Origin: Candidatus Poseidoniia archaeon
Lineage (GTDB): Archaea > Thermoplasmatota > Poseidoniia > MGIII > CG-Epi1
DNA: 64,000 nucleotides
Direction of reading: 5' to 3'
Assembly: GCA_030748895.1 (NCBI GenBank)
Contig: JASMLC010000004.1
Location: forward strand, 1-64,000
How positions within the stretch are numbered: position 1 is the first letter of the stretch; each line of letters opens with the position of its first letter. Below the pieces are notes generated by a model. That model was given only the letters and a program-made list of their open reading frames with translations, made no database searches and was not told the DNA's origin. Of this stretch, positions 1-64,000 are shown piece after piece. Made by a program: the position numbers and the translations under genes.

Positions 1-300
1 AGTGTCAGAGGAGAAGATGGCCTAACACCAGATGGGGGTGGCTCCGGCGAGCCAGCGATGACCAAGAATTACAATTCATCCAAGAGCAACACTTCGAGTG
101 TCAGAGGAGAAGATGGCCTAACACCAGATGGGGGTGGCTCCGGCGAGCCAGCGATGACCAAGAATTACAACTCATCAAAGAGCAACACTTCGAGTGTCAG
201 AGGAGAAGATGGCCTAACACCAGATGGGGGTGGCTCCGGCGAGCCAGCGATGACCAAGAATTACAACTCGTCAAAGAGCAACACTTCCAGTGTTAGTCAT
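1..300 (+). repeat. 96-bp in-frame tandem repeat (minisatellite)
   Basis: Units begin at 58, 154 and 250, spaced exactly 96 bases, with a partial unit from base 1. They differ by only a few substitutions, for example in the Ser-Ser-Lys codons near 77, 173 and 269. The unit length is a multiple of three, so copy number can change without breaking the frame. The array probably extends left of the window. Confidence 0.95.
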
Positions 301-891
301 AGTAGTGGAGATTCAGGAGCGGTTGATCATAATTCAGCTAGATCAAATTCTGGATCTATAGTTAGTGGTGGAGGTGGTGGTAGTGGAAGCGGAACTGGCG
401 TAATCGGTTCTACCTTCGGACTCGCTAAGACTATCCTCACGGCTGCGGTCCTGCTGACAGCCGCAGGTGTCGGATTCGACCTGTACGAAACCTACAACGA
501 TGCCATCGACCTTAACCTGGAAGACCATGTCACAGACGCTGATTTCGCGCTAAACGGAGACAAAACAGAAATTAACGGTGATATCAGCTTCAATATTCCG
601 GAGATGGGTAGGTTCGAGAAGAAAATCCTGGCCCAAGTCCACGTAACGGTGCTGGAATCAAGTCCCACGACCGACGGTGATTACTCATTCGAGTACACCC
701 TGGGTAGTGGTGAACAGACATACGAATTTTCTCTGACGGACCTTGACCCGGTCACCGTAGGAAAGATTAATGCCGGAGAAGACCTTGAGCTGGAATACAC
801 TACCAGCATCACGGTCATCTATCTCGGCGTAGAGCTGGCGCCCGCGACTACCGACATGCCAGCCAGAATTGTCACTGTCGAGACTGCCTGA
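1..891 (+). CDS. Repeat-bearing membrane-anchored surface protein (5' end missing)
   Basis: The reading frame is open from base 1, so the true start lies outside the window. The first ~97 visible residues are near-identical 32-residue repeats (the unit begins MTKNYNSSKSNTSSV). A Ser/Gly-rich stretch follows, then one hydrophobic segment (visible residues ~132-155) and a C-terminal domain of ~135 residues with beta-rich, LEA/immunoglobulin-like character. I do not recognise the family. The layout suggests a low-complexity stalk, a membrane segment and an adhesion- or envelope-type domain. Base composition is clearly less GC-rich than the genes downstream. Function is unknown; the call rests on architecture only. 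Confidence 0.6.
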   Translation, partial: SVRGEDGLTPDGGGSGEPAMTKNYNSSKSNTSSVRGEDGLTPDGGGSGEPAMTKNYNSSKSNTSSVRGEDGLTPDGGGSGEPAMTKNYNSSKSNTSSVSHSSGDSGAVDHNSARSNSGSIVSGGGGGSGSGTGVIGSTFGLAKTILTAAVLLTAAGVGFDLYETYNDAIDLNLEDHVTDADFALNGDKTEINGDISFNIPEMGRFEKKILAQVHVTVLESSPTTDGDYSFEYTLGSGEQTYEFSLTDLDPVTVGKINAGEDLELEYTTSITVIYLGVELAPATTDMPARIVTVETA

Positions 892-898
892 TTCCAGT

Positions 899-1192
899 TC
901 AGTCCGTGGTAAACAGCCGCCAGTCGCCCTTGCCGTCGAGCAGCCCGAGGCGGACGCCGGCATCGAGCCAGCCGTGCGCGTAGTTGACGGCGGCGAACGC
1001 GTCGTCGCCACGGCCGGCGGCGAGGAAATGCTGCGCGTCGGAGTGGTAGGCGCGCGCCATCCCGAGCATATCTTCGGCCTGCGCGCGCGCGTCGTCACCG
1101 GCCGCGGCGGGAATCTCGACCTTCGCTAGCGCTTCGTCGGTCAGCGCCAAGTAGCGCTCAATGCGCTCGCGGCTGACGCTGAACTCGTCCAT
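899..1192 (-). CDS. DUF357 family protein
   Basis: This 97-residue protein matches the archaeal DUF357 family in length and pattern: helical throughout, with an acidic centre followed by a conserved YHSDAQHFL segment and the C-terminal NYAHGWLDAGVRLGL signature. The biochemical role of DUF357 is not established. The ATG at 1192 is 21-34 bases from an AT-rich box at 1213-1226 that also faces xseA, so a leaderless transcript is likely. It diverges from the exonuclease VII genes with 53 bases between starts. Confidence 0.85.
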   Translation of the reverse strand: MDEFSVSRERIERYLALTDEALAKVEIPAAAGDDARAQAEDMLGMARAYHSDAQHFLAAGRGDDAFAAVNYAHGWLDAGVRLGLLDGKGDWRLFTTD

Positions 1193-1212
1193 GTCCCGCC
1201 AGCGGCCGGCTG

Positions 1213-1226
1213 CTTAACCTTATCAC
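1213..1226. promoter_or_regulatory. AT-rich box midway between divergent DUF357 and xseA
   Basis: The sequence CTTAACCTTATCAC sits exactly midway between the start codons at 1192 (minus) and 1246 (plus), about 25 bases from each. That is the distance expected for a TATA/BRE element driving leaderless archaeal transcripts. The TAACCTTA core recurs upstream of the genes at 2678 and 3721. Confidence 0.5.
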
Positions 1227-1245
1227 CCTGCGCTGTTCGGGTAGA

Positions 1246-2436
1246 GTGTTCGCGCCGGTCTGGACGCTGCAGCAGCTGAGCCAGCGGGTCAAGCAGGCGG
1301 TCGAGGGCGTCGCCGAGTTCCGTGATATCCGTGTCGAGGGCGAAGTTATCAAGCCCTACAAGGCGGCGTCGGGGCATCTCTACTTCACGCTCAGCGACGG
1401 CCAGAGCAGCCTGTCGTGCGTCGCGTGGGCCAACAGCCAGGGGAGCTTCGCGACGCAGCCCGAGGAGGGGCAGCAGGTCATCGCGCGCGGGTCGCTCTCG
1501 ACCTACGGTGCGCGGTCGCAATACCAGCTCACCGTGCGCGGGCTGCGCCCTTCTGGTGCGGGTGACCGCGCCGCCGCTATCGAGGCACTGAAGCGCAAGC
1601 TGCGCAGCGAGGGGCTTTTCGACGACCAGTATAAAAAAGAACTGCCGCGGTTTCCGCTGCACGTCGCGCTGGTCACCGGCGCCGGCTCGGCCGCACTCAA
1701 CGACGTCCTGAAAGTCGCACGCCAGCGCTGGCCGCTGGCGCGCGTCAGCGTCGTCCCAGCGCTGGTGCAGGGCACCGGCGCGCCCGCGGCGCTGGTCGCG
1801 GCGCTGGAGCGCGCCGATGCGCTCGGTGCGGAGCTGCTGATACTGGCGCGCGGCGGCGGCTCGCCGGAAGACCTGGACGGCTTCAACGCCGAGCCGGTCG
1901 TGCGCGCGGTCTTCGGCTGCGCGACGCCGGTCGTGAGCGGCGTCGGTCACGAAATAGATACGACGGTCGTCGACTTCGTTGCCGACCTGCGCGCTGCGAC
2001 GCCGAGCAACGCCGCCGAACTGGCGCTGCCCGACTGGCGCGAGGTGGACGCGCGCTTCGCCAGCGCGCTGCAGCAGCTGGCGGCGCTAGCGGGGCGGCGT
2101 GTCGAGCGCGAGGGAGCGGCGCTCGACGCGCTACGGCACCGGCTGGTGCTGGCGCACCCGCGCAAGCGGCTGCGCGAAGGGGTGCAGCGGCTTGACAGCG
2201 CGACGGCGCAGTTACAGCGCGGGCTGCGCACGCTGCTCACCGCGCGCGGCGAGCGGCTCGCGAAGGCGGGCGCGATGCTCGCGGGGCTTGACCCGACCGC
2301 AGTGCTGGGGCGCGGCTACGCTATCGTGCAGCAAGGCGGAAGTGTGCTGCGGACGCCGGTGCCGGTCGGCAGCGAAATTGATATTACGCTCGGCAAGGGG
2401 GGCATGGAATGTCAAGTGACGAAGACGCGGAGCTGA
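1246..2436 (+). CDS. xseA: Exonuclease VII large subunit
   Basis: The catalytic subunit of the bacterial-type single-strand-specific exonuclease VII, 396 residues (usual range about 400-450). An N-terminal OB-fold (residues ~5-100, with GHLYFTLSD) precedes the catalytic core, which shows LARGGGSPEDLDGFN and the VSGVGHEIDTTVVDFVADLR signature near residues 200-245. A C-terminal coiled region follows. The start is GTG at 1246, just downstream of a TATA-like box. The 3' end overlaps xseB by 28 bases, the usual translational coupling. Exonuclease VII is mainly bacterial, so this pair was probably acquired by an ancestor of this archaeon. Confidence 0.95.
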   Translation: MFAPVWTLQQLSQRVKQAVEGVAEFRDIRVEGEVIKPYKAASGHLYFTLSDGQSSLSCVAWANSQGSFATQPEEGQQVIARGSLSTYGARSQYQLTVRGLRPSGAGDRAAAIEALKRKLRSEGLFDDQYKKELPRFPLHVALVTGAGSAALNDVLKVARQRWPLARVSVVPALVQGTGAPAALVAALERADALGAELLILARGGGSPEDLDGFNAEPVVRAVFGCATPVVSGVGHEIDTTVVDFVADLRAATPSNAAELALPDWREVDARFASALQQLAALAGRRVEREGAALDALRHRLVLAHPRKRLREGVQRLDSATAQLQRGLRTLLTARGERLAKAGAMLAGLDPTAVLGRGYAIVQQGGSVLRTPVPVGSEIDITLGKGGMECQVTKTRS

Positions 2437-2624
2437 ACTTCTCGCAGGCGCTGCAGCGGCTCGAGGCGCTGCTGGCGCAGCTGGAGTCAGGCGAGGTCGA
2501 GCTGGAAGAGGCGATGGAGCTGTTCGAGCAGGGCAGCGCGCTCGCCGAGCGCTGCCGCGAAATGCTCGCGAACGCCGAACAGCGGCTCGAGGAACTGGCA
2601 CCGGCAGAGCCGGAAGGCGAGTGA
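2409..2624 (+). CDS. xseB: Exonuclease VII small subunit
   Basis: This 71-residue acidic helical protein has the XseB signature: FSQALQRLEALLAQLESGEVELEEAM, shown here only as the flanking elements ALQRLE and ELEEAM, then LFEQGSALAERC. XseB wraps the helical extension of XseA and is needed for activity. The ATG lies inside the end of xseA (28-base overlap), so the two should be co-translated. Confidence 0.93.
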   Translation: MSSDEDAELNFSQALQRLEALLAQLESGEVELEEAMELFEQGSALAERCREMLANAEQRLEELAPAEPEGE

Positions 2625-2640
2625 GCGAATCTCGCCCGTC

Positions 2641-2656
2641 GTAACCTTAATTAACG
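2641..2656 (+). promoter_or_regulatory. TATA-like box of exported protein gene 2678
   Basis: GTAACCTTAATTAACG begins 37 bases before the TTG start at 2678. A near-identical block (3685-3698) begins 36 bases before the TTG at 3721 of the paralogous gene. The conserved spacing in a duplicated gene pair supports a real promoter and leaderless TTG starts. Confidence 0.55.
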
Positions 2657-2677
2657 CGAGCGGGCAGGTACGGTTCC

Positions 2678-3685
2678 TTGAGTCGTATCATCGCTTCAGC
2701 AGTGGCTTTCATGCTGGCCGTGGGCTTCCTGATGGCACCAGCTGGTGCGGAGGAGGAAGAATCCTTCTCGCCCAACCTTGCGCTGGGTTTCATCTGGAAG
2801 GAGGACGGGACTACACTCTCCCCACAGAACAAGCTGCCTGATGAAGCAGAGGCTCACACCAACGGTCGGGCAGATTTTGAACAGTATCCCGGTTTCCGGG
2901 CCAACCGCGAGGCGACCAAGGTTGGCGAGTGGACTACCGATGAGGTGGCCTACGACCAGTCCATTTCAGTTGACCAGGCTATTGTCTGGTGGAAAGGGAA
3001 GGACCCGGACTACGAGGCGGACTGTGAATGGACTTTCAAGTTCAGGGTGAATGGCGGGGATATTGATGAAAGCGTTGTTACCTGTAGCAGCAACGGCGAC
3101 AACCTGGAGCGGGAGACCTGGGGCCTGGGCTGGGCTTACGACCTGGTCAAGGGCGATAATTTCGGTTTTGAGGTCTGGTATGAAGGGTGGGAAGATGCAG
3201 ACATTTACCATGACAATATCTCCTACGATACCGGCTTCCAGGTGACTTCAAAGCCGCTCTCGGTCTTCAGGGCAAGTATCAGCGGCCAGTCTGTTTCGAT
3301 TGAATTTGCCGAGGCGTGGCCAGTCGACTGGAAGATTAACCTGAAGGGCGACTACGTGATGCTGATGGGTATGGACGGCTACATGGCTGATAACAACAAG
3401 GCGTCGGTATCGCAGGGATCTGAGCACGAGATGGCTAACGGCACCATCGCTACCAGCACAGTCATCACCTGGGGGGGTGTCACAGGCAAGGACCTGAGTG
3501 TGATGCTGCATTACACCCAGTTTGACCACATGGCCAACGGCACCGGCGATGGACCGATTGTTACGCTTGGCATTGTTGCCGCGGGCGGTGGCCTCGATGG
3601 CGACGGAGAGGGATTCCTCGGCCTCCCGGGCTTCCCGCTGCTGTTGGCGATTCCGGCTTTCGCTTTCGCAGCACGTCGCCGATAG
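2678..3685 (+). CDS. Exported protein with PGF-CTERM-like sorting tail (paralogue 1)
   Basis: This 335-residue protein begins with a Sec-type signal peptide (cleavage likely after PAGA, residue ~24). It ends with GLPGFPLLLAIPAFAFAARRR, that is, a PGF motif, a hydrophobic segment and a basic tail, the layout of archaeosortase substrates. The ~290-residue beta-rich extracellular part is shared with the next gene, including blocks such as LSPQNKLPDE, LKGDYVMLMGM and LHYTQFDH, but I do not recognise a named domain. The TTG start is preferred because it begins the signal peptide and is correctly spaced from the promoter. An archaeosortase gene lies ~10 kb downstream. Confidence 0.8.
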   Translation: MSRIIASAVAFMLAVGFLMAPAGAEEEESFSPNLALGFIWKEDGTTLSPQNKLPDEAEAHTNGRADFEQYPGFRANREATKVGEWTTDEVAYDQSISVDQAIVWWKGKDPDYEADCEWTFKFRVNGGDIDESVVTCSSNGDNLERETWGLGWAYDLVKGDNFGFEVWYEGWEDADIYHDNISYDTGFQVTSKPLSVFRASISGQSVSIEFAEAWPVDWKINLKGDYVMLMGMDGYMADNNKASVSQGSEHEMANGTIATSTVITWGGVTGKDLSVMLHYTQFDHMANGTGDGPIVTLGIVAAGGGLDGDGEGFLGLPGFPLLLAIPAFAFAARRR

Positions 3686-3698
3686 TAACCTTATTAAT
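3685..3698 (+). promoter_or_regulatory. TATA-like box of exported protein gene 3721
   Basis: GTAACCTTATTAAT repeats the promoter block of the upstream paralogue (2641-2656) with one base deleted. It lies immediately after the stop codon of that gene. The duplicated unit therefore probably carried its own promoter. Confidence 0.5.
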
Positions 3699-3720
3699 GC
3701 TAGAGGGCTGGCGCCGTCCC

Positions 3721-4752
3721 TTGGCCAGAATCGTCATTCCAGCTATTGCTATGCTCTTCGCCGGAGCGCTGCTGCTGGCGCTTCCCGCTGGCGCGGATGA
3801 GGGCGAACCGCTGGAGCCAGAACTAGCTATCAGCTTCAACATGAAGGATGACGACCTGGCCCTGAGCCCCCAGAACAAGCTCCCCGACGAGCCGGAGAAG
3901 GTGAAGCGGGTGAATGCCCAGTATGACCAGATTTTCACCATCCGGAGGGATTCACAGCCGGTCAATGTCGGCGAATGGGCTTCAGAACCAATAGTATATT
4001 CGCGGGAAATCCTGATTGAGGAAGCAAATATCTGGTGGCAGGAAATTGACGAGGATTACTCCAACAACGGCTGCGAGTGGGTCTTCTACGTCAAGCTGAA
4101 CGACGAAACCGTGCAGGAGAGCTCCCACGACTGCGGCAGCCGGTCGGACGAGGAGCCCTACCGCTCCAGCTACAGCCTCGGGACCAACCTCTCGTTGCAG
4201 GATGGCGACGTCTTCAGCGTCCAGATAACCTACGAGGGATATGAGGACGTCGACATTTTCTACGATAATATCACTTACGACACCGGCTATACGGTGAAAT
4301 CGAAGCCGCTCTCTTTCTACGGTGGTAGCGGCGGTGGTGGCAGTGTCACCATCGAGTTTACCGAGGCATGGCCGGTCGACTGGAATACCAACCTGAAGGG
4401 CGACTACGTGATGCTGATAGGGATGGAGGGCTACATGGGCGACAACACCCAGGCCTCGGTCTCGGAAGGAGCCGAGCACGAGATGAACAACGGCACCATC
4501 GCTACCGGCACGGTCATCACCTGGAACGGCGTGGTCGGTAACGAACTGAAGATTATGCTGCACTACACCCAGTTTGACCACACGGGTGGCGGCGGCAACG
4601 GTACCAACGGCACCACGAACGACCCGCTAGTGACGCTCACCATCGTCACGACCGCTACTATCAGCGACAACGGTGGCCTGCTCGGACTCCCAGGCTTCCC
4701 GCTGTTGTTAGCTGTGCCGGCGCTAGCTTTCGCAGCGCGTCGCCGCCGTTAA
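3721..4752 (+). CDS. Exported protein with PGF-CTERM-like sorting tail (paralogue 2)
   Basis: A tandem paralogue of the preceding gene, 343 residues from TTG 3721 (351 from ATG 3697). The ATG lies inside the promoter-like block, whereas TTG 3721 matches the paralogue's start and opens a clean signal peptide (ARIVIPAIAMLFAG...PAGA). Shared blocks include LSPQNKLPDE, the EAWPVDW and LKGDYVML segments and the HYTQFDH element. A Gly/Asn linker precedes the tail GLPGFPLLLAVPALAFAARRR-R, a PGF-CTERM-like signal with PGF, membrane helix and basic end. It is likely cleaved and lipid-anchored by an archaeosortase. The function of the mature domain is unknown. Confidence 0.8.
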   Translation: MARIVIPAIAMLFAGALLLALPAGADEGEPLEPELAISFNMKDDDLALSPQNKLPDEPEKVKRVNAQYDQIFTIRRDSQPVNVGEWASEPIVYSREILIEEANIWWQEIDEDYSNNGCEWVFYVKLNDETVQESSHDCGSRSDEEPYRSSYSLGTNLSLQDGDVFSVQITYEGYEDVDIFYDNITYDTGYTVKSKPLSFYGGSGGGGSVTIEFTEAWPVDWNTNLKGDYVMLIGMEGYMGDNTQASVSEGAEHEMNNGTIATGTVITWNGVVGNELKIMLHYTQFDHTGGGGNGTNGTTNDPLVTLTIVTTATISDNGGLLGLPGFPLLLAVPALAFAARRRR

Positions 4753-4757
4753 TCCTC

Positions 4758-5831
4758 TCAGGATGCGGCGCTCAGTTCCATCATGCGCTGGATGGGTGCC
4801 GCGGCGGCCTCGATGACCTCGGGCGGCAGCTCGACCTCCCACTGCCGCAGGTCGCCGCCAGCGTCGATAGCTTCCAAGACGGGCCGGATTTTCTCGAGCG
4901 TGATGCGCGCCATATGGCTACAGCGCACCGAGCAGGCGGTCCAGAACTGCACCGTCGGGAACTCCTCCATCAGGTTCGACGTCAGCTCGCACTCGGAAGC
5001 GATGAACGCGCGCTCCAGCGTGCCGGCGGCGACGCGCTGCGCGATATCGTTGCGTATCTGGGTCGTGCTGCCGTAGAAGTCCGCCTCGCGTAATACTTCG
5101 GGCCGGCACTCCCAGTGGACGTAGATGCGCCGCGACGGGTGGCCTGGCGGGATTTCGAAGCCCTCCCGCACGGCGCAGATGTCGTCGAGCGCGAACTGCT
5201 CGTGCACCTCGCAGATGGCGCCGTGGCCGCCGTTACCCTGTCCCGGATACAGGACGCGCTTGCGCCCCTGCAACTCCGCCTCCAGGTTCTGCGCGAAGAA
5301 AAGGTCGGGGACGAAAATCAGCTCGTCGCCCGGCAGCGCCATGGCGATGCGCGCCGCGTTAGCCGACGTGCAGCAGACGTCGCACTCCGCCTTCGCCTCG
5401 GCGTAGGAGTTGACGTAAATCATGACCGGCACGCCCGGGTGGGCAGCGCGCATCTGCCGCACCTCGGCCGCACCGAAATTGTCGGCGAGCGAACAGCCCG
5501 CTTCCCAGTCGGCAATCAGCACCCGCTTTTCAGGGCTGAGTATCTTGGCGGTCTCGGCCATGAAGTGCACGCCGTTGAAGATGATGAATTCCGCCTCGGT
5601 CTCCGCCGCAGAGCGGCTCAGGCCGAGCGAGTCGCCCTGCTCCGCGCCTTCCGACAGGCCGTAGACCAGCGGCTCCATGTAGTTGTGGCCCAGAATAACG
5701 ACGCCGTGCTTCTGCTTCAGCTCAAGAATGCGGTGCACCGTCGCCGCGTGCAGCTCGATTTCGGCGGGCGTGAGCGTCGGGTTCTCGCGCGCCACGATTG
5801 TGGCCTTGACTTCGTCGAGCGTCAGCGTCAT
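4758..5831 (-). CDS. nadA: Quinolinate synthase
   Basis: NadA condenses iminoaspartate with dihydroxyacetone phosphate to quinolinate in de novo NAD synthesis, using one [4Fe-4S] cluster. At 357 residues it is of normal length. Visible signatures are ILGHNYMEP near the N-terminus and three conserved cysteine regions: SYAEAKAECDVCCTSANA, GAICEVHE and FWTACSVRCSHMARITL, which supply the cluster ligands. It lies 4 bases downstream of an IscA-like carrier gene on the same strand. Together they diverge from the SUF operon, which suggests the carrier matures NadA. Confidence 0.95.
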   Translation of the reverse strand: MTLTLDEVKATIVARENPTLTPAEIELHAATVHRILELKQKHGVVILGHNYMEPLVYGLSEGAEQGDSLGLSRSAAETEAEFIIFNGVHFMAETAKILSPEKRVLIADWEAGCSLADNFGAAEVRQMRAAHPGVPVMIYVNSYAEAKAECDVCCTSANAARIAMALPGDELIFVPDLFFAQNLEAELQGRKRVLYPGQGNGGHGAICEVHEQFALDDICAVREGFEIPPGHPSRRIYVHWECRPEVLREADFYGSTTQIRNDIAQRVAAGTLERAFIASECELTSNLMEEFPTVQFWTACSVRCSHMARITLEKIRPVLEAIDAGGDLRQWEVELPPEVIEAAAAPIQRMMELSAAS

Positions 5832-5835
5832 AGGT

Positions 5836-6162
5836 TCAGATAGAGAACGATTCGCCGCAGCCGCAAGTCGCTTCGGCCTGGGGGTTCTGCAGCACCAGCC
5901 CTGAACGGGTCAGTCCGCCCGTAAGCGGGTCAATATAGTCGAGCGTCACCTCTTCCAGTAACGGCACCGAGCGGGGGTCGACGCTGACTATCGCGCCGTG
6001 CGCCTCAACCACGGCATCGCCCTCAACCGGCTCGGGGGCCAGCTGCAAGTCATACTGCATCCCGGAGCAGCCGCCACCGATGACGCGGACGCGCAGTCGC
6101 GGCTCGCCGCCGGCGGCGAGCCGCTGGATATGGGAAGCCGCCTGCTCGGTGATGGTAATCAT
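5836..6162 (-). CDS. IscA/ErpA-type iron-sulfur carrier (HesB family)
   Basis: This A-type Fe-S carrier of 108 residues has the three family cysteines: one in GGGCSGMQYDL and two in the C-terminal CGCGESF. Such proteins accept clusters from the SUF scaffold and pass them to client enzymes. The ATG at 6162 is ~25 bases from a TATA-like element at 6184-6193, so the message is probably leaderless. It forms an operon with nadA and diverges from the Rrf2-SUF cluster. A second member of the family lies at 11801-12217. Confidence 0.93.
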   Translation of the reverse strand: MITITEQAASHIQRLAAGGEPRLRVRVIGGGCSGMQYDLQLAPEPVEGDAVVEAHGAIVSVDPRSVPLLEEVTLDYIDPLTGGLTRSGLVLQNPQAEATCGCGESFSI

Positions 6163-6183
6163 TATCCCGCTCCAGAACGACCG

Positions 6184-6193
6184 GATATAAGGG
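6184..6193 (-). promoter_or_regulatory. TATA-like box of the IscA-nadA operon
   Basis: On the minus strand this reads CTTATATCCG, about 25 bases before the ATG at 6162. That is the spacing expected of a leaderless archaeal promoter. Confidence 0.55.
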
Positions 6194-6220
6194 TGCTGCC
6201 CCGACTATTACGGGCGCAGA

Positions 6221-6230
6221 TTTTATATAG
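6221..6230 (+). promoter_or_regulatory. TATA box of the Rrf2-SUF operon
   Basis: TTTTATATAG lies ~45 bases before the Rrf2 ATG (6272), implying a short leader of about 20 bases. The Rrf2 product is expected to bind in this divergent region and to control both directions. I could not identify an operator by eye. Confidence 0.55.
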
Positions 6231-6271
6231 AACTGATTTAGTGCAAAATGCTCTCGCAGGGAAGCTAACAC

Positions 6272-6718
6272 ATGATACGAATCAACAAGCTGACAGACTA
6301 CGGTATCATCATCGCCGTGCGCATCGCCAGCGACGAGCCGGGGCGGCTCCACAGCGCGCGCGAAATCGCCGCTGCCACCCGCATTCCGCCACCGACGGTG
6401 ACGCGGCTGCTGAAGCAACTGGCGCGGAGCGGTATCCTGGCTTCGACTCGCGGCGCCAGCGGCGGCTACGCGCTGGCGCAGCCGCCCAAGGCGATTACGG
6501 TCGCGCGCCTGGTCGAGGCGCTGGAGGGGCCGATTGCGCTGACCGAGTGTTCCGAAGCGGTCTGCGGCTGCGCGCTCGAAGAGGACTGCGTCGTCGAGGC
6601 GCCGTGGCAGACCATCTCGCTCGCCGTGCGGGGGGCGCTGGAATCGGTGACGCTGGCTGACATGGCACGACCGTCACTTGCCCCGCCGCTAGTGTCCTTG
6701 GGAGGCGTGAAGGCATGA
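6272..6718 (+). CDS. Rrf2 family Fe-S-sensing repressor of the SUF operon
   Basis: This 148-residue Rrf2/SufR/IscR-type regulator has an N-terminal winged helix ([14 protein letters not shown], then a recognition region with [16 protein letters not shown] and the wing SGGYALAQ). A cysteine cluster near residues ~91-106 ([14 protein letters not shown]) is placed like the Fe-S ligands of IscR. It is the first gene of the SUF operon and overlaps sufB by four bases, so autoregulation by Fe-S status is likely. Rrf2 regulators are bacterial in origin, so its presence suggests the operon was acquired with its regulator. Confidence 0.92.
6701..6705 (+). promoter_or_regulatory. Shine-Dalgarno site of sufB
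   Basis: GGAGG lies 9 bases before the sufB ATG, inside the end of the Rrf2 gene. Internal operon genes here use Shine-Dalgarno sites, whereas first genes mostly look leaderless. Confidence 0.6.
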
Positions 6719-8162
6719 ACTCCGAAACCGAGATGCTGCGCGAATACGCCGAGCGCGATTACGAATATGGCTTCGTCACCGACGTCGAGACCGACTCGGT
6801 CCCGCCCGGCCTGAGCGAAGAGGTCATCCGTTACATCTCGGCGCGCAAGCACGAGCCGAAATGGTTGACCGAGTGGCGGCTCGAAGCCTATCGGCTCTGG
6901 CAGGAGATGGAGGAGCCGCACTGGGCCAACATCGAGTATGGGCCTATCGACTATCAGGACATCGTCTACTACTCAGCCCCGAAGTCGAGCGCCGACGGGC
7001 CGAAGTCGCTGGACGAGGTGGACCCGGAACTGCTCGCGACCTACGAGAAGCTGGGCATCCCGCTCAACGAGCGCGAGAAGCTGGCCGGCGTCGCGGTGGA
7101 CGCGGTCTTCGACTCGGTCTCGGTCGCGACGACCTTCAAGGACCAGCTCGCCGCACAGGGCATCATCTTCTGCTCGTTCAGCGAGGCGGTGCAGGAGCAC
7201 CCTGAACTGGTGCGCACCTACTTGGGCTCGGTCGTGCCGCGCTCCGACAATTTCTTCGCGGCGCTGAACAGCGCGGTCTTCACCGACGGCTCGTTCGCCT
7301 ACATTCCGAAAGGCGTAGAGTGCCCGATGGACCTTTCGACCTACTTCCGCATCAACGCTGCCAAGACGGGGCAGTTCGAGCGCACGCTGCTCATCGCCGA
7401 CGAAGGCAGCTGCGTCAGCTATCTTGAAGGCTGCACCGCGCCGATGCGCGATGAGAACCAGCTCCACGCCGCTGTCGTCGAGCTGGTCGCACTCGACGAC
7501 GCGAATATAAAGTATTCAACCGTGCAGAACTGGTATCCCGGCAATGAGGAGGGCGTCGGGGGCATCTTCAATTTCGTCACCAAGCGCGGCGCCTGCCGCG
7601 GCGCCAACTCCCGGATATCGTGGACACAGGTCGAGACCGGCTCCGCCATCACCTGGAAGTATCCGTCGTGCATCCTGCAGGGCGATAACTCCGTTGGCGA
7701 GTTCTACTCGATTGCGCTCTCCGCCCGGAAGCAGCAAGCCGACACCGGGACCAAGATGATCCATATTGGCCGCAACACCCGCTCGACCATCATCAGCAAG
7801 GGCATCTCGGCGCAGCGGGGGCAGAACTCATACCGCGGACAAGTCCGCATCCTGAAGAAGGCAAATGGCGCGCGCAACTACTCGCAATGCGACTCGCTGC
7901 TGATTGGCGACCAGTGCGGCGCGCATACATTTCCGAATCTGGACGTGCAGAACAGCTCGGCGCACGTCGAGCACGAAGCTTCGACATCCCGGATTGGCGA
8001 GGACCAGCTTTTCTACTGCCAGCAACGCGGGCTCTCGCTGGAGGACAGCATCAACCTGATTGTCAACGGCTTCTGCAAGGAGGTCTTCTGCGAACTCCCG
8101 ATGGAGTTCGCAGTCGAGGCACAGAAACTGCTCGAAGTTTCACTCGAAGGGAGCGTCGGCTG

Positions 8163-8163
<1 letters not shown>
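6715..8163 (+). CDS. sufB: SUF scaffold subunit SufB
   Basis: SufB is the scaffold subunit of the SufBC2D Fe-S assembly complex. At 482 residues it is of family length (about 470-495). It carries typical blocks such as [36 protein letters not shown] and the C-terminal [18 protein letters not shown] with its conserved cysteine. The ATG has a GGAGG site 9 bases upstream. The stop TGA overlaps the sufC ATG by one base, so the genes are tightly coupled. Confidence 0.97.
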
Positions 8164-8912
<749 letters not shown>

Positions 8913-10067
8913 ATGGACTGGCAGGCGCTGCTCGCAGCCGCCGATGGCCCGCCGGGGCTGGCCCCGTTGCGCAAGGCAGCCGGCGCGCGCTTCCTTGAAC
9001 GGGGGCTGCCATCGCCGCGCGACGAGGGGTGGCGCTACACCGACACTCGTTTCTTCGCAAAGCAGGAACTCGAGCTGGCGCGGCCGGCAATCGAAATCGA
9101 CGCGCCGGCCGGCGTCCGCGTACGCCCGCTCGGCGAAGCGGTTGACGCGGCACAGCCGTTTCTCGCTGACGAGGCGCAGCAGGAACATCCGTTCCGGCTC
9201 CTGAACGCGGCGCTGCTGCACGACGGACTGCTGGTCGAGGTCGCCGACGGCGCAACGCCTGACGGGGTGCTGCGACTGACGATTACGACTGCGCAGGGGC
9301 TGGCGCTGCCGCGGCTGCTGGTCGCGGTCGGCGAAAACGCACGGCTGACGCTGGTCGAGCGCTACCGCGCCGGCAGCGGCGCCTGCCTGCCGGTGACGCA
9401 ACTCGCAGTGGGAGCCGGCTCCCGCGTCGAGCACCTGCGGGTCCACCACAGCCGCGAGGATGTGCACATCGGCTGCGTCGAGGTGCGGCAGCAGCGCAAC
9501 TCGCTCGTCGCGAGCCATATGCTGACTTTCGGCGGAAAGCTGGTGCGCAACGACCTGGCATTCCACCTGCTCGGGCGGGGAGCCGAGGCGCGACTGAACG
9601 GACTCTACCTGGCTGACGGCGAACAGCACGTCGATAACCACACGACGGTCGAGCACGCGGTGCCGCACTGCGACAGCCGCGAAACCTACCGCGGCATCCT
9701 TGGCGGCAAGGCGAGCGCGGTGTTCAACGGCCGCGTGCATGTCCACCCCGACGCGCAGCGCACCGACGCGCAGCAGTCGAACCAGAACCTGCTGCTGACC
9801 GACGACGCGGTCATCCACACCAAGCCGGAGCTGGAAATCTACGCCGACGACGTCAAGTGCACCCACGGCGCGACCGTCGGGCAGCTTGACCGCGAGGCGC
9901 TTTTCTATTTGCGGTCGCGCGGTCTCGCCCACGACGAGGCGCGGCGGATGCTCGTCGACTCGTTCGCCGCCGAAATCGTGCGCCGCATCAGCGACGAACC
10001 GCTGCGCGACGAACTGGCGGAGGCGGTCGTGGCGCGACTTCCGGGAATGCTGGCGGGGGCGGCGTGA
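8913..10067 (+). CDS. sufD: SUF scaffold subunit SufD
   Basis: SufD is the paralogous partner of SufB in the SufBC2D complex, 384 residues. It has the N-terminal helical region with RDEGWRYTD-type residues, a central beta-helix, and the C-terminal block that includes DVKCTHGATVGQLDREALFYLRSRG, a strong SufD signature with the conserved CTHG cysteine and histidine. It starts at the base after the sufC stop. Confidence 0.95.
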   Translation: MDWQALLAAADGPPGLAPLRKAAGARFLERGLPSPRDEGWRYTDTRFFAKQELELARPAIEIDAPAGVRVRPLGEAVDAAQPFLADEAQQEHPFRLLNAALLHDGLLVEVADGATPDGVLRLTITTAQGLALPRLLVAVGENARLTLVERYRAGSGACLPVTQLAVGAGSRVEHLRVHHSREDVHIGCVEVRQQRNSLVASHMLTFGGKLVRNDLAFHLLGRGAEARLNGLYLADGEQHVDNHTTVEHAVPHCDSRETYRGILGGKASAVFNGRVHVHPDAQRTDAQQSNQNLLLTDDAVIHTKPELEIYADDVKCTHGATVGQLDREALFYLRSRGLAHDEARRMLVDSFAAEIVRRISDEPLRDELAEAVVARLPGMLAGAA

Positions 10068-10134
10068 ACGCCGCCCCGGGTCAGCCGGACTGGCGGCTTC
10101 AAGACGCGAAGCGCGCCCCGAAGTCACCAGCAGC

Positions 10135-10139
10135 GGAGG
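10135..10139 (+). promoter_or_regulatory. Shine-Dalgarno site fixing the sufS start
   Basis: GGAGG lies 4 bases before the ATG at 10144. This site, together with where homology begins, decides the start against in-frame codons further upstream. Confidence 0.6.
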
Positions 10140-10143
10140 CGAC

Positions 10144-11370
10144 ATGAGCGCAGCGCCACTCGACTGCATGGCGCTGCGCGCCGACTTCCCGGCGCTACAG
10201 CAGGAAGTGCATGGCCGGCCGCTGGTCTATCTCGACAACGCTGCGACGACGCACAAGCCGCGGGCGGTGCTCGACGCGCTCGACAGGTTCCACCGCCGCG
10301 ACAACTCCAACGTCCACCGCGGCGTCCACACCCTGAGCCAGCGCGCGACCGATTCCTACGAGGGCGCGCGCCAGCAGGTTGCGCAATTCCTGGGCGCCGG
10401 GACGGACGAAATCGTTTTCGTGCGTGGCGCGACCGAAGCGATTAATCTCGTCGCGAACGCGTTCCTGCGGCCGCGGCTGCAGCCGGACGACGAGGTGCTG
10501 GTTACGGCGATGGAGCATCACGCTAACATCGTCCCGTGGCAACTGGCGTGCGACGCGACCGGAGCGCAGCTCCGCGTCGCGCCGATGTCGCAGGCGGGCG
10601 AGCTGCTGCTCAACGAGCTCGAAGCGCTGCTCTCGCCACGCACGAAACTGCTGGCGCTGACGCACGTCTCCAACGCGCTCGGCACGGTGAATCCCGTCGC
10701 GCAAATCGCCGAAATGGCGCACGCGCACGGAGTGCCGGTACTGGTCGATGGCGCACAGGCGGTGCAGCACCTGCCGGTCGACGTCGCGCAGCTCGGCGTC
10801 GACTTCTACGCGCTCTCGGGCCACAAACTCTACGGCCCTACGGGAATCGGCGTGCTCTGGGCGCGCTCCGAGCACCTGGAAGCGATGCCGCCGTGGCAGG
10901 GGGGCGGCGACATGATTCGCTCCGTCACATTCGAGAAAACAGAGTTCGCGCCGCCGCCACTGCGATTCGAGGCGGGGACGCCGCACATCGCCGGCGCCAT
11001 CGGGCTCGGCGCAGCGGTCGAATACCTATCGGGAATCGGGCTCGAGGTGATTGCCGCACACGAAAGCGAGCTGCTGACGGCCGCGACCGACGCGGTCGCG
11101 GCTATCGACGGCGTGCGGCTCATCGGCACCGCCGCGCAGAAGGCAAGCGTGCTTTCGTTCGTGCTCGAGGGAGTGCATCCACATGACATTGGCACGGTGC
11201 TGGACCGGAACGGCGTCGCGGTGCGCACCGGCCACCACTGCGCGCAGCCGGTGATGGCGTTTTACGGCGTGCCGGCGACGGTGCGCGTTTCGTTCGGTTT
11301 ATATAATTATTGTGCAGAAATCGAACCACTCTACGCAGCGCTGTGCGAGGCACAGGAGCTCTTCGCGTGA
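10144..11370 (+). CDS. sufS: SufS-type cysteine desulfurase
   Basis: A PLP-dependent group II cysteine desulfurase that supplies persulfide sulfur for Fe-S assembly, 408 residues. Landmarks are LDNAATTHKP near the N-terminus, NVHRGVHTLS, the PLP lysine in ALSGHKLYGPTG, and the catalytic cysteine in RTGHHCAQP near residue 363. Homology and the Shine-Dalgarno site support ATG 10144. The next gene, sufU, starts inside its 3' end (4-base overlap) and is the expected sulfur acceptor. Confidence 0.97.
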   Translation: MSAAPLDCMALRADFPALQQEVHGRPLVYLDNAATTHKPRAVLDALDRFHRRDNSNVHRGVHTLSQRATDSYEGARQQVAQFLGAGTDEIVFVRGATEAINLVANAFLRPRLQPDDEVLVTAMEHHANIVPWQLACDATGAQLRVAPMSQAGELLLNELEALLSPRTKLLALTHVSNALGTVNPVAQIAEMAHAHGVPVLVDGAQAVQHLPVDVAQLGVDFYALSGHKLYGPTGIGVLWARSEHLEAMPPWQGGGDMIRSVTFEKTEFAPPPLRFEAGTPHIAGAIGLGAAVEYLSGIGLEVIAAHESELLTAATDAVAAIDGVRLIGTAAQKASVLSFVLEGVHPHDIGTVLDRNGVAVRTGHHCAQPVMAFYGVPATVRVSFGLYNYCAEIEPLYAALCEAQELFA

Positions 11371-11804
11371 GCCTTTCAGAGCTTTATCAGGAGCTCATTC
11401 TGGACCATAATCGCAGCCCGCGCAACCGCGGCACGCTCGCGGCGCCGACGCACTCCGCGACGGGGCACAACCCGCTCTGCGGCGACCAGCTCACGCTCGA
11501 GCTGCGGCTTGCCGACGGGAAGGTCGCCGAGGTCGCCTTCGAAGGGAGCGGCTGCGCCATCTCAACCGCGTCGGCGAGCCTGATGACCGACGCCGTCAAG
11601 GGCCTGGACGAGGCGGAGCTGGAAGCGCTCTTCGCGAAGTTCCACGCGCTCGCGACCGGCGACGGGCAGCCGGCCGGGGGGCTGGGCAAGCTGGCTGCCT
11701 TCGGCGGGATTCGTGACTACCCGACGCGGGTGAAGTGCGCGACGCTGGCGTGGCACACGCTGCGGGCGGCGTTCCACGGCGAGCAGGGGGCGACGACCGA
11801 GTGA
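11367..11804 (+). CDS. sufU: SufU-type sulfur acceptor
   Basis: This 145-residue IscU-fold protein is of the SufU class, which accepts persulfide from SufS through a zinc-bound cysteine. The conserved ligands are visible in NPLCGDQLTL (Cys and Asp), GSGCAISTAS (Cys) and RVKCATLAW (Cys). SufU is typical of Gram-positive bacteria and some archaea that lack SufE. The GTG start overlaps the sufS end by four bases. Its TGA overlaps the next GTG. Confidence 0.94.
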   Translation: MSLSELYQELILDHNRSPRNRGTLAAPTHSATGHNPLCGDQLTLELRLADGKVAEVAFEGSGCAISTASASLMTDAVKGLDEAELEALFAKFHALATGDGQPAGGLGKLAAFGGIRDYPTRVKCATLAWHTLRAAFHGEQGATTE

Positions 11805-12217
11805 GTGACACAAGCTCTAATACTGCCGCGGGGAGTCATGACCCAGACATGACCACCAGCTCTGAAACCGTGCTCGCGTCGGACGGGCAGCCGCTGATTA
11901 CGGTGACCGAGGCGGCCGCCGCCGAACTGCAGCGCGCGATGGAAGCGCAGGGCAAGTCGGACTTGGCACTGCGTATCGCGGTCTTTCCGGGCGGTTGCGC
12001 CGGGATGCAATATGGCCTGAGCCTTGATTCCGAGGAACAGCCGGGCGATGAGGAATTCGAGTCGGGCGGCATCCGGCTGGTCGTCGGGCGGCAGGACCTG
12101 CCGCTGATAGCGGGGATGCAAGTTGACTACGTCCAGTCAGTGAACGGCTCGGGCTTCAAGGTCGAGAACCCGAACGCCAGCGAAAGCTGCGGCTGCGGGT
12201 CGAGCTTCTCCTGCTGA
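11801..12217 (+). CDS. Second IscA-type iron-sulfur carrier
   Basis: A HesB/IscA family protein with cysteines in GGCAGMQYGL and in the C-terminal ESCGCGSSFSC, the three-cysteine pattern of A-type carriers plus one extra terminal Cys. The start is probably GTG 11801, overlapping the sufU stop by four bases (138 residues). ATG 11849 would remove a low-complexity N-terminus and leave the full domain. It closes the core SUF operon and is distinct in sequence from the carrier at 5836-6162. Confidence 0.9.
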   Translation: MSDTSSNTAAGSHDPDMTTSSETVLASDGQPLITVTEAAAAELQRAMEAQGKSDLALRIAVFPGGCAGMQYGLSLDSEEQPGDEEFESGGIRLVVGRQDLPLIAGMQVDYVQSVNGSGFKVENPNASESCGCGSSFSC

Positions 12218-12253
12218 TGGCCTGGCGGGGGCGATAACCTGAAAGAGGTCGAC

Positions 12254-12454
12254 GTGCGGGGATTGCAATGTACGCAGGCGGTGATGGCACTACTGCGCGC
12301 GCTGATGCCGCTACCGACCGGCGAAGAATTGCAGGTGCAGTGGGATGAAGATGACGCGAAGCGGGATATCCTGACGGTAATCCGGCGACGCAAGTACACG
12401 CTGGTTTCCGACAGCGAGGAAGACGGGCGCAAGCTGCTCGTCGTGAGCAAGTAA
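12254..12454 (+). CDS. TusA/SirA-like sulfur carrier protein
   Basis: This 66-residue (or slightly longer) protein has the TusA fold pattern: strand, RGLQC with the candidate persulfide cysteine, a helix, LPTGEELQVQWDED, a second helix and a final strand. Family members usually have Cys-Pro at the active site; here Thr follows the Cys. GTG 12254 truncates the first strand. A CTG at 12239 would restore it (LKEVDVRGLQC), so the true start may be non-canonical. Its position after the SUF genes suggests a role in sulfur transfer. Partner and substrate are unknown. Confidence 0.7.
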   Translation: MRGLQCTQAVMALLRALMPLPTGEELQVQWDEDDAKRDILTVIRRRKYTLVSDSEEDGRKLLVVSK

Positions 12455-12481
12455 TAAAACCGGCCGCAGGGTGGCGCGCCA

Positions 12482-13072
12482 ATGGCAGAACCGTGCGAGG
12501 ACGATGCACTGGCGGCAGCGCGGCTGCCGACCCGCTTCGGTGAGTTCCGCATTCTCACCTTTCCCGGTGAGACGACCAACCGCGAGCATATCGCGCTGGC
12601 GCTGGGCGACATGGCGGGCGAAGTGGTGGTGCGCATCCACTCGGAATGCCTGACGGGCGACGTGTTTCACTCCGACCGCTGCGACTGCGGCGAGCAGCTC
12701 GACCTGGCGATGGAGCGCATCGCCGAGGCAGGCAGTGGCGTCATCATCTACCTGCGGCAGGAGGGACGCGGCATCGGGCTGGTCAACAAGCTCCACGCCT
12801 ACAACCTGCAGGACGAGGGGCTCGACACGGTCGAGGCCAACGAGGTGCTGGGGTTCAGTGGCGAGATGCGGCAGTATGGCGACGGCGTCACCATACTCAA
12901 ATGTCTAGGCGTGAGCTGCGTGGCGCTGCTGACCAACAACCCCGCCAAGGTCGAAGCATTGCGCGAAGCGGGCCTGACGGTGCGGCGCGAGCCGCACACT
13001 GTGGCGCCGAAGGCGGAGAACCGTAGCTACCTGCGCACTAAGGCAGGCAAGATGGGGCACCTGCTGGACTAG
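12482..13072 (+). CDS. ribA: GTP cyclohydrolase II
   Basis: RibA opens GTP to a diaminopyrimidine in riboflavin synthesis, 196 residues. The zinc cysteines occur as CLTGDVFHSDRCDCGEQL (C-x10-C-x-C), followed by RQEGRGIGL and DTVEAN. The TNNPAK element marks the C-terminal substrate region. Many archaea instead use the unrelated GTP cyclohydrolase III, so this is a bacterial-type enzyme, stand-alone rather than fused to RibB. It ends convergently with the archaeosortase gene (4-base overlap). Confidence 0.95.
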   Translation: MAEPCEDDALAAARLPTRFGEFRILTFPGETTNREHIALALGDMAGEVVVRIHSECLTGDVFHSDRCDCGEQLDLAMERIAEAGSGVIIYLRQEGRGIGLVNKLHAYNLQDEGLDTVEANEVLGFSGEMRQYGDGVTILKCLGVSCVALLTNNPAKVEALREAGLTVRREPHTVAPKAENRSYLRTKAGKMGHLLD

Positions 13073-13875
13073 GTCGGGCGGGTGCGGCTGCGATTCTCGG
13101 GGCGGCCGCCAATCGTCATCACCCACAGCATGAAGAGCGCCATGATGAGCGCATACTGGCCAGTCTGCCACCAGAAATAATGCACTTTGTCCCAAGTCGC
13201 GAAACCGTATTGCATGATGAGCGGGTAGGCAGTGATTATGCGCAGTGCATTCTCGAAAAAGATGAAGATGGCGGCATACGCAGCCCAGCGCACGCGCACC
13301 ATTGGCTGCACACCACGGAAGCAGAGGATGAGCAGCCCGAGGAACAGGGTCTCGTGCAGACCGGTGCAGGCGGCCACGATTTCCAGGTCAATCATGTCGT
13401 CGTAGAGCAGCAGCGTCCCGTTGCTGCCGCCGATGGCGACCGCAACGCCAAACGCGCTCTCGACCGCCCAGACGAACCAGGTCAGGAAGCGCTGGTAGAG
13501 CAGCATCGAGTTCTCGGCGCGCGTCATGTGCTGGAACGCCAGGTCGGCCGGCAGCACCACTGCCATCACCAGCGCGAAGTTGAACGCGACCCCGACAAGG
13601 GTGCGGTCGCCTTTCTTCTCGGCACCAATCTGTGCACAGAGCCAGTCTTCGGCACGGTCGAGCTCGTGGCCTGCGGCTCCGCTGACGCGCTCGAGCAGCG
13701 CCTGCGGGGTGGTCGCCGTGCGGGGGTTGCCGAACGCCAGCCAGCCGCCGCCCGCTGCGCCGGCCAGTGCGACCAGCGCCACGCTGCCGCCGTAGAAGAG
13801 CGCAAAGCCGAGCAGCAGCAGCGTGGTGGTGGCCAGCAGGGCCTGCATCTGCTCGCGGCGGTTCAACGGCTGCAT
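13069..13875 (-). CDS. Archaeosortase (exosortase/archaeosortase family)
   Basis: A 268-residue polytopic membrane protein with about seven or eight predicted membrane segments. It carries the three catalytic landmarks of the exosortase/archaeosortase family: Cys in IVAACTGLHETLF, Arg in FENALRIITAY and His in WDKVHYFWWQ. Archaeosortases cut proteins at C-terminal tripartite tags such as PGF-CTERM and probably transfer them to a lipid. Likely substrates in this window are the products of 2678, 3721 and 14362-15240. It lacks extra domains; the subfamily (ArtA or other) cannot be assigned by eye. Confidence 0.88.
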   Translation of the reverse strand: MQPLNRREQMQALLATTTLLLLGFALFYGGSVALVALAGAAGGGWLAFGNPRTATTPQALLERVSGAAGHELDRAEDWLCAQIGAEKKGDRTLVGVAFNFALVMAVVLPADLAFQHMTRAENSMLLYQRFLTWFVWAVESAFGVAVAIGGSNGTLLLYDDMIDLEIVAACTGLHETLFLGLLILCFRGVQPMVRVRWAAYAAIFIFFENALRIITAYPLIMQYGFATWDKVHYFWWQTGQYALIMALFMLWVMTIGGRPENRSRTRPT

Positions 13876-13900
13876 GCGCCCCCTGCGTTCGTCGGGGACA

Positions 13901-14335
13901 TTAAAGCTGCTGTCGCACGAACTTGCGTGCAGCCGCCAGCGCTTCGCGCGTCGTGTCGTGCGTCGCGCGCTCGAGCGCCGCGTCCCACGCGAGCCACGCC
14001 GAGGCGGTATGCTCGTCGCTCAGCTGCACGTCGCCTGACGGGGATTCGGCGAGGAAGAAGAGCACGCGCTTCGGAATCTGCTTGCCGTCGCGCGCCTTGA
14101 GATAACTGGTTTCGTGGCGGAAGCCATCGATTACCCTCGCCCCCGTCAGGCCAGTCTCTTCCGCCAGCTCGCGGTGCGCCGCCGCGATATTGGTTTCGCC
14201 TGGCTCGACGCGCCCCTTGGGCGGCGCCCAATGCCCCTCGAGGTGGCGCAGCAGCAGCGTGCGGTCGCCGCGCAGCAGGATGAAGCCGCAGGCGAACTCG
14301 CCAGTTCCAATGTCGCCATCCATTCCGCTACCCAT
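13901..14335 (-). CDS. Nudix hydrolase, diadenosine tetraphosphatase-like
   Basis: This 144-residue Nudix protein has a complete Nudix box, GRVEPGETNIAAAHRELAEETGL in layout (the GX5EX7REUXEEXGU pattern), near residues 41-63. The preceding HWAPPKG and the compact size resemble the bis(5'-nucleosyl)-tetraphosphatase (Ap4A) group, so it probably hydrolyses nucleoside diphosphate-linked compounds. The substrate is inferred from resemblance only. An upstream in-frame Met at residue 5 is an alternative start. Confidence 0.87.
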   Translation of the reverse strand: MGSGMDGDIGTGEFACGFILLRGDRTLLLRHLEGHWAPPKGRVEPGETNIAAAHRELAEETGLTGARVIDGFRHETSYLKARDGKQIPKRVLFFLAESPSGDVQLSDEHTASAWLAWDAALERATHDTTREALAAARKFVRQQL

Positions 14336-14361
14336 TGCAGCTGGCTGCGCGTCCGGGACGC

Positions 14362-15240
14362 TTACTCGTCGTCGCGCTTCACCCGTGCCAGCGTTATCGC
14401 GACGAAGGCGAGCGCAAGCAGCGAGAAGGCAGACTCGAAGCCGGGGACGAAGACGCCGCGCACCCAGAGGGTCGAGGTTACCGAGCGTGCCTCGGTCTCG
14501 CCCGCGAGCGTGGTCGAGGCCTTCATGATGACAGTATGGTATTCGTTGAACCAGCCGATAACTGTGCCACGCGGGGTCTGGAGGGAAATCATGACCACCA
14601 TTTCGCCCTGACTGTCAATCTCAATCTGCGGTTGCGAAAGTGCGACGATGAAACCGGCTTCCTCCAGGTCTTCCTGGTTGAGCACCTCGAGCAGGATGGT
14701 GTCGACGTAGTTACCATAGTTGATGACGGTGAATGATACGGGGAACTGCTTGCCGGGGCCGACCCGCTGGAAGGGCTGGTCGGCACGAATCGAGAGCCGT
14801 GCATACTGCTGAATACTGACGGTGAATCCACCATTCTTGTTCACCTGTCCCTGCTGGGTGTTCGACTCACGGCCGCTTGCCAGCGCCGTGACCTGCACAA
14901 TCTTGTAGTTGGAACGGGTTGCTGCAACGGCACAGACCGGGATTGTGATACTGGCGCCCGCAGAGAGCGTTACAGAAACCGCACCGGGAGAAATCGTGAC
15001 TCCCCCGCCGCTCATGGCGACGTCAACGTCGATGTTGGCGGTTCCCTCGTTGGAAATCTGGAGCTCGAGGCAGCCGACGCCTGAGGCGCCGGGGCGCACA
15101 TCGACTTCGATGTTCGCTGCGGAGAAACTGATGGAATATGCTACGACCGCCGTCTGCGCCTCCGCTTGCGGGGCGATGAGGAAGAGCGTGCTTCCCAGCA
15201 TGATTGCGGCCATGAGCAGTGCGCGGGTAGGTGTCGACAT
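14362..15240 (-). CDS. Exported NEW3/COG1470-like protein with PGF-CTERM tail
   Basis: From ATG 15240 the protein is 292 residues: a signal peptide (MSTPTRALLMAAIMLG... ending AQAEA), two beta-sandwich domains of the type often annotated NEW3/COG1470, and a C-terminal tag with FVPGFESAFSLLALAFVAI followed by basic residues. The PGF and hydrophobic segment match archaeosortase substrates; the archaeosortase gene is ~500 bases away on the same strand. A TATA-like GCTATATATC 31-40 bases upstream supports ATG 15240 over longer frames. The function of the mature protein is unknown. Confidence 0.83.
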   Translation of the reverse strand: MSTPTRALLMAAIMLGSTLFLIAPQAEAQTAVVAYSISFSAANIEVDVRPGASGVGCLELQISNEGTANIDVDVAMSGGGVTISPGAVSVTLSAGASITIPVCAVAATRSNYKIVQVTALASGRESNTQQGQVNKNGGFTVSIQQYARLSIRADQPFQRVGPGKQFPVSFTVINYGNYVDTILLEVLNQEDLEEAGFIVALSQPQIEIDSQGEMVVMISLQTPRGTVIGWFNEYHTVIMKASTTLAGETEARSVTSTLWVRGVFVPGFESAFSLLALAFVAITLARVKRDDE

Positions 15241-15270
15241 ATTTTGTCTCCGTCGGGGCTGTACTATCGA

Positions 15271-15280
15271 GATATATAGC
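15271..15280 (-). promoter_or_regulatory. TATA box of the PGF-CTERM protein gene
   Basis: The minus strand reads GCTATATATC, 31-40 bases before the ATG at 15240, in an otherwise GC-rich context. Confidence 0.55.
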
Positions 15281-15332
15281 ATTTGCCCGCCGGCGTACGA
15301 AGGCTGCGCCATAAAAAGGCTATCGTTTTTAT

Positions 15333-15416
15333 TCACTCGATTTTTAACTTCGCCGCCAACTGCTCATTCGTCGGCTCGACCAGCAGGCGCGCCTCGGCGG
15401 CACAGCCGGCGGGGCG
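15333..15416 (-). pseudogene. Remnant of a duplicated glutaredoxin 3' end
   Basis: Directly after the stop of the glutaredoxin gene, the same frame continues as ...LLVEPTNEQLAAKLKIE followed by TGA at 15335-15333. This matches the intact C-terminus VLVEPTNAELETKL. About 17 bases are identical between copies (ATTCGTCGGCTCGACCA on the plus strand). No N-terminal part of a second copy is present, so this is a leftover 3' fragment. Confidence 0.7.
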
Positions 15417-15665
15417 CTAGCCTGCGCCCGGTGCAGTCAGCTTCGTTTCGAGCTCCGCATTCGTCGGCTCGACCAACACGCTGCCGTCGTCAAACTCGAG
15501 CACCGGCACGCGCTGGTAGCCGTCGTTGAGTGCAACGGCGCGGTCGCGGAGCGCATCGTCGCTCTCGATATCGAGGAACTCGTACGAAATATTCTCGCCA
15601 TCCAGCCACGCCTTGGCGCGATGGCAGTCGCCGCACCACGCGGTGCCGTACATGCGCAGAGTCAT
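15417..15665 (-). CDS. Glutaredoxin-like/NrdH-type redoxin
   Basis: This 82-residue thioredoxin-fold protein has a CxxC active site (TAWCGDCHRAK, residues ~9-14), the cis-proline region QRVPVLEFDDGS and a C-terminal VEPTNAEL element. This resembles NrdH/mycoredoxin-type small redoxins that reduce ribonucleotide reductase or other thiol targets. The electron donor is unknown. A degraded copy of its 3' end lies just downstream. Confidence 0.87.
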   Translation of the reverse strand: MTLRMYGTAWCGDCHRAKAWLDGENISYEFLDIESDDALRDRAVALNDGYQRVPVLEFDDGSVLVEPTNAELETKLTAPGAG

Positions 15666-15686
15666 AGTGCGTCAGCCGGGACGCAG

Positions 15687-18533
15687 CTAAACCTGTTCCG
15701 CCCAGTCATCGGGACAACTGCACGAAAGGTTGCGGTCACCCCACGCCTGGTCGATACGACCGACCGGTGGCCAGTACTTGTAATCGTGCAGCCACTTCGC
15801 CGGGAATGCCCCCTGTTCGCGCGGATAGGTGCGATTCCATACATCGGCTGTTACGGTAGCGGCTGTGTGCGGCGCATTGCACAGTGAGCTATCGCTAGGG
15901 GCGAGACTGCCGTCGGCGACCGCGGCGATTTCGGCGCGAATCGCGAGCATGGCGTCGCAGAAGCGGTCCAGCTCGGCGCGCGACTCGGACTCGGTCGGCT
16001 CGACCATCAGCGTCCCCGGCACCGGGAAGCTCATCGTCGGCGCGTGGTAGCCGTAGTCAATCAGCCGCTTGGCGACGTCGTCGACTGTCAGCCCCGCGTC
16101 GGCCAGCATCTGCCGCGTGTCGAGGATGCACTCGTGCGCGACGCGGCCGGTGGCGCCGGTATAGAGCACAGGGTAGGCGTCGCCGAGCCGCTGCGCGACG
16201 TAGTTGGCGTTGAGGATGGCGACCTGCGTCGCTTCGCGCAGCCCCACCGCGCCCATCATCGCGATGTACGCCCACGTTATCGGCAGGATTAGCGGGCTGC
16301 CGAAGTTGGCGGCCGAGACGGCGCCGCCACTGGCGGCGCCGTCGAACGAGTTGCTCGCGAGCGGGTCGTCAGTTAACGGGTCGCCCGGCAGGAACGGCGC
16401 GAGGTGGGCGGCGACGCCGATCGGCCCGGCGCCGGGGCCGCCGCCGCCGTGCGGGATGCAGAATGTCTTGTGCAGGTTGAGGTGGCAGACGTCGGCGCCG
16501 AACTCGGCCGGCCGGCAGAGGCCGACCATCGCGTTGAGGTTGGCGCCGTCAAGGTAGACCTGCCCGCCCGCGGCGTGGACGACGTCGCACACTTCGCGGA
16601 TGTGCGCTTCGAATACGCCGTGCGTCGAAGGGTAAGTGACCATCAGCGCCGCCAGCGCGTCGCCGCAATCAGCAGCGCGGGCCTTGAGGTCGGCGAGATC
16701 GATGTTGCCGCCAGCGTCGCACGCGACCGGGACGACGCGCATGCCGGCCATCACCGCCGAGGCGGGGTTGGTGCCGTGCGCGCTGGCGGGAATCAGGCAG
16801 GCGTCGCGGCCGCCTTCGCCGCGCGATGCGTGGAAGGCGCGAATCGCGAGCATCCCCGCCAGTTCGCCCTGCGAGCCGGCGTTGGGCTGGAGCGAAATGG
16901 CAGCGAAGCCGGTCATCTCGCAGAGCCATGTTTCGAGGTCGGTGATGAGGCGGCGGTAGCCGGCCGCCTGCTCCGGCGGCGCGAAGGGGTGGAGGTCGGC
17001 GAAGCCGGGCCACGTTATCGGCTCCATCTCGGCCGCCGCGTTGAGCTTCATGGTGCAGGAGCCGAGCGGAATCATGCTGGTGTTCAGCGCGAGGTCCTTC
17101 GTTTCGAGCCGGTGCAGGTAGCGCATGAACTCGGTCTCGCTGTGATACTGGTTGAAAACCGGATGCTCGAGGAACGGCGATGCGCGCTCCAGCGCAGCCG
17201 GCAGCGCGTCGCCGTGCGGGGTCGCCTGCTCCGCACCGAACAGGTGCAGCAGCTCCGCCAGTTCCCCGTCGCCGACGGTCTCGTCCAGCGCGATGCCGAC
17301 ATCGCCGTCACCGAGGTCGCGCAGGTTGATGCCGCTCGCGGCGGCGCGTTCGAGCGCGCCGGGGGCGGTGACGCGCAGCGTGTCGAAGAAATGGTCGTGC
17401 GCGACCGGAACGCCAGCCGCGCGCAGCGAAGCCGCCAGAATCCCCGTAAGGCAATGCACCCGCTCGGCGATGGCGCGCAGCTTGCGGGGGCCGTGGTAGA
17501 CTGCGTACATCGCCGCGGTGACGGCGAGCAGCACCTGCGCGGTGCAGATATTGCTCGTCGCGCGGTCGCGCCGGATGTGCTGCTCACGCGTCTGTAGCGC
17601 CAGCCGCAACGCGGGCGCGCCGTGCGCGTCGCGCGAAACGCCGACGAGGCGTCCCGGCAGCCGCCGCTTGAGCGCGTCACGCGTCGCGAGGAACGCCGCG
17701 TGCGGGCCGCCGTAGCCCAGCGGCACGCCGAAGCGCTGCGACGAACCGACGACAATGTCGGCACCCCATTCGCCGGGCGGCTTGAGCAGGCAGAGCGCCA
17801 GCAGGTCGGTCGCGACGACCGCCAGCGCGCCGGCGTCGTGCGCCGCGGCGACCACGCCCGCGTAGTCGCAGACCGCACCGTCGGTGGCGGGGTACTGTAG
17901 CAGCACGCCGAAGACGTCGTCGTCGAACTCCATCTCCGCCACCGGCGCGACGACGACGCGCAGCCCGAGCGGCGCAGCGCGGGTGCGCACGACGGCGATG
18001 CTTTGCGGATGGCAGTCGGCGGCGACCACGAAGGTGGCGCGGTCGCCGCGCGCCGCGTTGCACGCCATTGACATCGCTTCGGCGGCGGCGGTCGCTTCGT
18101 CGAGCAGCGAGGCGTTGGCGATTTCCATCGCCGTCAGGTCGCAAACCATGGTCTGGAAATTGAGCAGCGCTTCCAGCCGCCCCTGCGCGATTTCCGGCTG
18201 GTAGGGCGTATAGGCAGTATACCAGCCGGGGTTCTCGAGCAGGTTGCGCCGCAGCGCCGGCGGCGTGATGGTGCCGTAGTAGCCCATCCCGAGGTAACTA
18301 CGCGCCACCACGTTGCGCCCCGCGAGCTCACGCAGCGCCGCCAGCGCCGCCGCTTCCGAGAGCGGTGGTGGCAATTCGAGTGTCCCCGCCAGGCGAATGT
18401 CGGCCGGCACGACCGCGTCGGCCAGCTCGTCCAGCGTCGCGCAGCCGAGCTCGGCGAGCATCTCCGGGATGTCGGCTGGCGCCGGCCCGATGTGCCGGCG
18501 CACGAAGGTGTCGGGATGCTCGAACTGTGCCAT
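15687..18533 (-). CDS. gcvP: Glycine dehydrogenase (decarboxylating), single-chain P protein
   Basis: The PLP-dependent P protein of the glycine cleavage system decarboxylates glycine and passes the aminomethyl group to lipoyl-GcvH. It is 948 residues in one chain, the bacterial/mitochondrial form, whereas many archaea have split GcvPA/GcvPB. The N-terminal half has [12 protein letters not shown] and [14 protein letters not shown]. The C-terminal half carries the PLP lysine in [16 protein letters not shown] (near residue 695). GcvT, GcvH and GcvL are not in the window. A TATA-like element at ~18553-18562 fits a leaderless start at ATG 18533. Confidence 0.96.
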
Positions 18534-18634
18534 CGTGGCCCCCCATAAAATCCGCTTACTTATGGCTGCGCGTTTTCGGGCGGGCGACTGAAGCCGCCGC
18601 GTTCCCTAAATCTCCCCCCGGACTGGGCACTCCC

Positions 18635-19057
18635 GTGCAGTCAAACACTGTGCGGCTTTTCACCCCGCGCGAGGCGAACGCGATGCTGCCGGTCCTGCGG
18701 CCGCTGCTGGTCGCGCTGGCCGACAAGTGCGCCGAGCGCGAGCAGCTCGAGGAGCTGCTGATTGAGGCCGAGCAGGACTTGGGCAAGGCGCCGGCGCGCG
18801 ACCGCATCGAGCTGGAGGTGCGGCTCGACACCAACCTGGCCGAGCGCAAGCGGCTCTTCGAGGCGCTGGCGCGGCACGGCATCGAGGTGAAGGACCCGGC
18901 GCTGGGGCTCATCGACTTCCACGCGCAGCGCGGGGCGGAGCTGGTCTATCTCTGTTACCGGCTGGGCGAGCCTGCCATAACGCACTGGCACCCGCTCGAG
19001 GAAGGCTTCAGCGGCCGCCAGCCGCTCGAGAGCGAACCGGAAATGTTGCGCGCTTAA
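18635..19057 (+). CDS. DUF2203 family protein
   Basis: This 140-residue protein begins at GTG 18635 with RLFTPREANAMLPVLRPLL, the typical opening of DUF2203. It contains a long helical middle and ends with GIEVKDPALGLIDFHAQR, YLCYRLGEPAITHWHPLEEGF, a strong match to the family's metal-binding-looking HWH region. Function is unknown. A CCCTAAATCTCC box 22-31 bases upstream supports the GTG start. It diverges from gcvP. Confidence 0.85.
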   Translation: MQSNTVRLFTPREANAMLPVLRPLLVALADKCAEREQLEELLIEAEQDLGKAPARDRIELEVRLDTNLAERKRLFEALARHGIEVKDPALGLIDFHAQRGAELVYLCYRLGEPAITHWHPLEEGFSGRQPLESEPEMLRA

Positions 19058-19101
19058 CCGCCTTCCCAGCGCGCGAACAGGTCTGCGTCGAGGCCGAGCA
19101 G
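19054..19101 (-). pseudogene. Remnant of a duplicated ubiX 3' end
   Basis: About 44 bases here match the 3' end of ubiX (19184-19227) with two mismatches, in the same orientation, 126 bases downstream of the original. The frame encodes LLGLDADLFARWEGG then TAA, identical in protein to the end of UbiX. No further upstream homology is visible. It overlaps the stop codon of the DUF2203 gene. Confidence 0.75.
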
Positions 19102-19179
19102 CGACTGCGTCGTGCCGGCCGCAGGCCGGGATGGCGCCAAGTCGCGCCGCGAGGCATCGCCTGACGGGGATGCGTAGCG

Positions 19180-19740
19180 CTAGCCGCCTTCCCAGCGCGC
19201 GAACAGGTCCGCATCGAGGCCGAGCAGGTCGAGCACCCGGCCGGCGATGAAATTGACGTTGTCGTCTATGCTTTCGGGGCGATTGTAGAACGCCGGTGCG
19301 GCGGGCGCGATAATCGCGCCCGCCGTCGAAAGCCGCAGCATGTTCTCGATGTGGATGTGGCTGAACGGCGTCTCGCGCGGCACGAGGATTAGCGGCCGCC
19401 GCTCCTTGAGCATCACCGCGCCGGCGCGCGTCAGCAGGTTGTCGTTGACTCCCGCGGCGAGCTTGCCGAGCGTGTCCATCGAGCAGGGGACGATGACCAT
19501 CGCCCGCGCGCGGAACGAGCCGGAGGCAATCGAGGCGGCGACGTTGTCGTTGGGGTGCACCACGTCGGCCAGCGCTTCAACGTCAGCCCAGTCGCCATCG
19601 CACTCGTGGCGGTGTACCAGCTGCGCCGAGTCGGTCGCGACGAAGTGGGTCTCAACCGGCTGTTCGCGCAGCGCTTCGAGCAGCCGGACCCCGTAGGCAA
19701 TGCCGGAGGCGCCACTCATCCCGACCACGATGCGGTCCAT
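19180..19740 (-). CDS. ubiX: Flavin prenyltransferase UbiX
   Basis: UbiX attaches a dimethylallyl group to FMN to make prenylated FMN, the cofactor of UbiD enzymes. At 186 residues it is of normal length. Signatures are GMSGASGIAYGVRLLEAL near the N-terminus, PCSMDTLGKLAAGVNDNLLTRA and the ERRPLILVPRETPFS block. A UbiD-type gene lies 2 kb away in the mevalonate cluster, which makes it the likely partner. A CCTTAAGCCC box 20-30 bases upstream suggests a leaderless message. Confidence 0.95.
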   Translation of the reverse strand: MDRIVVGMSGASGIAYGVRLLEALREQPVETHFVATDSAQLVHRHECDGDWADVEALADVVHPNDNVAASIASGSFRARAMVIVPCSMDTLGKLAAGVNDNLLTRAGAVMLKERRPLILVPRETPFSHIHIENMLRLSTAGAIIAPAAPAFYNRPESIDDNVNFIAGRVLDLLGLDADLFARWEGG

Positions 19741-19795
19741 TCTGGCGGGAAGACGCTCGCGGGCTTAAGGCTTCAGGCGCTGTTCCGCGGCGCAG

Positions 19796-20725
19796 CTACG
19801 CGGTGCCCTTGCGCCACGCCTGCATCTCGGGCGACTCGTTTTCCCAGCCGAGATGCTGCTGCACCTGCTTGCCAGCACCATCGAGGTCAGGCATCTCGCC
19901 GGTGCGGGCGAACTCGTAAAGCGCCGCGACCACCACCACTTCGGCGGTGTTGGTCCAGAGGACGGCGAGCAGCACCAGCACGACGATGGCGATGATGCCG
20001 GGCAGCACGAGGCCGACCAGAATCAGCGGAACGCCGACCGCAAACGCGACCAGCACCAGCAGGAAGCCGATGAGGCCGACGCCGAGGCCGCTGGTGATGT
20101 TCTCGCCCCACGTCTTCGTGAAGAGCCCCTTGCTGGAGTTGAACGCGTCGCGGACGCCCTTGCCTTCGAGCACAATCATGGGGATGATGAAGAATGTGGT
20201 AATCCACCATGCCGTCTCGGCGATGAAGGCGAAGATGGCGCCCGCGATTTGCAGCGCCGGGTTTTTCGAATTGGCGGCTGCGTCGCGGATGAGCCGCATC
20301 AGGATTCCGAAGATGCCGGTGATAACGCCCCACGCCACGATGGTCGGCAGGTGCCGCATCGCGGCCGAGATGCCGGTCATGAAGCGCGGGTCGCCGCCGG
20401 TGAGCCGCATGTGCGCGCTGAAAGTTATGGCGCAGTTCCAGAAGACGACAATGGTCGCGCCGACGGTGTAGGTGACGAAAATCCAGGCGAGGTATAGCGG
20501 CGTCGCCGTCGTCTCGCCCGTCTCCGGGTCGGCGGTCATGGCCCAGTCGAACAGCGGCATTTCCATTTCGTAGCCGATGCCCGGCAGCGCGCCGGCGAGG
20601 ACGGTCAGCCCGACCATGATGCTCGAGAAGAGCATGTAGACCAGCAGCTCCGGGTCACGCCAGACGACGCCAAAGCTGAGCTTGCTGATGGCCCAGCCGC
20701 GGGCGATAGTGTCGAAGAAGCCCAT
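19796..20725 (-). CDS. DUF6159 family membrane protein
   Basis: This 309-residue protein opens with a conserved amphipathic GFFDTIARGWAISKLSFGVV and has about six membrane segments; this pattern matches the DUF6159 family found in archaea and bacteria. Segments at ~30-50, 85-110, 140-160, 175-200 and 225-275 are clear. The C-terminus is soluble and ends EFARTGEMPDLDGAGKQVQQHLG. Function is unknown. It lies between ubiX and the divergent mevalonate kinase gene. Confidence 0.75.
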   Translation of the reverse strand: MGFFDTIARGWAISKLSFGVVWRDPELLVYMLFSSIMVGLTVLAGALPGIGYEMEMPLFDWAMTADPETGETTATPLYLAWIFVTYTVGATIVVFWNCAITFSAHMRLTGGDPRFMTGISAAMRHLPTIVAWGVITGIFGILMRLIRDAAANSKNPALQIAGAIFAFIAETAWWITTFFIIPMIVLEGKGVRDAFNSSKGLFTKTWGENITSGLGVGLIGFLLVLVAFAVGVPLILVGLVLPGIIAIVVLVLLAVLWTNTAEVVVVAALYEFARTGEMPDLDGAGKQVQQHLGWENESPEMQAWRKGTA

Positions 20726-20865
20726 GCGGGCGCCTGCCGCCTGCGGTTCATAAAGCTGGCGGCCCGCCGCCAGCCGTTAATGCAGCCGAAGCGGCGAGTC
20801 CGTCTGCCGCCAAGTGGCTGCGCCACTCGCCGCCACCCGTAAATCCCGCAACCGTTGCCACCCCG

Positions 20866-21795
20866 ATGGAGTTCACCGCCCCGGGCAAGGTCATCCTGTT
20901 CGGCGAGCACGCCGTGGTTTACGGCCATCCGGCCATCGCGGTGCCGCTCTCCGGGCTGCGCGCGCGGGCGTGGGTCGAGCCGACGCGCGACGGCGCGGGG
21001 CTCGTAATCCACGCGCGCGATTTAGGGCAGCGGCTGACGCTGGGCGGCGACCCGGCGCACCAGTTCTCGGTCGCGGCGCAGGCGGTGCTGGCGCGCGCCG
21101 GCGCCCCGGAGCCGAACGCGACGGTCAATCTCGAATCGGCCATCCCGTCGGCGGCCGGCATGGGCAGCAGCGCCGCCACTTCGACCGCGGTCTGTCGCGC
21201 GCTGGCGGCGCATCTCGGCGCGGAGCTGTCGGCCGGGGAGGTTTCCGGCATCGTCTTCCAGGCCGAGCGGGTGGTGCACGGCACCCCCAGCGGCATCGAC
21301 AACACGGTGGTGGCGCACGAGGAGCCGGTCTGGTTCACCAGCGGCGAGCCGCCGCGGCCGTTCCGCTCGCCGGCGCGCTGCCATCTCGTGCTGGGGAATA
21401 CCGGCATCACCGCGTCAACGGGGGAACTGGTCGCCGGCGTTCGCAAACGGCACGACGCGGAGCCACGGAGGTACGACGGCTACTTCGCGGCCATCGGCGC
21501 GCTCGTCGGGGACGCGCGCGCCGCGCTCGAAAGCGGAGCGCTGGCGCAGGTGGGCGAGCTGATGGACGCCAACCACGAGCTGCTCAACAGCATCGGCGTC
21601 GGCCATCCCGAACTCGATGCGCTGGTGGCGATTGCGCGCGATGCCGGGGCGCTCGGCGCGAAGCTGACCGGCAAGGGCGGCGGCGGCAACATGGTCGCGC
21701 TCACCGAAGGGGCGGACGGGCAGGCGGCGGTGGCGCAGGCGCTGACCGAAGCCGGTTATACGGCATACGAGACTGCCTTCGGCGGAGCGACATGA
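20866..21795 (+). CDS. mvk: Mevalonate kinase
   Basis: A GHMP-fold kinase phosphorylating mevalonate to mevalonate 5-phosphate, 309 residues. Motif 1 is APGKVILFGEHAVVYGHPAIA in layout (the APGK and GEHAVVYG elements are diagnostic), motif 2 is PSAAGMGSSAATSTA, and motif 3 is KLTGKGGGGNMVAL. A CGTAAATCCC box 20-28 bases upstream supports a leaderless start at ATG 20866. The UbiD-type gene overlaps by four bases, with aconitase X after it, so three consecutive steps of the archaeal mevalonate pathway are clustered. Confidence 0.95.
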   Translation: MEFTAPGKVILFGEHAVVYGHPAIAVPLSGLRARAWVEPTRDGAGLVIHARDLGQRLTLGGDPAHQFSVAAQAVLARAGAPEPNATVNLESAIPSAAGMGSSAATSTAVCRALAAHLGAELSAGEVSGIVFQAERVVHGTPSGIDNTVVAHEEPVWFTSGEPPRPFRSPARCHLVLGNTGITASTGELVAGVRKRHDAEPRRYDGYFAAIGALVGDARAALESGALAQVGELMDANHELLNSIGVGHPELDALVAIARDAGALGAKLTGKGGGGNMVALTEGADGQAAVAQALTEAGYTAYETAFGGAT

Positions 21796-23066
21796 ACCTG
21801 CGCGAATTCGTTGACCTGCTCGCCGAGTCGGGGCGACTGCGAACTATCTCCCGCCGCGTGGACCCGAAGTACGAAGTCGCGGCGCTGATGGCGCAGGCGG
21901 GCGACACCCCGCTGCTATTCACCAACGTCGCCGGCAGCCGGATGGAGGTCGTGACCAACATCTGCGCTTCGCGCGAGCTGGTCGCGCTCGGGCTCGGCTG
22001 CGACCCTTCGGAAATCATGGAGCGCATCGCCACCGCAGGCGACTCGCAGGCGGAGGTGCCGCGCGCCGAGGCGACGGGCTACCGCGAGGTCGAGCCGACG
22101 CTGGCGGGGCTCCCTGTCCTGACGCACCAGCATTTCGACGGCGGCCCCTACATTGCGTCGGCAATCGCCGCCGCCCACGACGGGGAGCACGGGCTCAACC
22201 TGAGCTACCACCGCGGGATGAAGCTGGACGACCGGCGGCTGGTGCTGCGCATCGTGCCGCGCGACCTTGACGCCTACCGCCAGCGCGGCCTGACTGAGTT
22301 CGCCTATTGCAACGGCGTCTCTGTTCCCGTACTGCTCGGCGCCGCGACCAGCTTCGGCATCGAGATGGACGAGATGTCCATCGCCAACGCGCTCGGCGCA
22401 GCCCCGCTCATCGAGGTCGGCGGGCACACAGTGCCGCAGTCGGAGCTGGTGATGGTGTGCGAATTTACGGGAGAAATGGCCGACGAGGGGCCGTTCCTTG
22501 ACCTTACGGAAACGCCGGACATCGTCCGCAGCCAGCCGGTGGTGCGGCTGAAGCGGCTCTTCCTGCGCGACGACTCGCTGTTCCACGCGCTCCTGCCGGG
22601 CGGCCCCGAGCACAAGGTGCTGATGGGGATGCCGCGCGAGCCGACCATCTTCCACGCCGTCTCGCAGGTGACGGACTGCGTCGACGTCCACATCACCCCC
22701 GGCGGCTCGTCGTGGCTGCACGCGGTCGTCGCCATCCGACCCCACACGCCGGGCGACGGCCGCAAGGCAATCGAGGCGGCGTTCGCCGGCCACGCGTCGC
22801 TGAAGCACGTTTGGGTGGTCAACGACGACGTCGATGTCCGCGACCGCGACATGGTCGAGTGGGCCTTCGCGACCCGCTTCCAGGGCGACCGCGACACGGT
22901 CGCGTTCCAGTCCAAGGGCTCGTCCCTTGACCCGTCGGCGTGCGTCGAGACACACGAGACCTGCAAGCAGGGGTTTGACTGCACCATCCCCGACGACCGC
23001 GGCGCGGCGCACTTCGCGCGCACCCCGCCGGCGATGGACGTGAAGCTCGAAGATTACCTTGACTGA
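21792..23066 (+). CDS. UbiD-type decarboxylase, probable anhydromevalonate phosphate decarboxylase
   Basis: This 424-residue UbiD family protein begins MNLREFVDLLAESGRL. It has UbiD landmarks: NLSYHRGMKLDD, CEFTGEMADEGPFLDLTE and HAVVAIRP. Archaeal UbiD proteins of this length act as trans-anhydromevalonate 5-phosphate decarboxylases, making isopentenyl phosphate with prenylated FMN. The position between mevalonate kinase (4-base overlap) and aconitase X supports this over ubiquinone or aromatic acid decarboxylation. The substrate is inferred from context, not from a residue I could verify. Confidence 0.88.
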   Translation: MNLREFVDLLAESGRLRTISRRVDPKYEVAALMAQAGDTPLLFTNVAGSRMEVVTNICASRELVALGLGCDPSEIMERIATAGDSQAEVPRAEATGYREVEPTLAGLPVLTHQHFDGGPYIASAIAAAHDGEHGLNLSYHRGMKLDDRRLVLRIVPRDLDAYRQRGLTEFAYCNGVSVPVLLGAATSFGIEMDEMSIANALGAAPLIEVGGHTVPQSELVMVCEFTGEMADEGPFLDLTETPDIVRSQPVVRLKRLFLRDDSLFHALLPGGPEHKVLMGMPREPTIFHAVSQVTDCVDVHITPGGSSWLHAVVAIRPHTPGDGRKAIEAAFAGHASLKHVWVVNDDVDVRDRDMVEWAFATRFQGDRDTVAFQSKGSSLDPSACVETHETCKQGFDCTIPDDRGAAHFARTPPAMDVKLEDYLD

Positions 23067-23105
23067 CGCCCCCAATCCCTTAACCCCGGTCCAGCCTGCG
23101 CGAGC

Positions 23106-24815
23106 GTGAAGCTCACCCCCGACCAGCAGGCGATGCTCGCCGGCGACCGCGGCGCGGCGAAGCAGATGGCGATGCGGCTGCTGGTCGACCTGGGCACCGC
23201 CGCCGGGGCTCCGCGGCTGGTACCGGTGGTGGCGGCACACGTCTCGGGCGTCTCGCCGCTTACCGGCGGGCACGGACTGATTACCTTTCTGGAACGGCTC
23301 GGTGACGACGCGCGGGTGGCGGTCGAGACGACGCTCAACGCGGCCGGCTGCGACAGCCGCTGCTGGCGCGAGATGGGCGCCACCACCGACTACGTAGAGC
23401 GGCAGCAGCGCATCCTTGATGCCTACGCGGCGTTCGGAGTGCGGATGACGCTCTCCTGCACACCCTACGAAGCGACCGCCGCGCCGCTTCCCGACGGGGT
23501 CGGCGCGTGGGCCGAGTCGAACGCGGTCTGCTACGCCAACTCGTATACGGGTTTGCGGACCAACCGCGACTCGGGGCTGTCGGCGCTGGCGGCGGCCATC
23601 TGCGGCTGCACGCCGGATTACGGGCTGCTGCGCGACGAGCATCGCGCCGCGAACCTGCTGGTCGAGGTCGAGTGCGAACTGGCGGAGCCGGTCGATTTCT
23701 CGGTGCTGGGCGACTGGGTCGGCAAGCAACTCTCCCCGGGGCTGACGCTGCCGTGGGGGCCGGTACCGCACTTCCGCGGTGTCGGCGAGGCGAGCCACGA
23801 ATCACGCAAGGCGCTCTCGGCGGCGGCGGCCAACTACGGCTGCGCGCTGCTCTATCTCGACGAGCCGCCCGCGGCGGAATACCGGGCGACGCTGCGCTTC
23901 ACCGCCGCCGACCTCGCGACGCGCTACGCGGAACTGGCGCCGCGCCACGCCGTCGACCTCGTGGTTATCGGCTGCCCGCAGGCGTCGCCCGGCGAGGTGC
24001 GCGCGACGGCGGAGCTGGTGCGTGGGCGCAGCCTGCCGGCAGGGCGGTTGTGGGTCTTCACCGCCGCGCGCCACTGGGAAGCGCTGCGCGACGAGGTCGC
24101 CGCGATTGAGGCAGCGGGAGGCATGGTGCTGCGCGACACCTGCCCCGAGGTAGTGCACTACGACCGCGGCGCGGTCAACCACATCCTGACCAACTCGCTC
24201 AAGGCGGAACATTACCTGCAATCGGGCCTCAACAGCATGCCGACCTCGGTCGCGCCGCTCGCCGACTGCATCGCGCACGCCGCCGACCCGGCGCTGGCTG
24301 GCGGTGGCCGTGCAGGTGCTTCGGGCGGTGCGCCGCCGCGCGCGGCGGCGCACCGCTCCGCGAAAACGGTGCAGGCGAGCGCGCTTACGCTGGCCGGCCA
24401 CGGCATCGAGTCGCAGGACGCGTGGGCGGTCGAGGGCGAAGCGCTCGTCACCGACGTGCCGCTCACATTCCTCGGCTTCGTCAATCGCAAGACCGGCGCG
24501 GTCGAGGAGCCGGGGCATCCGCTCGACGGCGAAAGCATCGCCGGCCGGGTGCTGGTATTCCCGCGTGGCAGCGGCTCGAGCGTCGCGCCCTATGTGCTGC
24601 TCGGCCTGCTCTACCGCGACGCCGGTCCCCTCGCCGTGGTCAACACGGCGCTCGACCAGCAGACGCTTCCCGCCTGCTCGCTGCTCGGCGTACCGTACGC
24701 GCACTCGTTCGACGCCGACCCCTGCCTCGCGCTCAACAGCGGCGACCGCGTGCGGCTCGAATTGCGCGACGGGCGCGTCGCGCTGGAAGTGCTCGCGCGC
24801 AGGCTCAAGGCTTAA
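23106..24815 (+). CDS. Aconitase X, fused large and small subunits; probable phosphomevalonate dehydratase
   Basis: This 569-residue protein is a fusion. Residues ~1-410 match the aconitase-X large subunit (DUF521), with GGHGLITFLERL, LNAAGCDSRCW, ESNAVCYANSYTGLRTNRDSG in layout, and cysteines suited to an Fe-S cluster. Residues ~425-569 match the small subunit (DUF126), with GRVLVFPRGSGSSVAPYVL. In archaea this enzyme dehydrates mevalonate 5-phosphate to trans-anhydromevalonate 5-phosphate, usually as two separate chains. The join region (~400-425) is Ala/Gly-rich. The start is GTG 23106, with a CCTTAACCCC box ~25 bases upstream. The neighbours are the enzymes before and after it in the pathway. 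Confidence 0.88.
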   Translation: MKLTPDQQAMLAGDRGAAKQMAMRLLVDLGTAAGAPRLVPVVAAHVSGVSPLTGGHGLITFLERLGDDARVAVETTLNAAGCDSRCWREMGATTDYVERQQRILDAYAAFGVRMTLSCTPYEATAAPLPDGVGAWAESNAVCYANSYTGLRTNRDSGLSALAAAICGCTPDYGLLRDEHRAANLLVEVECELAEPVDFSVLGDWVGKQLSPGLTLPWGPVPHFRGVGEASHESRKALSAAAANYGCALLYLDEPPAAEYRATLRFTAADLATRYAELAPRHAVDLVVIGCPQASPGEVRATAELVRGRSLPAGRLWVFTAARHWEALRDEVAAIEAAGGMVLRDTCPEVVHYDRGAVNHILTNSLKAEHYLQSGLNSMPTSVAPLADCIAHAADPALAGGGRAGASGGAPPRAAAHRSAKTVQASALTLAGHGIESQDAWAVEGEALVTDVPLTFLGFVNRKTGAVEEPGHPLDGESIAGRVLVFPRGSGSSVAPYVLLGLLYRDAGPLAVVNTALDQQTLPACSLLGVPYAHSFDADPCLALNSGDRVRLELRDGRVALEVLARRLKA

Positions 24816-24838
24816 TCCCGCCGTGGCTTGGCCGGCGC

Positions 24839-26878
24839 ATGGGGCAGACGACGCTCGACGGGGACGCGGGTGAAGAGAGCGCGACCAAAGCGGCAGTCGC
24901 CGACGCGGCGCAGCCGGAACCGCCTGCGGAGCCGGCCCCCAGGGCATCGCCGCCCGCGCCGCGCGGGAAAAAGCGCACCCGCGCGCACGAGCTGGCGGAG
25001 GAGCAGCGCGATATCCCCATTTCGGAATTTTTCGAGCAGAACCGCCACATCCTCGGCTTCGACAACCCGACCCACTCGCTAATCACGGCGGTAAAGGAGG
25101 CGGTCGACAACGCGCTCGACGCGTGCGAGCAGGCCTCCATCCTGCCCGAAGTGCAAGTCGCGCTCGAATCGCTGGGTCGCGACGAGCTGCGCATCACTGT
25201 CGAGGACAACGGCCCCGGCATCCTGAAGGAGCAGATTCCGATGGTCTTCGGCCGGCTGCTCTACGGCTCGCGCTTCGGCAGCGGCAAGCAGTCGCGCGGC
25301 CAGCAGGGCATCGGCATTTCGGCCGCCATCATGTACGGCCAGCTGACGACGGGGCGGCCGGCAGAAATCACCTCGCGCATCTCGGTCGAGCATCTCGCCG
25401 AGAAGGTGATACTCAAGCTCGACTCGCGCAACAATTGTGGCATCATCGACCGCAGCGAGCAGCTGGTCTGGCGGCTGCCGCCCGACGAGGAGGGACTGCA
25501 GGCCGAGAAGGAGCACGGCACCCGCGTCGTCTTCAGCCTGAAAGGCAGGTATCAGGCGGGCCGCCAGTCGGTGCGCGAATACCTGCGCACGACCTCGATT
25601 GTCAACCCGCACGCGACCATCAGCTTCAGCGACCCCGCCGGCGAGGTGATGCGCTTCGACCGCGCCTCGGACGAACTGCCGCAGCTGCCGCAGGAGGGCA
25701 TCAAGCCGCACCCGCACGGCGTCGAGCTGGGGCAGCTGCTGCGGATGGCGCACCACGCCAGTCAGCACCAACTGGGGCTCTTCCTGCAGCAGGAATTTTC
25801 GTCGATGGGCAAGCGTACCATCGAGAACGTGCTCGCGCGGGCGGCGCTCGACCCCGTCGTGCGGCCGCAGGATATCACGCGTGCCGAGGCACTAGCGCTG
25901 CGCGAGGCGTTTCAGGCGACCAGCATCCGCTCTCCCACCAGCAAGGTGCTGGTGCCAATCGGCCCGCAGCTCATCAAGCTCGGCCTCAAGCAGGTGCTGG
26001 AGGAGCTGCGGCCCGACTACTACACCACTCCAGTCAGCCGCGCGCCGGCGGTCTTCGCGGGCACGCCGTTCCTGGTCGAGGTCGGGATGGTCTTCGGCGG
26101 TAATCTACCGCGCGACGAACCGGTACAAATCCTGCGCTTTGCGAACCGCGTGCCGCTGCTCTACCAGGCTGGCGGCTGCGCCATCACCAAGGCGGTGCAG
26201 GGCATTAACTGGCGCAACTACGGCCTCGACCAACGCGGCGGCAAGGGCACCCCCAACGGCCCCGCGCTAATCCTGGTGCACGTCGCCGCGACCAATATTC
26301 CATTTACGTCGGAGGCGAAAGAAGCGGTCGCTGACGTTCCCGAAATCGGCCGCGAAATCAAGCTGGCGCTGCGCGCTAACGCGAAAACGCTGGCGCGGCA
26401 CCTGAAGAAGCAGAAGAAGCGCGCCAAGCTGGGTGAGAAGTTCGAGCTGGTGCAGAAAGTGCTGCCGGCAATGGCCGAGCGCGCGGCGCGCGTCGTCGGC
26501 GAACCGGTGCCGAACCTCGATAAAGTCGTCGCCAGAATCATGGACGTTGTCTGGATTGAGGAGGAAATCGAGTTCGCCGATGGCGGCATCGATATCGCCG
26601 TGCGGGTCACCAACTACCGCTTGCGCTCGGCCAGCTTCAAGCTACGGGCGGAAGTCCCCGACCACGAAATCCGCGATGCCGAGCCGCGCCCGGGCCGCCG
26701 CGAAGGGCAGCAAGTCATCTGGTCGGTCGGGCTGCCGACGACAGAATCGACCACCTACCGCTTCCGCATCCCCGAAGGCAGCCGCCGCAGCTTCGACGGC
26801 CTCGAGCTGTGGGTCGAAGGCATCGACTCGTCGCACATCATCGGCGCCGAGCCGTGGACCGGCGTCGCCGCCGCGTGA
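24839..26878 (+). CDS. top6B: DNA topoisomerase VI subunit B
   Basis: The ATPase subunit of the type IIB topoisomerase, 679 residues. The GHKL ATP site shows EAVDNALDACEQA (residue ~86), DNGPGI (~122) and GQQGIGISAA (~154). The transducer has NWRNYGLDQRGG (~457), with its switch-lysine region. An acidic Ala/Pro-rich N-terminal extension of ~45 residues precedes the domain, and the last ~110 residues form an immunoglobulin-like C-terminal domain. The ATG at 24839 lies shortly after the aconitase-X stop. Subunit A is not in the window. Confidence 0.96.
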   Translation: MGQTTLDGDAGEESATKAAVADAAQPEPPAEPAPRASPPAPRGKKRTRAHELAEEQRDIPISEFFEQNRHILGFDNPTHSLITAVKEAVDNALDACEQASILPEVQVALESLGRDELRITVEDNGPGILKEQIPMVFGRLLYGSRFGSGKQSRGQQGIGISAAIMYGQLTTGRPAEITSRISVEHLAEKVILKLDSRNNCGIIDRSEQLVWRLPPDEEGLQAEKEHGTRVVFSLKGRYQAGRQSVREYLRTTSIVNPHATISFSDPAGEVMRFDRASDELPQLPQEGIKPHPHGVELGQLLRMAHHASQHQLGLFLQQEFSSMGKRTIENVLARAALDPVVRPQDITRAEALALREAFQATSIRSPTSKVLVPIGPQLIKLGLKQVLEELRPDYYTTPVSRAPAVFAGTPFLVEVGMVFGGNLPRDEPVQILRFANRVPLLYQAGGCAITKAVQGINWRNYGLDQRGGKGTPNGPALILVHVAATNIPFTSEAKEAVADVPEIGREIKLALRANAKTLARHLKKQKKRAKLGEKFELVQKVLPAMAERAARVVGEPVPNLDKVVARIMDVVWIEEEIEFADGGIDIAVRVTNYRLRSASFKLRAEVPDHEIRDAEPRPGRREGQQVIWSVGLPTTESTTYRFRIPEGSRRSFDGLELWVEGIDSSHIIGAEPWTGVAAA

Positions 26879-27459
26879 GTGACAGGCTACGCACCCGCCG
26901 CGGGCGGCTGCAAACGCGCGGCACGGCTGGCTGGCGCGACTGGAATCCGTACCGCAGCAAGCTGGCGGCGTGGCTGCGCGCCAGCGGCCACGAGTGGCCG
27001 CTGCCGCCCGACGCGCGCGTGCTCTACCTTGGCGCTGCCGAAGGGACGACCGTTTCGCACCTCGGCGACCTCTGCCCCGACGGGCGCGTCGCCGCGGTCG
27101 AAATCTCGCCGACGGCGATGGCGGAACTGCTGCCGGTGGCGGAGCGCTACCACAACCTGCTGCCGGTGCTGGCCGACGCCCACTTCCCCGCGCAATACGC
27201 GCCGCAGGCCGACGGCTGCACGTTCCTCTATCAGGACGTTGCGCAGCGCGACCAGCTCGCGATTTTCTGTCGCAACTGGGACGCATACCGCCCACGGCAG
27301 GGGCTGCTGATGCTCAAGGCGCCCGGAATCCGTGGCGGCGCCCCGCAGGCAGTGCTCGACGAGGCGGAGGCGGAACTGCACGCCACGTTCGCGACGGTCG
27401 AGCGCAGCGACATCGCGAAGTGGGCGAAGGGGCACGCGGCGTTCTGGGTCGAGGACTAG
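26875..27459 (+). CDS. flpA: Fibrillarin-like rRNA/tRNA 2'-O-methyltransferase
   Basis: The methyltransferase of archaeal C/D box ribonucleoproteins, 194 residues from GTG 26875, which overlaps the top6B stop by four bases. Signatures are WNPYRSKLAAWL, the SAM-binding VLYLGAAEGTTVSHL, VAAVEISPTAM and FLYQDVAQRDQ. It is shorter than the usual ~225 residues because the N-terminal beta domain is reduced. Nop5, its usual genomic neighbour, is absent here. Confidence 0.94.
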   Translation: MSDRLRTRRGRLQTRGTAGWRDWNPYRSKLAAWLRASGHEWPLPPDARVLYLGAAEGTTVSHLGDLCPDGRVAAVEISPTAMAELLPVAERYHNLLPVLADAHFPAQYAPQADGCTFLYQDVAQRDQLAIFCRNWDAYRPRQGLLMLKAPGIRGGAPQAVLDEAEAELHATFATVERSDIAKWAKGHAAFWVED

Positions 27460-27740
27460 GCGTCAGCCTGCCACGCAGCCGCCAGCACGCCGCTCTGGTA
27501 GAGCTGGTTCAACAGCTCGCGGCCGTGCGGCTCGGGGATTTCGCGGCCTTGCGGGGTCGCCGCGAGCAGGCCGGCCTCCGCGAGCACCTTGTAGCGGTGG
27601 CGCAGCATCGAGTCGCGCTTCCGCAGCTCGTCGACATCGCCCGGCGCGAAGAGTTCCCGGGCGCCGTCGGTGACGCTCGAGTCGGGGTTGTCGGCGACGA
27701 ACGCCAGAATGGCGATATCGACGTCGTCCAGCCAGCCCAC
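27456..27740 (-). CDS. Small winged-helix DNA-binding protein
   Basis: This 94-residue protein is predicted to be a stand-alone winged helix: a first helix with DVDIAILAFVADNP, a segment up to ARELF, a recognition-type helix SMLRHRYKVLAEAGLL and a short wing ending in the GREIPEPHGRELLNQL helix. The start is probably GTG 27740, 19-30 bases from TTAAATAAA on the minus strand. A perfect palindrome (27775-27794) lies just upstream of that box and recurs at 38437-38456. This protein is therefore a candidate to bind it. That link is inference from adjacency. Confidence 0.65.
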   Translation of the reverse strand: MGWLDDVDIAILAFVADNPDSSVTDGARELFAPGDVDELRKRDSMLRHRYKVLAEAGLLAATPQGREIPEPHGRELLNQLYQSGVLAAAWQADA

Positions 27741-27774
27741 GTCCCGGTGCAGCGGGTCGATTTATTTAAGCGGG

Positions 27775-27794
27775 ATTCAAAAAAAGTTTTTGAA
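27775..27794. promoter_or_regulatory. Palindromic element between divergent genes (copy 1)
   Basis: ATTCAAAAAAAGTTTTTGAA contains the inverted repeat TTCAAAAA/TTTTTGAA with a 3-base spacer. It lies between two TATA-like boxes: TTTATTTA (27761-27768) facing the winged-helix gene and GTAAATAGG (27801-27809) facing the membrane protein gene. An identical 20-mer occurs at 38437-38456. The position fits an operator or activator site for both promoters. Confidence 0.6.
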
Positions 27795-27828
27795 AGAGAC
27801 GTAAATAGGCGCCGCCTTTCGAAACCGC

Positions 27829-28215
27829 ATGGAACTGTCGGCGCGGCGCGAGCTGGCGTGGGCTGGTGGAGTGCTGCTGCTATTCCTGGCGCTCTTCGTC
27901 GTCATCGGACTGCCGCAACCGGCCGAGCTGGTGCTCTTCGTGGCGGCGTACAGCTCGAGCTGGGTCATCGTCAGCTACGCGGTCAGGACCTTCGGCGCCG
28001 GCAGCTTCGATAATGCGAGCCTCGAGAAGGAAATGGGCTGGTTCGGCGGCGTGCTGCTGCTCTTCCTGGCGTTCCTGACGCTGGTCGGCGTCCGCGAGCC
28101 GACGGTTTTCGTGATTGCGACCGCCGCCTTTTCAATCAGCTGGTTCGTGCGCAGCATCATCCTCAAGCGGCTGGGGCTCGCCGAAGTGCTGACGGCCGGT
28201 CGGTCCGAGCGGTAA
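27829..28215 (+). CDS. Small four-helix membrane protein with internal duplication
   Basis: This 128-residue protein consists of two similar halves. Each has two membrane helices starting with a GGVLLLFLA block (residues ~13 and ~75) followed by a conserved SWxV segment. I do not recognise the family. A GTAAATAGG box 20-28 bases upstream supports the ATG at 27829. It shares a divergent, palindrome-containing control region with the winged-helix gene, so co-regulation is plausible. Confidence 0.6.
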   Translation: MELSARRELAWAGGVLLLFLALFVVIGLPQPAELVLFVAAYSSSWVIVSYAVRTFGAGSFDNASLEKEMGWFGGVLLLFLAFLTLVGVREPTVFVIATAAFSISWFVRSIILKRLGLAEVLTAGRSER

Positions 28216-28292
28216 GCTGGCGGCGGGCTCGCGACCAGAAGCCTGTTCAATTCCCGAAATCCGGGTCCCACCTTCCTTCGGTCAGTGGGGCA

Positions 28293-28367
28293 TGGAGCCA
28301 CCGGCGAGAATTGAACTCGCGACCTGCGCATTACCAATGCGCCGCTATACCCCTAAGCCACGGTGGC
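28293..28367 (-). tRNA. tRNA-Thr (anticodon GGT)
   Basis: On the minus strand the acceptor GCCACCG pairs with CGGTGGC. The anticodon stem GCGCA/TGCGC holds the loop TTGGTAA, giving anticodon GGT. The T arm GCGAG-TTCAATT-CTCGC is intact. The discriminator is T, as usual for archaeal tRNA-Thr, and CCA is encoded (28293-28295). A CCTAATTACC box about 25-30 bases upstream is a likely promoter. Confidence 0.95.
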
Positions 28368-28464
28368 CCGGCGGCGCGACAGTCCTGCGGTAATTAGGTT
28401 TTGGCTTCGCCGGAAGTCTATTACACCCTCCGCTGCTGCCCCGGCGAATAATGTTTCCGGAACC

Positions 28465-31400
28465 ATGGTGAAGTACGTTAAGGATAGGAAAAGCAAGGCC
28501 GAAGTGCTGGCCGAATTCGAGCCGCTCATCAGCGAATGGTTCGGCGGCCGCTTCGCCGACCTGACGCCGCCGCAGGCGATGGCGGTGCCGCTGATTCACG
28601 CCGGGAAGAACGTGCTGGTCTCCTCGCCCACCGGCTCGGGCAAGACGCTCACCGCCTTCCTCAGCATCCTCAACGACCTGTTCCGCCGCGCTGCCGTCGG
28701 CGAGCTGGAGGACGGGGTGCAGGCGCTCTACATCTCGCCGCTCAAGGCGCTGGCGAACGACATCGACCGCAACCTGAAGCAGCCGCTGGCGGAGATGGAG
28801 GCGCTGGCTGCCGAGCGGGGCTGGGAGTTCCCGGCGGTGAAGGTGGCGGTGCGCAGCGGCGACACCTCGCTCTCCGACCGCGCCAAGATGGTGCGCAAGC
28901 CGCCGCACATCCTGATTACCACTCCTGAATCGCTCGGGCTGCTACTCTCGTCGAAGAAATTCCGCGAGCATTTCCGCTCGGTGCGCTACATCATCCTCGA
29001 CGAAATCCACGACCTCGCCAACAACAAGCGCGGCACGCACCTCTCGCTCTCGGTCGAGCGGCTGGCGCACCTGCTCGACCGCGACCCGGTGCGCATCGGC
29101 CTCTCGGCAACGCAGGCGCCGATTGAGGAAATCGCGCACTACCTCGGTGGCTGGTCGCGCGGCAAGCCGCGGCCGGTCAATATTGTCGACGTCAAGGAGC
29201 GCAAGCACCTCGACCTGCGCGTGCTCTGCCCGGTGGATGACCTGACGCAGCACTCGACCGAGGTCATCAATTCGCGCATGTATGACCTGCTGGCCGACCT
29301 TGTGGTGGACCACCGCACGACGCTGATTTTCACCAACACTCGCGCCGGCACCGAGTCGGTCGCGCTGCAATTGAAGGAGCGCGGCATCGAGAAGCTGGCG
29401 GCGCACCACGGCTCGATGTCCAAGGAAATGCGACTCGATGTCGAGCAGAAACTGAAAGATGGCGAGATGGACGCGGTCGTCAGCTCGACCTCGCTCGAGC
29501 TCGGAATTGACATCGGCTACGTCGATTTGGTGGTGCAGATTGGTTCGCCCAAATCCATAGCGAAAGGATTGCAGCGCATCGGCCGCGCCGGCCACGCGCT
29601 GCATGAGATTTCGAAGGGGCGGCTCGTCGTCTTCGACCCGGACGACCTCGTCGAGTGCGCGGTGCTGGTGAATTCAGCCTACGCGGGCGAGATTGACCGC
29701 GTTGCGATTCCGCAGCATCCGGCCGACGTGCTGGCGCAGTCCATCATCGGCATGAGCCTCGACCAGCGCTGGCGGCCGGAGGAGATGCTCGAAATCATCC
29801 GCGGTGCGCACCCCTACCGCGATTTCAGCCGCAGCGAACTCGAGGCGCTGCTCGAGTTCCTCGGCGGCGACGGGCTGAGCGAGCACGGCGTCTACCCCAA
29901 GGTGTGGTACGACGGCGAAGAAATGGGTATCAAGCGCGGCTCGCGGCAGATTTACAACATGAATATCGGCACCATTCCGCAGGAAATCAACTACTCGGTA
30001 GTGCTGGAAGGGGGCGGTGCGCATATCGGCAACCTCTCCGAGAAGTTCGTCGAGAACCTCAGCCGCAACGACATCTTCGTGCTGGGCGGCCGCACTTACC
30101 AGTTCCTCTCAGCCGAAGGGCCACAAGTCATCGTCAAGGACGGCCTCGGACGCAAGCCGACCGTCCCGTCATGGTCGGGCGAGATGCTGCCGCGCTCGTT
30201 CGACCTCTCGGAGGCGGTCGGCCGCTTCCGCGCCGCCATTAACGAGCGGCTGGGCGAGCCCGAAAGCGAAACGCTGGCGTGGCTCGGGGATGAATTCCGG
30301 CTCGACCCCGGCGCGGCGCGCACCATCCTGTCGCACCTGCGCGAACAGAAGCAGCTCTGCGACTTCGTGCCGTCCGACCGGCAGCTGCTGGTCGAAGGGT
30401 ATGTCGACAATCGCGGCCGGCGTTCGGCGGTGTTCCACTTCCCGTTCGGCCGGCGCGTCAACGACGCGCTGGCGCGGGCGTTCGCGTACGAGCTTGGCCG
30501 CGACCTCGGCGCGTCAGTGCGTATCTCGCTCAACGACGACTCGTTCCTGCTGACGTTTCCCGATTTCGTCGAGCTGGAGGGCATCGGTGAAAGGCTCGAC
30601 CCGGAGGCGCTCGAGGCGACGTTGCGACGCGCTATCGCCTCGACCGAGATTTTCGCGCAGCGCTTTCGCCATTGCGCCAACCGCTCGTTCATGGTACTGC
30701 GCAACTACAAGGGGCACGAGATTTCACTGCCGCGACAGCAGTTGCGCACCTCGCAAGTGCTCGAGGCGATTCACGAGCTGCCGAGCTTCCCGATGCTCGA
30801 GGAAGCGTACCGCGAGGTGCTGCACGACGCGTTCGACCTGGAGCATGCGCGCGAGGTGCTGGCTGATATTGCCAGCGGCGAGCGGACGGTGCGCTACCGC
30901 CCCTACTCGGCGGTGCCATCGCCGCTGGCGCACGGCGTCATCCTCTCGGGGCTGAGCGACATTGTGCTGATGGAAGACCGCTCGGCGCTGTTGCGCGAGC
31001 TGCACACGCAGGTGCTCGGCAAGGTGCTCGAGCAGGATGGCGGTGACAAGCCGCGCTTCGACCGCGAACTGGTCGAGAGCTACTTCAACGAAAAGGCGCC
31101 GCTGGTCGACTCGTCCGAGGGGGTGCTGCAGGCGCTGCGCGAGACCGGCGGGCTGGCGCTGCTGGCGGACCGACGGCGGTCGGTCTATCGCCTGTCGGAG
31201 CTGCCGGCGGGCGAGCTGCACAAGACCTGCGAAGCGCTCATCGAGGGCGGGCAGGTCGAATCGGTCTGGACCGGTGACGCCGAGCCGCTCTTCACGCTCC
31301 CCGAATTCGTGCCGTACTATCACGCCGTGTATGGCCGCAGCGACAAGCTCTCGAAGCCGGCCGAAAAGGCGCTCGCCAGCCTCGAGGCAGGCCGCAAGGT

Positions 31401-33846
31401 GCGCGCCCGCAAGGCGCTCGAGGAACTGGAAATGCATTACCGAGTGGCGCGGCTCCCCGAAGGGTACCGCGTCCGTGAGCCGGTGGCGGCCGCCACTTAC
31501 GAGAAAGCGCTCGACTGGGTCGTCAGCACCTACCTTGGCCATTGCGGCCCGCGCTCGGCAGAGCAGCTGGCGGTCGAGCTGCGGCTGCCGGAGCAGGTGG
31601 TCGAGCAGACGCTCTACGACCTCGAGGAACGGGGGGCGCTGCAGGGAGGCAACTTCGTGCTGGGACGGCCGACACCGCACTACTTGCTGGGGGAGGACGT
31701 CATCTACCTCGAAGCGCACTCGCGCGGCGACCTTTGCGTCGTCTCGGAACGGCAGCTGCGCAAGTACCTCGACGCCAAGCTTTTCCGCCGCTTCGCGGGG
31801 CTGCAGGAGCTGTTTGACGCCTTCGGGGATGTCCCGTCGGCGCGCATCGCCTACTACCGGCTGGCGGAGCAGTCGCTCGACGAATGGTGGGAATGGCGCG
31901 ATTCGGACGCGTTGCTGCAGGGGCGCTTCTCCGGCGGGCGGCTGCGGCATGTCCCGGCGCACCGCATCGGCGCTTTCCAGGCGGTCTATCGCCGGCCGGT
32001 CGAGGGACGCCTACAGAAGGATATCCTTGCGCTGCTGAAGCAGAGCAAACCGTTGACGCGGCACGAAATCTCGACACGACTGGAGCGCAACCCCGAGCTG
32101 GTTGAACCGGCACTGCGTGGGCTTGAGGACAGCTTGCAGATACATCGCTTCAACCGCCAGCGTAACCCCTGGACAACGCACAACCGCTACCGGCTGCTGA
32201 GGGATTTTGACGCACCGGAGGACCCGGAACGAGTGCTCGTGAAACAGGCGCTGCGCGGGCTGGGGCCGCTTGGCTTCGCCCCGCTGCGGCGCGAGACCTG
32301 GCTGCCGCTGGCGGTGCTGCGCAACCTGCTCGCCCGGCTGCAGGAGAGCGGCGAGGTGACGCGCGTCGTCGTGGCGGGGCAGACGCGGCTCTTCGTCTAC
32401 GCGCTTACCGAGGAAGTCGAGGCGCTACAGGTACCGATTGAGGAAGAGACGGTGCGGGTGCTCTCGTGGCGCGACCCGATGCTGGTCCACCTGCGACGCG
32501 AGGTCTTCTCGCGCTACGGCGACGCCTGGACGCATCCCGTCACGAAGGGAGGGATGCTGATTGGCTACATCGAGATGTGGGCCATGTCGGGGCTGCTCGA
32601 TGTGCGAGAGCTGTCGCTGGAGCAGCCCGAGCTGCTCCCGGAAGTTCTGGCGGCGCTCTACGAGCACGGCAGTTACCAGCGCGAGTTCAACAGCAACGTG
32701 ATTCGCATCAAGCGAGTCGAGGGGCGGCCGGTCAGCGAAATGGACGCCGCGCAGCACGCCCCGTTCCTGGCTGCGGGCTACCACGAGCTGCGCGACTGGC
32801 TGGTCCATGGACCGATTGTCACCGAACAGTTCAGCCCGCGCGAGCTGGATGGCTACCTGCTCTGGCGACAGCGCATCCACCCGCAGCGCCGCTTCACCGA
32901 CGCCCGTCAGGCGTTCCGCGAAATGGGCGGCATTCGCTCTGAGTTCGAGCTTTCGCTGCGCATCCAGGGGCGCTTCTTCCACCCGCGCGACTATGGCGAG
33001 GAGTTCGACCTTGTGCTGGGAGTGATGATTCCCGGCTACGCCACCTACTGCACCGTACAGGACGCGATGGTCTACCGCGACGCGCGCGACAGGCCGACCG
33101 AGCCGGACGACCGGCGGGTGCTCTCGCTGGCGGTCGACAACCGCGGCATGCCGCGCGAGGAGCTGCTGCGGCGCAGCGGGCTCGACCCGGACACGTTCAA
33201 GACAACGTTATCGCGGCTCTACCACTCATTGCATATGGCGCGCACTCCGCGCGGCTACTACCGCACGCTCCCCGTCAGGCACGTGCTCGACCGCGACGAG
33301 GCGCGCTTCCGCGTCGTGAAACGACTCGTGAAGCAGTTCGGAATCGTCTCGGCCGAACGGCTGGGTATGCTGGTCAAGAGCGAAATCCCGATGGCCGAAC
33401 TGCGCGCCATCCTCGGCCGCATGGAGCGCGACGGGACGCTGGTCAAGGGCTTCCTGCAGGAGGGCGACGACACGCTGATGTGGCTCATCAAGGAGGATCT
33501 GCCCCACGTCCGCGGCCACGCCTTCCAGGGCAGTTTTGTGTTGCATCAGGCGGACCGGCTGGCGCACTACCTTTCCGAGGAGGTACGGCAGGAGTTCGGC
33601 CTCGGCGCCTGCTACATCATCTACTCGGGGACGCATCGCACCGGCGCGTTCAAGATGAGCAAGCGCGGCAAGGATGCCGTAGTCTCGCACTTCATCGGCG
33701 GAACCCACGAACGGCACGTCATCGAGGCGTGGGCGCGGCAATGGCGCATGAACCTCGAGTGGGACCTCGAGCAGGATGAAGTGCAGCAACCATTGCAAAG
33801 AGATGGTGGAGCAGATAGCAGCGAATCCGCGCCAGCCGAGGCATAG
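28465..33846 (+). CDS. lhr: Lhr-type superfamily 2 helicase, extended form
   Basis: A very large DNA/RNA helicase of 1793 residues; archaeal Lhr is usually ~900 and bacterial long Lhr ~1500. The helicase core has Walker A SPTGSGKT (~54), DEIHD (~180), SATQAP (~214) and QRIGRAGH (~369). The Lhr-specific winged-helix and beta-barrel core follows to ~870. The remaining ~900 residues are tandem winged-helix (HTH_42/AlkZ-like) segments as in the bacterial Lhr C-terminal domain, ending in an acidic tail. ATG 28465 is chosen because upstream in-frame codons would overlap the tRNA-Thr gene. Lhr proteins act in DNA repair and replication restart. Confidence 0.92.
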   Translation: MVKYVKDRKSKAEVLAEFEPLISEWFGGRFADLTPPQAMAVPLIHAGKNVLVSSPTGSGKTLTAFLSILNDLFRRAAVGELEDGVQALYISPLKALANDIDRNLKQPLAEMEALAAERGWEFPAVKVAVRSGDTSLSDRAKMVRKPPHILITTPESLGLLLSSKKFREHFRSVRYIILDEIHDLANNKRGTHLSLSVERLAHLLDRDPVRIGLSATQAPIEEIAHYLGGWSRGKPRPVNIVDVKERKHLDLRVLCPVDDLTQHSTEVINSRMYDLLADLVVDHRTTLIFTNTRAGTESVALQLKERGIEKLAAHHGSMSKEMRLDVEQKLKDGEMDAVVSSTSLELGIDIGYVDLVVQIGSPKSIAKGLQRIGRAGHALHEISKGRLVVFDPDDLVECAVLVNSAYAGEIDRVAIPQHPADVLAQSIIGMSLDQRWRPEEMLEIIRGAHPYRDFSRSELEALLEFLGGDGLSEHGVYPKVWYDGEEMGIKRGSRQIYNMNIGTIPQEINYSVVLEGGGAHIGNLSEKFVENLSRNDIFVLGGRTYQFLSAEGPQVIVKDGLGRKPTVPSWSGEMLPRSFDLSEAVGRFRAAINERLGEPESETLAWLGDEFRLDPGAARTILSHLREQKQLCDFVPSDRQLLVEGYVDNRGRRSAVFHFPFGRRVNDALARAFAYELGRDLGASVRISLNDDSFLLTFPDFVELEGIGERLDPEALEATLRRAIASTEIFAQRFRHCANRSFMVLRNYKGHEISLPRQQLRTSQVLEAIHELPSFPMLEEAYREVLHDAFDLEHAREVLADIASGERTVRYRPYSAVPSPLAHGVILSGLSDIVLMEDRSALLRELHTQVLGKVLEQDGGDKPRFDRELVESYFNEKAPLVDSSEGVLQALRETGGLALLADRRRSVYRLSELPAGELHKTCEALIEGGQVESVWTGDAEPLFTLPEFVPYYHAVYGRSDKLSKPAEKALASLEAGRKVRARKALEELEMHYRVARLPEGYRVREPVAAATYEKALDWVVSTYLGHCGPRSAEQLAVELRLPEQVVEQTLYDLEERGALQGGNFVLGRPTPHYLLGEDVIYLEAHSRGDLCVVSERQLRKYLDAKLFRRFAGLQELFDAFGDVPSARIAYYRLAEQSLDEWWEWRDSDALLQGRFSGGRLRHVPAHRIGAFQAVYRRPVEGRLQKDILALLKQSKPLTRHEISTRLERNPELVEPALRGLEDSLQIHRFNRQRNPWTTHNRYRLLRDFDAPEDPERVLVKQALRGLGPLGFAPLRRETWLPLAVLRNLLARLQESGEVTRVVVAGQTRLFVYALTEEVEALQVPIEEETVRVLSWRDPMLVHLRREVFSRYGDAWTHPVTKGGMLIGYIEMWAMSGLLDVRELSLEQPELLPEVLAALYEHGSYQREFNSNVIRIKRVEGRPVSEMDAAQHAPFLAAGYHELRDWLVHGPIVTEQFSPRELDGYLLWRQRIHPQRRFTDARQAFREMGGIRSEFELSLRIQGRFFHPRDYGEEFDLVLGVMIPGYATYCTVQDAMVYRDARDRPTEPDDRRVLSLAVDNRGMPREELLRRSGLDPDTFKTTLSRLYHSLHMARTPRGYYRTLPVRHVLDRDEARFRVVKRLVKQFGIVSAERLGMLVKSEIPMAELRAILGRMERDGTLVKGFLQEGDDTLMWLIKEDLPHVRGHAFQGSFVLHQADRLAHYLSEEVRQEFGLGACYIIYSGTHRTGAFKMSKRGKDAVVSHFIGGTHERHVIEAWARQWRMNLEWDLEQDEVQQPLQRDGGADSSESAPAEA

Positions 33847-33848
33847 CC

Positions 33849-34667
33849 TCAGCTGAATTTGCCGTAGACCCGGTCGGGGAGTTCGACGTGGATGCGCTGC
33901 GCCAGCGCCTCATCGAGCGTTCCGTCCTCGAGCGCGGCACGCGTGCGGCGCGGGACCGTCTTCGGCCCCATCACCGCGCCCGGTCGCGCCGGGTCGTCGA
34001 GGTAATCTGTCTCGAGCATGAACTCCACCCCCGAGGCTGCGGCTGCCCGCAAATTGGTGCGCGACGCGATGACGGAGACTACCATCCCCGCTGGCGCCTC
34101 GAGCGCGCCGGGACCGCCATAGTGCTTCACCAGCCTCTCCTTGGGGAAGCGCGCGCGGTCGGCAATCTCACCCAGCTCGGCCATCACCTCGGGCGTCCCG
34201 GACTCGGTGTGCAGCACCGCCGCACCGCCCACGTCACGCGTCCGCGCCAGCGCCTCTGCGAGCACGCGATTAGCCTGCACCCACACCTCGTCGATGACCG
34301 GGAAATGCGGGCGCCCCAGCTCGCCCAGCCCCGCCAGTTCACCCTCGCTGACGAGGGCGCAGCAGTGGTCAACTGCCTTTAAATATAAATCCTCGGCCGC
34401 CGCGCCGCCCAGTTTTTCGGCCATCTGCACCAGCTCGACCGGGTGCGGTGCTGCCACGACCGCGACACGGGCGCCCGCGGCGCGCGCTTCGCCGGCGAGC
34501 TTCAGCGTCGTCGCGACCTGTGCCTCGAACTGCGGCAGCTCCCGCCATTCCCCGTACGGCTTATGGACCAGTACCAGCCGGCTGCCACCCGCCCTCAGGA
34601 ACTCGCGCACGGCATCGCCGCGGCGACCGCGAGGGTCCAGGTGGAAATGGTCATCGGTGACCTCCAT
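33849..34667 (-). CDS. TatD-like metal-dependent hydrolase (COG1831 type)
   Basis: This 272-residue amidohydrolase-fold protein carries the metal motifs DDHFHLDP (HxH, residues ~6-9), GELGRPHFP, VLHTESGTPE, VKHYGG and MLETDYLDDP. The set corresponds to the archaeal group of TatD-related hydrolases (COG1831) rather than to classical TatD DNases. The substrate is unknown. The ATG at 34667 is 24-33 bases from an AT box shared with the divergent gene at 34726. The gene is convergent with lhr, with two bases between the stop codons. Confidence 0.85.
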   Translation of the reverse strand: MEVTDDHFHLDPRGRRGDAVREFLRAGGSRLVLVHKPYGEWRELPQFEAQVATTLKLAGEARAAGARVAVVAAPHPVELVQMAEKLGGAAAEDLYLKAVDHCCALVSEGELAGLGELGRPHFPVIDEVWVQANRVLAEALARTRDVGGAAVLHTESGTPEVMAELGEIADRARFPKERLVKHYGGPGALEAPAGMVVSVIASRTNLRAAAASGVEFMLETDYLDDPARPGAVMGPKTVPRRTRAALEDGTLDEALAQRIHVELPDRVYGKFS

Positions 34668-34689
34668 TCGAATGGGAAACTTGCGGAAC

Positions 34690-34700
34690 AGTTATATGAA
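34690..34700. promoter_or_regulatory. AT box shared by divergent TatD-like and zinc-ribbon membrane genes
   Basis: AGTTATATGAA is centred at ~34696, the exact midpoint between the start codons at 34667 (minus) and 34726 (plus), about 25-30 bases from each. It reads as a TATA element in both directions. Confidence 0.5.
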
Positions 34701-34725
34701 TGGGTGTGTGGGAGCCCCTCCGGCC

Positions 34726-36816
34726 ATGAAGCGTATCCTGCTGTTCCTGTCATTGCTTTGCGCAGCCGCCGCCCTCGCGCCGCAAGCGAGCGCGTCCGAC
34801 TCAGTTTTCCAGCTGAATACCGACGACCCGGACGACGGCTACGCCGAGGTCGATACCGGGCAATTCCAGAACATGACTGTGCGGATTATGAACGAGAACG
34901 ACGACCCACGCGACTTCGAGCTGGAGGTGCTGAACGCGAGCGACCTGAACAGCGAAGGGCTGAAAGTATACTGGACCTACAACGGGCAGGAAGAGCTGAG
35001 CGGGAACCCGACCAAGATTGTGGTCAGCGTCTCCGACAACTCAGAAATAGTCGGCATCCGAATCACGATCGAGGCCAACCCGAACGCGCTCTACGGAAAC
35101 TGGCCCATCAGCCTGCGCGCGCACGACAAGGACACCACGGTCGACCCCGACCAGCAGAATCACTACCTCAACCTGACGATTCACGTCAACGAGACGCGCG
35201 GCGTGACCGTTTCCGTTCCCGACTCGTCCTCGACCAACCTCTCGGTCGATGTCGATAGCGAAGCGAGCTACACGCTACGGGTGCAGAACACCGGCAACCG
35301 GCAGGACACCTTCAACCTGGACGTTGGCGGCGGCGACTGGGGCTACACGCTCGACACCGAACAGGTCACCCTTGACTCCGGCGCGAGCGAACTGATCGGG
35401 CTGGTCATCGAGACGGACTCCGACGTCGACTATGGCGACAGCGAGTCCATCACGATTGGCGCCACTTCGGTCAACCAGCCGACGACCGGCGAGATGGTTT
35501 CAACGGTCTACATCCGCGTCTTCGAAGGCGTGCTGCTCGACCCGGTCACGAGCGAGAAAAGCGGCGAGCCGGGCGCAATGCTAACCTTCGACTTCACCGT
35601 GACCAACAAGTGGTCGGAGGAGGTCATTTTCACGCTCGAAAAGAAGGACTGGTACATGGGCACCATCGAGAACAAGCCCAGCAACTGGGACTTCACCGAC
35701 GCTTCGACCGATAACTCCATCGAGGGCTTCGGGACCGTTACCGCCCGGGTACGGATTACGATTGCGAGCGACGCCAACGCCAACGACGTCGTGACGATTA
35801 TCGTCAAGGCGTACGTCGGCAGTGGTGAGCCGGCTGAGACCGAAATCGACGTGCGGGTCGAGGGCGATTATGACCTGCGGTTCGAGCCGCTCGGAATCAG
35901 CGAATACGACGTCAATATCGGAACCGAGATTTTCCTCTCGGCATTCCTCGAGCTGACCAATACCGCCAAGGTGAGCGACGAGGTGCTGCTGGAGACCGAA
36001 TGGACCACCGGCGGCGACGACTGGGACCTGAACATTGCAGGCGGCTCGAGCTGGAAATACTTCGCCGCGGGCGAGACCAAGAAGGTCTACGTCTCGGTCA
36101 AGGCACCACCCGACTCGGAAGGCGACTTCACGACGCTCAGGATTACCGCCAGCTCTGGCGGTGACGGTCTCGAGAAGGATTACGTCGAGCTGAACTTCCG
36201 TGTCGCCGCAGTCGGCGGTGGCGACGGCGGTAGCGGAACCATCAACGTCGGCGAGGAGAAGGAACTGCCGATACCCATCGAGGTGCTGGTCGGGACCGTG
36301 CTGCTCATCGGCCTCGGCGCCTCGTCACTCTTCTTCCTGACGCAGCGCTCGAAGAAAACGGGCGATGAAGAGAGGACGCCGGACGGTGCCTACTCCGACG
36401 AGTGGGGCGGTGTCGACGCAGGCACAGCCGCTGCTCCGCCGGCGACTGCGCCCGCGGCACCAGCGCCTCCGCCGGCCGCGGCTGCCGGTCCCGTAACAGT
36501 GGCATGCCCCGGCTGCCAGACACAGATGAAGATTGCCGACCCGACACGGCCGCTGACCGTCAAGTGTCCCACCTGCGCGACGCCGCTGACGCTACAGGCG
36601 ACCGCGGGCGCAGCCCCACCGGCTGCGCCCGCGCCAGCACCGCCAGCCGCACCCCCCCCGGCGCCACCTGCGGCAGCGCCACCTGCGGCAGCGCCGCCGG
36701 CCGGGCCGGTGACGATTAGCTGCCCCGGCTGCCAGACGCAAATGAAGATAGCCGATACGCGGCGACCGCTGACGGTCGCCTGCCCCGGCTGCCAGACGCA
36801 ATTGAAGCTCACCTGA
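34726..36816 (+). CDS. Cell-surface membrane protein with cytoplasmic MJ0042-like zinc ribbons
   Basis: This 696-residue protein has a signal peptide (MKRILLFLSLL...QASA), then ~490 residues of repeated beta-sandwich domains of NEW3/COG1470 character with many N-glycosylation-type sequons. One membrane helix follows (IEVLVGTVLLIGLGASSLFF, residues ~510-530). The ~165-residue cytoplasmic tail has Ala/Pro-rich linkers and two zinc-ribbon-like units, each with two CxxC pairs (CPGCQTQMKI...CPTC and CPGCQTQMKI...CPGC). Such a layout suggests that an external sensor or scaffold is joined to an internal protein- or nucleic-acid-binding module. The family is not named. The tRNA-Gly gene follows after one base. 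Confidence 0.72.
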   Translation: MKRILLFLSLLCAAAALAPQASASDSVFQLNTDDPDDGYAEVDTGQFQNMTVRIMNENDDPRDFELEVLNASDLNSEGLKVYWTYNGQEELSGNPTKIVVSVSDNSEIVGIRITIEANPNALYGNWPISLRAHDKDTTVDPDQQNHYLNLTIHVNETRGVTVSVPDSSSTNLSVDVDSEASYTLRVQNTGNRQDTFNLDVGGGDWGYTLDTEQVTLDSGASELIGLVIETDSDVDYGDSESITIGATSVNQPTTGEMVSTVYIRVFEGVLLDPVTSEKSGEPGAMLTFDFTVTNKWSEEVIFTLEKKDWYMGTIENKPSNWDFTDASTDNSIEGFGTVTARVRITIASDANANDVVTIIVKAYVGSGEPAETEIDVRVEGDYDLRFEPLGISEYDVNIGTEIFLSAFLELTNTAKVSDEVLLETEWTTGGDDWDLNIAGGSSWKYFAAGETKKVYVSVKAPPDSEGDFTTLRITASSGGDGLEKDYVELNFRVAAVGGGDGGSGTINVGEEKELPIPIEVLVGTVLLIGLGASSLFFLTQRSKKTGDEERTPDGAYSDEWGGVDAGTAAAPPATAPAAPAPPPAAAAGPVTVACPGCQTQMKIADPTRPLTVKCPTCATPLTLQATAGAAPPAAPAPAPPAAPPPAPPAAAPPAAAPPAGPVTISCPGCQTQMKIADTRRPLTVACPGCQTQLKLT

Positions 36817-36817
36817 A

Positions 36818-36891
36818 GCAGGCGTGGTCTAGTGGTATGACTGTGGCCTTCCAAGCCACCTACCCGGGTTCGAGTCCCGGCGCCTGCACCA
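36818..36891 (+). tRNA. tRNA-Gly (anticodon TCC)
   Basis: Acceptor GCAGGCG pairs with CGCCTGC. The anticodon loop CTTCCAA gives TCC. The T arm is CCGGG-TTCGAGT-CCCGG. The discriminator is A and CCA is encoded (36889-36891). It follows the stop codon of the upstream gene by one base and is followed at once by a markedly AT-rich gene on the other strand. Confidence 0.97.
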
Positions 36892-36899
36892 AATTATCG

Positions 36900-38390
36900 T
36901 CAGACGACAGGAGGTTTTTCCGTATCGTCTTGAACTTGCTCACTTTTCTTTGGGCGTTCTTTGATTCCATACATCATTCGTGTGACCCAATTACGTTTCA
37001 TTGCCTCGAAGAAAATCCAGCATCCTAACACGACCAGAGCCGTGGTCAGAAGGAATACCGTCAGATCAGAATAACCCTCCCTCAACAAGAAGAATAGGCC
37101 GATGTAAACCAAAGGCTGGTGGATTATGTAGAATGGATAGACGCCTCGATTCAAGTAAGCAAGATGCGAACTCGGGCGGTTAAGCAAAAAGGCACCCCAG
37201 GAAAATATAGCTAGACACCAAAACCAGGCGTGAAAACTGGTCACGAAGCAGGAAATAATTGTCATATTGGTGTGATAGAACTCATTGTTTTCAATCCAGC
37301 CGCCACCTATGTACGGGATTCCGGTTTTTACTTCCTCCGCCCTAATCCAGAAGAAAGCTATAGTGAATATTACGGTTGCAATGGTTATTTGTATTCTCGA
37401 ATTATCTATGAATTCAAAGTATTGATCTTTGGCAATTATGAACATGTAACCGAACAGGAACGTCAATAGATACCAGGGCCATTCATAGCCAAAACCAATA
37501 GCTTCTCCCATCAAGGGTTTGAAAAGCAAATCGGAGATCGTGAGAATCAATGGCAAAATCAACAGGGGCCCCATTCTGAATGGCATCTTGAAAACCCCCT
37601 TAATTACCCGGGAGATTCGCCCATCCGGATTGTTTCTGACAATCGAGAATATTGGAATTAGAATTATGGAATATTGCAAAAGACTCCATATAAACCACAA
37701 ATGTCCAAGAGCCAGGAGTCTGCAAAGCAATGGAATTATCATCATGAAAGTCATGACAATTCCAAAACCAAGGAATGCGGCCATACCTTCCAGGATACTG
37801 CCTGGGAAGTAGCGTAAGATAATCATCCATGTTATCGGAGTAATGGTCCAAATTCCGGCAATCATAGGTATCAGCAAACGTTTGGTCCTCTCCTTCAAAA
37901 ATATCTTCCATGTTCTCCGTTTGAAGGCAAACGCAGTGCCCATTCCACTAATCATGAAGAGGGCCGCAATACGCCATTCGTGCATCCATCCCAAGACTCC
38001 CGTTCCCAGAGACGTATAGACATTTGCTGCATCCTCTCCAGCTTCCTGATCTAAACTGTCGCGACTTTTGTCCTCATCCTCCTCATAATCCGGTAAAACA
38101 AAATCATATGCATCGACATACACCCCAATCGCTACATGGAAGGGCAGGAGTAATCCGAAAAGGATGACGCGCAGCCAGTCGACGTCGTAGCGCCGCTCCC
38201 GCTTCACGGGCTGCGCTTCATCATCGGGAGCTGCCACTGTTGCCGGCTCGATAATGTCACCACCCGAAGGCGAAGCGAAGGCTGTAGCGCCCGGAATCTT
38301 CCGCGAGGTAGTCGTGCGGGTGCGCAGAATGTCCGTCGCCCGCCTTCCATTTCCTATATTCCTCCTCCTCTGCCTGTGACTTCCCGCCAC
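36900..38390 (-). CDS. Acyltransferase family 3 membrane protein (OafA/MdoC-like), AT-rich
   Basis: This frame of up to 496 residues has ~10 membrane helices and the acyltransferase-3 pattern: YDVDWLRVILFGLLLPFHVAIG with its His, the HEWRIAALFMISGMG block, RLLIPM, GHLWFIWSLLQY and a C-terminal YPFYIIHQPLVY. These enzymes O-acylate surface sugars or lipids. From ~36900 to ~38150 the DNA is about 40% GC by eye, far below its neighbours, and it abuts tRNA-Gly, so recent acquisition is likely. The N-terminus is unclear. A TATA box predicts a leaderless ATG at 38403 (MDSGSGG...) in another frame that stops at 38257, so a one-base frameshift near 38260-38290 is possible. In-frame GTG codons downstream are alternative starts. 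Confidence 0.78.
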   Translation of the reverse strand: MAGSHRQRRRNIGNGRRATDILRTRTTTSRKIPGATAFASPSGGDIIEPATVAAPDDEAQPVKRERRYDVDWLRVILFGLLLPFHVAIGVYVDAYDFVLPDYEEDEDKSRDSLDQEAGEDAANVYTSLGTGVLGWMHEWRIAALFMISGMGTAFAFKRRTWKIFLKERTKRLLIPMIAGIWTITPITWMIILRYFPGSILEGMAAFLGFGIVMTFMMIIPLLCRLLALGHLWFIWSLLQYSIILIPIFSIVRNNPDGRISRVIKGVFKMPFRMGPLLILPLILTISDLLFKPLMGEAIGFGYEWPWYLLTFLFGYMFIIAKDQYFEFIDNSRIQITIATVIFTIAFFWIRAEEVKTGIPYIGGGWIENNEFYHTNMTIISCFVTSFHAWFWCLAIFSWGAFLLNRPSSHLAYLNRGVYPFYIIHQPLVYIGLFFLLREGYSDLTVFLLTTALVVLGCWIFFEAMKRNWVTRMMYGIKERPKKSEQVQDDTEKPPVV

Positions 38391-38422
38391 TTCCGGAATC
38401 CATACCTCGCCGGAGGCGGCGG

Positions 38423-38432
38423 CCTATATAAT
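38423..38432 (-). promoter_or_regulatory. TATA box facing the acyltransferase gene
   Basis: The minus strand reads ATTATATAGG here, centred ~25 bases from an ATG at 38403. The palindrome at 38437-38456 lies a few bases further upstream, with the same spacing as at the 27.7 kb copy. Confidence 0.5.
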
Positions 38433-38436
38433 GCAA

Positions 38437-38456
38437 ATTCAAAAAAAGTTTTTGAA
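38437..38456. promoter_or_regulatory. Palindromic element between divergent genes (copy 2)
   Basis: This is ATTCAAAAAAAGTTTTTGAA, identical over 20 bases to 27775-27794. It lies between the acyltransferase TATA box (38423-38432) and a second AT box (TAATTATACC, 38489-38498) facing the PKD lipoprotein gene at 38522. In both places the palindrome begins 6-8 bases upstream of the minus-strand TATA box. Confidence 0.6.
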
Positions 38457-38521
38457 GGCGCGATTACGCCCGCCTCCGCCTGCGCAAAGTAATTATACCG
38501 GCACCAGCCCCCTGCGGCGCG

Positions 38522-39577
38522 ATGCGACACTACGCGCTGCTCATCGGGCTGCTGCTGCTGGCGTCAGGCTGCCTCCACCCGGACGATGGTGAGGCGAACC
38601 AGCCGCCGAAGGCGAAAGCCGATACCGAAGGCGGCGGCCGCACCTTCGAGCCGGGGGCCGAAATCTGGTTCACCGGCGCCGGCTCGCGCGACCCCGACGG
38701 GGCATACCTGGAATACTTCTGGGACTTCGACCGCAACGACCAGAACGACGAGATGATTATCGGCGACGTCAACAATGACGGCCGCGCCTCACACGTTTAC
38801 CCCGACGAGGGCGGCTACACCGCGACGCTCACCGTGCGCGACATTGACGGCGCCGAGGACACCGCGACGGTCACCGTCACCATCAAGGGCGAATCGACCT
38901 CGCTGCGTGCCATCATCACCACCGACGACGAGACCGAGGCGACCTACCGCCCCGGGCAGCCGGTCGAGGTGGACTTCAGCGCTGCCGACTCGACCGCCGA
39001 AGGCGGCATCACGAAATACGAATGGGATTTCTCGTACGACTCGAGCGTCGGCTTCGAGGCTGACGAAGAGGGCGACAGCGACGAGGCGACCCGCGAGTTC
39101 GAGTCGGGCGTCTTCGTCATCGCGCTGCGCATCACCGACTCACTCGGCGAGACCGACGAGGCGAATGAGCCGGTGCGGCTCTACATCAACTTCAACAACA
39201 CCGACACGCGCGTCATCGGCTCCGGCACCCACGAGCACGACCTGCCGGTCAACGACCTCGGGCTCTACGCCGGCGGCAACCTGCGCTACATCCAGCTGCG
39301 GCTGGAGTACGACGCGGGCGGCTCGCACAGCGCGGACCTCGACCTCTACCTCTACAACCTGACCGGTGAGGAGGTCGCGCGCAACGAAACGCACGATACG
39401 TCGCAGGCGGAGCAGGTCAACACAATCCTGCTCGAATACCACAACTCGACCCAGAACCAGTGGTTCGACGAAGAAGGCGAACTCGGCGAGTGGACCGTCG
39501 AAGTGGTCCACCAGCGCTCATGGGGTGCGGACCCGGAATACACCCTCTGGATGGATGTTATCTACTGGGAAGAGTAA
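38522..39577 (+). CDS. PKD-domain lipoprotein
   Basis: This 351-residue protein has a lipoprotein signal (LLLLASGC, lipidated Cys17), then two PKD-type beta domains (GSRDPDGAYLEYFWDFD near residue 58 and ITKYEWDF near 162). A C-terminal ~130-residue beta domain resembles the prepeptidase C-terminal (PPC) fold, with ADLDLYLYNLTGEEVARNE. It is probably a cell-surface binding protein. A PKD lipoprotein of similar plan occurs at 47339-48934. Its promoter region contains the palindrome described at 38437. Confidence 0.78.
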   Translation: MRHYALLIGLLLLASGCLHPDDGEANQPPKAKADTEGGGRTFEPGAEIWFTGAGSRDPDGAYLEYFWDFDRNDQNDEMIIGDVNNDGRASHVYPDEGGYTATLTVRDIDGAEDTATVTVTIKGESTSLRAIITTDDETEATYRPGQPVEVDFSAADSTAEGGITKYEWDFSYDSSVGFEADEEGDSDEATREFESGVFVIALRITDSLGETDEANEPVRLYINFNNTDTRVIGSGTHEHDLPVNDLGLYAGGNLRYIQLRLEYDAGGSHSADLDLYLYNLTGEEVARNETHDTSQAEQVNTILLEYHNSTQNQWFDEEGELGEWTVEVVHQRSWGADPEYTLWMDVIYWEE

Positions 39578-39698
39578 CAGAAATTCTGTTATTTATTTTA
39601 CCCTGTTACGGGATTTGCGAGATTCTGGCACGGAACCCACGAAAACACCCCTCTCCCTTGGAATTCCTGCAGGCACTGCGACGGACGATATAGTGCCT

Positions 39699-41939
39699 TC
39701 AGCGCCGCCGGCGCAGCGCGATGACGGCCACGGCGGCGGCTGATGCGGCCAGCGACGGCGCGGAGATGCCTCCACCGCCGTCGTCTCCACCGCCATCGCC
39801 GTCGTCTCCACCGCCACCACCAGCCTTGCTGACGGTTATCACGCGAGAATCGGTGGCTGTGAAACCGTCATCATCGGTCACGCGTAGCGTCACCGTGTAG
39901 GTACCTTCGCCATTGTAAACGTAAGTAGTGTTTCCGCTGTTTGTAGACGACCACCTGTAAATGCCGTCCCCCTCGAAAGCCCACTCATATTTTGCAATCG
40001 AGCCGTCATCATCAGTTCCCTGTCCATCAAACTGAAAAGTATCGCCCGGTTCACCTGTAAAGTCATCTCCAGCTATCGCTTCCGGATAAGCAAAGACGAA
40101 CAGCGATTCTGAATCGGCGTCACTCCAATCCCCGTCATTGTCCTGCACCCGGAAGGTAATGGTATGATTCCCAAATGACAGGTCGTTGCTGTTGAAGTCC
40201 TCTTCCGTACTTAATTCACCGTCAATCGAGGATGCCCACAAGTAAGCCACGACGGTGCCATCGCTGTCCGAGCCGGTGCCGTCGAAAAACACGGTCGTTC
40301 CTGCTTCAGCCTGTGAAGGTTCGATGGAATCGATTGTATCGAATGGAGGTGCGTTGGGGTAGATATTCAGCTCCGCCGTGTGCCAGGATGACCACGCCCC
40401 GTCGCTATCCTGTGCCCGGAAGGATATCTGGTGGGTCCCGGTGGTAAGATTGGTGACGCTGAAGGCCCCGTCCGTACTCAAATTACCATCGATATTTGAC
40501 ACCCAATGATAGGTTACAACGCTACCGTCGCTATCTGTACTGGAGCCACTGAAAGAAACCTCCTCATCAAACCTGGCAGGCGATGGATTAATGGAATCAA
40601 TCGACGCTGATGGTGGCGCGTTTATAACTACTAAAGAAAACATGTCCCAATTCGACCAGGTACCACTGTTATCTTGTACCCTGAATGAAATTGTGTGATT
40701 GCCTGCACTAAGACTGCTGGTATTGAAATTCGAAGAATTGCTGAGCTCGCCATCGACTGATGAAGACCATTGGTAGGCTATGACATTCCCGTCGCTGTCT
40801 GTACCAGAGCCACTGAAGTTGACCTGGACCAACTTGTCTGCTGGTGAAGGTAGAATGAATTCTATTGTGGCTGTTGGCGGTATGTTCTTGTCGAAGAAAT
40901 AAACATTCTCATCACGGGAACCGGCGGCGAGGTACTCACCATCCGCCGAAATAGCGACTGAAAACACATCATTACCGGCAGTGTAACTCCAGAGTGGAGT
41001 ACTGCTGTTGCTGTCGAATAGATATACCTTTTCATCGATTGAGCCACCGGCAAGGTGTCCACCGTCAGCCGAGATTGCAACCGAGCGCACGCTGTCTCCA
41101 ATAGAATATCTCCAGAGCGGAGCACTGCTATCCTTGTCAAAGAGACGTATCTTTCCGTCAAAACCACCGGCAACGATGTACTCACCATCCGCCGAAATGG
41201 AAACCGAGGAGACATCTTCTCCGGTATCGTAGCTCCAGAGCGGCGTGCTGCTGTTCCTGGCAAATAGGTGGACCTTGTCATCAGCGGAACCGGCAACGAT
41301 GTACTCACTGTCCGCCGAAATGGCAATTGAATTCACTTCGCTGCCGGTATTGTAGCTCCATATCGGAGTGCTGCTGTCCTTGTCGAATAGATAAACATCA
41401 CGATGCGAACCGGCAGCGATGTACTCACCATCCGCTGAAATAGAGACTGACCACACCCAATTCCCGGCATAATAGCTCCAGAGCGGAGTGCTGCTGTCCT
41501 TGTCAAAGAGGTAAACTCTCTCATCAACGGAGCCAGCAGCGATATACTCACCATCCGCTGAAATGGAGACTGATACGACAGCTCTATCCCCAGCACTGTA
41601 AATCTGGAGCGGCAACTCACTGTCTTTGGTGAACAGGTATACCTGAGTGTCGACTGATCCAGCGGCGATGTATTCGCCATCAGAAGATATGGCGACTGAG
41701 CGCACATCACCCTCCGTAGAGTAATTCCAGAGGTATGTGTCGCTGCCCCTGTCAAAGAAGTATACGCTGTCATCATCGGAACCTGCGACGATGTATTCCC
41801 CATCTCCCGAGACGGCAACGGACCACACCCTATCCCCAGTGGTATAGCTCCACTCAGGGTCATTAGCTTCAGCCGCCCCCGTCGCCATCAGAGTCAGCGC
41901 GAAGCCGGCAAGCAGCAGCAGGGACGGCCGTGGGTGCAT
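39699..41939 (-). CDS. Exported beta-propeller and PKD-domain protein with C-terminal anchor tail
   Basis: This 746-residue protein has a signal peptide (MHPRPSLLLLAGFALTLMATGAAEA). Eight WD40/PQQ-like propeller repeats (residues ~28-360) share the pattern SVSISADGEYIAAGS-x-DxxVYLFDKDS-x-PLW. Four PKD-type domains follow (~360-700), then a Gly/Asp linker and a tail APSLAASAAAVAVIALRRRR. The tail has the hydrophobic-plus-basic layout of sorting tags but has APS instead of PGF, so archaeosortase processing is uncertain. The DNA is visibly less GC-rich than its surroundings. A CCTAAACCC box ~26 bases upstream supports the start. It may bind polysaccharide or protein. Confidence 0.78.
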   Translation of the reverse strand: MHPRPSLLLLAGFALTLMATGAAEANDPEWSYTTGDRVWSVAVSGDGEYIVAGSDDDSVYFFDRGSDTYLWNYSTEGDVRSVAISSDGEYIAAGSVDTQVYLFTKDSELPLQIYSAGDRAVVSVSISADGEYIAAGSVDERVYLFDKDSSTPLWSYYAGNWVWSVSISADGEYIAAGSHRDVYLFDKDSSTPIWSYNTGSEVNSIAISADSEYIVAGSADDKVHLFARNSSTPLWSYDTGEDVSSVSISADGEYIVAGGFDGKIRLFDKDSSAPLWRYSIGDSVRSVAISADGGHLAGGSIDEKVYLFDSNSSTPLWSYTAGNDVFSVAISADGEYLAAGSRDENVYFFDKNIPPTATIEFILPSPADKLVQVNFSGSGTDSDGNVIAYQWSSSVDGELSNSSNFNTSSLSAGNHTISFRVQDNSGTWSNWDMFSLVVINAPPSASIDSINPSPARFDEEVSFSGSSTDSDGSVVTYHWVSNIDGNLSTDGAFSVTNLTTGTHQISFRAQDSDGAWSSWHTAELNIYPNAPPFDTIDSIEPSQAEAGTTVFFDGTGSDSDGTVVAYLWASSIDGELSTEEDFNSNDLSFGNHTITFRVQDNDGDWSDADSESLFVFAYPEAIAGDDFTGEPGDTFQFDGQGTDDDGSIAKYEWAFEGDGIYRWSSTNSGNTTYVYNGEGTYTVTLRVTDDDGFTATDSRVITVSKAGGGGGDDGDGGGDDGGGGISAPSLAASAAAVAVIALRRRR

Positions 41940-41987
41940 CGGCGTTACAGCGCCGGGTGGGTTTAGGCCTTGCTGGGAAGAATAGGC

Positions 41988-44903
41988 TCAATCCCGCCCC
42001 GGCAGCACCGCGCCGCGGCCTGCCCTGCCATCGAGCAGCACCTGTAGCGGCTGCTTAAGCTTCAGGTGGCGCACCGCGCCGTCCTTCGCTGCGGGCTTCT
42101 GCGCCTCGAGCCACTTCCAGTCGATACCGCCGCGCGGGGCGGTCAGGTACCCGACGCTGAACGAGACGATGTTCTGGAAGAAGTGCGTGCCCTGGCTCGG
42201 CTCGACCGGCAGGTCTGCCAGCTGGCACTCGATGATGGTGCGGGCGCCCGAGATTTGCGCCCAGTTGACCGGGATGCCGAGCCACGGGTCGGACGAGCCC
42301 CAGCGGCCGGGGCCGATGAGCAGGTAGGGGCGCCCCGCGCGCGCCAGCTTGCGGTTCAGCTTCTCGACGGCTTTCGCAGCGGCGCGAGTCTCGGCACGGT
42401 CGAGCCGGTCGGGGTGGATGTAGACTATGTCGCGCAGCTCCTCGATGACGCCGTTGCCGAGCGCCTGCGACGGGGTGCAGAGCGCGCCCTCGACGCTTTC
42501 GAGGTCGACCTCGACATCGAGCGGCTCCCACACCAGCGGCCGCGCCTGCAGGAACGCGTAGCGGCGGACGCCGGGGGCGATGATGGCGGCGAACTCGATT
42601 TCGACCGGGCCGCCCATTCCCTGCTCGGCCTGCTCGAGGAATAGCTGCGTCAGCCCGGAGAGCGGAAACTGCGCCTGCTTGGTGACGCCGGCGAAGGTCA
42701 CCAGCCGCACGCCAGCGCGCGCCAGCCCGTCGTAGATGGCGTGGTTCTCGGCCGAATAGACCGACCCGATGGGGTGCAGCTGCCGGTCCATTTCGGCGCG
42801 CGACAGGTCCAGCTGCACCAGGCTCGCTTCGGCGGCGCGCGTCGGCCGCTCCTGCTGTTTCGAGAGGTCGAGCGCCCAGAACTGCCGTTGCGACGACCGC
42901 AGGTAGTCCTCGGTCGACGCGAACTGGAACTGCTGCCGCGGGTGCGCCGGCGAGAAACGGAACATCTTCTCACCCTCGACCACCGCCTTGCCGAGGCCGA
43001 GCGCGACCGCCACGACGCCGTCCTCCGGTGCGGCGTCACCGAGCGGATAGAAGTTGCGCGACCGCGCCACGCCAGCGAAGGTCGGATAGTAGGCGTCGCC
43101 GTGCGGTAGTCCCACCACTTCCTGGATGACGACCGCCATCTTCTCCTCCTCGATGCGGTTGGGCGTCGCGGCGATGTACGCCTTGGAGGCGCGGTAGAAG
43201 GTGGAGGCGTAGACCAGCTTGATGGCGTCGCAGAGGTGCTGCAGCCGCTGCTTCTGGTCAGGGTGGTTGTTGGAGAGCATGTAGGTCTCGTAGACCCCCG
43301 CAAACGGCTGGTGCTGCGAGTCCTCCAGCAGGCTCGACGAGCGCACCGCCAGCGGATATTCCACCTGCCCCACAAAGGTCTTCAGGTCGTCATAGATTGA
43401 CTCCGGAAAGCGCGCCTCGAGGAACGCCTCTGCCAGGGCATCGTCGTCCAGCTCCGAGGTATCGGAGTACGCCAGCTCGCCCAGCTCGTTCGACTCGAGG
43501 AACTCGTCGAAAACCTTCGTGCCGACCACCGCCGTGCGCGGGATGGAGACTTCGATGTCGCCAAACTCCGCCAAGTCGAGTCGTGGCAGCAGCGCGTGGA
43601 AATAGGCCAGCGAGCGCCCCTTGCCGCCCAGCGACCCGCCGCCGAGCCGCACGAAGTTGCTGCCCGCCTCCAGCGCCTGCGACGAGTAGTCAGCCACCTC
43701 GGCCTGCCTCCGCTGCTTCTCGAACGCCCGCAAGGCGTCGAGCAGGAACTGCCGCAGCTGCTCGTTGTCGGTGAACTCGGTGACGACGTGCGGCCGCAGG
43801 CTGGCGGCGAGGTCGAACTCGGTGCGGGCGCGGAACCACTTGGAAAAACCGTGACGCGCGGCGTGGTGGCGCAATGACTCGCCCGGCACATCGGGCAGCA
43901 GCTTGCGCATCTCCGTGATGTCCTGCGCGCGCCCCACCTCCTTCCCGTCGGGCAGCCGGAAGACGAAATCGCCGAAGCCGAGGCTCTGGCGCATGAAGCT
44001 GCGCAAGCCCTTCAGCAGCGACTGGTCCGCCTTGTCGATGAACTCGACCCCCAGCTTCGCAGCCACCTTGCGGTTCTCCGGCAGCGACGATTGCAGCATC
44101 ACCGCCGCGTCCGGGCTTTCGCGCTGCACCTGCGCGACGAACTTCTTTCCCGCCTGCGGGTCGTGACTTCCCTCGCTGGGAAAGCCGGCGTCGCTGATGA
44201 CACCGAGCAGAAACGGCGCGTAACGGCTGTGCAGCTCCTGCGCCTGCTCCATGTCGGTCGCGAGCAAAATCTTGGCGCGGGCGCGCATCCGCAGCAGCTT
44301 GTGGTGCAGCGAAAGCCCGCCCGCCATCAGGCTCCCGGTCTGCTTCATCAGCTCGGCATAGAGCTGCGGCAGGAAGAGCGAATAGAAGCGGGGCGAGTCC
44401 TCGACCAGAATCAGCACCTGCACCTCGCCGGAGCGGGTATCGTGGTCGACATTACGCAAGTCCTCCACCAGCTTGATAATCGCCAGCAGCACCCGCGCGT
44501 CGCCCGACCAGACAAAGATGCGGTCAATCGCGTCGCCCTCGTGGAACAGCGCCAGCTCGCGCGTGTTGTACGCCAGCAGCACGACGGGGATTCCGGGCTG
44601 GATTTCCTTAGTGCGGCGGCCGAAAACGTGCACCGCCATCTCACCGACACGTGCCATCGTGATTACGAGGTCGAACGGCCGTTCCTTCAGCAAGTCGAGC
44701 GCCCGCTCGCCGGTCGCGGCGTGGGTGATGCGCGGCGCGTACGACAAATTGAGCTGCTGGTAATCGACCAGCAGCAGCTCGTTGAGCCGGCCATCCTCCT
44801 CGAGCGTAAAGTAGTCGTACGGGCTCGAGACCAGCAGGATGTCGCGGATGCGGTAGCGCATCAGGTTCTCGAACCGTCGGTGCTGCGAGCCCCACGTTGC
44901 CAT
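41988..44903 (-). CDS. Receiver-like domain fused to PEP/pyruvate-binding (PPDK N-terminal) domain
   Basis: This 971-residue soluble protein has an N-terminal receiver-like region (residues ~15-165: ILLVSSPYDYFTLEEDGRL, PFDLVITMARVGEM, IPVVLLAYN) and a second receiver-like segment (~165-310: VLILVEDSPRFYS...). Residues ~390-900 match the PPDK/PEP synthase ATP-binding domain, with GGGSLGGKGRSLAYF, PLAVRSSSLLEDSQHQPFAGVYETY in layout and the QARPLVWEP end. The phosphohistidine and PEP-binding domains of true PEP synthase are absent. Similar proteins are known to me mainly from bacteria. The role is probably regulatory or sensory rather than gluconeogenic; this is inference. Confidence 0.8.
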   Translation of the reverse strand: MATWGSQHRRFENLMRYRIRDILLVSSPYDYFTLEEDGRLNELLLVDYQQLNLSYAPRITHAATGERALDLLKERPFDLVITMARVGEMAVHVFGRRTKEIQPGIPVVLLAYNTRELALFHEGDAIDRIFVWSGDARVLLAIIKLVEDLRNVDHDTRSGEVQVLILVEDSPRFYSLFLPQLYAELMKQTGSLMAGGLSLHHKLLRMRARAKILLATDMEQAQELHSRYAPFLLGVISDAGFPSEGSHDPQAGKKFVAQVQRESPDAAVMLQSSLPENRKVAAKLGVEFIDKADQSLLKGLRSFMRQSLGFGDFVFRLPDGKEVGRAQDITEMRKLLPDVPGESLRHHAARHGFSKWFRARTEFDLAASLRPHVVTEFTDNEQLRQFLLDALRAFEKQRRQAEVADYSSQALEAGSNFVRLGGGSLGGKGRSLAYFHALLPRLDLAEFGDIEVSIPRTAVVGTKVFDEFLESNELGELAYSDTSELDDDALAEAFLEARFPESIYDDLKTFVGQVEYPLAVRSSSLLEDSQHQPFAGVYETYMLSNNHPDQKQRLQHLCDAIKLVYASTFYRASKAYIAATPNRIEEEKMAVVIQEVVGLPHGDAYYPTFAGVARSRNFYPLGDAAPEDGVVAVALGLGKAVVEGEKMFRFSPAHPRQQFQFASTEDYLRSSQRQFWALDLSKQQERPTRAAEASLVQLDLSRAEMDRQLHPIGSVYSAENHAIYDGLARAGVRLVTFAGVTKQAQFPLSGLTQLFLEQAEQGMGGPVEIEFAAIIAPGVRRYAFLQARPLVWEPLDVEVDLESVEGALCTPSQALGNGVIEELRDIVYIHPDRLDRAETRAAAKAVEKLNRKLARAGRPYLLIGPGRWGSSDPWLGIPVNWAQISGARTIIECQLADLPVEPSQGTHFFQNIVSFSVGYLTAPRGGIDWKWLEAQKPAAKDGAVRHLKLKQPLQVLLDGRAGRGAVLPGRD

Positions 44904-44919
44904 TACCCGGCAAAAAGGA

Positions 44920-44932
44920 ACCTATTTTAACC
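44920..44932. promoter_or_regulatory. AT box between divergent PEP-binding and ThiI-like genes
   Basis: ACCTATTTTAACC lies ~24 bases from the ATG at 44903 (minus). On the plus strand its centre is ~25 bases from a GTG at 44952 but only ~10 bases from the ATG at 44937. That favours the GTG as the leaderless start of the ThiI-like gene. Confidence 0.45.
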
Positions 44933-44936
44933 ACGC

Positions 44937-45560
44937 ATGGTAGCGCGCAACGTGAAGGCCATCATCATGCTCAGCGGGGGCATCGACTCTCCAACGGCGG
45001 CGCACATGCTCCAGCAGCAGGGCTGGGAACTGGTGGGCCTGCACATGGATAATCGCCCCTTCACCGACGACCGCGAAATCGAAAAGACAGAGGCGCTGGC
45101 GAAGCACCTCGGCATCCCGCTCTGGATAGCGCCGCACGGCGGCAGCCAGGTCAGGATAGCGCGCAACGCCGACCGCCACCTGCAATGCCTGCTCTGCCGG
45201 CGCATGATGTACCGCACCGCCGCCGAACTGGCGAAGCAAGTCGGCGCCGACGCGATTATCAACGGCGAGTCGCTCGGGCAGGTCGCGTCGCAAACGCTCC
45301 CCAACCTGGCGGTCATCGACGAGGTCTGCGACGTTCCCATCCTGCGACCGCTGATTGGCCACGACAAGGTCGAAATTGAGAGGGGCGCGCGTGAAGCGGG
45401 AACGTTCGACATCTCGACTCTCCCCGGACTCTGCTGCACCATCGTCCCCGAGAAGCCGGCCACGGCGGCGTCGCTGCCGCAGGTCGAGCGCTGGGAGACC
45501 GAACTGCCGCTAGGAGATATGGTCGGCGACAGCGTCGGCGGGCTGGTGCAGGTGATATGA
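44937..45560 (+). CDS. ThiI-like PP-loop sulfurtransferase domain protein
   Basis: This 207-residue protein matches the adenylation (AANH/PP-loop) domain of tRNA 4-thiouridine synthetase ThiI: the PP-loop MLSGGIDSPTAAH at residues ~11-23, the CLLCRRMMYRTAAELA block and the signature INGESLGQVASQTLPNL. The N-terminal NFLD and THUMP tRNA-binding domains of full ThiI are missing, as is a rhodanese domain. Another protein may therefore supply RNA binding; the overlapping small gene downstream is a candidate. GTG 44952 may be the true start (see the AT box at 44920). The activity is probably tRNA thiolation or thiamine sulfur transfer. Confidence 0.85.
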   Translation: MVARNVKAIIMLSGGIDSPTAAHMLQQQGWELVGLHMDNRPFTDDREIEKTEALAKHLGIPLWIAPHGGSQVRIARNADRHLQCLLCRRMMYRTAAELAKQVGADAIINGESLGQVASQTLPNLAVIDEVCDVPILRPLIGHDKVEIERGAREAGTFDISTLPGLCCTIVPEKPATAASLPQVERWETELPLGDMVGDSVGGLVQVI

Positions 45561-45829
45561 GCTTCTATCTGCTGCGCCCCTGCGACAACTCGGCGGCGTT
45601 CGAGCTGAAGCCCCGCAAGGTGGCGAAGCTGGATTTGCAGCGAGCGCTCGAATGGCTGCGCCAGCGCAAGTTCCGCGAGGTGGTCGACGCCGGCGTGATG
45701 GTAATTGTCGAGCGCGAATGCATGGTCAACCTCTATCCCTCCGGCCGCATGCTGCTGCGCACCAGTGACGAAAAACTGGCGGAGAAGCTGGCGGCCGAAG
45801 TGGGGCTGCTGCTCAACGGAGCCGCTTAA
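45557..45829 (+). CDS. Small protein of unknown function coupled to the ThiI-like gene
   Basis: This 90-residue alpha/beta protein overlaps the ThiI-like gene by four bases. It has an N-terminal strand (SFYLLRPC), a basic helix (LDLQRALEWLRQRKFREVV), two strands (VMVIVERECMVNLYPSGRMLLRT) and a final helix (KLAEKLAAEVGLLL). The strand-strand-helix end resembles half of a TBP-like or ferredoxin-like fold. I do not recognise a family. Translational coupling suggests it works with the sulfurtransferase. Confidence 0.6.
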   Translation: MSFYLLRPCDNSAAFELKPRKVAKLDLQRALEWLRQRKFREVVDAGVMVIVERECMVNLYPSGRMLLRTSDEKLAEKLAAEVGLLLNGAA

Positions 45830-45847
45830 GTACCGGTCGTCGAAAAA

Positions 45848-46843
45848 ATGGCGGCTGAACCTTTTGTCTCGATTGTCGTGCCGACCACCGGCCGCGTGGG
45901 CTATATTCGCGGGATGGTGGAGTCGGTCGCGCAGCTTGAATACCCGCGCGACCGCTTCGAACTCATCCTGCTGGGCGATGCCGAGACGCCACTCCTGCAG
46001 CGGGCGCGGGAGCTGGCACAGGCGGGTGGGATTGCACTGCAAGTTATCCACGCGGAGGTCGCCGCGGGCGAAAAGCGCAACCGCGGTGTTGCCGCTGCGC
46101 AGGGCGAGTTCATCGCCTTCACCGACGACGACACCATCCTGCGCGAGGACTGGCTGCGTGCTGCCGTGCGGCACCTCGCGCGCAATCCCGACTACGCCGG
46201 CGTCGGCGGGCCGAACTTCACCCCGCGCGAGGGGCTGCCGTTCGCGAAGGCGGTCGGCAGGATTTTCGGCTCGAAGTTCCTGTTTCGCTTTCGCTATACG
46301 GCCGGCCACGACGAGCCGCGCGAGGTGGACCACAACCCCACCTGCAACTATATCCTGCGGCGCGAGGCGGTCGCGAGCGTCGGCTTCCACCCGACGCTCT
46401 GGCCGGGCGAGGACGTCGAGTTCGACATCCGGCTGCAACAAGCGGGCCACCGCATCCTCTACGCGCCCGACGTAGTGGTATGGCACCACCGACGCAGCCG
46501 GCCGCTGGCGTTCCTGCGGCAGATGTTCAACTACGGCGTCACCCGCGCGCAGGTGACCCGCATGCACCCCGGCAGCTTCGACCCGCGCCACTACGCCTTC
46601 ATTGGGGCGTTCGTCGTGCTGATGACGCTCTACGGGCTGGCGTGGCAGCAGCTGGCGGCGGTGCCGTGGCTGCTGCCGGTGGCGCTCAACGCGGCCTACT
46701 TCGGCGTGCTGGGGCTGGCGGGGCTGCTGGTTGGCGCGCAGACGCGCTCGTCCAAGCAGGCGCTCTACGCTCCCATGGTGCTGTTCATCCAGCACTTCGG
46801 CTACTCGCTGGGACTGCTCGTCGGCCTGCTGCGGCGGCCGTAG
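45848..46843 (+). CDS. Family 2 glycosyltransferase with membrane C-terminus
   Basis: This 331-residue GT-A glycosyltransferase has the N-terminal SIVVPTTGRVGYIRGMVESV, the DxD-type metal site in FTDDDTILREDWL (~residue 97), and the acceptor-side region with GEDVEFDIRLQQAGHR (ED motif). The last ~90 residues contain about three membrane helices. It probably builds surface or lipid-linked glycans on the cytoplasmic face. Donor and acceptor are unknown. Surface proteins with many glycosylation sequons are encoded nearby. Confidence 0.9.
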   Translation: MAAEPFVSIVVPTTGRVGYIRGMVESVAQLEYPRDRFELILLGDAETPLLQRARELAQAGGIALQVIHAEVAAGEKRNRGVAAAQGEFIAFTDDDTILREDWLRAAVRHLARNPDYAGVGGPNFTPREGLPFAKAVGRIFGSKFLFRFRYTAGHDEPREVDHNPTCNYILRREAVASVGFHPTLWPGEDVEFDIRLQQAGHRILYAPDVVVWHHRRSRPLAFLRQMFNYGVTRAQVTRMHPGSFDPRHYAFIGAFVVLMTLYGLAWQQLAAVPWLLPVALNAAYFGVLGLAGLLVGAQTRSSKQALYAPMVLFIQHFGYSLGLLVGLLRRP

Positions 46844-46874
46844 TCCTTTTGAGGCGGGCGGCCTGCGCCGGAGC

Positions 46875-47291
46875 GTGGAGCTGGACTACGACAAGCTGCT
46901 GACCCGCGCCCGCGAAGGGCTCGAGGACGTCATGACTGACGACGCGCGCTTCGTCCCGCCCGAGCCGGAAGTGCTCTACGAAGGCAAGCGCACCATCCTG
47001 CGCAACTTCAGCGACATGGCCGACGCGCTGCGGCGCGAGCCAGACCATTTCTCGAAATACCTGGTGCAGGAGCTTGGGACGGCGGGCAACACCGAAGGCC
47101 GCCGGCTGGTGCTGCAGGGGCGCGTCCCTGAGAAGAAGGTCGCCGACCGCGTCGACGCCTACCTCAGGGCGTTCGTGCTTTGCGAGGAGTGCCACCGCCC
47201 CGACACCAACTTCCAGCGACAGGGGCGCACGCCGGTGCTGCAGTGCGAAGGCTGCGGCGCGCACCGCCCCATCCGCGCCGGCTCCGCCTGA
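46875..47291 (+). CDS. Translation initiation factor aIF2 subunit beta
   Basis: This 138-residue protein is the archaeal aIF2-beta subunit, part of the heterotrimer that delivers initiator Met-tRNA. It shows the N-terminal LDYDKLLTRA helix, the core RTILRNFSDMADALRREPDHFSKYL in layout, LQGRVPEKK and a C-terminal zinc ribbon (CEECHRPDT...CEGCGAHRP). The start is GTG 46875. It lies downstream of the glycosyltransferase and is one of the clearest archaeal markers in the window. Confidence 0.95.
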   Translation: MELDYDKLLTRAREGLEDVMTDDARFVPPEPEVLYEGKRTILRNFSDMADALRREPDHFSKYLVQELGTAGNTEGRRLVLQGRVPEKKVADRVDAYLRAFVLCEECHRPDTNFQRQGRTPVLQCEGCGAHRPIRAGSA

Positions 47292-47309
47292 GGCGGCCGC
47301 AGCGTACCG

Positions 47310-47318
47310 CATAAATAC
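47310..47318 (+). promoter_or_regulatory. TATA box of the PKD lipoprotein gene at 47339
   Basis: CATAAATAC lies 21-29 bases before the ATG at 47339, which supports that start even though the hydrophobic signal core begins ~24 residues later. Confidence 0.5.
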
Positions 47319-47338
47319 CGCGCCACTTCGGCGGGCCG

Positions 47339-48934
47339 ATGCGAAGCATTGCGCTGTTGCTGCCCGGTTCACCCCTCGCGGCTCAACCTGTCTGGCCTCG
47401 CTCCGCTCGGCTAGCGGTTGTAGCGGCACTGCTGTTGCCGCTGGCTGGCTGCCTCGACCTGCTCGACAGTGGCGACGACGGGCCAAACCAGCCGCCGACC
47501 GCCTACATCACCATGCCCCAGCAGGGGGCGGTGGTCGAGGTTGACCAGCCGTTCCAGCTGGTGGGCTACGGCGAGGACCCCGACGACGAGGACTCCCAGC
47601 TGGGCTACGTCTGGACGCTGGCGGGACTGGGCGAAGTCATCGAGCTGAGCCGCCTGGCGAGCGACATGGTCACCGTCTCGCAGACTGGCCCCGACCTTGT
47701 GCTGACGCTCACCGTGACCGACCCGCATGGCGCCAGCGCCAGCGATGTGAAGCTGATTACAGTCGAGCCGGGCAACCGCCCGCCCACGGCAGTCATCCGG
47801 CTCCCGGTCGCCGGCGGCTCCTACTCGGAGGGCGAGCCGGTGCAATTTGACGGTCGCACCAGCAGCGACCCTGACGGCGACAGCCTGCGCTACCTCTGGG
47901 AGCTGGGCGAGCAGGGCGGCTCGAAATACACAGCCTCGCAACAGTCCAGCTTCGACCGCGACTTGGAGGAGGGCGAATACGAAGTGCAACTGACGGTCGA
48001 AGACCCGGACGGCGAAGTCTCGACCGCCATGGCCAGCTTCAGCATCACCAACCTGCCGCCGGTGGCGGTCGCCAGCGCCGACGCGACGACCGCCTTCGTC
48101 GGCGAGGAAATCAGTTTCGACGGCGACGACTCGTACGACCCCGAAGGCGACGTGCTCGACTACAGCTGGAGCTTCAGCGACGGCGAAACCTCGACACTGC
48201 GGTCGCCGAAACACGCCTGGGACGCGCCCGGCAGCTACACCGTCAACCTGACCGTCGAGGACGGGCGCGGGCAGCAGGGGAGCGCGTCGCTCGATATCGA
48301 AATCGAGACGCTCGGCCCCGACGCGCTCTTCAGCTTCCTGCTCAGCGGCGACGCAGTCAGCGAGGTGCGCGCCGGGACCAACCTGACGCTCGACGCCTCC
48401 GCCAGCAGCTCGCCTAACGGGGCTATCACAAACTACAGCTGGGACTTCGGTGACGGCAACAGCGAGGTTGGCGAGAACGACACCGCCACACATAGCTGGA
48501 GTGCGGGCGGATGGTTCAACGTCACCCTGACCGTCACCGATGACGTCGGTGAGTCGGCCGAACTGGTGTTGGTGCTGCGAGTTATCCCGGAGGACTTCCA
48601 GATCGACTACTCGGGTGGACAGGCCATCATCATCAGCAACAGCGACGACCAGTATGATTTCCCGGTCGAGGTGTTCCTCGACGGCATCTACCTCAACCTG
48701 ACCGTGAGCTGCAACACCGGCAGCATGAGCTACGAGCTGAAAGTGCTTGACGCCGGCGGAGCTGAGCTCTGGGCCGAGAGTGGCGCCCTTGGCGGAGGCG
48801 ACAGTGAGAATCACCCGGTCGCGGTATTCGGCAACAGCACCGGTGACTACACCATCATCATCCAGGTCGACAACGGGGGCATCACCCCCACCGGCGCCAG
48901 CTGGGACTTCCAGGGCTGGGTCCGCTACAGCTGA
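47339..48934 (+). CDS. Multi-PKD-domain lipoprotein
   Basis: This 531-residue protein has a long N-region followed by a lipobox (LLLPLAGC, Cys38) and then four PKD-type domains (residues ~48-370). Their signatures include GRTSSDPDGDSLRYLWELG, DSYDPEGDVLDYSWSFSDGE in layout, and ITNYSWDFGDGNSE. A C-terminal PPC-like beta domain of ~130 residues completes it. The plan parallels the lipoprotein at 38522-39577. It is likely anchored outside the membrane and involved in adhesion or substrate binding. The unusually long pre-lipobox region contains a second hydrophobic stretch at the very N-terminus. The last base is shared with the next start codon. Confidence 0.8.
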   Translation: MRSIALLLPGSPLAAQPVWPRSARLAVVAALLLPLAGCLDLLDSGDDGPNQPPTAYITMPQQGAVVEVDQPFQLVGYGEDPDDEDSQLGYVWTLAGLGEVIELSRLASDMVTVSQTGPDLVLTLTVTDPHGASASDVKLITVEPGNRPPTAVIRLPVAGGSYSEGEPVQFDGRTSSDPDGDSLRYLWELGEQGGSKYTASQQSSFDRDLEEGEYEVQLTVEDPDGEVSTAMASFSITNLPPVAVASADATTAFVGEEISFDGDDSYDPEGDVLDYSWSFSDGETSTLRSPKHAWDAPGSYTVNLTVEDGRGQQGSASLDIEIETLGPDALFSFLLSGDAVSEVRAGTNLTLDASASSSPNGAITNYSWDFGDGNSEVGENDTATHSWSAGGWFNVTLTVTDDVGESAELVLVLRVIPEDFQIDYSGGQAIIISNSDDQYDFPVEVFLDGIYLNLTVSCNTGSMSYELKVLDAGGAELWAESGALGGGDSENHPVAVFGNSTGDYTIIIQVDNGGITPTGASWDFQGWVRYS

Positions 48935-50148
48935 TGCGGCTTTTACTGCTGGTCCCGAGCACCACTTACCGCGCCGGCCCGTTCACCGACGCGGCGCGCG
49001 CGCTGGGCATTGACGTAACCATCGGCTGTGAGGAGCAGCAGACGCTGACGGGGCTGCTGCCCGAGGCGCTGCTGACGCTGTCGTTCGGTGACCCGCGGGC
49101 GGCGGCGGCCGCTGCCGGGGAGTTCGCGCGCGAGCATCCGCTCGACGCCGTGCTCGCAGTCGATGACGGCGCGACCGAGGCGGCGGCCGCAATTGCCGCA
49201 GCGCTGGGGCTGCGCCACCACCCTCCGGCGGCGGTCGCGGTAGCGCGCGACAAGCTGCGCTGCCGCGAAATGCTCGCCGCAGCAGGGCTGCCGCAGCCGC
49301 GCTGCTGGCTGGTCACCGACGGGGAGGTGCCGGAGGAGGTGCCGTTTCCCTGCGTCGTCAAGCCGCGCCAGCTCTCGGCGTCGCAGGGAGTCATGCGCGC
49401 CGACGATGCTGGGGGGCTGCGCGACGCGCTGGCACGATTGCGCGCGCTACTGGCGCAGCCGATGGTGGCACAGGCCGCCGGTGAGGGGCTGCTGCTCGAG
49501 GAATTCATCCCCGGCCCGGAGGTGGCGGTCGAGGCGCTGGCGCGCGACGGTCGCGTCGAGGTGCTCGAGGTCTTCGCCAAGCCCGGTTTCGGCGAAGGAC
49601 CCTTCTTCCCCGAGGAAACGTACGTTGCGCCGGCCGGCCTCGATGCGCCGCAGCGCGAGCTGGTCGCCGCGACGACCGCTCGCGCTGCGGCGGCGCTCGG
49701 GCTGCGCGAGGGGGCCATCCACGCCGAGCTGCGGCTCCACGACGGGGAGGCGTGGGTGATTGACATCGCCGGCCGCTCGATTGGCGGACTCTGCGCCAGC
49801 GCGCTGCGTTTTGGCGGCATTTCGCTCGAGGAGATGTTGCTGCGCCATGCGCTCGGCCACGCGCTGCCGTCGCTCGAGCGCGACGGCAGCGCGGTGGGGG
49901 TGCGGATGCTCTACCCGCCGCGCGCCGGTACGCTGCGCACCATCCGGGGGCAGGGCGCAGCGGAGGCGGTCACGGGCGTGACCGGGATTCGCATCACCGC
50001 GCACCGCGGGCAGGAATTGCTGCCGCCGCCCGAAGGGGGTGCCTATCTCGGATTCATCTTCGCCGTCGGGGAAACCGCCGCGGAAGTGGTTGCAGCGCTT
50101 GCTGCGGCAGCCGCGAAACTCGACATCCGGGTCGACGCGCAGTCTTAA
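48934..50148 (+). CDS. ATP-grasp domain protein (carboxylate-amine ligase-like)
   Basis: This 404-residue ATP-grasp protein has a preATP-grasp N-domain (MRLLLLVPSTTYRAGPF), the ATP-binding central region with FPCVVKPRQLSASQGVMRADD (phosphate-binding loop), LLEEFIPGPEVAVEAL and metal-binding AELRLHDGEAWVIDIAGRSIGG in layout. The nearest resemblance is to the biotin carboxylase/carnosine synthase-like group that joins amino acids or peptides. The substrate is unknown. Its ATG overlaps the upstream stop codon by one base. Confidence 0.83.
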   Translation: MRLLLLVPSTTYRAGPFTDAARALGIDVTIGCEEQQTLTGLLPEALLTLSFGDPRAAAAAAGEFAREHPLDAVLAVDDGATEAAAAIAAALGLRHHPPAAVAVARDKLRCREMLAAAGLPQPRCWLVTDGEVPEEVPFPCVVKPRQLSASQGVMRADDAGGLRDALARLRALLAQPMVAQAAGEGLLLEEFIPGPEVAVEALARDGRVEVLEVFAKPGFGEGPFFPEETYVAPAGLDAPQRELVAATTARAAAALGLREGAIHAELRLHDGEAWVIDIAGRSIGGLCASALRFGGISLEEMLLRHALGHALPSLERDGSAVGVRMLYPPRAGTLRTIRGQGAAEAVTGVTGIRITAHRGQELLPPPEGGAYLGFIFAVGETAAEVVAALAAAAAKLDIRVDAQS

Positions 50149-50154
50149 TAATTG

Positions 50155-50162
50155 TAATATAT
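50155..50162 (+). promoter_or_regulatory. TATA box of the TPR membrane protein gene
   Basis: TAATATAT within an AT-rich gap lies 18-25 bases before the ATG at 50180 and right after the stop of the ATP-grasp gene. Confidence 0.5.
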
Positions 50163-50179
50163 CAGCAGTAAGGCTTTAC

Positions 50180-51805
50180 ATGACCGCAAGCGAAAACGAG
50201 GCCGCAGCGAAAACGGGGCGCGTCGTGCCGTGGATGCAGGATTTCCTGCGCGGACGCAGCCGCGACACGGTGCTCTCCGCACTGGCGCTGCTGGCGCTGG
50301 CGTGGGCTGACCTGGCGGTCTGGCGCGTCACCGGGCTGGCGCAGTTGCAGCTGGCGGGAGTCGCACTGGGCGCGCTGCTGTTCATCTGGGGCGGACTGGG
50401 GCTGGTGCTGATGCTCAATCTGCACACCGGCCGGCGCCGGCCGGGCGACACACTCACGGCAGGCATCATCCTGTCGCTGGGCGGCGTCGTGGCAGCCAGC
50501 ATCAGCATCTGGCTCGCGCTGGCGTGGGCGGTCGCTGTAGCGACCGCCGTGGGCGCTGTCGGCGTCATCCTGCTACTGCGCGGGCTGGGGCTGCTGCCGC
50601 AGAGCCAGCTCAGCCTCGGAATCTCGATGGCGCTCGGCGGCGGCGCTATCCTGCCGCTGGCAGTGCTGCGCCCGGAAGCGGTCTGGATGCTGCTGCCGCT
50701 GCTGCTGCTAGGCTTGGGAATGGCGGGCCTCCACCACCGGCGCTACCAGCTAGCTGGCTTCGTGCTGGGCTGCTACCTCGCCGGCCTCGGCTGTCTCGGC
50801 TGGCTGGCCTCGCCCGAAGTGGCGGCGGGCGGACTGCTCGGCGGCGGCCTGACAATGTCCGGCAGCGGAATGCTCTTCCTGCTGCGCCGCAGCGACCGCG
50901 AGGCGCGACGGGCGATGCTGGACGAGGTCGAGAGCGCGCTGGCAGGCGGCCACCCTTCGGCGGCACTCGAGGGCGCCAACCGCGTCATGCGCCGCGCGCA
51001 GCAGGACGGAATGCTGCTCGAGGACGAGCGGCTCTGGGCGTCGAAAGCACGGGCGCTACTGGGGCACCGGCAGTATGACCGTGCGATTACCTACTTCTCG
51101 ATGGCGCTCGAGATTGCGCCGCAAGACGAGCGACTCTGGTTCGAGAAAGGCACACTCTACCAGCGGCTGGGGCAGTGGCCCGGCGCCGCCCGTTGCTTTG
51201 CACAGGCGACCGAGCTGGAGTACACCTTTCCCGAGGCGTGGCTGGCGCTCGGCCTCGCCCGCGAGCGGCTGGCCGAGCTGCCGGAGGCGGAGGAAGCGCT
51301 GCTGACCAGCCTTGAGCTGGGATGCGAGCCGGCGGCCGCCTATCTCGGGCTGGGGCGTGTGCTGGCCGGGATGGGGAAGGTGCGCGACGCGCTCAAGGCC
51401 TTGGAGCAGGCGATTGCCCTCGAACCCGAGAATCCCGACCCCTACATGGCGCGCGGTGACATTTATCTCAGCCTGAAGGATTTCGAACGCGCCTGTGAGA
51501 AAGGCTACTCGCGCGCGGTCCAGCACCAGCCCGACCTGAGAGAGGGCTGGTGGAAGCTGGTCGAGGTTTACCGACTCCAGCAATCCCCTGAGCTGGTGCT
51601 GATGGCGCTGACGCGCATCCTCGAGGCGGACCCCGACGATGCAAAGGCGCTGTGGGAACGCGCAGACCAGCACTACCAGTCGGGGCAGCTGGCCGACGCG
51701 ATGGCCGACCTGCACAAGCTACTGGCGCTCGACCCGGGCCACCGGAAGGCGCGCCAGTTCAAGGCGCTCATCCTCGAGAAGCTGGGCGGCGAGGGGTGGA
51801 GCTGA
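50180..51805 (+). CDS. Polytopic membrane protein with cytoplasmic TPR repeats
   Basis: From ATG 50180 the protein is 541 residues. The first ~245 contain about eight membrane helices (for example TVLSALALLALAWADLAVW and QLSLGISMALGGG). Residues ~255-540 are at least six tetratricopeptide repeats with the usual A/G/Y/A spacing (YDRAITYFSMALEIAPQD, EALLTSLELG, ALKALEQAIALEPENPDPY). It is probably a membrane scaffold for protein assembly. It is followed without a gap by a double winged-helix regulator, so a shared operon is likely. The specific function is unknown. Confidence 0.75.
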   Translation: MTASENEAAAKTGRVVPWMQDFLRGRSRDTVLSALALLALAWADLAVWRVTGLAQLQLAGVALGALLFIWGGLGLVLMLNLHTGRRRPGDTLTAGIILSLGGVVAASISIWLALAWAVAVATAVGAVGVILLLRGLGLLPQSQLSLGISMALGGGAILPLAVLRPEAVWMLLPLLLLGLGMAGLHHRRYQLAGFVLGCYLAGLGCLGWLASPEVAAGGLLGGGLTMSGSGMLFLLRRSDREARRAMLDEVESALAGGHPSAALEGANRVMRRAQQDGMLLEDERLWASKARALLGHRQYDRAITYFSMALEIAPQDERLWFEKGTLYQRLGQWPGAARCFAQATELEYTFPEAWLALGLARERLAELPEAEEALLTSLELGCEPAAAYLGLGRVLAGMGKVRDALKALEQAIALEPENPDPYMARGDIYLSLKDFERACEKGYSRAVQHQPDLREGWWKLVEVYRLQQSPELVLMALTRILEADPDDAKALWERADQHYQSGQLADAMADLHKLLALDPGHRKARQFKALILEKLGGEGWS

Positions 51806-52693
51806 GTGTTCCGGTTGCGCTTGCGCAGCCTGGCACCCGCACCCGGCAGCGAGCGTGACGCGCTCGCGAGCCAGTTCCTCGGGGCCATCGGATTCCTCGG
51901 CAGCGACAGCCCGCGGTTCGCCGAACGGCAGCGCGCACTCGTGGGTCGGCGGCTCTTCACCCGCTGCCTGCTGCCACACCCCGGGCGAGGCTGGACCACC
52001 GGCGAACTGGCGACTACCCTCGAGGTGCCAGTGCAAGCAGTCTACCGCCACCTGCAATGGCTGCGCGAGCTGGGGCTGCTGACCGAAGACTTTCCGGGCA
52101 AGGCGGACGACCCGAAGCGGGTGCGGCTCTGGCACCACTCGCTACCGCAGGCGTGGGAAGGCGTCGAACTCCACGCGCGCGCCTGCCTCGCTGGTTATCA
52201 CGATGCGGCGCAATCGCTCGCCGGTGAATACAGTGCGACGGGCGCGAGCCTCCCGGAGGGGATGCTGGCGCTCGAGAAGGAAGACCACTTCGACATCGAG
52301 CTGCGCGAGGTTTCCCCGTCAGGCGATGCGCCGGCGGAGCTGCTGGCGCGGCTGGGCGAAGGGGTCAGCTACTTCTCGGCGCACCACTACCCGATTGCCA
52401 ACTCGATGCCGTTCCGCATTCTCGACGGCTGCTTCCTGCAGCGCGCCGACCGCGCCTGGACCGCGGAGGAAGTCGCGGCGTGGGCCGAAACCACGCGGCC
52501 GACCGCCTACCGCCACATCAACAAGCTGCTCTCGCTCGGCATGCTTGCACGCTGCCGCGCCGCTGACGGCGGGCCCCCCGCGAGCGCCTTCTACCTGCGA
52601 GGCGGCTCGCTCGCCACGGCCTGGCAGGCAATCGAGACGCGCGTCGAGCTGGTGCTAGATTCTTATAGGCGCGTCGTGGGGGAACTGGCATGA
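51806..52693 (+). CDS. Protein with two winged-helix domains
   Basis: This 295-residue protein starts at GTG 51806, right after the previous stop. It contains two related winged-helix units: WTTGELATTLEVPVQAVYRHLQWLRELGLL (residues ~63-92, given as landmarks WTTGELA and YRHLQWL) and WTAEEVAAWAETTRPTAYRHINKLLSLGML (~215-245, landmarks WTAEEVA and YRHINKL). A spacer of ~120 residues separates them. It looks like a DNA-binding regulator with tandem ArsR/MarR-like domains. No effector domain is recognised. It overlaps coaBC by four bases. Confidence 0.72.
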   Translation: MFRLRLRSLAPAPGSERDALASQFLGAIGFLGSDSPRFAERQRALVGRRLFTRCLLPHPGRGWTTGELATTLEVPVQAVYRHLQWLRELGLLTEDFPGKADDPKRVRLWHHSLPQAWEGVELHARACLAGYHDAAQSLAGEYSATGASLPEGMLALEKEDHFDIELREVSPSGDAPAELLARLGEGVSYFSAHHYPIANSMPFRILDGCFLQRADRAWTAEEVAAWAETTRPTAYRHINKLLSLGMLARCRAADGGPPASAFYLRGGSLATAWQAIETRVELVLDSYRRVVGELA

Positions 52694-53853
52694 AGCACCC
52701 CGCGCGCAACGTCGCGCAGCGCAGCCCCGCCCTCGCCGGCCGCACCGTCTGGCTCGCCGTCACCGGCTCGGTCGCGGCGGTCGAGAGCGTGGGGCTGGCG
52801 CGCGAACTGCTGCGGCACGGCGCCGAGGTGCAAATCGTCGCCTCACCGGCGGCACTCGAAATCATCGGCCGCAAAGCGCTGGAATTCGCGTGCGGCCGCC
52901 CGCCGGTTACTGAAATAACTGGCCAGGTCGAGCACGTGACCGCGGACGCCGACCTGCTCGTGCTGGCGCCCTGCACCGCCTCGTCGCTGGCGAAGGTGGT
53001 CCACGGCATCGGAGATACCCCGCCCACGCTCTTCGCACTGACGCTGCTTGGTGCGGGCGTCCCGCTACTGATTGCGCCGGCGATGGACGGGAAGATGGCG
53101 CAGTCGCCGGTCGTACGCGAGAACCTGCGTTCGGCAAGGAAAATCGCGACCGTGCTCGACCCGCTGCTCGAGGAGGGCAAGGCGAAGCTGCCGTCGCGTG
53201 AAATCATCGCGGCGTGGGCCTGCCGCCTGGCGGGGCAGCGCGACCTCGCGGGGCAGCGAGTGCTGGTAATTGGCGGCGGCACCGCCGAGCCGCTCGATGA
53301 CGTGCGTGTGCTGGGCAACCGCTCCAGCGGCCGTATGGCGGTCGCGCTGGTCGAGGAGGCGTTCGCGCGCGGCGCCGAGGCCGAACTGTGGCTCGGGTCG
53401 GCGACCGTTACCCCGGGAAACTGGATTCCGCTCGAGCGCTTCACGACGCTTGCAGAACTGGTCGCGAAAGTGGAGACGCTGGGCGAGTGGGACACGGTCC
53501 TGCTCCCGGCCGCGCTGGCCGATTTCCGGCCGCCGCGCACGCCGGGCAAGATTGCCTCCGGGCGGCGGCTGAAGCTCGAACTGGAGCCGGTGCCGAAACT
53601 GCTACCGCTGCTGCGCAGCGCGCACGCCGGCAAGCTGGTGGCGTTCAAGCTGGCGTCCGAGACTTCCGACGACGAGTTAATAAAGAAAGCCGGGGCGCCG
53701 CTGGAGTATGCCGACCTCGTCGTGGCGAACAGCGCCGAGGCGATGGAGGCTGAGGCGGCGCGGGTCGTGCTGGTTTCGCGTGATGGCACCGAGCAGGCGA
53801 GCGGCAGCAAGCAGGCGCTCGCGAACGCCATTCTGGACCGCGTAGCGAGCTAG
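52690..53853 (+). CDS. coaBC: Phosphopantothenoylcysteine decarboxylase/synthetase
   Basis: A bifunctional flavoprotein of coenzyme A synthesis, 387 residues. The N-terminal CoaC half has VTGSVAAVESVGLARELL and the catalytic-loop region LIAPAMDGKMAQSPVVRENL with PAM. The C-terminal CoaB half begins near residue 185 with RVLVIGGGTAEPLDDVRVLGNRSSGRMA, showing the nucleotide-binding pattern and the NxSSG signature, and ends in LVVANSAE. Size and layout are as in other archaeal CoaBC proteins. Confidence 0.93.
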   Translation: MKHPARNVAQRSPALAGRTVWLAVTGSVAAVESVGLARELLRHGAEVQIVASPAALEIIGRKALEFACGRPPVTEITGQVEHVTADADLLVLAPCTASSLAKVVHGIGDTPPTLFALTLLGAGVPLLIAPAMDGKMAQSPVVRENLRSARKIATVLDPLLEEGKAKLPSREIIAAWACRLAGQRDLAGQRVLVIGGGTAEPLDDVRVLGNRSSGRMAVALVEEAFARGAEAELWLGSATVTPGNWIPLERFTTLAELVAKVETLGEWDTVLLPAALADFRPPRTPGKIASGRRLKLELEPVPKLLPLLRSAHAGKLVAFKLASETSDDELIKKAGAPLEYADLVVANSAEAMEAEAARVVLVSRDGTEQASGSKQALANAILDRVAS

Positions 53854-54119
53854 TTTTCGAGCCGTTTGAGTTGGCGCAGGTTAACTCGCCAGAGGGTGTT
53901 GCGCGTCGTGTCCTCAGGCGCTTGCGAAATCAGCTCCATCTCGACCAGTGATTCGATGACCTTCGAGCCAAAATAGGTCGCCTCGCGGGGACGATAGCCG
54001 AACTCGCGGATGAGGTGGCGCTCGATGACGCGCTGCGCGGTGGTGTGGTGACCCGGGTAGTAAATTTCCCTCAGCATTTCGATTACCGAGTCCAGTCTTT
54101 TCTTTTCGTCAGGTTTCAT
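53850..54119 (-). CDS. Small winged-helix-like protein of unknown function
   Basis: This 89-residue basic helical protein has segments IEMLREIYYPGHHTTAQRVIERHLIREFG in layout and ATYFGSKVIESLVEMELISQ, then a strand-rich end (NTLWRVNLRQLKRLE). The order helix-helix-helix-wing suggests a winged helix, but no family is recognised. A TATA-like ACACTTATAC lies 42-51 bases upstream on the minus strand. It overlaps the end of coaBC convergently by four bases. Confidence 0.6.
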   Translation of the reverse strand: MKPDEKKRLDSVIEMLREIYYPGHHTTAQRVIERHLIREFGYRPREATYFGSKVIESLVEMELISQAPEDTTRNTLWRVNLRQLKRLEN

Positions 54120-54226
54120 GAATCAGGCCACGCGCGGTTCTCTCGAATACGCCTCCTGCCGTATAAGTGTGCCGGTCTGCCGGCAGTCCACAAGCCTCTA
54201 AAGCGCGAGCGAGGTGGCGCCGCCGC

Positions 54227-54313
54227 GCCGAGGTCGCATAGCCCGGAATTGCGCGGGCCTGGAAAGCCCGTGGGAATTTTCCCTCGCGAGTTCAAATCTC
54301 GCCCTCGGCGCCA
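54227..54313 (+). tRNA. tRNA-Ser (anticodon GGA)
   Basis: Acceptor GCCGAGG pairs with CCTCGGC. The anticodon arm CGGGC-CTGGAAA-GCCCG gives GGA. A class II variable arm (GGGA-ATTT-TCCC) is present, and the T arm is GCGAG-TTCAAAT-CTCGC. The discriminator is G, as expected for archaeal tRNA-Ser, and CCA is encoded at 54311-54313. Confidence 0.96.
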
Positions 54314-54388
54314 TTGACGCTCAATTAAGCACGATGTTATGTTTTGGTGGGCCTTTTACGGTCGGTTCTTCCGGCCGATTAAAGGGCC

Positions 54389-54466
54389 TGGTGCTCCCGC
54401 CGGAATTCGAATCCGGGTCCTCGGCTCGAAAGGCCGAGATGATGGGCCTGACTACACCACAGGAGC
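54389..54466 (-). tRNA. tRNA-Glu (anticodon TTC)
   Basis: On the minus strand acceptor GCTCCTG pairs with CGGGAGC (one G-T pair). The anticodon arm TCGGC-CTTTCGA-GCCGA gives TTC. The T arm is CCGGA-TTCGAAT-TCCGG. The discriminator is A with CCA encoded (54389-54391). Flanking bases extend the acceptor pairing (GGGCCTGT upstream, AGGCCC downstream), which may form the precursor structure. Confidence 0.96.
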
Positions 54467-54497
54467 ACAGGCCCACCGTGGCGGGCGGGGCTTAATA

Positions 54498-55313
54498 TTA
54501 ATCGCCTGCCGGACGGCGCAGCCACCACGCCGCGCCGAGCGCGCCAGCGACCACCAGCGTGCCAGCCAGCAGCTGCATCGCCGGGACTCGCTCCGGGGCC
54601 GGGGCTGGCGCGGGCGGTGCCGGGACCCAGCCGCTGAGGGTGACGGAATTGATGTGCACTTCGTATAGCGGGCGGTCGCCAACGCCGGTCCCGACGCGGG
54701 GCGTATCCTCGCCACCGGGGTCGTTGGTCGTCGGTACCGCGGCGGCAGCGCGTACCAGCTCAAGGCCCTCGCGCACGACGCCGAATACCGCGTAGCCGGG
54801 GTCGCCCGGAACCGAGCGGTTGCCGTGGTCGAGCTGGTGCTGTGGCTCGTCGCAGATGTACCACTGGCTCTCGGCCGAATCGGGGTCGGCGCCGCGCGCC
54901 ATGCCGATGGCACCGTTGATGTGCGTCAGGTTGGCGTCCCACTCGAAGGGGGTGGTCTCGCCGCTGCCGCCTTCGCCGCAGGTCGGCACGGGGGTGTAGA
55001 CCACGGTGGCACGGCAGGTGGGGTCGCCGCTCTGGATGACGAAGTCGTCGATGATGCGATGGTAGAAGATGCCGTCGTAGAACGACTGGTTCACCAGCCC
55101 GAGGAAGTTTGTGACGGTAATCGGCGCCCAGTTCAGGAACAGTTCAAGCACGATTTCGCCCTCGAAAGCGTCACCGCCACCGGGGCCGGGGTCGTAGGTG
55201 ATATTGATGGCTACGATGGGATTGCCCGCGAACGACGCTTCCATCGGGCTCGGCTCCGCCGCAGCGACCGGGGCGATGATGAACATGAGCAACAACGGGA
55301 TTGCGGTTCGCAT
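54498..55313 (-). CDS. Exported, membrane-anchored cyclophilin-type peptidyl-prolyl isomerase
   Basis: This 271-residue protein starts at ATG 55313 with a signal peptide (MRTAIPLLLMFIIAPVAAA). The cyclophilin domain shows GEIVLELFLNWAPITVTNFLGLV in layout, FYHRIIDDFVIQSGDPT and GAIGMARGADPDSAESQWYI. A Pro/Ala linker and a C-terminal helix (MQLLAGTLVVAGALGAAWWLRR) anchor it. It probably assists folding of exported proteins, fitting the VKOR/thioredoxin pair 2 kb away. An insertion with two cysteines (TCRATVVYTPVPTCG) may form a disulfide. Confidence 0.9.
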   Translation of the reverse strand: MRTAIPLLLMFIIAPVAAAEPSPMEASFAGNPIVAINITYDPGPGGGDAFEGEIVLELFLNWAPITVTNFLGLVNQSFYDGIFYHRIIDDFVIQSGDPTCRATVVYTPVPTCGEGGSGETTPFEWDANLTHINGAIGMARGADPDSAESQWYICDEPQHQLDHGNRSVPGDPGYAVFGVVREGLELVRAAAAVPTTNDPGGEDTPRVGTGVGDRPLYEVHINSVTLSGWVPAPPAPAPAPERVPAMQLLAGTLVVAGALGAAWWLRRPAGD

Positions 55314-55406
55314 CGGCGGCGAACGGGGTCGGGCAGTTATTAGGACTATAGCCCGTTGCAGGTGCCGGGCGCGAAACGCTTTAGGCTGCGAGTCGCCTGC
55401 CGGGGA

Positions 55407-55826
55407 ATGCAGCCCTACCTGGAGCACGTGAACCTGACGGTCACCGATATTGACGCCACGCTCCGCTTCCTGCAAACGGCGATGCCGGGGCTGCAGGTGC
55501 GCGGCGAAGGCGAGGGCGAGCAGTCCCGCCGCTGGGTGCACGTTGGCACCGACCGCACCTACCTGGCGCTGGAGGACCGTGGCGCCCGCGAGCCGGGGCC
55601 GCACGTCCCCTACCGGCATCCCGGGATGAACCACATCGGCTTCGTCGTGAAAGATGTCGCGGGTGTCGCCGCGCGACTTGGCGCGGCCGGCTATGGCGAG
55701 GGAATGCGCGACATGGAGCACCCGCATCGCAAACGGCTCTACTTCTTCGACGACGACGGCAACGAGTTCGAGTTTGTGGAATACCTTTCGGAGCGACCTG
55801 ATGAGCGGAACGACTACAGCCTGTGA
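55407..55826 (+). CDS. VOC superfamily (glyoxalase/dioxygenase-like) protein
   Basis: This 139-residue vicinal oxygen chelate protein has two beta-alpha-beta-beta-beta modules. Metal-ligand candidates are His in YLEHVNLTVTD, His in MNHIGFVVKDV and Glu in FEFVEYLS near the C-terminus. The family includes glyoxalase I, dioxygenases and resistance proteins; the substrate here cannot be assigned. ATG 55407 is chosen because the domain starts immediately. It lies opposite the hydroxylase pseudogene, with which it converges. Confidence 0.87.
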   Translation: MQPYLEHVNLTVTDIDATLRFLQTAMPGLQVRGEGEGEQSRRWVHVGTDRTYLALEDRGAREPGPHVPYRHPGMNHIGFVVKDVAGVAARLGAAGYGEGMRDMEHPHRKRLYFFDDDGNEFEFVEYLSERPDERNDYSL

Positions 55827-55832
55827 ACCAGC

Positions 55833-56807
55833 TTACCGGTGCAACTCGCGCCGTGGGTCTGCCTCGGTGCCCCACGCCTTCACGAATTCGCTCGTTTCCT
55901 GAAACATCTGCTCGAACGAGTCCCACAGGTAGAGCATCGGCTGGTATTTCGTAACGTCGTAGGGGCGCGTCTCGATTTCCTCGAAGTCGGGAGTGCGGTA
56001 CTCGATTTCGGGGTCGCATACGCAAGCATCTTCGCGCCCGCAGGCGGCGCCAGCAGTGCAGGCGTGCTCAATCTCCCCAAAGGAGGAGAGCATCCCCGGA
56101 CCGAACGCCTTGATGTCGCCATTTTCGCGGCAGGCGCCGAACTCCATCACGAACCAGAAGACCGTGCCGAGCCGCGTAATCGCCGCTTCCGACTGCGTGC
56201 GCATGTCCGCCTCGCCGAAGAGCCGGTTCAGCTCGGCCCACTCGGGAACGGCGAGCATCGCAGTGTGGCCCACCATCTCGTGCACCACGTCCGGCTCCGG
56301 CGTATAGAAGGGGTGCGACGCGTGACGGATGTACTGCGTCGAGAGGAAGACATGGTTGGCGAGCGCGGTGTGGAAGGTTTTGGGGTGGACCAGCCCGCCG
56401 ACCGGCTCCTGCCGGAAACCGGTCAGCGGCTACAGCCGCTCGGAGACACACTGCAGCTGCGGGATGCGGTCGTCCGGCAGGCCGAGCTGCGCGGCGTATT
56501 CGAGGTACTGCCGGCAGGCGTACTTCTGGTGCATCGGCTGCATGCGCTCCATGATGGCGGCCCAGACGCCGTGCTCTTCGTCGCTGTAGGGCGCCTCCGG
56601 GATTTTCTGCGTGCGCCGCTCAGCCATCGACATCTCGTTCCATTCGATAGCAATTTTGGCGATTTTATTGCGTCGCTCGCGATACCCTTCGTCCTGGAAG
56701 CCGGGATGGTCCGGGTCGAGTTCCACGAAGACGTTGCCGCCGACGATGCGCACCGCCGAATCAGCTTCACTGGTCTCTTCGTTCACGCCTGTTTCGGGGT
56801 TATGCAT
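55833..56807 (-). pseudogene. Aromatic amino acid hydroxylase (phenylalanine 4-hydroxylase type) interrupted by in-frame TAG
   Basis: Reading one frame from ATG 56807 to the stop at 55833 gives 324 codons of a pterin-dependent hydroxylase, broken only by TAG at 56432-56430. The N-terminal part has DPDHPGFQDEGYRERR. After the TAG come TGFRQEPVGGL, STQYIRHASHPFYTPEPD, the iron-binding HEMVGHTA and the Glu in WFVMEFGACRENGD, so all active-site residues are present. In mammalian enzymes the residue aligned with the TAG is Gln (VSQFLQ versus VSERL-stop), so a single CAG to TAG change explains it. TAG is a normal terminator elsewhere in the window, so this is most simply a nonsense mutation, an assembly error or a readthrough site. 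Confidence 0.8.
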
Positions 56808-56873
56808 CGTGATTCACCTGCCCACCACAGCAGCGAAGGCAGTAAAACCTGTCGGTTGTATCAACGCAGTACG

Positions 56874-57350
56874 ATGGAAACTGGTGAGGCCGAGGAGCGG
56901 GCGCTGCACATCATCATGCTGCTGGCACTGGTCGGCCTCGCAGACTCGCTCTATCTCAGCTACCTGCACTACCTTGTCGCCGGCGGCGGCGGCTGCCCGA
57001 CGCAGGACCTGCCGGGGCTCGATTGCGGCGTGGTGCTGGCAAGCGCGCAGGCGACCCTGCTAGGGATTCCGGTAGCGTGGCTGGGGGTGCTCGGCTTCCT
57101 GTTCATCGGGGGGCTGGCGCTCGACCGCTTCCTGAACCTCGACCGGGAGCGCACGCTGCTCAACCGGCGGCTGTTGCCGCTGGTCGGCCTCGGCGGCTGC
57201 GCCTTCGGCGCCTGGCTGACTTACGCCGAGGCTTTTATCATCCACCAGTGGTGCCCGTTCTGCCTGCTGGCGTTCGGACTGATGCTGGCGATGACGGGAG
57301 TCGCGCTGCGCACCTATGTGGATGACCTGCGGGCAATGCTCGGGAAATAG
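56874..57350 (+). CDS. Vitamin K epoxide reductase (VKOR) family protein
   Basis: This 158-residue membrane protein has about four helices. Conserved features are the loop cysteines (GGGCPTQDLPGLDCGVVL) and the active site CxxC in QWCPFCLL. Prokaryotic VKOR homologues re-oxidise DsbA-like thioredoxins using quinone, driving disulfide formation outside the membrane. The next gene, an anchored thioredoxin, abuts it and is the likely partner. A GTAAAACC box 25-33 bases upstream supports ATG 56874. Confidence 0.92.
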   Translation: METGEAEERALHIIMLLALVGLADSLYLSYLHYLVAGGGGCPTQDLPGLDCGVVLASAQATLLGIPVAWLGVLGFLFIGGLALDRFLNLDRERTLLNRRLLPLVGLGGCAFGAWLTYAEAFIIHQWCPFCLLAFGLMLAMTGVALRTYVDDLRAMLGK

Positions 57351-57968
57351 ATGGCGTCAAAACGGAGACGGAAGCAGCAGCAGAAGGAGGAGCGCAAGCT
57401 GGAGCACCGCATGGACCAGCGACGCGAGGCGTTCAACGACATAGCGCTCAAGCTGGCGGCGACGCTAGTAGTCCTACTGGTCGCTGCGGGTGCAATCTGG
57501 TACCTGTTCTACTACGAGGATGTGCCTGACCAAGCGCCCGCCTGGAATCTGCAGGACAGTGATAGTTCCGACAAATACTGGGACTCAACCGAATTCTATG
57601 ACTCAGGCAAGCCCACTCTGGTCGAGTTCATCCACACCGAATGTGGGCACTGTAACGCACAGGCGGATACCATGTGGGACATCCACGACAACTACCTCGG
57701 GCGGATGCACCTCCTGGCAATTGGTGGTTTCAAGCTTGGCAACAGTGTCGATGACCAGATGGACCTGCGCAATTTCAAGGCGAACCACGAAACGTACTGG
57801 CCGCACCTCTACGATGCCTCAGGCGAACTGATGAGCGGCTATGGATTCACCAGCTACCCCTCGTTTGCACTGGTCGTCGACGGCCGTATTGTATGGGACC
57901 ACTCCGGCAAAATCTCGTACGATGAACTGGCGAAGGTGCTCGATCAGTACGTCGAGCCGGAAGAGTAG
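57351..57968 (+). CDS. Membrane-anchored thioredoxin-fold protein
   Basis: This 205-residue protein has a very basic cytoplasmic N-terminus (SKRRRKQQQKEERK), one membrane helix (LAATLVVLLVAAGAIWYLFYY) and an external thioredoxin domain with active site TECGHCNAQ (~residue 100) and cis-Pro in SYPSFALVVDG. It begins at the base after the VKOR stop codon. Together they form a probable disulfide-forming pair. CGHC is the motif of protein disulfide isomerases, consistent with oxidation or isomerisation of exported proteins. Confidence 0.9.
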   Translation: MASKRRRKQQQKEERKLEHRMDQRREAFNDIALKLAATLVVLLVAAGAIWYLFYYEDVPDQAPAWNLQDSDSSDKYWDSTEFYDSGKPTLVEFIHTECGHCNAQADTMWDIHDNYLGRMHLLAIGGFKLGNSVDDQMDLRNFKANHETYWPHLYDASGELMSGYGFTSYPSFALVVDGRIVWDHSGKISYDELAKVLDQYVEPEE

Positions 57969-57999
57969 CGCCAAATAGCGGCGGCCGCTCCAGCACTGA

Positions 58000-58439
58000 T
58001 GTTGCTCGAGTTCAGCGAAACGGGAGTCGAGCTCCTCTCACAGGAGTGGGGCTGGCTCGACATCATCCGTATGCTGGTCTCCGGCTTCCTCGCGGCTATC
58101 TACCTGTAGTCCGGCCTCGACAAGATTTTCGACCGGCAGGGGAACCTCGATTTCATGGGCGAGCACTTCTCGGGAACGGTGCTCGCGGGCAGCTTCCATT
58201 ACGGGCTGGCCGTCGTCACCGCCACTGAACTTCTTGCCGGCCTGCTCTCGGCGGCCGGCGTGGTGTGGCTGCTGCTGGGATGGGGCATTGTGCCGGGGAT
58301 TGTGGGCGCGCTCTTCGCCGCCATTTCCGGCTGCATCCTGATGACCGGGCAGCGACTGGCAAAGGACTACGTCGGCGCCGCGGCGCTGGTGCCTTACTTC
58401 CTAATCGCCATAATAGGGCTCTACATCTACCAGATGTAG
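58000..58439 (+). pseudogene. DoxX family membrane protein interrupted by TAG (and probably a frameshift)
   Basis: From ATG 58071 one frame reads MLVSGFLAAIYL, then TAG (58107-58109), then SGLDKIFDRQGNLDF and three more membrane helices to the stop at 58437-58439. DoxX-type proteins have an uninterrupted FLxSGLDK block, often with Gln at the stop position, so CAG to TAG is again likely. The same frame is coding-like further upstream (VELLSQEWGWLDIIR) but has no start. An ATG at 58000 opens a natural-looking MLLEFSE in another frame, so a base may also be lost near 58017-58022. The gene looks broken, or the contig has errors here. Confidence 0.6.
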
Positions 58440-58441
58440 GT

Positions 58442-58801
58442 TCAGAAGCCACAGATGGTTGCTATGTCATCGGTCGCGCCAGGGCTGGTGAGGCCAATGG
58501 CGACAAAGAGCACGATGAGGAAGAATATTGGCACGGCGGCGGTGCGGGTCGCCAGCGGAGGGTCCCAGCGCAGGTGCATGAAGAAGGAGGCGATGAACCA
58601 CACCTTGACGAAGGCAATGGAGAAGAGGATGAACATCGTGGCGCTGAAGCTGAACTCCTGCAGGATGGCCATGACTTCGATGATGGTGAAGAAGACCAGC
58701 CAGCCGAAGACCGCCATGAAGCCGTTCGCGTAACTCGGGAAGGTGTGCTCGTCGTGCGCCTCATCCGGCACTGCGTCATCTGGGTTTTCGTTGTCGCTCA
58801 T
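58442..58801 (-). CDS. Cytochrome c oxidase subunit IV family protein
   Basis: This 119-residue protein has an acidic N-terminus and three membrane helices (FMAVFGWLVFFTIIEVMAIL, FILFSIAFVKVWFIASFFMHLRW in layout and VPIFFLIVLFVAIGL), matching the small CtaF/CyoD-like subunit IV of bacterial haem-copper oxidases. It is the last gene of the coxBACD operon, three bases after the subunit III stop, and probably stabilises the complex. Confidence 0.88.
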   Translation of the reverse strand: MSDNENPDDAVPDEAHDEHTFPSYANGFMAVFGWLVFFTIIEVMAILQEFSFSATMFILFSIAFVKVWFIASFFMHLRWDPPLATRTAAVPIFFLIVLFVAIGLTSPGATDDIATICGF

Positions 58802-58804
58802 GGT

Positions 58805-59668
58805 TCAGAACAGGTAGAGGAAGGGAAATACGAAGACCCACACGATGTCGACGTAGTGCCAGTAGAGCCCGAACAGCTCCAGCGTGTCGTGATACTCCGA
58901 GTTGTAGCTGCCCCGGTTGGCCTTGATAATCAGGTACGCCAACGCAATAACGCCGACGAGGACGTGCGCCCCGTGGGTGCCGGTGGTGATGTAGAAAGTG
59001 CTCCCCTCAAGGCTGGTGTTGAGCCAGAAGCCGTGCTCGTACTTGGGGTCGATACAGTAGTTGGCAATATCCTTGACCGTGCAGCTATCATTCCAGAAGT
59101 GGCCGTTCTTCATCTCCCACCACTCGAAACCCTTGATGACCAGGAAGAGTATTCCCAGCAGGAAGGTGCAGCCGAGGAAGCGGGTGGTCGCCTTGTGGTC
59201 GTTGCGCTTCGCCGCATAGAGCGCCAGTACCATCGTCAGGCTGCTCAGCAGCAGTGCCATCGTGTTGATAATGCCAAAAATCAGGTGTGAGCGGATGACA
59301 TCCGCGGCCGGCACCCAGTCCGCGCCGGCCGCGGCGCGGTAGCGCAGGTAAGTGCTGAGTAGTGTGCCGAAGACCATCATTTCGGTCAGCAGGAAAATCC
59401 AGGTCCCGAACTTGCGCGTCGAGAGAGTGGCGAAAGCAGGGTGGTACGCCTCGATTTCCTCATTCTCCTCGGAAGTCATCGGGTAATACTCGGAGAGCCA
59501 CATGATGAAGCCGGTCAGCAGCACGAACAGCCCCACCAGGAAAACGAACCAGAACGAGGGATAGCCGTTCACCGCCAGCGTCAGGCCCAGCATGATACCC
59601 ATCAGCCCCACCGCCGAGACCATCGGCGAGGCGGTGCCGTGGTGTTCTGCGTGCTCCACATCGCTCAT
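58805..59668 (-). CDS. coxC: Cytochrome c oxidase subunit III
   Basis: This 287-residue membrane protein has seven helices of the haem-copper oxidase subunit III family. Landmarks are [22 protein letters not shown], the [13 protein letters not shown] segment and the C-terminal [18 protein letters not shown]. Its ATG overlaps the coxA stop by four bases. The N-terminal part contains two helices before the conserved EMMVF helix. Confidence 0.94.
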
Positions 59669-61887
59669 GCGTCGTCCTCCCCGTCAGCGACGTGCAGCGT
59701 CGGGATTTTCAGGAAGCTGTTGGGCGGTGGTGGCGAGGAGGTAGTCCACTCCAGTGACCAGCCGCCCCACGGGTCGGCGCTCGCTTTCTCGCCGCCGTTC
59801 CAGGAACGGAGGATGTTCCAGACCAGCAGCAGCTGGACCGCGCCGAAGAAGAAGGCTGAGTAGGAGACGAACTCGTTCAGCTCCGCCATCGATGCATCGT
59901 AGTCGGCGTAGCGGCGTGGCATCCCCATCATGCCGAGGATGTGCATTGGGTAGAACGCGGCGTGGAAGCCGATGAACGACGTCAAGAAGTGCAGTCGCCC
60001 CAGTTTCTCATCCATGAAACGGCCAGTCACTTTCGGGAACCAGTAGTAAATTCCAGAGTAGAAGCCAAAGAGAGTGCCACCAATCAACACATAATGGAAA
60101 TGTGCAACTACAAAATAGGTGTCATGCAGATGTATGTCAAGCGGTATTATTGCCACCACGATGCCAGTGATGCCACCGATGGTGAAAGTGGCGATTGCTC
60201 CCAGCGAGAAGAGCATTGCCGTATTGGTCGTAATCGAGCCACCAGTAATGGTGGCTAGCCAGTTGAAAATCTTGACCCCGGTCGGCACCGCCACCAGCAT
60301 CGTCGTCAGCATCACGATGAAACGGAACAGCGGGTCGGTCCCGGCGGTGAACATGTGGTGACCGTAGACTATGAACGAAATCAGCCCGATGGAGGCCATG
60401 GCGTAGACCATTGAGGTATATCCAAAGATGGGGCGCCGCGCGAAAGTAGCGACCACGTCGGAAATGACGCCGAACGCAGGCAGAATCAGGATGTAGACTT
60501 CGGGATGGCCGAAATACCAGAAGAGGTGCTGCCACAATATCGGGTCAGCACCCGCTTCTACCGAGAAGTAGAGGCTGCCGAAGGTGCGGTCGGCGTAGAG
60601 CAGGATTACCGCCACCGTGAAGACCGGAATCGCGAGCAGCAGCAGGAACACCGCCACCGTGATAGACCAGGTAAAGAGCGGCATGCGCATCAGTGTCACA
60701 CCAGGCGCGCGCATACGCATAATCATAGTCAGGAAGTTAATCGCGGTCAGCGTCGAGGAGGCGCCGAGCATAATCTGTCCCGCAGCCCACAAATCAGTAC
60801 CGGGAGAAGTAGCGTGGTCGCCCGACGAGTAGGGGACGTAACCAGTCCACGCCACATCGCCCGCACCTCCGGTGAAAAAGCCAGCGTAGACCACCAGCGC
60901 GCCGGTTGGCAACAGCCAGAAACTGAGCGCGTTCAGGCGCGGGAAGGCGAGGTCGCGCGCACCAATCTGTAGCGGCACCAGATAGTTGGCGAAGCCAAAG
61001 ATAATTGGCATGCCGGCCATGAAGACCATGGTCGTACCGTGCATCGTGAAGGATGAATTGTACTGGGTGTTGGTCAAGAAATCGTTATTAGGTTCCATGA
61101 GCTGGATGCGCATTAGGAGCGCCAGGAAACCGGCGACCAGGAAGAAGAAGAGGCCGGTTCCGATATAGAGCAAACCAATTTGCTTGTGGTCTGTGGCAGT
61201 CAACCATGGCTTCAGGTAGCCCCATAATTCGCCGAAGACCTGCTCGACCGACTGCTCCGTCGAGACCATGCGGTTCCCCACCACTACGGCCGCCAGCGTC
61301 CCAATCACGACCAGGCTGAGGTAGAACACCTTGCGCGACTCCGAGATTTCCTCCGGCCCGACCACGGCGTTGGTCCCAGGCACCGCAAAGGTGGCGCGGT
61401 TCCACTGGTCACTGCTGTCGGATGCGCCATTGCCGTTCACCGAGTTACCGTAGAGTGTGAAGTCGGCGATGCGCGTGTCGTCGCTGGGTGCGGTCCAGGA
61501 GACGTTCCAGCTGCGCTGGTCGTTGCCGGCCGCGGTATGCGTCAGGTAGCCATCAATCAGCTGCGTCGAGTCGTCGGCGCTCGCCAGGGCACCCTGCGTG
61601 GTGCTAAGGAAGAAGCCGCCCTGGTTTTCGCCGTCGGTCGCGACGCTGCTCTCCATGGTTATGGTGAACGTGTAGGTCTCCCCGGCGGTGAAATTGGCTG
61701 GCGTCGTGAGGTTTAGCGCGACGCCGGAGCTTGCGTCGGCATTGTGGCAGTTGCAGCCGTTGGCTGCGACTGCCGAGCCCAGGCTGGAGTCAATACCTGT
61801 GCTACGCGAAGTGGCGTTCGGCACCAGCGAGGCGCCGACCAGTAGCGCGACCAGCGCCAGCATCAACGCCGCGTTGCGCAGCTTCAT
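59665..61887 (-). CDS. coxA: Cytochrome c oxidase subunit I with N-terminal Reeler/choice-of-anchor-V-like domain
   Basis: This 740-residue protein is ~190 residues longer than usual CoxA. Residues 1-~28 form a signal peptide. Residues ~40-180 form an external domain with [29 protein letters not shown] and [15 protein letters not shown], resembling Reeler/choice-of-anchor-V domains that often carry CxxCH. A helix (~187-205) leads to the oxidase core. There, ligands are visible in FTMHGTTM (haem a), the [10 protein letters not shown] His and Tyr (CuB and cross-linked Tyr, an A-type feature), YGHHMF (CuB) and [14 protein letters not shown] (haems a3 and a). It overlaps coxB and coxC by four bases each. 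Confidence 0.93.
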
Positions 61888-62537
61888 GCCGCCGGCTCCG
61901 TGATAACTATCTCGCCCAGCATCTGGGAGTGGCCGTCACCGCAGAACTCGGCGCAGTAAATCGGGTAGGTACCCGGCTCGACCGTGCCAGTGTCGAACCA
62001 CATTGCGGTAGTGGTGTTGGGGACGAGATCCTCCTTGATACCGAAAGCTGGCAGGTAGAATGAGTGGATGACATCGACCGCCTCGAGCTCGAACTTGACG
62101 CGCGTGTCAGGCGGCAGCTCGACCACGTCATAGGTGGTGCTGCCGTCAGGATAGGTGAAGGTCCATGACCACTGGCTGCCGCTCACCTGCACCGTCATTT
62201 CGTCGCCTTGGTCGACGTCCCAGTAGTCATCGAGTGGTCCCAGTGAAAGCCAGGTAATCCAGCACACCAGCAGCAGCGGCCCTATCGTCCACGCAATTTC
62301 GAGAGTGTGATCCGCTCGCTCTGCCGGAAATACACCGGCTTTAGGCGCGTCGGGCGGGTCAGAATCACCCTCCTTGTGTCGGTACTGGTAAACTGCATAT
62401 ACTAGCCAGCCAAAGACAAAAATTGTGATTATGATGGACCAGTAGAACACCTGCTGAGTCAGGCTGAGCGGATCTTCGCTGAACGGTTCCCATGATGTGG
62501 GAATCGGCAGGCTGAGAAGGTCTGCAACTAGTGACAT
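61884..62537 (-). CDS. coxB: Cytochrome c oxidase subunit II
   Basis: This 217-residue protein has two membrane helices (residues ~28-48 and ~82-103) and an external cupredoxin domain with the full CuA site: His in [12 protein letters not shown] and [13 protein letters not shown] (two Cys, Glu carbonyl, His, Met). Electrons therefore enter through CuA from a cytochrome or blue copper protein, marking a true cytochrome c-type oxidase rather than a quinol oxidase. It is the first gene of coxBACD, with a TATA box at 62577-62585. Confidence 0.95.
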
Positions 62538-62576
62538 TTTGGGTACCAGAACAACTTGCGGCCCGACCTAAGCAGG

Positions 62577-62585
62577 GTATAAAAC
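62577..62585 (-). promoter_or_regulatory. TATA box of the coxBACD operon in an AT-rich gap
   Basis: The minus strand reads GTTTTATAC, 40-48 bases before the coxB ATG, giving a leader of about 20 bases. The 107-base gap 62538-62644 is unusually AT-rich (several TATA-like words such as GTATACATAC). It could hold further control sites, but I see no clear operator. Confidence 0.5.
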
Positions 62586-62644
62586 ATTTATGAACATAGT
62601 ATACATACGATAATATTTATGTGATGTGTATTTATACGATGCTT

Positions 62645-63565
62645 TCAGGCGGTCAGCGCAACGGCAGCCACCATCGCGCCGAACAACAGGAACAGGAATA
62701 TATTCGAGTAGCCGAACAGTGTCCACGCCACCCGTTTTGACGGGGTATGCTGCAGCTTCAGCGCTAGCTGCAGGAAGCGGCCGCCGAGCAGCACCGCCGC
62801 CGCGAGGAAGGGGTAGCCGAGCCCCGCCTGCCAGCCGGTGGCGAGCGATGTCAGCAACAGGGCGGCGGCGTAGCCGGTGACGTAGCGTCGCGTGGCGGCT
62901 TCGCCCGCCGTGACAGGGAGCATCGGGACGCCTGCCTGCGCGTACTCGCCCGGGCGCGCCAGCGTCAGCGCCCAGAAGTGGGGCGGCGTCCAGAGGAAGA
63001 TGATGGCGACCATAGCCCATGGTAGCAGCGCCAACGGGTCACCTCCAGCGGCGGTCCAGCCAACCAGTGGTGACAGTGCGCCCGCCAGCCCGCCGATGAC
63101 TATGTTCTGTGGGGTGCGACGTTTGAGCCACATCGTGTAGACCAATACGTAGAAGAGCGCACTGAACGCGGCGAATGCAGCGGCAAGCTGGTTAGCCAAG
63201 AGCGCCAGTACCACAACACCCGAAACACAGACAACGATGCCATACACCAGCACCGCATTCGGTGCCAGTTCCCCAGACGGCAGGGGGCGTTTGCCAGTAC
63301 GCGCCATCAGCGGGTCGATGTCGCGGTCATACCACATGTTGATGGCCATCGAGCCTCCCGACGCGAGCGAACCGCCAACCAGCACGACCAGCGCGGTCTC
63401 GAGCGTCTCCGCCCACGTGCGCGCCAGGTCGTTGCCGACAAACATCGCGCGCAGCAGTTGCCGGTCGGCAATGTCGTGCGCCAGGATGGCGGCAATGGCG
63501 GTCACCTGCAACAGCACCACCACACGCAGTTTGAGCAGGCTCAGCCAGAGCCGCAGGTCAGCCAC
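62645..63565 (-). CDS. ctaB: Protohaem IX farnesyltransferase (haem O synthase)
   Basis: This 306-residue polytopic prenyltransferase adds a farnesyl group to haem B. The first Asp-rich motif lies in NMWYDRDIDPLMARTGKRPLPSG in layout (NxxxDxxxD and RPLPSG are diagnostic). The second conserved loop is IFLWTPPHFWALTL. About eight or nine membrane helices are apparent. It is encoded directly upstream of coxBACD on the same strand and overlaps the haem A synthase gene by eight bases. Confidence 0.95.
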   Translation of the reverse strand: MADLRLWLSLLKLRVVVLLQVTAIAAILAHDIADRQLLRAMFVGNDLARTWAETLETALVVLVGGSLASGGSMAINMWYDRDIDPLMARTGKRPLPSGELAPNAVLVYGIVVCVSGVVVLALLANQLAAAFAAFSALFYVLVYTMWLKRRTPQNIVIGGLAGALSPLVGWTAAGGDPLALLPWAMVAIIFLWTPPHFWALTLARPGEYAQAGVPMLPVTAGEAATRRYVTGYAAALLLTSLATGWQAGLGYPFLAAAVLLGGRFLQLALKLQHTPSKRVAWTLFGYSNIFLFLLFGAMVAAVALTA

Positions 63566-64000
63566 GCAGCGGCTCCGTACAGAGCAGCCACGCCACGGCG
63601 AGGTGCAAGAAGGTCACGACGCCCAGCAGCAGGTGCAGCAGCGAGAGCCAGCCCGGATACTCGGAACCAGAAGCCATCACGAGGTAGAAGCCGCCGACGA
63701 AGAGGTTCAGGATGAACGCTCCCAGCGCGCCATCGACCAGCCGCGTCACGACCGAGCGGCCGCCGTTGTTGCGCAGCCACTGGCCGCCCCAGAATAGCGC
63801 CGCGCCCACGCCAACGGCGAGGAAGCGGTGCAGCAGTTGCGCGATGACCCCCAGCTCGAGCCCGGGTAGCAGCGCGCCTTCGCAGAGCGGCCACGCTTCC
63901 CAGCCGCCGCCGCACGCGCCGCGGTGGTAGCCGGTCGCCAGCCACGCCCCCACCAGCAGCAGCACCAGCGCCGCCAGCGCCAGCCCGGCGACCGGGCGCG
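63558..64000 (-). CDS. ctaA: Haem A synthase (COX15/CtaA family), 5' end missing
   Basis: The frame runs to the right edge, so the N-terminus is outside the window. The visible 147 residues include four membrane helices. They also include family features: the cysteine pair region GYHRGACGGGWEAWPLCEGALLP and histidines in LLHRFLAVGVG, LLHLLLGVVTFLHLAVAW that fit haem ligands. CtaA oxidises haem O to haem A. With ctaB and the cox genes it forms a complete haem A and oxidase locus. Confidence 0.85.
   Translation of the reverse strand, partial: RPVAGLALAALVLLLVGAWLATGYHRGACGGGWEAWPLCEGALLPGLELGVIAQLLHRFLAVGVGAALFWGGQWLRNNGGRSVVTRLVDGALGAFILNLFVGGFYLVMASGSEYPGWLSLLHLLLGVVTFLHLAVAWLLCTEPLRG

Follow-up and report, generated by a model that had tools for sequence, protein, structure and literature searches.

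It is highly probable, judging from sequence, that a gene cluster of a Marine Group III (MGIII) Poseidoniia archaeon encodes the later, archaea-specific steps of the modified mevalonate pathway, with a mevalonate 5-phosphate dehydratase (PMDh) made as one chain, and that this cluster is shared within MGIII. The window, that is, the whole stretch of DNA analysed, covers 64,000 nucleotides of a genome that is 97.28% complete, and it contains the following genes.

19180-19740, minus strand: ubiX, flavin prenyltransferase (TIGR00421, 237 bits; cut-off 109)
20866-21795, plus strand: mevalonate kinase (MVK) (TIGR00549, 260 bits; cut-off 163)
21792-23066, plus strand: UbiD-family decarboxylase (TIGR00148, 263.5 bits; cut-off 244.9)
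23106-24815, plus strand: aconitase X (AcnX) in one chain, probable PMDh (569 aa, GTG start)

Coordinates and profile matches agree with the earlier note, which had described three adjacent genes for MVK, UbiD and AcnX and ubiX about 1 kb away on the other strand (1.1 kb by our coordinates). The gene order and overlap it mentioned were also found: the last 4 nt of MVK are also the first 4 of UbiD (ATGA, 21792-21795), and 39 nt separate the UbiD stop from the GTG start of AcnX. The best solved-structure match of MVK is mevalonate kinase 6mde (E 4.7e-37), and the UbiD protein has all three Pfam UbiD domains (N PF20695, Rift-related PF01977 and C PF20696). Among the named MGIII loci, UbiD is directly upstream of AcnX in 15/15 and MVK is upstream of UbiD in 14/15, the exception (L037) being a contig that starts at UbiD. 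Because the arrangement is kept in this way, it is not due to chance. The three genes are probably co-transcribed. In all 8 named MGIII loci with a ubiX match, this gene lies upstream of MVK, on the opposite strand.

In the scheme that we infer for the substrates, cluster type and activities of these enzymes, MVK would convert mevalonate to mevalonate 5-phosphate, from which AcnX would remove water to give trans-anhydromevalonate 5-phosphate. With prenylated FMN made by UbiX, the UbiD protein would convert this intermediate to isopentenyl phosphate, and isopentenyl phosphate kinase (IPK), encoded elsewhere in the genome, would then form isopentenyl diphosphate. The genome has genes for every part of the modified pathway of archaea (MVK, probable PMDh, probable AMPD with UbiX, and IPK); the difference from the pathway elsewhere is that MVK, UbiD and the fused AcnX are here directly consecutive and PMDh is one chain. 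The genome has HMG-CoA reductase (345 bits), a single UbiD, a single AcnX and an IPK (NF040647, 142.6 bits; cut-off 120), the presence of which had been suggested as a check, and IPK exceeds the same cut-off in 50/60 class genomes. The search for GHMP kinases gave MVK and one pantoate-kinase-like gene but no others, and no candidate for phosphomevalonate kinase was found in this 97.28% complete genome. With regard to diphosphomevalonate decarboxylase, which the earlier note expected to be absent, the only PF22700 match in the genome is MVK itself, below the cut-off. This cut-off is exceeded in 5/60 class genomes, in three of them by the MVK gene beside UbiD, as judged by position, and in the remaining two (G030 and G059) just barely by GHMP-like genes. 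Thus, a full classical mevalonate pathway, named in advance as contrary evidence, was not found in the genome, and the reading as a modified mevalonate route is supported.

The proposal that the UbiD protein should be named by pathway, not as a ubiquinone-type decarboxylase, is likewise supported. In the UbiD tree, the window protein clusters with UbiDs of Thermoplasmatota that bear AcnX, in a set of 56 Thermoplasmatota rows (SH-aLRT 99) that leaves out HmfF, AnInD and 12 further UbiDs, either distant or MGII-long; the aromatic decarboxylases in this tree are HmfF and AnInD only, and its rows include no characterised AMPD (Aeropyrum, Methanosarcina). Grouping with aromatic acid decarboxylases, another result that would have spoken against the earlier proposal, was therefore not seen with respect to these two proteins. 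A close UbiD occurs in 53/56 AcnX-bearing non-Poseidoniia genomes and in 3/27 without AcnX (53/3/3/24, n=83), where lack of AcnX means no AcnX match in the genome and the genomes counted are not independent of each other in phylogeny; completeness is 81, 73 and 63% in the three that have a close UbiD but lack AcnX. In 13/53 non-Poseidoniia genomes with both genes, UbiD precedes AcnX on the same strand at a distance of no more than 4 kb. The UbiD family is broad, and the nearest solved structure to the window protein is 6h6x (E 1.8e-57), which we take to be HmfF, a furan dicarboxylate decarboxylase, so that an aromatic-acid or quinone-pathway decarboxylase instead of AMPD might be considered. 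We regard this as very unlikely in view of the position in the tree, the co-occurrence with AcnX and the fact that this is the sole UbiD of the genome. On the other hand, MGIII and MGII do not have sister UbiDs (p-AU 0.021 for a single clade), and one of the two may thus have been replaced.

The identity of AcnX given in the earlier note stands, but that note overlooked that the catalytic and swivel domains lie in one frame. The protein is a single chain of 569 aa with the domain order 1-2-3-linker-4, divided as follows.

23106-24275, plus strand: catalytic part, domains 1-2-3, residues 1-390 (PF04412 at 1-389), counterpart of the large subunit of split PMDh
24276-24395, plus strand: linker, about residues 391-430 (model confidence <50 at 400-412)
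24396-24800, plus strand: swivel domain 4, about residues 431-565 (PF01989 at 453-530; matches to 2hi6 and 7cnr_B), counterpart of the small subunit

The structure model (pLDDT 88.5, pTM 0.89) matches 7cnr_A best (Z 48.5, rmsd 1.9 over 373), with Z 35.9 for type I. It therefore has a fold in common with archaeal PMDh of AcnX type IIb (Thermococcus kodakarensis 7CNR/7CNS; Aeropyrum pernix), and identity to the Thermococcus large subunit is 36% in the structural alignment. The landmark residues aligned to the Thermococcus enzyme (TkAcnX) are these.

23457-23459, plus strand: Cys118, cluster ligand site A, aligned to TkAcnX Cys110
23973-23975, plus strand: Cys290, cluster ligand site 1, aligned to TkAcnX Cys283 (Ser in type I)
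24141-24143, plus strand: Cys346, cluster ligand site 2, aligned to TkAcnX Cys342
24576-24578, plus strand: Ser491 of the swivel, aligned to Ser62, the proposed general base of the TkAcnX small subunit

AcnX type II(b) has cluster Cys at sites A, 1 and 2 and none at site C (PMC8184944, PMC10040528). The window AcnX fits this pattern, the second residue past Cys346 being Glu instead of Cys. Cys118, Cys290 and Cys346 would hold a [4Fe-4S] cluster and Ser491 would act as the base; its swivel would be the former small subunit, attached by the linker to the C-terminal end of what was the large subunit. We aligned 82 Poseidoniia AcnX (17 from MGIII including the window and 65 from MGII) with five type I rows. 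The three cluster Cys and the GVS phosphate loop of PMDh are kept in 82/82, as are Glu129, Ser130, Lys361 and Tyr365 and, in domain 4, Ser62, Val64 and Leu27 (TkAcnX numbers), so that the cluster Cys, the loop, the catalytic Ser/Glu/Lys and the swivel Val64 and Leu27 are common to the fused AcnX and archaeal PMDh. Three landmarks differ from TkAcnX (Ala47 to Ser, Asn53 to Thr and Ser131 to Asn, an exchange also seen in type I), and the fused proteins have a long stem in the tree. In contrast, the type I rows (n=5) have Ser or Asn in place of Cys283, Cys and Ile (Phe in one row) within the phosphate loop, Thr or Ala replacing Val64 and Trp or Met replacing Leu27. Asp203, Ile206, Ser449, Thr72 and Trp35 of type I (AtAcnX numbering) are present in 0/82 Poseidoniia AcnX, which have Ser/Ser/Val/Leu at the positions of Asp203/Ile206/Thr72/Trp35.

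Type I acts on hydroxyproline, and the fused AcnX shares with it the single chain, the AcnX fold and the Asn after the Glu-Ser pair; type I differs in its opposite domain order 4-1-2-3, its cluster ligands and its substrate residues (PMC8184944). A hydroxyproline-type enzyme would be in line with this Asn (at TkAcnX Ser131), with the hydroxyproline model being the only NCBIfam AcnX-type equivalog match, below its cut-off, and with a topology that the trees allow. The fused proteins are joined with archaeal PMDh with support 92/56 in a first tree with MGII thinned to 17/65, while the AU test does not reject their union with type I (p-AU 0.451 for the catalytic part and 0.237 with domain 4). In the two later trees MGII was further thinned and the Thermoplasmatota rows were thinned as well (L180 and L184 were left out of both, and L145 of the catalytic-part tree). 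We do not take the trees as proof of origin, as the three do not decide and long branches meet. Nevertheless, a hydroxyproline-type enzyme is highly improbable: no type I landmark stands at the positions read in any of the 82 proteins, the genome's only AcnX adjoins UbiD, with MVK, in the MGIII loci counted above, and without it the genome would have no route found from mevalonate 5-phosphate.

A one-chain PMDh is thus the preferred reading. Known AcnX are either type I (4-1-2-3) or type II, the archaeal phosphomevalonate dehydratase of two subunits (PMC8184944). The window AcnX has neither the type I order nor the separate large and small subunits of type II(b) (PMC8184944, PMC10040528), and we regard it as a known enzyme in a new architecture. 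Fused AcnX was found in 80/80 named Poseidoniia loci examined, and the one-frame architecture also in 30/30 class (Poseidoniia) loci, whereas AcnX is split into two genes in 30/30 other Thermoplasmatota loci. The best 80 of 271 confirmed genome-contig relatives were retained, and fused AcnX may therefore exist outside Poseidoniia. An AcnX match was absent in 18/292 Poseidoniia class genomes, 17 of which are <90% complete. Split relatives have the small-subunit gene directly downstream of the large one, where loss of a stop would yield a fused frame, but an assembly or frameshift artefact uniting two neighbouring genes is practically negligible given the one-frame AcnX in all these loci, from many separate assemblies, and the many invariant residues in domain 4. 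In the parts of the open-licence literature accessible to us (including PMC9385802), neither a one-chain PMDh nor an MGIII mevalonate route was found. A survey of all archaeal orders (PMC11052028) gives two genes, AcnX1 and AcnX2, for the dehydratase, and the words Poseidoni, aconitase and fus are absent from its main text.

The order 1-2-3-linker-4 in one chain is that of mitochondrial/AcnA-type aconitase, which matches the AcnX model co-linearly over the full length, but at Z about 16-17 and rmsd about 5, with an identity of 11-13%, and which belongs to another family with another substrate. The fused AcnX would thus be a third domain architecture for aconitase X, parallel to the aconitase A chain, and the AcnX fold would have been joined in both possible orders. 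Moreover, a complete mevalonate route can be assigned to Poseidoniia, which are uncultured, abundant marine archaea, on more than annotation, and the UbiD and AcnX here are to be named by pathway. A one-gene PMDh could be produced with no need to balance two subunits, and with it nature provides a case for testing whether a joined swivel shields the cluster from oxygen. A wider reading, tentative and as a whole rather unlikely, is that all Poseidoniia turned the two-subunit, oxygen-labile PMDh into one chain of aconitase-A-like order, opposite to bacterial type I, and that thanks to this fusion the iron-sulphur/prenyl-FMN route can persist in these aerobic archaea of the surface ocean, with some other aerobic archaea using ATP-dependent decarboxylases and the two Poseidoniia orders having UbiDs of different descent.

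We also considered bacterial 1-2-3-4 fusions of AcnX from tblastn of plasmids and rejected them, since the Paracoccus denitrificans frame is 4-1-2-3 and that of Cupriavidus is split. That search matched 160 records, and among the nine loci whose architecture was read, 4/9 are type I and 5/9 are split.

Three consecutive plus-strand frames encode mevalonate kinase (MVK), a UbiD family decarboxylase and aconitase X (AcnX), with ubiX nearby on the other strand. The coordinates and families match the arrangement proposed in the earlier note.

Genes of the cluster, with assignments by family scan
19180-19740, minus strand, ubiX, flavin prenyltransferase
19796-20725, minus strand, DUF6159 gene, between ubiX and MVK
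20866-21795, plus strand, MVK, mevalonate kinase
21792-23066, plus strand, UbiD family decarboxylase, three UbiD domains
23106-24815, plus strand, AcnX, catalytic and swivel domains

MVK and UbiD overlap by ATGA, and 39 nt separate UbiD from AcnX. Downstream of AcnX, family scans revealed topoisomerase VI subunit B and a fibrillarin-like methyltransferase, indicating an archaeal host. The closest named records are MAGs of Marine Group III (MGIII) and other Poseidoniia (loci L036, 92% identity; L037, 87%). UbiD is directly upstream of AcnX in all 15 named MGIII loci (L036-L049, L066), preceded by MVK in 14 of them (the L037 contig starts at UbiD), and UbiX is upstream on the opposite strand in eight, the remaining contigs starting short of that point. 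Of 53 non-Poseidoniia Thermoplasmatota genomes with both genes, 13 have a same-strand UbiD no more than 4 kb ahead of AcnX, and in five of these it is within 75 bp. The gene cluster is another case of a known kind of cluster. The neighbours of AcnX in Marine Group II (MGII) differ from those in MGIII: at L115, the sole annotated MGII locus, a SpoU methylase precedes AcnX and a tRNA-guanine-transglycosylase-like protein follows. The MGII short UbiD is 6.1-8.0 kb from isopentenyl phosphate kinase (IPK) in 27/27 genomes with both on one contig; seven genomes have them on separate contigs.

Near the cluster, 15687-18533 (minus strand) encodes a 948-aa one-chain protein whose sequence reads like glycine dehydrogenase, adjoining a DUF2203 gene. 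The DUF6159 protein, of a family with unassigned function, was found by tblastn in L036, L040 and L041 and in none of the other MGIII loci. A 47-nt stretch with the 3' end of ubiX occurs twice (19055-19101 and 19181-19227; 94% identical, 126 nt start to start), a partial duplication downstream of ubiX.

The earlier note correctly reported an AcnX gene but overlooked its architecture: the product is a single 569-aa chain, with the catalytic part N-terminal and the swivel C-terminal (domain order 1-2-3-4). According to two papers, type I AcnX is one chain of order 4-1-2-3, type II has two chains, and the archaeal phosphomevalonate dehydratase (PMDh) is type IIb, hence of the two-chain kind (PMC8184944; PMC10040528). 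When frames were read, the fused 1-2-3-4 form was found in 80/80 named Poseidoniia loci and 30/30 class loci (genomes partly shared), and split AcnX in 30/30 other Thermoplasmatota loci. Nine bacterial plasmid loci were 4-1-2-3 (four) or split (five); the bacterial type I fusion has the opposite order. Where both genes were found in split Thermoplasmatota, the small one immediately follows the large one in 27/28 loci (about 0.9 kb away in the exception, L141), and therefore a lost stop would yield the fused 1-2-3-4 order. Our search of the open-licence literature found no description of a one-chain dehydratase, which is in this respect an architectural variant. Poseidoniia AcnX falls outside the type II definition because its subunits are not separate, yet it should work like type II.

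Landmark positions (Thermococcus kodakarensis numbering) were taken from the ligand list in PMC8184944. All 82 Poseidoniia proteins keep the three PMDh cluster cysteines, the phosphate loop Gly-Val-Ser, Glu129, Ser130, Lys361 and Tyr365, and the swivel residues Ser62 (general base), Val64 and Leu27; 81 also have Asn79, and one row has X at that position. Small-subunit position 63 is Thr or Ser. Poseidoniia differ from Thermococcus in Ala47 to Ser (Ser also in 4/30 split relatives), Asn53 to Thr (Ser in 29/30 split relatives) and Ser131 to Asn, which is shared with type I. The five type I rows lack the PMDh site 1 cysteine and bear their own landmarks. Types IIc-IIf bear neither set according to PMC8184944, which gives these landmarks discriminating power. 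A structure predicted from a 36-sequence alignment (pLDDT 88.5, pTM 0.89, under 50 at 400-412 only) matched 7cnr_A best (Z 48.5 and rmsd 1.9 across 373 residues), with type I behind (Z 35.9), and Foldseek ranked the matches in the same order. Mitochondrial aconitase is co-linear with the full predicted chain across 461-475 residues (Z about 16-17 with an rmsd of about 5).

The earlier reading of an archaeal modified mevalonate route is supported by these landmarks, the genome complement, the UbiD tree and UbiD/AcnX co-occurrence. The window's own genome (1.41 Mb, 72 contigs, 97.28% complete) has one AcnX, one UbiD and HMG-CoA reductase. Its two amino-acid-kinase-fold matches are a carbamate-kinase-like protein and IPK (142.6 bits, cut-off 120), which the earlier note had proposed to seek along with an absence of diphosphomevalonate decarboxylase. 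The only match to a diphosphomevalonate-decarboxylase-like model was MVK itself, below the cut-off (22.3 against 27 bits), and GHMP matches were limited to MVK and a pantoate-kinase-like protein; therefore, classical, haloarchaeal and Thermoplasma-type routes are unsupported. Across the class, UbiD and IPK exceeded their cut-offs in 57/60 and 50/60 genomes, and AcnX was found in 274/292.

In a 70-row UbiD tree (quick method), the MGIII proteins including ours form 18 rows (support 100) nested in 56 Thermoplasmatota rows (support 99), apart from HmfF, AnInD, the long MGII UbiD and eight distant UbiDs whose genomes gave no AcnX match. The 36 MGIII and 'ThplmA' rows have support 99.9 as a set. 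Among 83 non-Poseidoniia genomes, 53 have both close UbiD and AcnX, three AcnX alone, three UbiD alone and 24 neither (Fisher p 1.6e-14, counting genomes as if unrelated). Co-occurrence, tree position and gene order are the basis for assigning the window UbiD as the probable decarboxylase (AMPD) of the archaeal mevalonate pathway. A single clade of MGIII UbiD and MGII short UbiD was rejected (p-AU 0.021), an indication that the decarboxylase was replaced in one order, either MGIII or MGII. Among the MGII genomes (L146-L175), most carry an additional, long UbiD with open frames of about 560-730 aa, clustering with the distant UbiDs; MGIII is without it.

It is general background that Poseidoniia are aerobic and that ATP-dependent decarboxylases are used by some aerobic archaea; a more speculative reading, that the AcnX fusion would let Poseidoniia keep this route, leans on both points. 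All fused proteins cluster together in the AcnX tree (100/100), their stem measuring 1.86 changes per column. They join the archaeal dehydratases at 92/56 only, and their joining with type I was not rejected in two trees (p-AU 0.451 and 0.237). The archaeal enzyme may have fused and afterwards evolved rapidly; otherwise its history is more complex. Two records titled Deltaproteobacteria (L059) and Chloroflexi (L099) bear the Poseidoniia-type fused AcnX, L099 falling inside MGII in the AcnX tree; they are probably misnamed or mixed bins.

Follow-up and report, generated by a model that had tools for sequence, protein, structure and literature searches.

A palindrome at a fixed distance from the TATA element as the probable operator of a small Marine Group III regulon, with a winged-helix protein as candidate regulator

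What does it mean that two divergent promoter regions of one Marine Group III archaeon carry the same palindrome and, if the element is an operator, which protein binds it and with what effect on transcription? In the window, that is, the whole stretch of 64,000 nucleotides analysed here, the 20-mer ATTCAAAAAAAGTTTTTGAA occurs in two exact copies, at 27775-27794 and 38437-38456, just as a preliminary description of this DNA had it; the rest of the window holds no further copies with up to 3 mismatches, and dinucleotide shuffles gave a match in 0 of 100 cases. The element had been called a 20-base palindrome. The copies are indeed identical over that length, but the symmetric unit is 19 bp long (27776-27794 and 38438-38456), namely a perfect 8+3+8 palindrome of the form TTCAAAAA-nnn-TTTTTGAA. 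Both copies lie between divergent genes, with a minus-strand TATA element 5 bp from the edge in each case and, since the sites sit between divergent starts, readings as a terminator or a hairpin were dropped. The features around the first copy are as follows.

27456..27740, minus strand: candidate regulator, predicted winged-helix protein of 94 aa, GTG start
27763..27770, minus strand: TATA element CTTAAATA serving the winged-helix gene, whose GTG start (27740) follows 30 bp downstream
27776..27794, either strand: putative operator, copy 1, TTCAAAAA-AAG-TTTTTGAA, with a TATA-like element 5 bp off on either side
27800..27807, plus strand: TATA-like element CGTAAATA of the 27829 membrane-protein gene, 6/8 match, 29 bp upstream of ATG 27829
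27829..28215, plus strand: small membrane protein, 128 aa, 4 predicted hydrophobic segments

Around the second copy, the arrangement is the following.

36900..38237, minus strand: acyltransferase-3 family membrane protein (PF01757, 4.4e-15), likely start GTG 38237, 8 predicted hydrophobic segments
38257..38403, minus strand: first ORF past copy 2, 48 aa, left over from a 173-aa membrane ORF by internal deletion
38425..38432, minus strand: TATA element ATTATATA, 5 bp from copy 2 and 29 bp upstream of ATG 38403
38438..38456, either strand: putative operator, copy 2, identical 19-bp palindrome, spacer AAG
38490..38497, plus strand: TATA-like element TAATTATA of the PKD lipoprotein gene, 33 bp from the operator, a non-canonical spacing
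38522..39577, plus strand: PKD-domain lipoprotein (PF18911), operator control uncertain

AT-rich words of this kind had been described as rare in this GC-rich genome, and the palindrome is indeed rare there. G000, the genome to which the window belongs (1.41 Mb, 97% complete), has 3 palindrome copies at up to 2 mismatches, 3/3 at promoters, against 0 for the reversed-pattern control run over the whole genome at the same threshold. The one further copy, TTCAAAATAAATTTTTGAA at G000:C2:80590-80608, carries 1 mismatch and is promoter-proximal, preceding a gene for a 626-aa membrane protein; its 19-mer is identical in G002, although the sequence next to it on the upstream side has partly diverged. 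Sites at 3 mismatches are noise (6 extra versus 4 in the reversed control). The second window copy, in turn, is kept in G001, with a single change in an arm and another in the spacer. Across the family, the 19-nt consensus is TTCAAAAnnnnnTTTTGAA, with near-invariant TTC/GAA ends and exact arm spacing.

What is more, the palindrome has a fixed relation to the promoter. Namely, a TATA element of the form TTWAWATA begins exactly 5 bp from the palindrome edge across the family, with the start codon usually about 30 bp beyond. The earlier suggestion of 6-8 bases to a minus-strand TATA box was thus correct in that such a box stands beside both copies, but the distance is fixed at 5 bp and applies on either strand. 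Among 15 promoter sites selected by the palindrome alone, 13 have a TATA 8-mer (at least 7/8 match) at offset 5 on one or both sides, and by sides the count is 14/30 against a flank background of 0.0025 per position (P ~4e-29), bearing in mind that the sites were assigned by their position before start codons and include orthologous copies, so that they are not fully independent. In other words, at 13/15 sites the palindrome lies directly upstream of BRE/TATA at a conserved distance, as in a TFB-RF1-type operator. Its edge shares one base, the first, with the BRE hexamer and, being 5 bp from the TATA 8-mer, places the palindrome centre about two helical turns upstream of TATA. In a crude test for a weak BRE, such as TFB recruitment would lead one to expect, BRE scores at these promoters did not differ from those of 34 other leaderless-like promoters, themselves without a clear BRE; the TATA elements are good.

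One could ask whether such an element has a dedicated factor at all, or whether it is just an A/T tract, a piece of curved DNA or the result of promoters happening to be AT-rich in a genome that is GC-rich. The motif is AT-rich and found in AT-rich promoter regions, as this reading would have it; against it stand the near-invariant ends, the exact arm spacing and the fixed TATA phase, and in AT-rich relatives, too, the palindrome is found chiefly at promoters. The composite of palindrome, 5-8 bp and TATA occurs in 9/21 Marine Group III genomes and in 0/223 genomes of other Poseidoniia, and the reversed-pattern composite in none of the genomes searched, so that we consider an explanation by base composition very improbable. 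The looser pattern TTCAAA-N7-TTTGAA, without the A-tracts, behaves differently: the 20 loci that were followed are mostly chance matches inside ORFs, and it is the specific form that marks promoters. The specific form is also conserved upstream of orthologous genes, namely at the acyltransferase locus in G001, G008 and G012 (in G008 and G012 with a TATA element and directly upstream of the gene), at the orthologue of the 27829 membrane protein in G006, again with TATA, and at the winged-helix operon of relatives. The genome-wide check proposed beforehand, i.e. whether the motif is random within genes or conserved upstream of orthologues, thus came out in favour of a regulatory element. We therefore regard the palindrome as almost certainly a real operator, as judged from sequence comparison, of a regulon that, in the class searched, is found only in Marine Group III archaea. 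No earlier description of Marine Group III regulation or of related motifs was found in the open-licence literature and, as far as searched there, the putative operator and its small regulon are undescribed.

Which genes would the two window copies serve? A palindrome between divergent promoters can plausibly serve both, as at 27.8 kb, where the TATA element 30 bp upstream of GTG 27740 also suggests that the winged-helix transcript is leaderless or nearly so. The 38-kb site, which had been proposed to control an acyltransferase and a PKD lipoprotein, is asymmetric with respect to its promoters, given the 33 bp between the palindrome and the plus-strand TATA-like box. The acyltransferase side, with its canonical TATA, bears the proposal out, but the promoter of the lipoprotein lacks that spacing. 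Since the fixed spacing is found on the minus strand only, copy 2 most probably controls the acyltransferase transcription unit. The acyltransferase is not the first minus-strand ORF there; it is preceded by the 48-aa remnant ORF, the 173-aa parent of which is intact in G001 (L075 3579-4100).

The adjacent gene was said to encode a small winged-helix protein, and structure prediction agrees with this. The AF2 model of the 127-aa G014 orthologue has three helices followed by a beta wing (H6-17, H23-31, H36-55, E59-64, E67-72; helix pLDDT ~87-92), which is the winged-helix order of elements; in the model of the window protein, the helices are confident and the wing region is poorly modelled. Over the wHTH domain, the product of 27456-27740 is 52-60% identical to its orthologues, which come from 6 Marine Group III genomes; these are proteins of ~125 aa with a beta-rich C-terminal part that the window protein does not have. 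It is hence a predicted winged helix, with no Pfam or NCBIfam profile above cut-off, no match in a PDB sequence search and a best Foldseek E of 0.02, the matches being scattered over BlaI/MecI, ArsR, MarR and linker-histone winged helices. The Lrp/AsnC family was rejected (HTH_AsnC reaches 13.8 bits, below the cut-off at 27, a RAM domain is not matched, and the proteins have 94-127 aa). A search of related loci with the single window protein gave no match and an alignment query succeeded, and a tree built on 64 columns of the winged-helix domain has support too weak to place the window protein. The gene is present in 7/244 genomes of the class, all of them Marine Group III. All copies except that of the window adjoin a membrane protein that has one TM segment and, at its N-terminus, a GYxKxR-like motif (L060 4495-6798, L061 2129-3946, L057 5347-5577 and L059 4102-4335); the CG-Bathy1 member of this group has a PF09826 beta-propeller ectodomain.

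The cassette of winged-helix and membrane-protein genes (27456-28292; L108) sits between a fibrillarin gene and tRNA-Thr. It is absent from that position in G001, G003, G004 and G005 of the window's genus, and it was thus gained or lost recently in the genus. As separate observations, G001 has at this position a partial duplicate of the 3' part of tRNA-Thr, as left by integration or excision; G000 holds two separated fragments, one N-terminal and one C-terminal, of a further winged-helix gene that has decayed or been broken up by a rearrangement (G000:C2, L077 6729-6833, minus strand, and G000:C5:95635-95730, L086 1395-1573; 81% and 94% identical in DNA to the copy in G019); and L115 is a contig with a Marine Group III-type winged-helix gene that is filed under a 'Candidatus Poribacteria' MAG (ARS61) and is probably misbinned.

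Is this protein the regulator? The palindrome and a canonical TATA are found at the promoter of the winged-helix operon in 4/6 genomes with the upstream region assembled (G000, G014, G006, G009), G018 being left out of this count as its contig starts inside the operon. Moreover, in G010, G011, G015 and G020, the same LOR-NfeD-SPFH island is present without the gene and without the palindrome, and no composite site occurs anywhere in these genomes. At the island, the co-occurrence of gene and palindrome is 3/3 versus 0/4 (Fisher p = 0.029); across the full set of 21 Marine Group III genomes, gene and palindrome are weakly associated (Fisher p = 0.04). Alternatively, a regulator encoded elsewhere could be the one that recognises this real operator, and the winged-helix gene would be no more than a member of the regulon. 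Namely, five palindrome-bearing genomes (G008, G012, G016, G001, G002) gave no match to the gene even at E<=5, with completeness of only 64-80% for G001 and G002 and 92% for G008, and no palindrome adjoins the winged-helix gene in G007 or G019. Against a factor encoded elsewhere stand the palindrome at the gene's own promoter in four of six assembled cases and the joint absence of gene and palindrome from the same island in four relatives, and we regard it as rather unlikely. The winged-helix gene is the best candidate for the regulator, and its product is likely to be the cognate factor of the palindrome; because of the five palindrome-bearing genomes in which it was not detected, the link is probable and not proven. 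The autoregulation proposed earlier, which presupposes that the winged-helix protein is the regulator, is probable as well: the palindrome stands at the gene's own operon in G000, G014, G006 and G009, though not beside the copies of G007 and G019.

The candidate targets in the individual genomes are listed below.

G000: winged-helix gene, 4-TM protein, acyltransferase unit, 626-aa membrane protein
G014: RDD protein, LOR-like protein (Pfam below cut-off), GYxKxR protein with winged helix, NfeD-SPFH, 275-aa predicted-TM protein
G006: 4-TM protein; a weaker 2-mismatch site between GYxKxR protein with winged helix and NfeD-SPFH
G009: LOR-like protein; GYxKxR protein with winged helix
G007 and G012: on one side RDD or a different membrane protein, on the other a FlaK-like A24 peptidase in divergent orientation
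G008 and G012: acyltransferase
G016 and G018: other, non-membrane genes

The putative targets are thus mostly predicted membrane or membrane-associated proteins, and an envelope-related physiology of the regulon appears a reasonable, if moderate, expectation. A search of G000 for the SPFH gene known from the G014 island, run with no positive control, did not find it. Separately, LOR-like genes of G002 and G005 (L135 2389-3306, L136 884-1807) are 83% identical to the G014 protein and are followed by an ORF that resembles a tyrosine recombinase by eye, which together suggest recent transfer.

Taken together, we find it fairly likely that the palindrome serves a small Marine Group III regulon as its operator and is bound by a winged-helix dimer that most likely activates. 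In this mechanism, a dimer of the 27456-27740 product or its ~125-aa orthologues would bind the two TTCAAAA half-sites and control its own operon together with genes of membrane type (acyltransferase-3, NfeD/SPFH, LOR-like, RDD, small multi-TM proteins, A24 peptidase), and the bound factor would help TFB/TBP onto the neighbouring promoter, as TFB-RF1 and GvpE do. The same operator and factor may instead work in repression, with the dimer lying against BRE and excluding TFB until it is released by a signal. Repression of the own gene is common among archaeal winged-helix regulators, and the overlap with the first base of the BRE hexamer is such that a bound dimer could block TFB. That said, the operator overlaps neither TATA nor the start site, and upstream palindromes at a fixed distance are a signature of archaeal activators (PMC5937170, PMC4706686), so that repression is a possibility to which we give limited weight. 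Indeed, activators such as TFB-RF1 and GvpE use palindromes immediately upstream of BRE/TATA, whereas repressor sites overlap TATA or lie downstream of it (PMC5937170, PMC4390858, PMC4706686), and because the fixed-distance arrangement is typical of the former, activation seems the somewhat better supported direction by analogy.

The closest parallel is the TFB-RF1 (PF1088) regulon of Thermococcales, where a small regulator likewise has a short palindrome at a conserved distance upstream of BRE/TATA and few targets, conserved across an archaeal family, and where the operon is autoregulated, as is probable here (PMC5937170). It differs in its 13-nt palindrome TCTGAANTTCAGA, as compared with the 19-nt TTCAAAAnnnnnTTTTGAA here, and in having one ABC transporter as target instead of membrane-type genes. 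The TFB-RF1 type combines a weak BRE with a bona fide TATA (PMC5937170); here the TATA elements are good and the BRE scores do not stand out from those of other promoters. The candidate here, unlike TFB-RF1, has no sequence match to a known regulator. The TFB-RF1 regulon itself was rejected as an identification, as its motif TCTG-N5-CAGA does not fit the palindrome. In haloarchaeal gas-vesicle promoters, the GvpE UAS, an element of ~20 bp, similarly adjoins BRE between divergent promoters, requires close spacing and, as is probable here, has the regulator gene among its targets; GvpE, however, is leucine-zipper-like and uses two overlapping UAS, as opposed to one shared palindrome and a winged-helix candidate (PMC4390858). 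TrmBL1 of Pyrococcus recognises TGM, a palindromic site with N5 spacing the position of which relative to TATA predicts the direction of regulation, but its sites are mostly downstream of TATA, the motif is unrelated and the regulon is sugar-related (PMC4706686). Finally, the sigma-W regulon of Bacillus places the SPFH proteins FloA, FloT and YdjI under common envelope-stress control, a similar set of gene classes; its mechanism is that of a sigma factor, and the likeness, in gene content only, is suggestive only (PMC8581546).

A more far-reaching version, which we consider doubtful, is a dedicated envelope-homeostasis regulon, in which a lineage-specific winged-helix activator would be held or released by the membrane partner from its operon, the latter, with a cytosolic N-terminal GYxKxR-type motif, one TM segment and, in CG-Bathy1, a beta-propeller ectodomain, sensing the state of the envelope. 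If true, this would be an archaeal analogue of the anti-sigma/sigma envelope-stress switch. Little is known about gene regulation in uncultured Marine Group III archaea, and the putative regulon supplies a defined operator, a TATA geometry, a short list of targets and one candidate regulator without a curated family, and ties genes of unknown function to a regulon that is apparently membrane-related.
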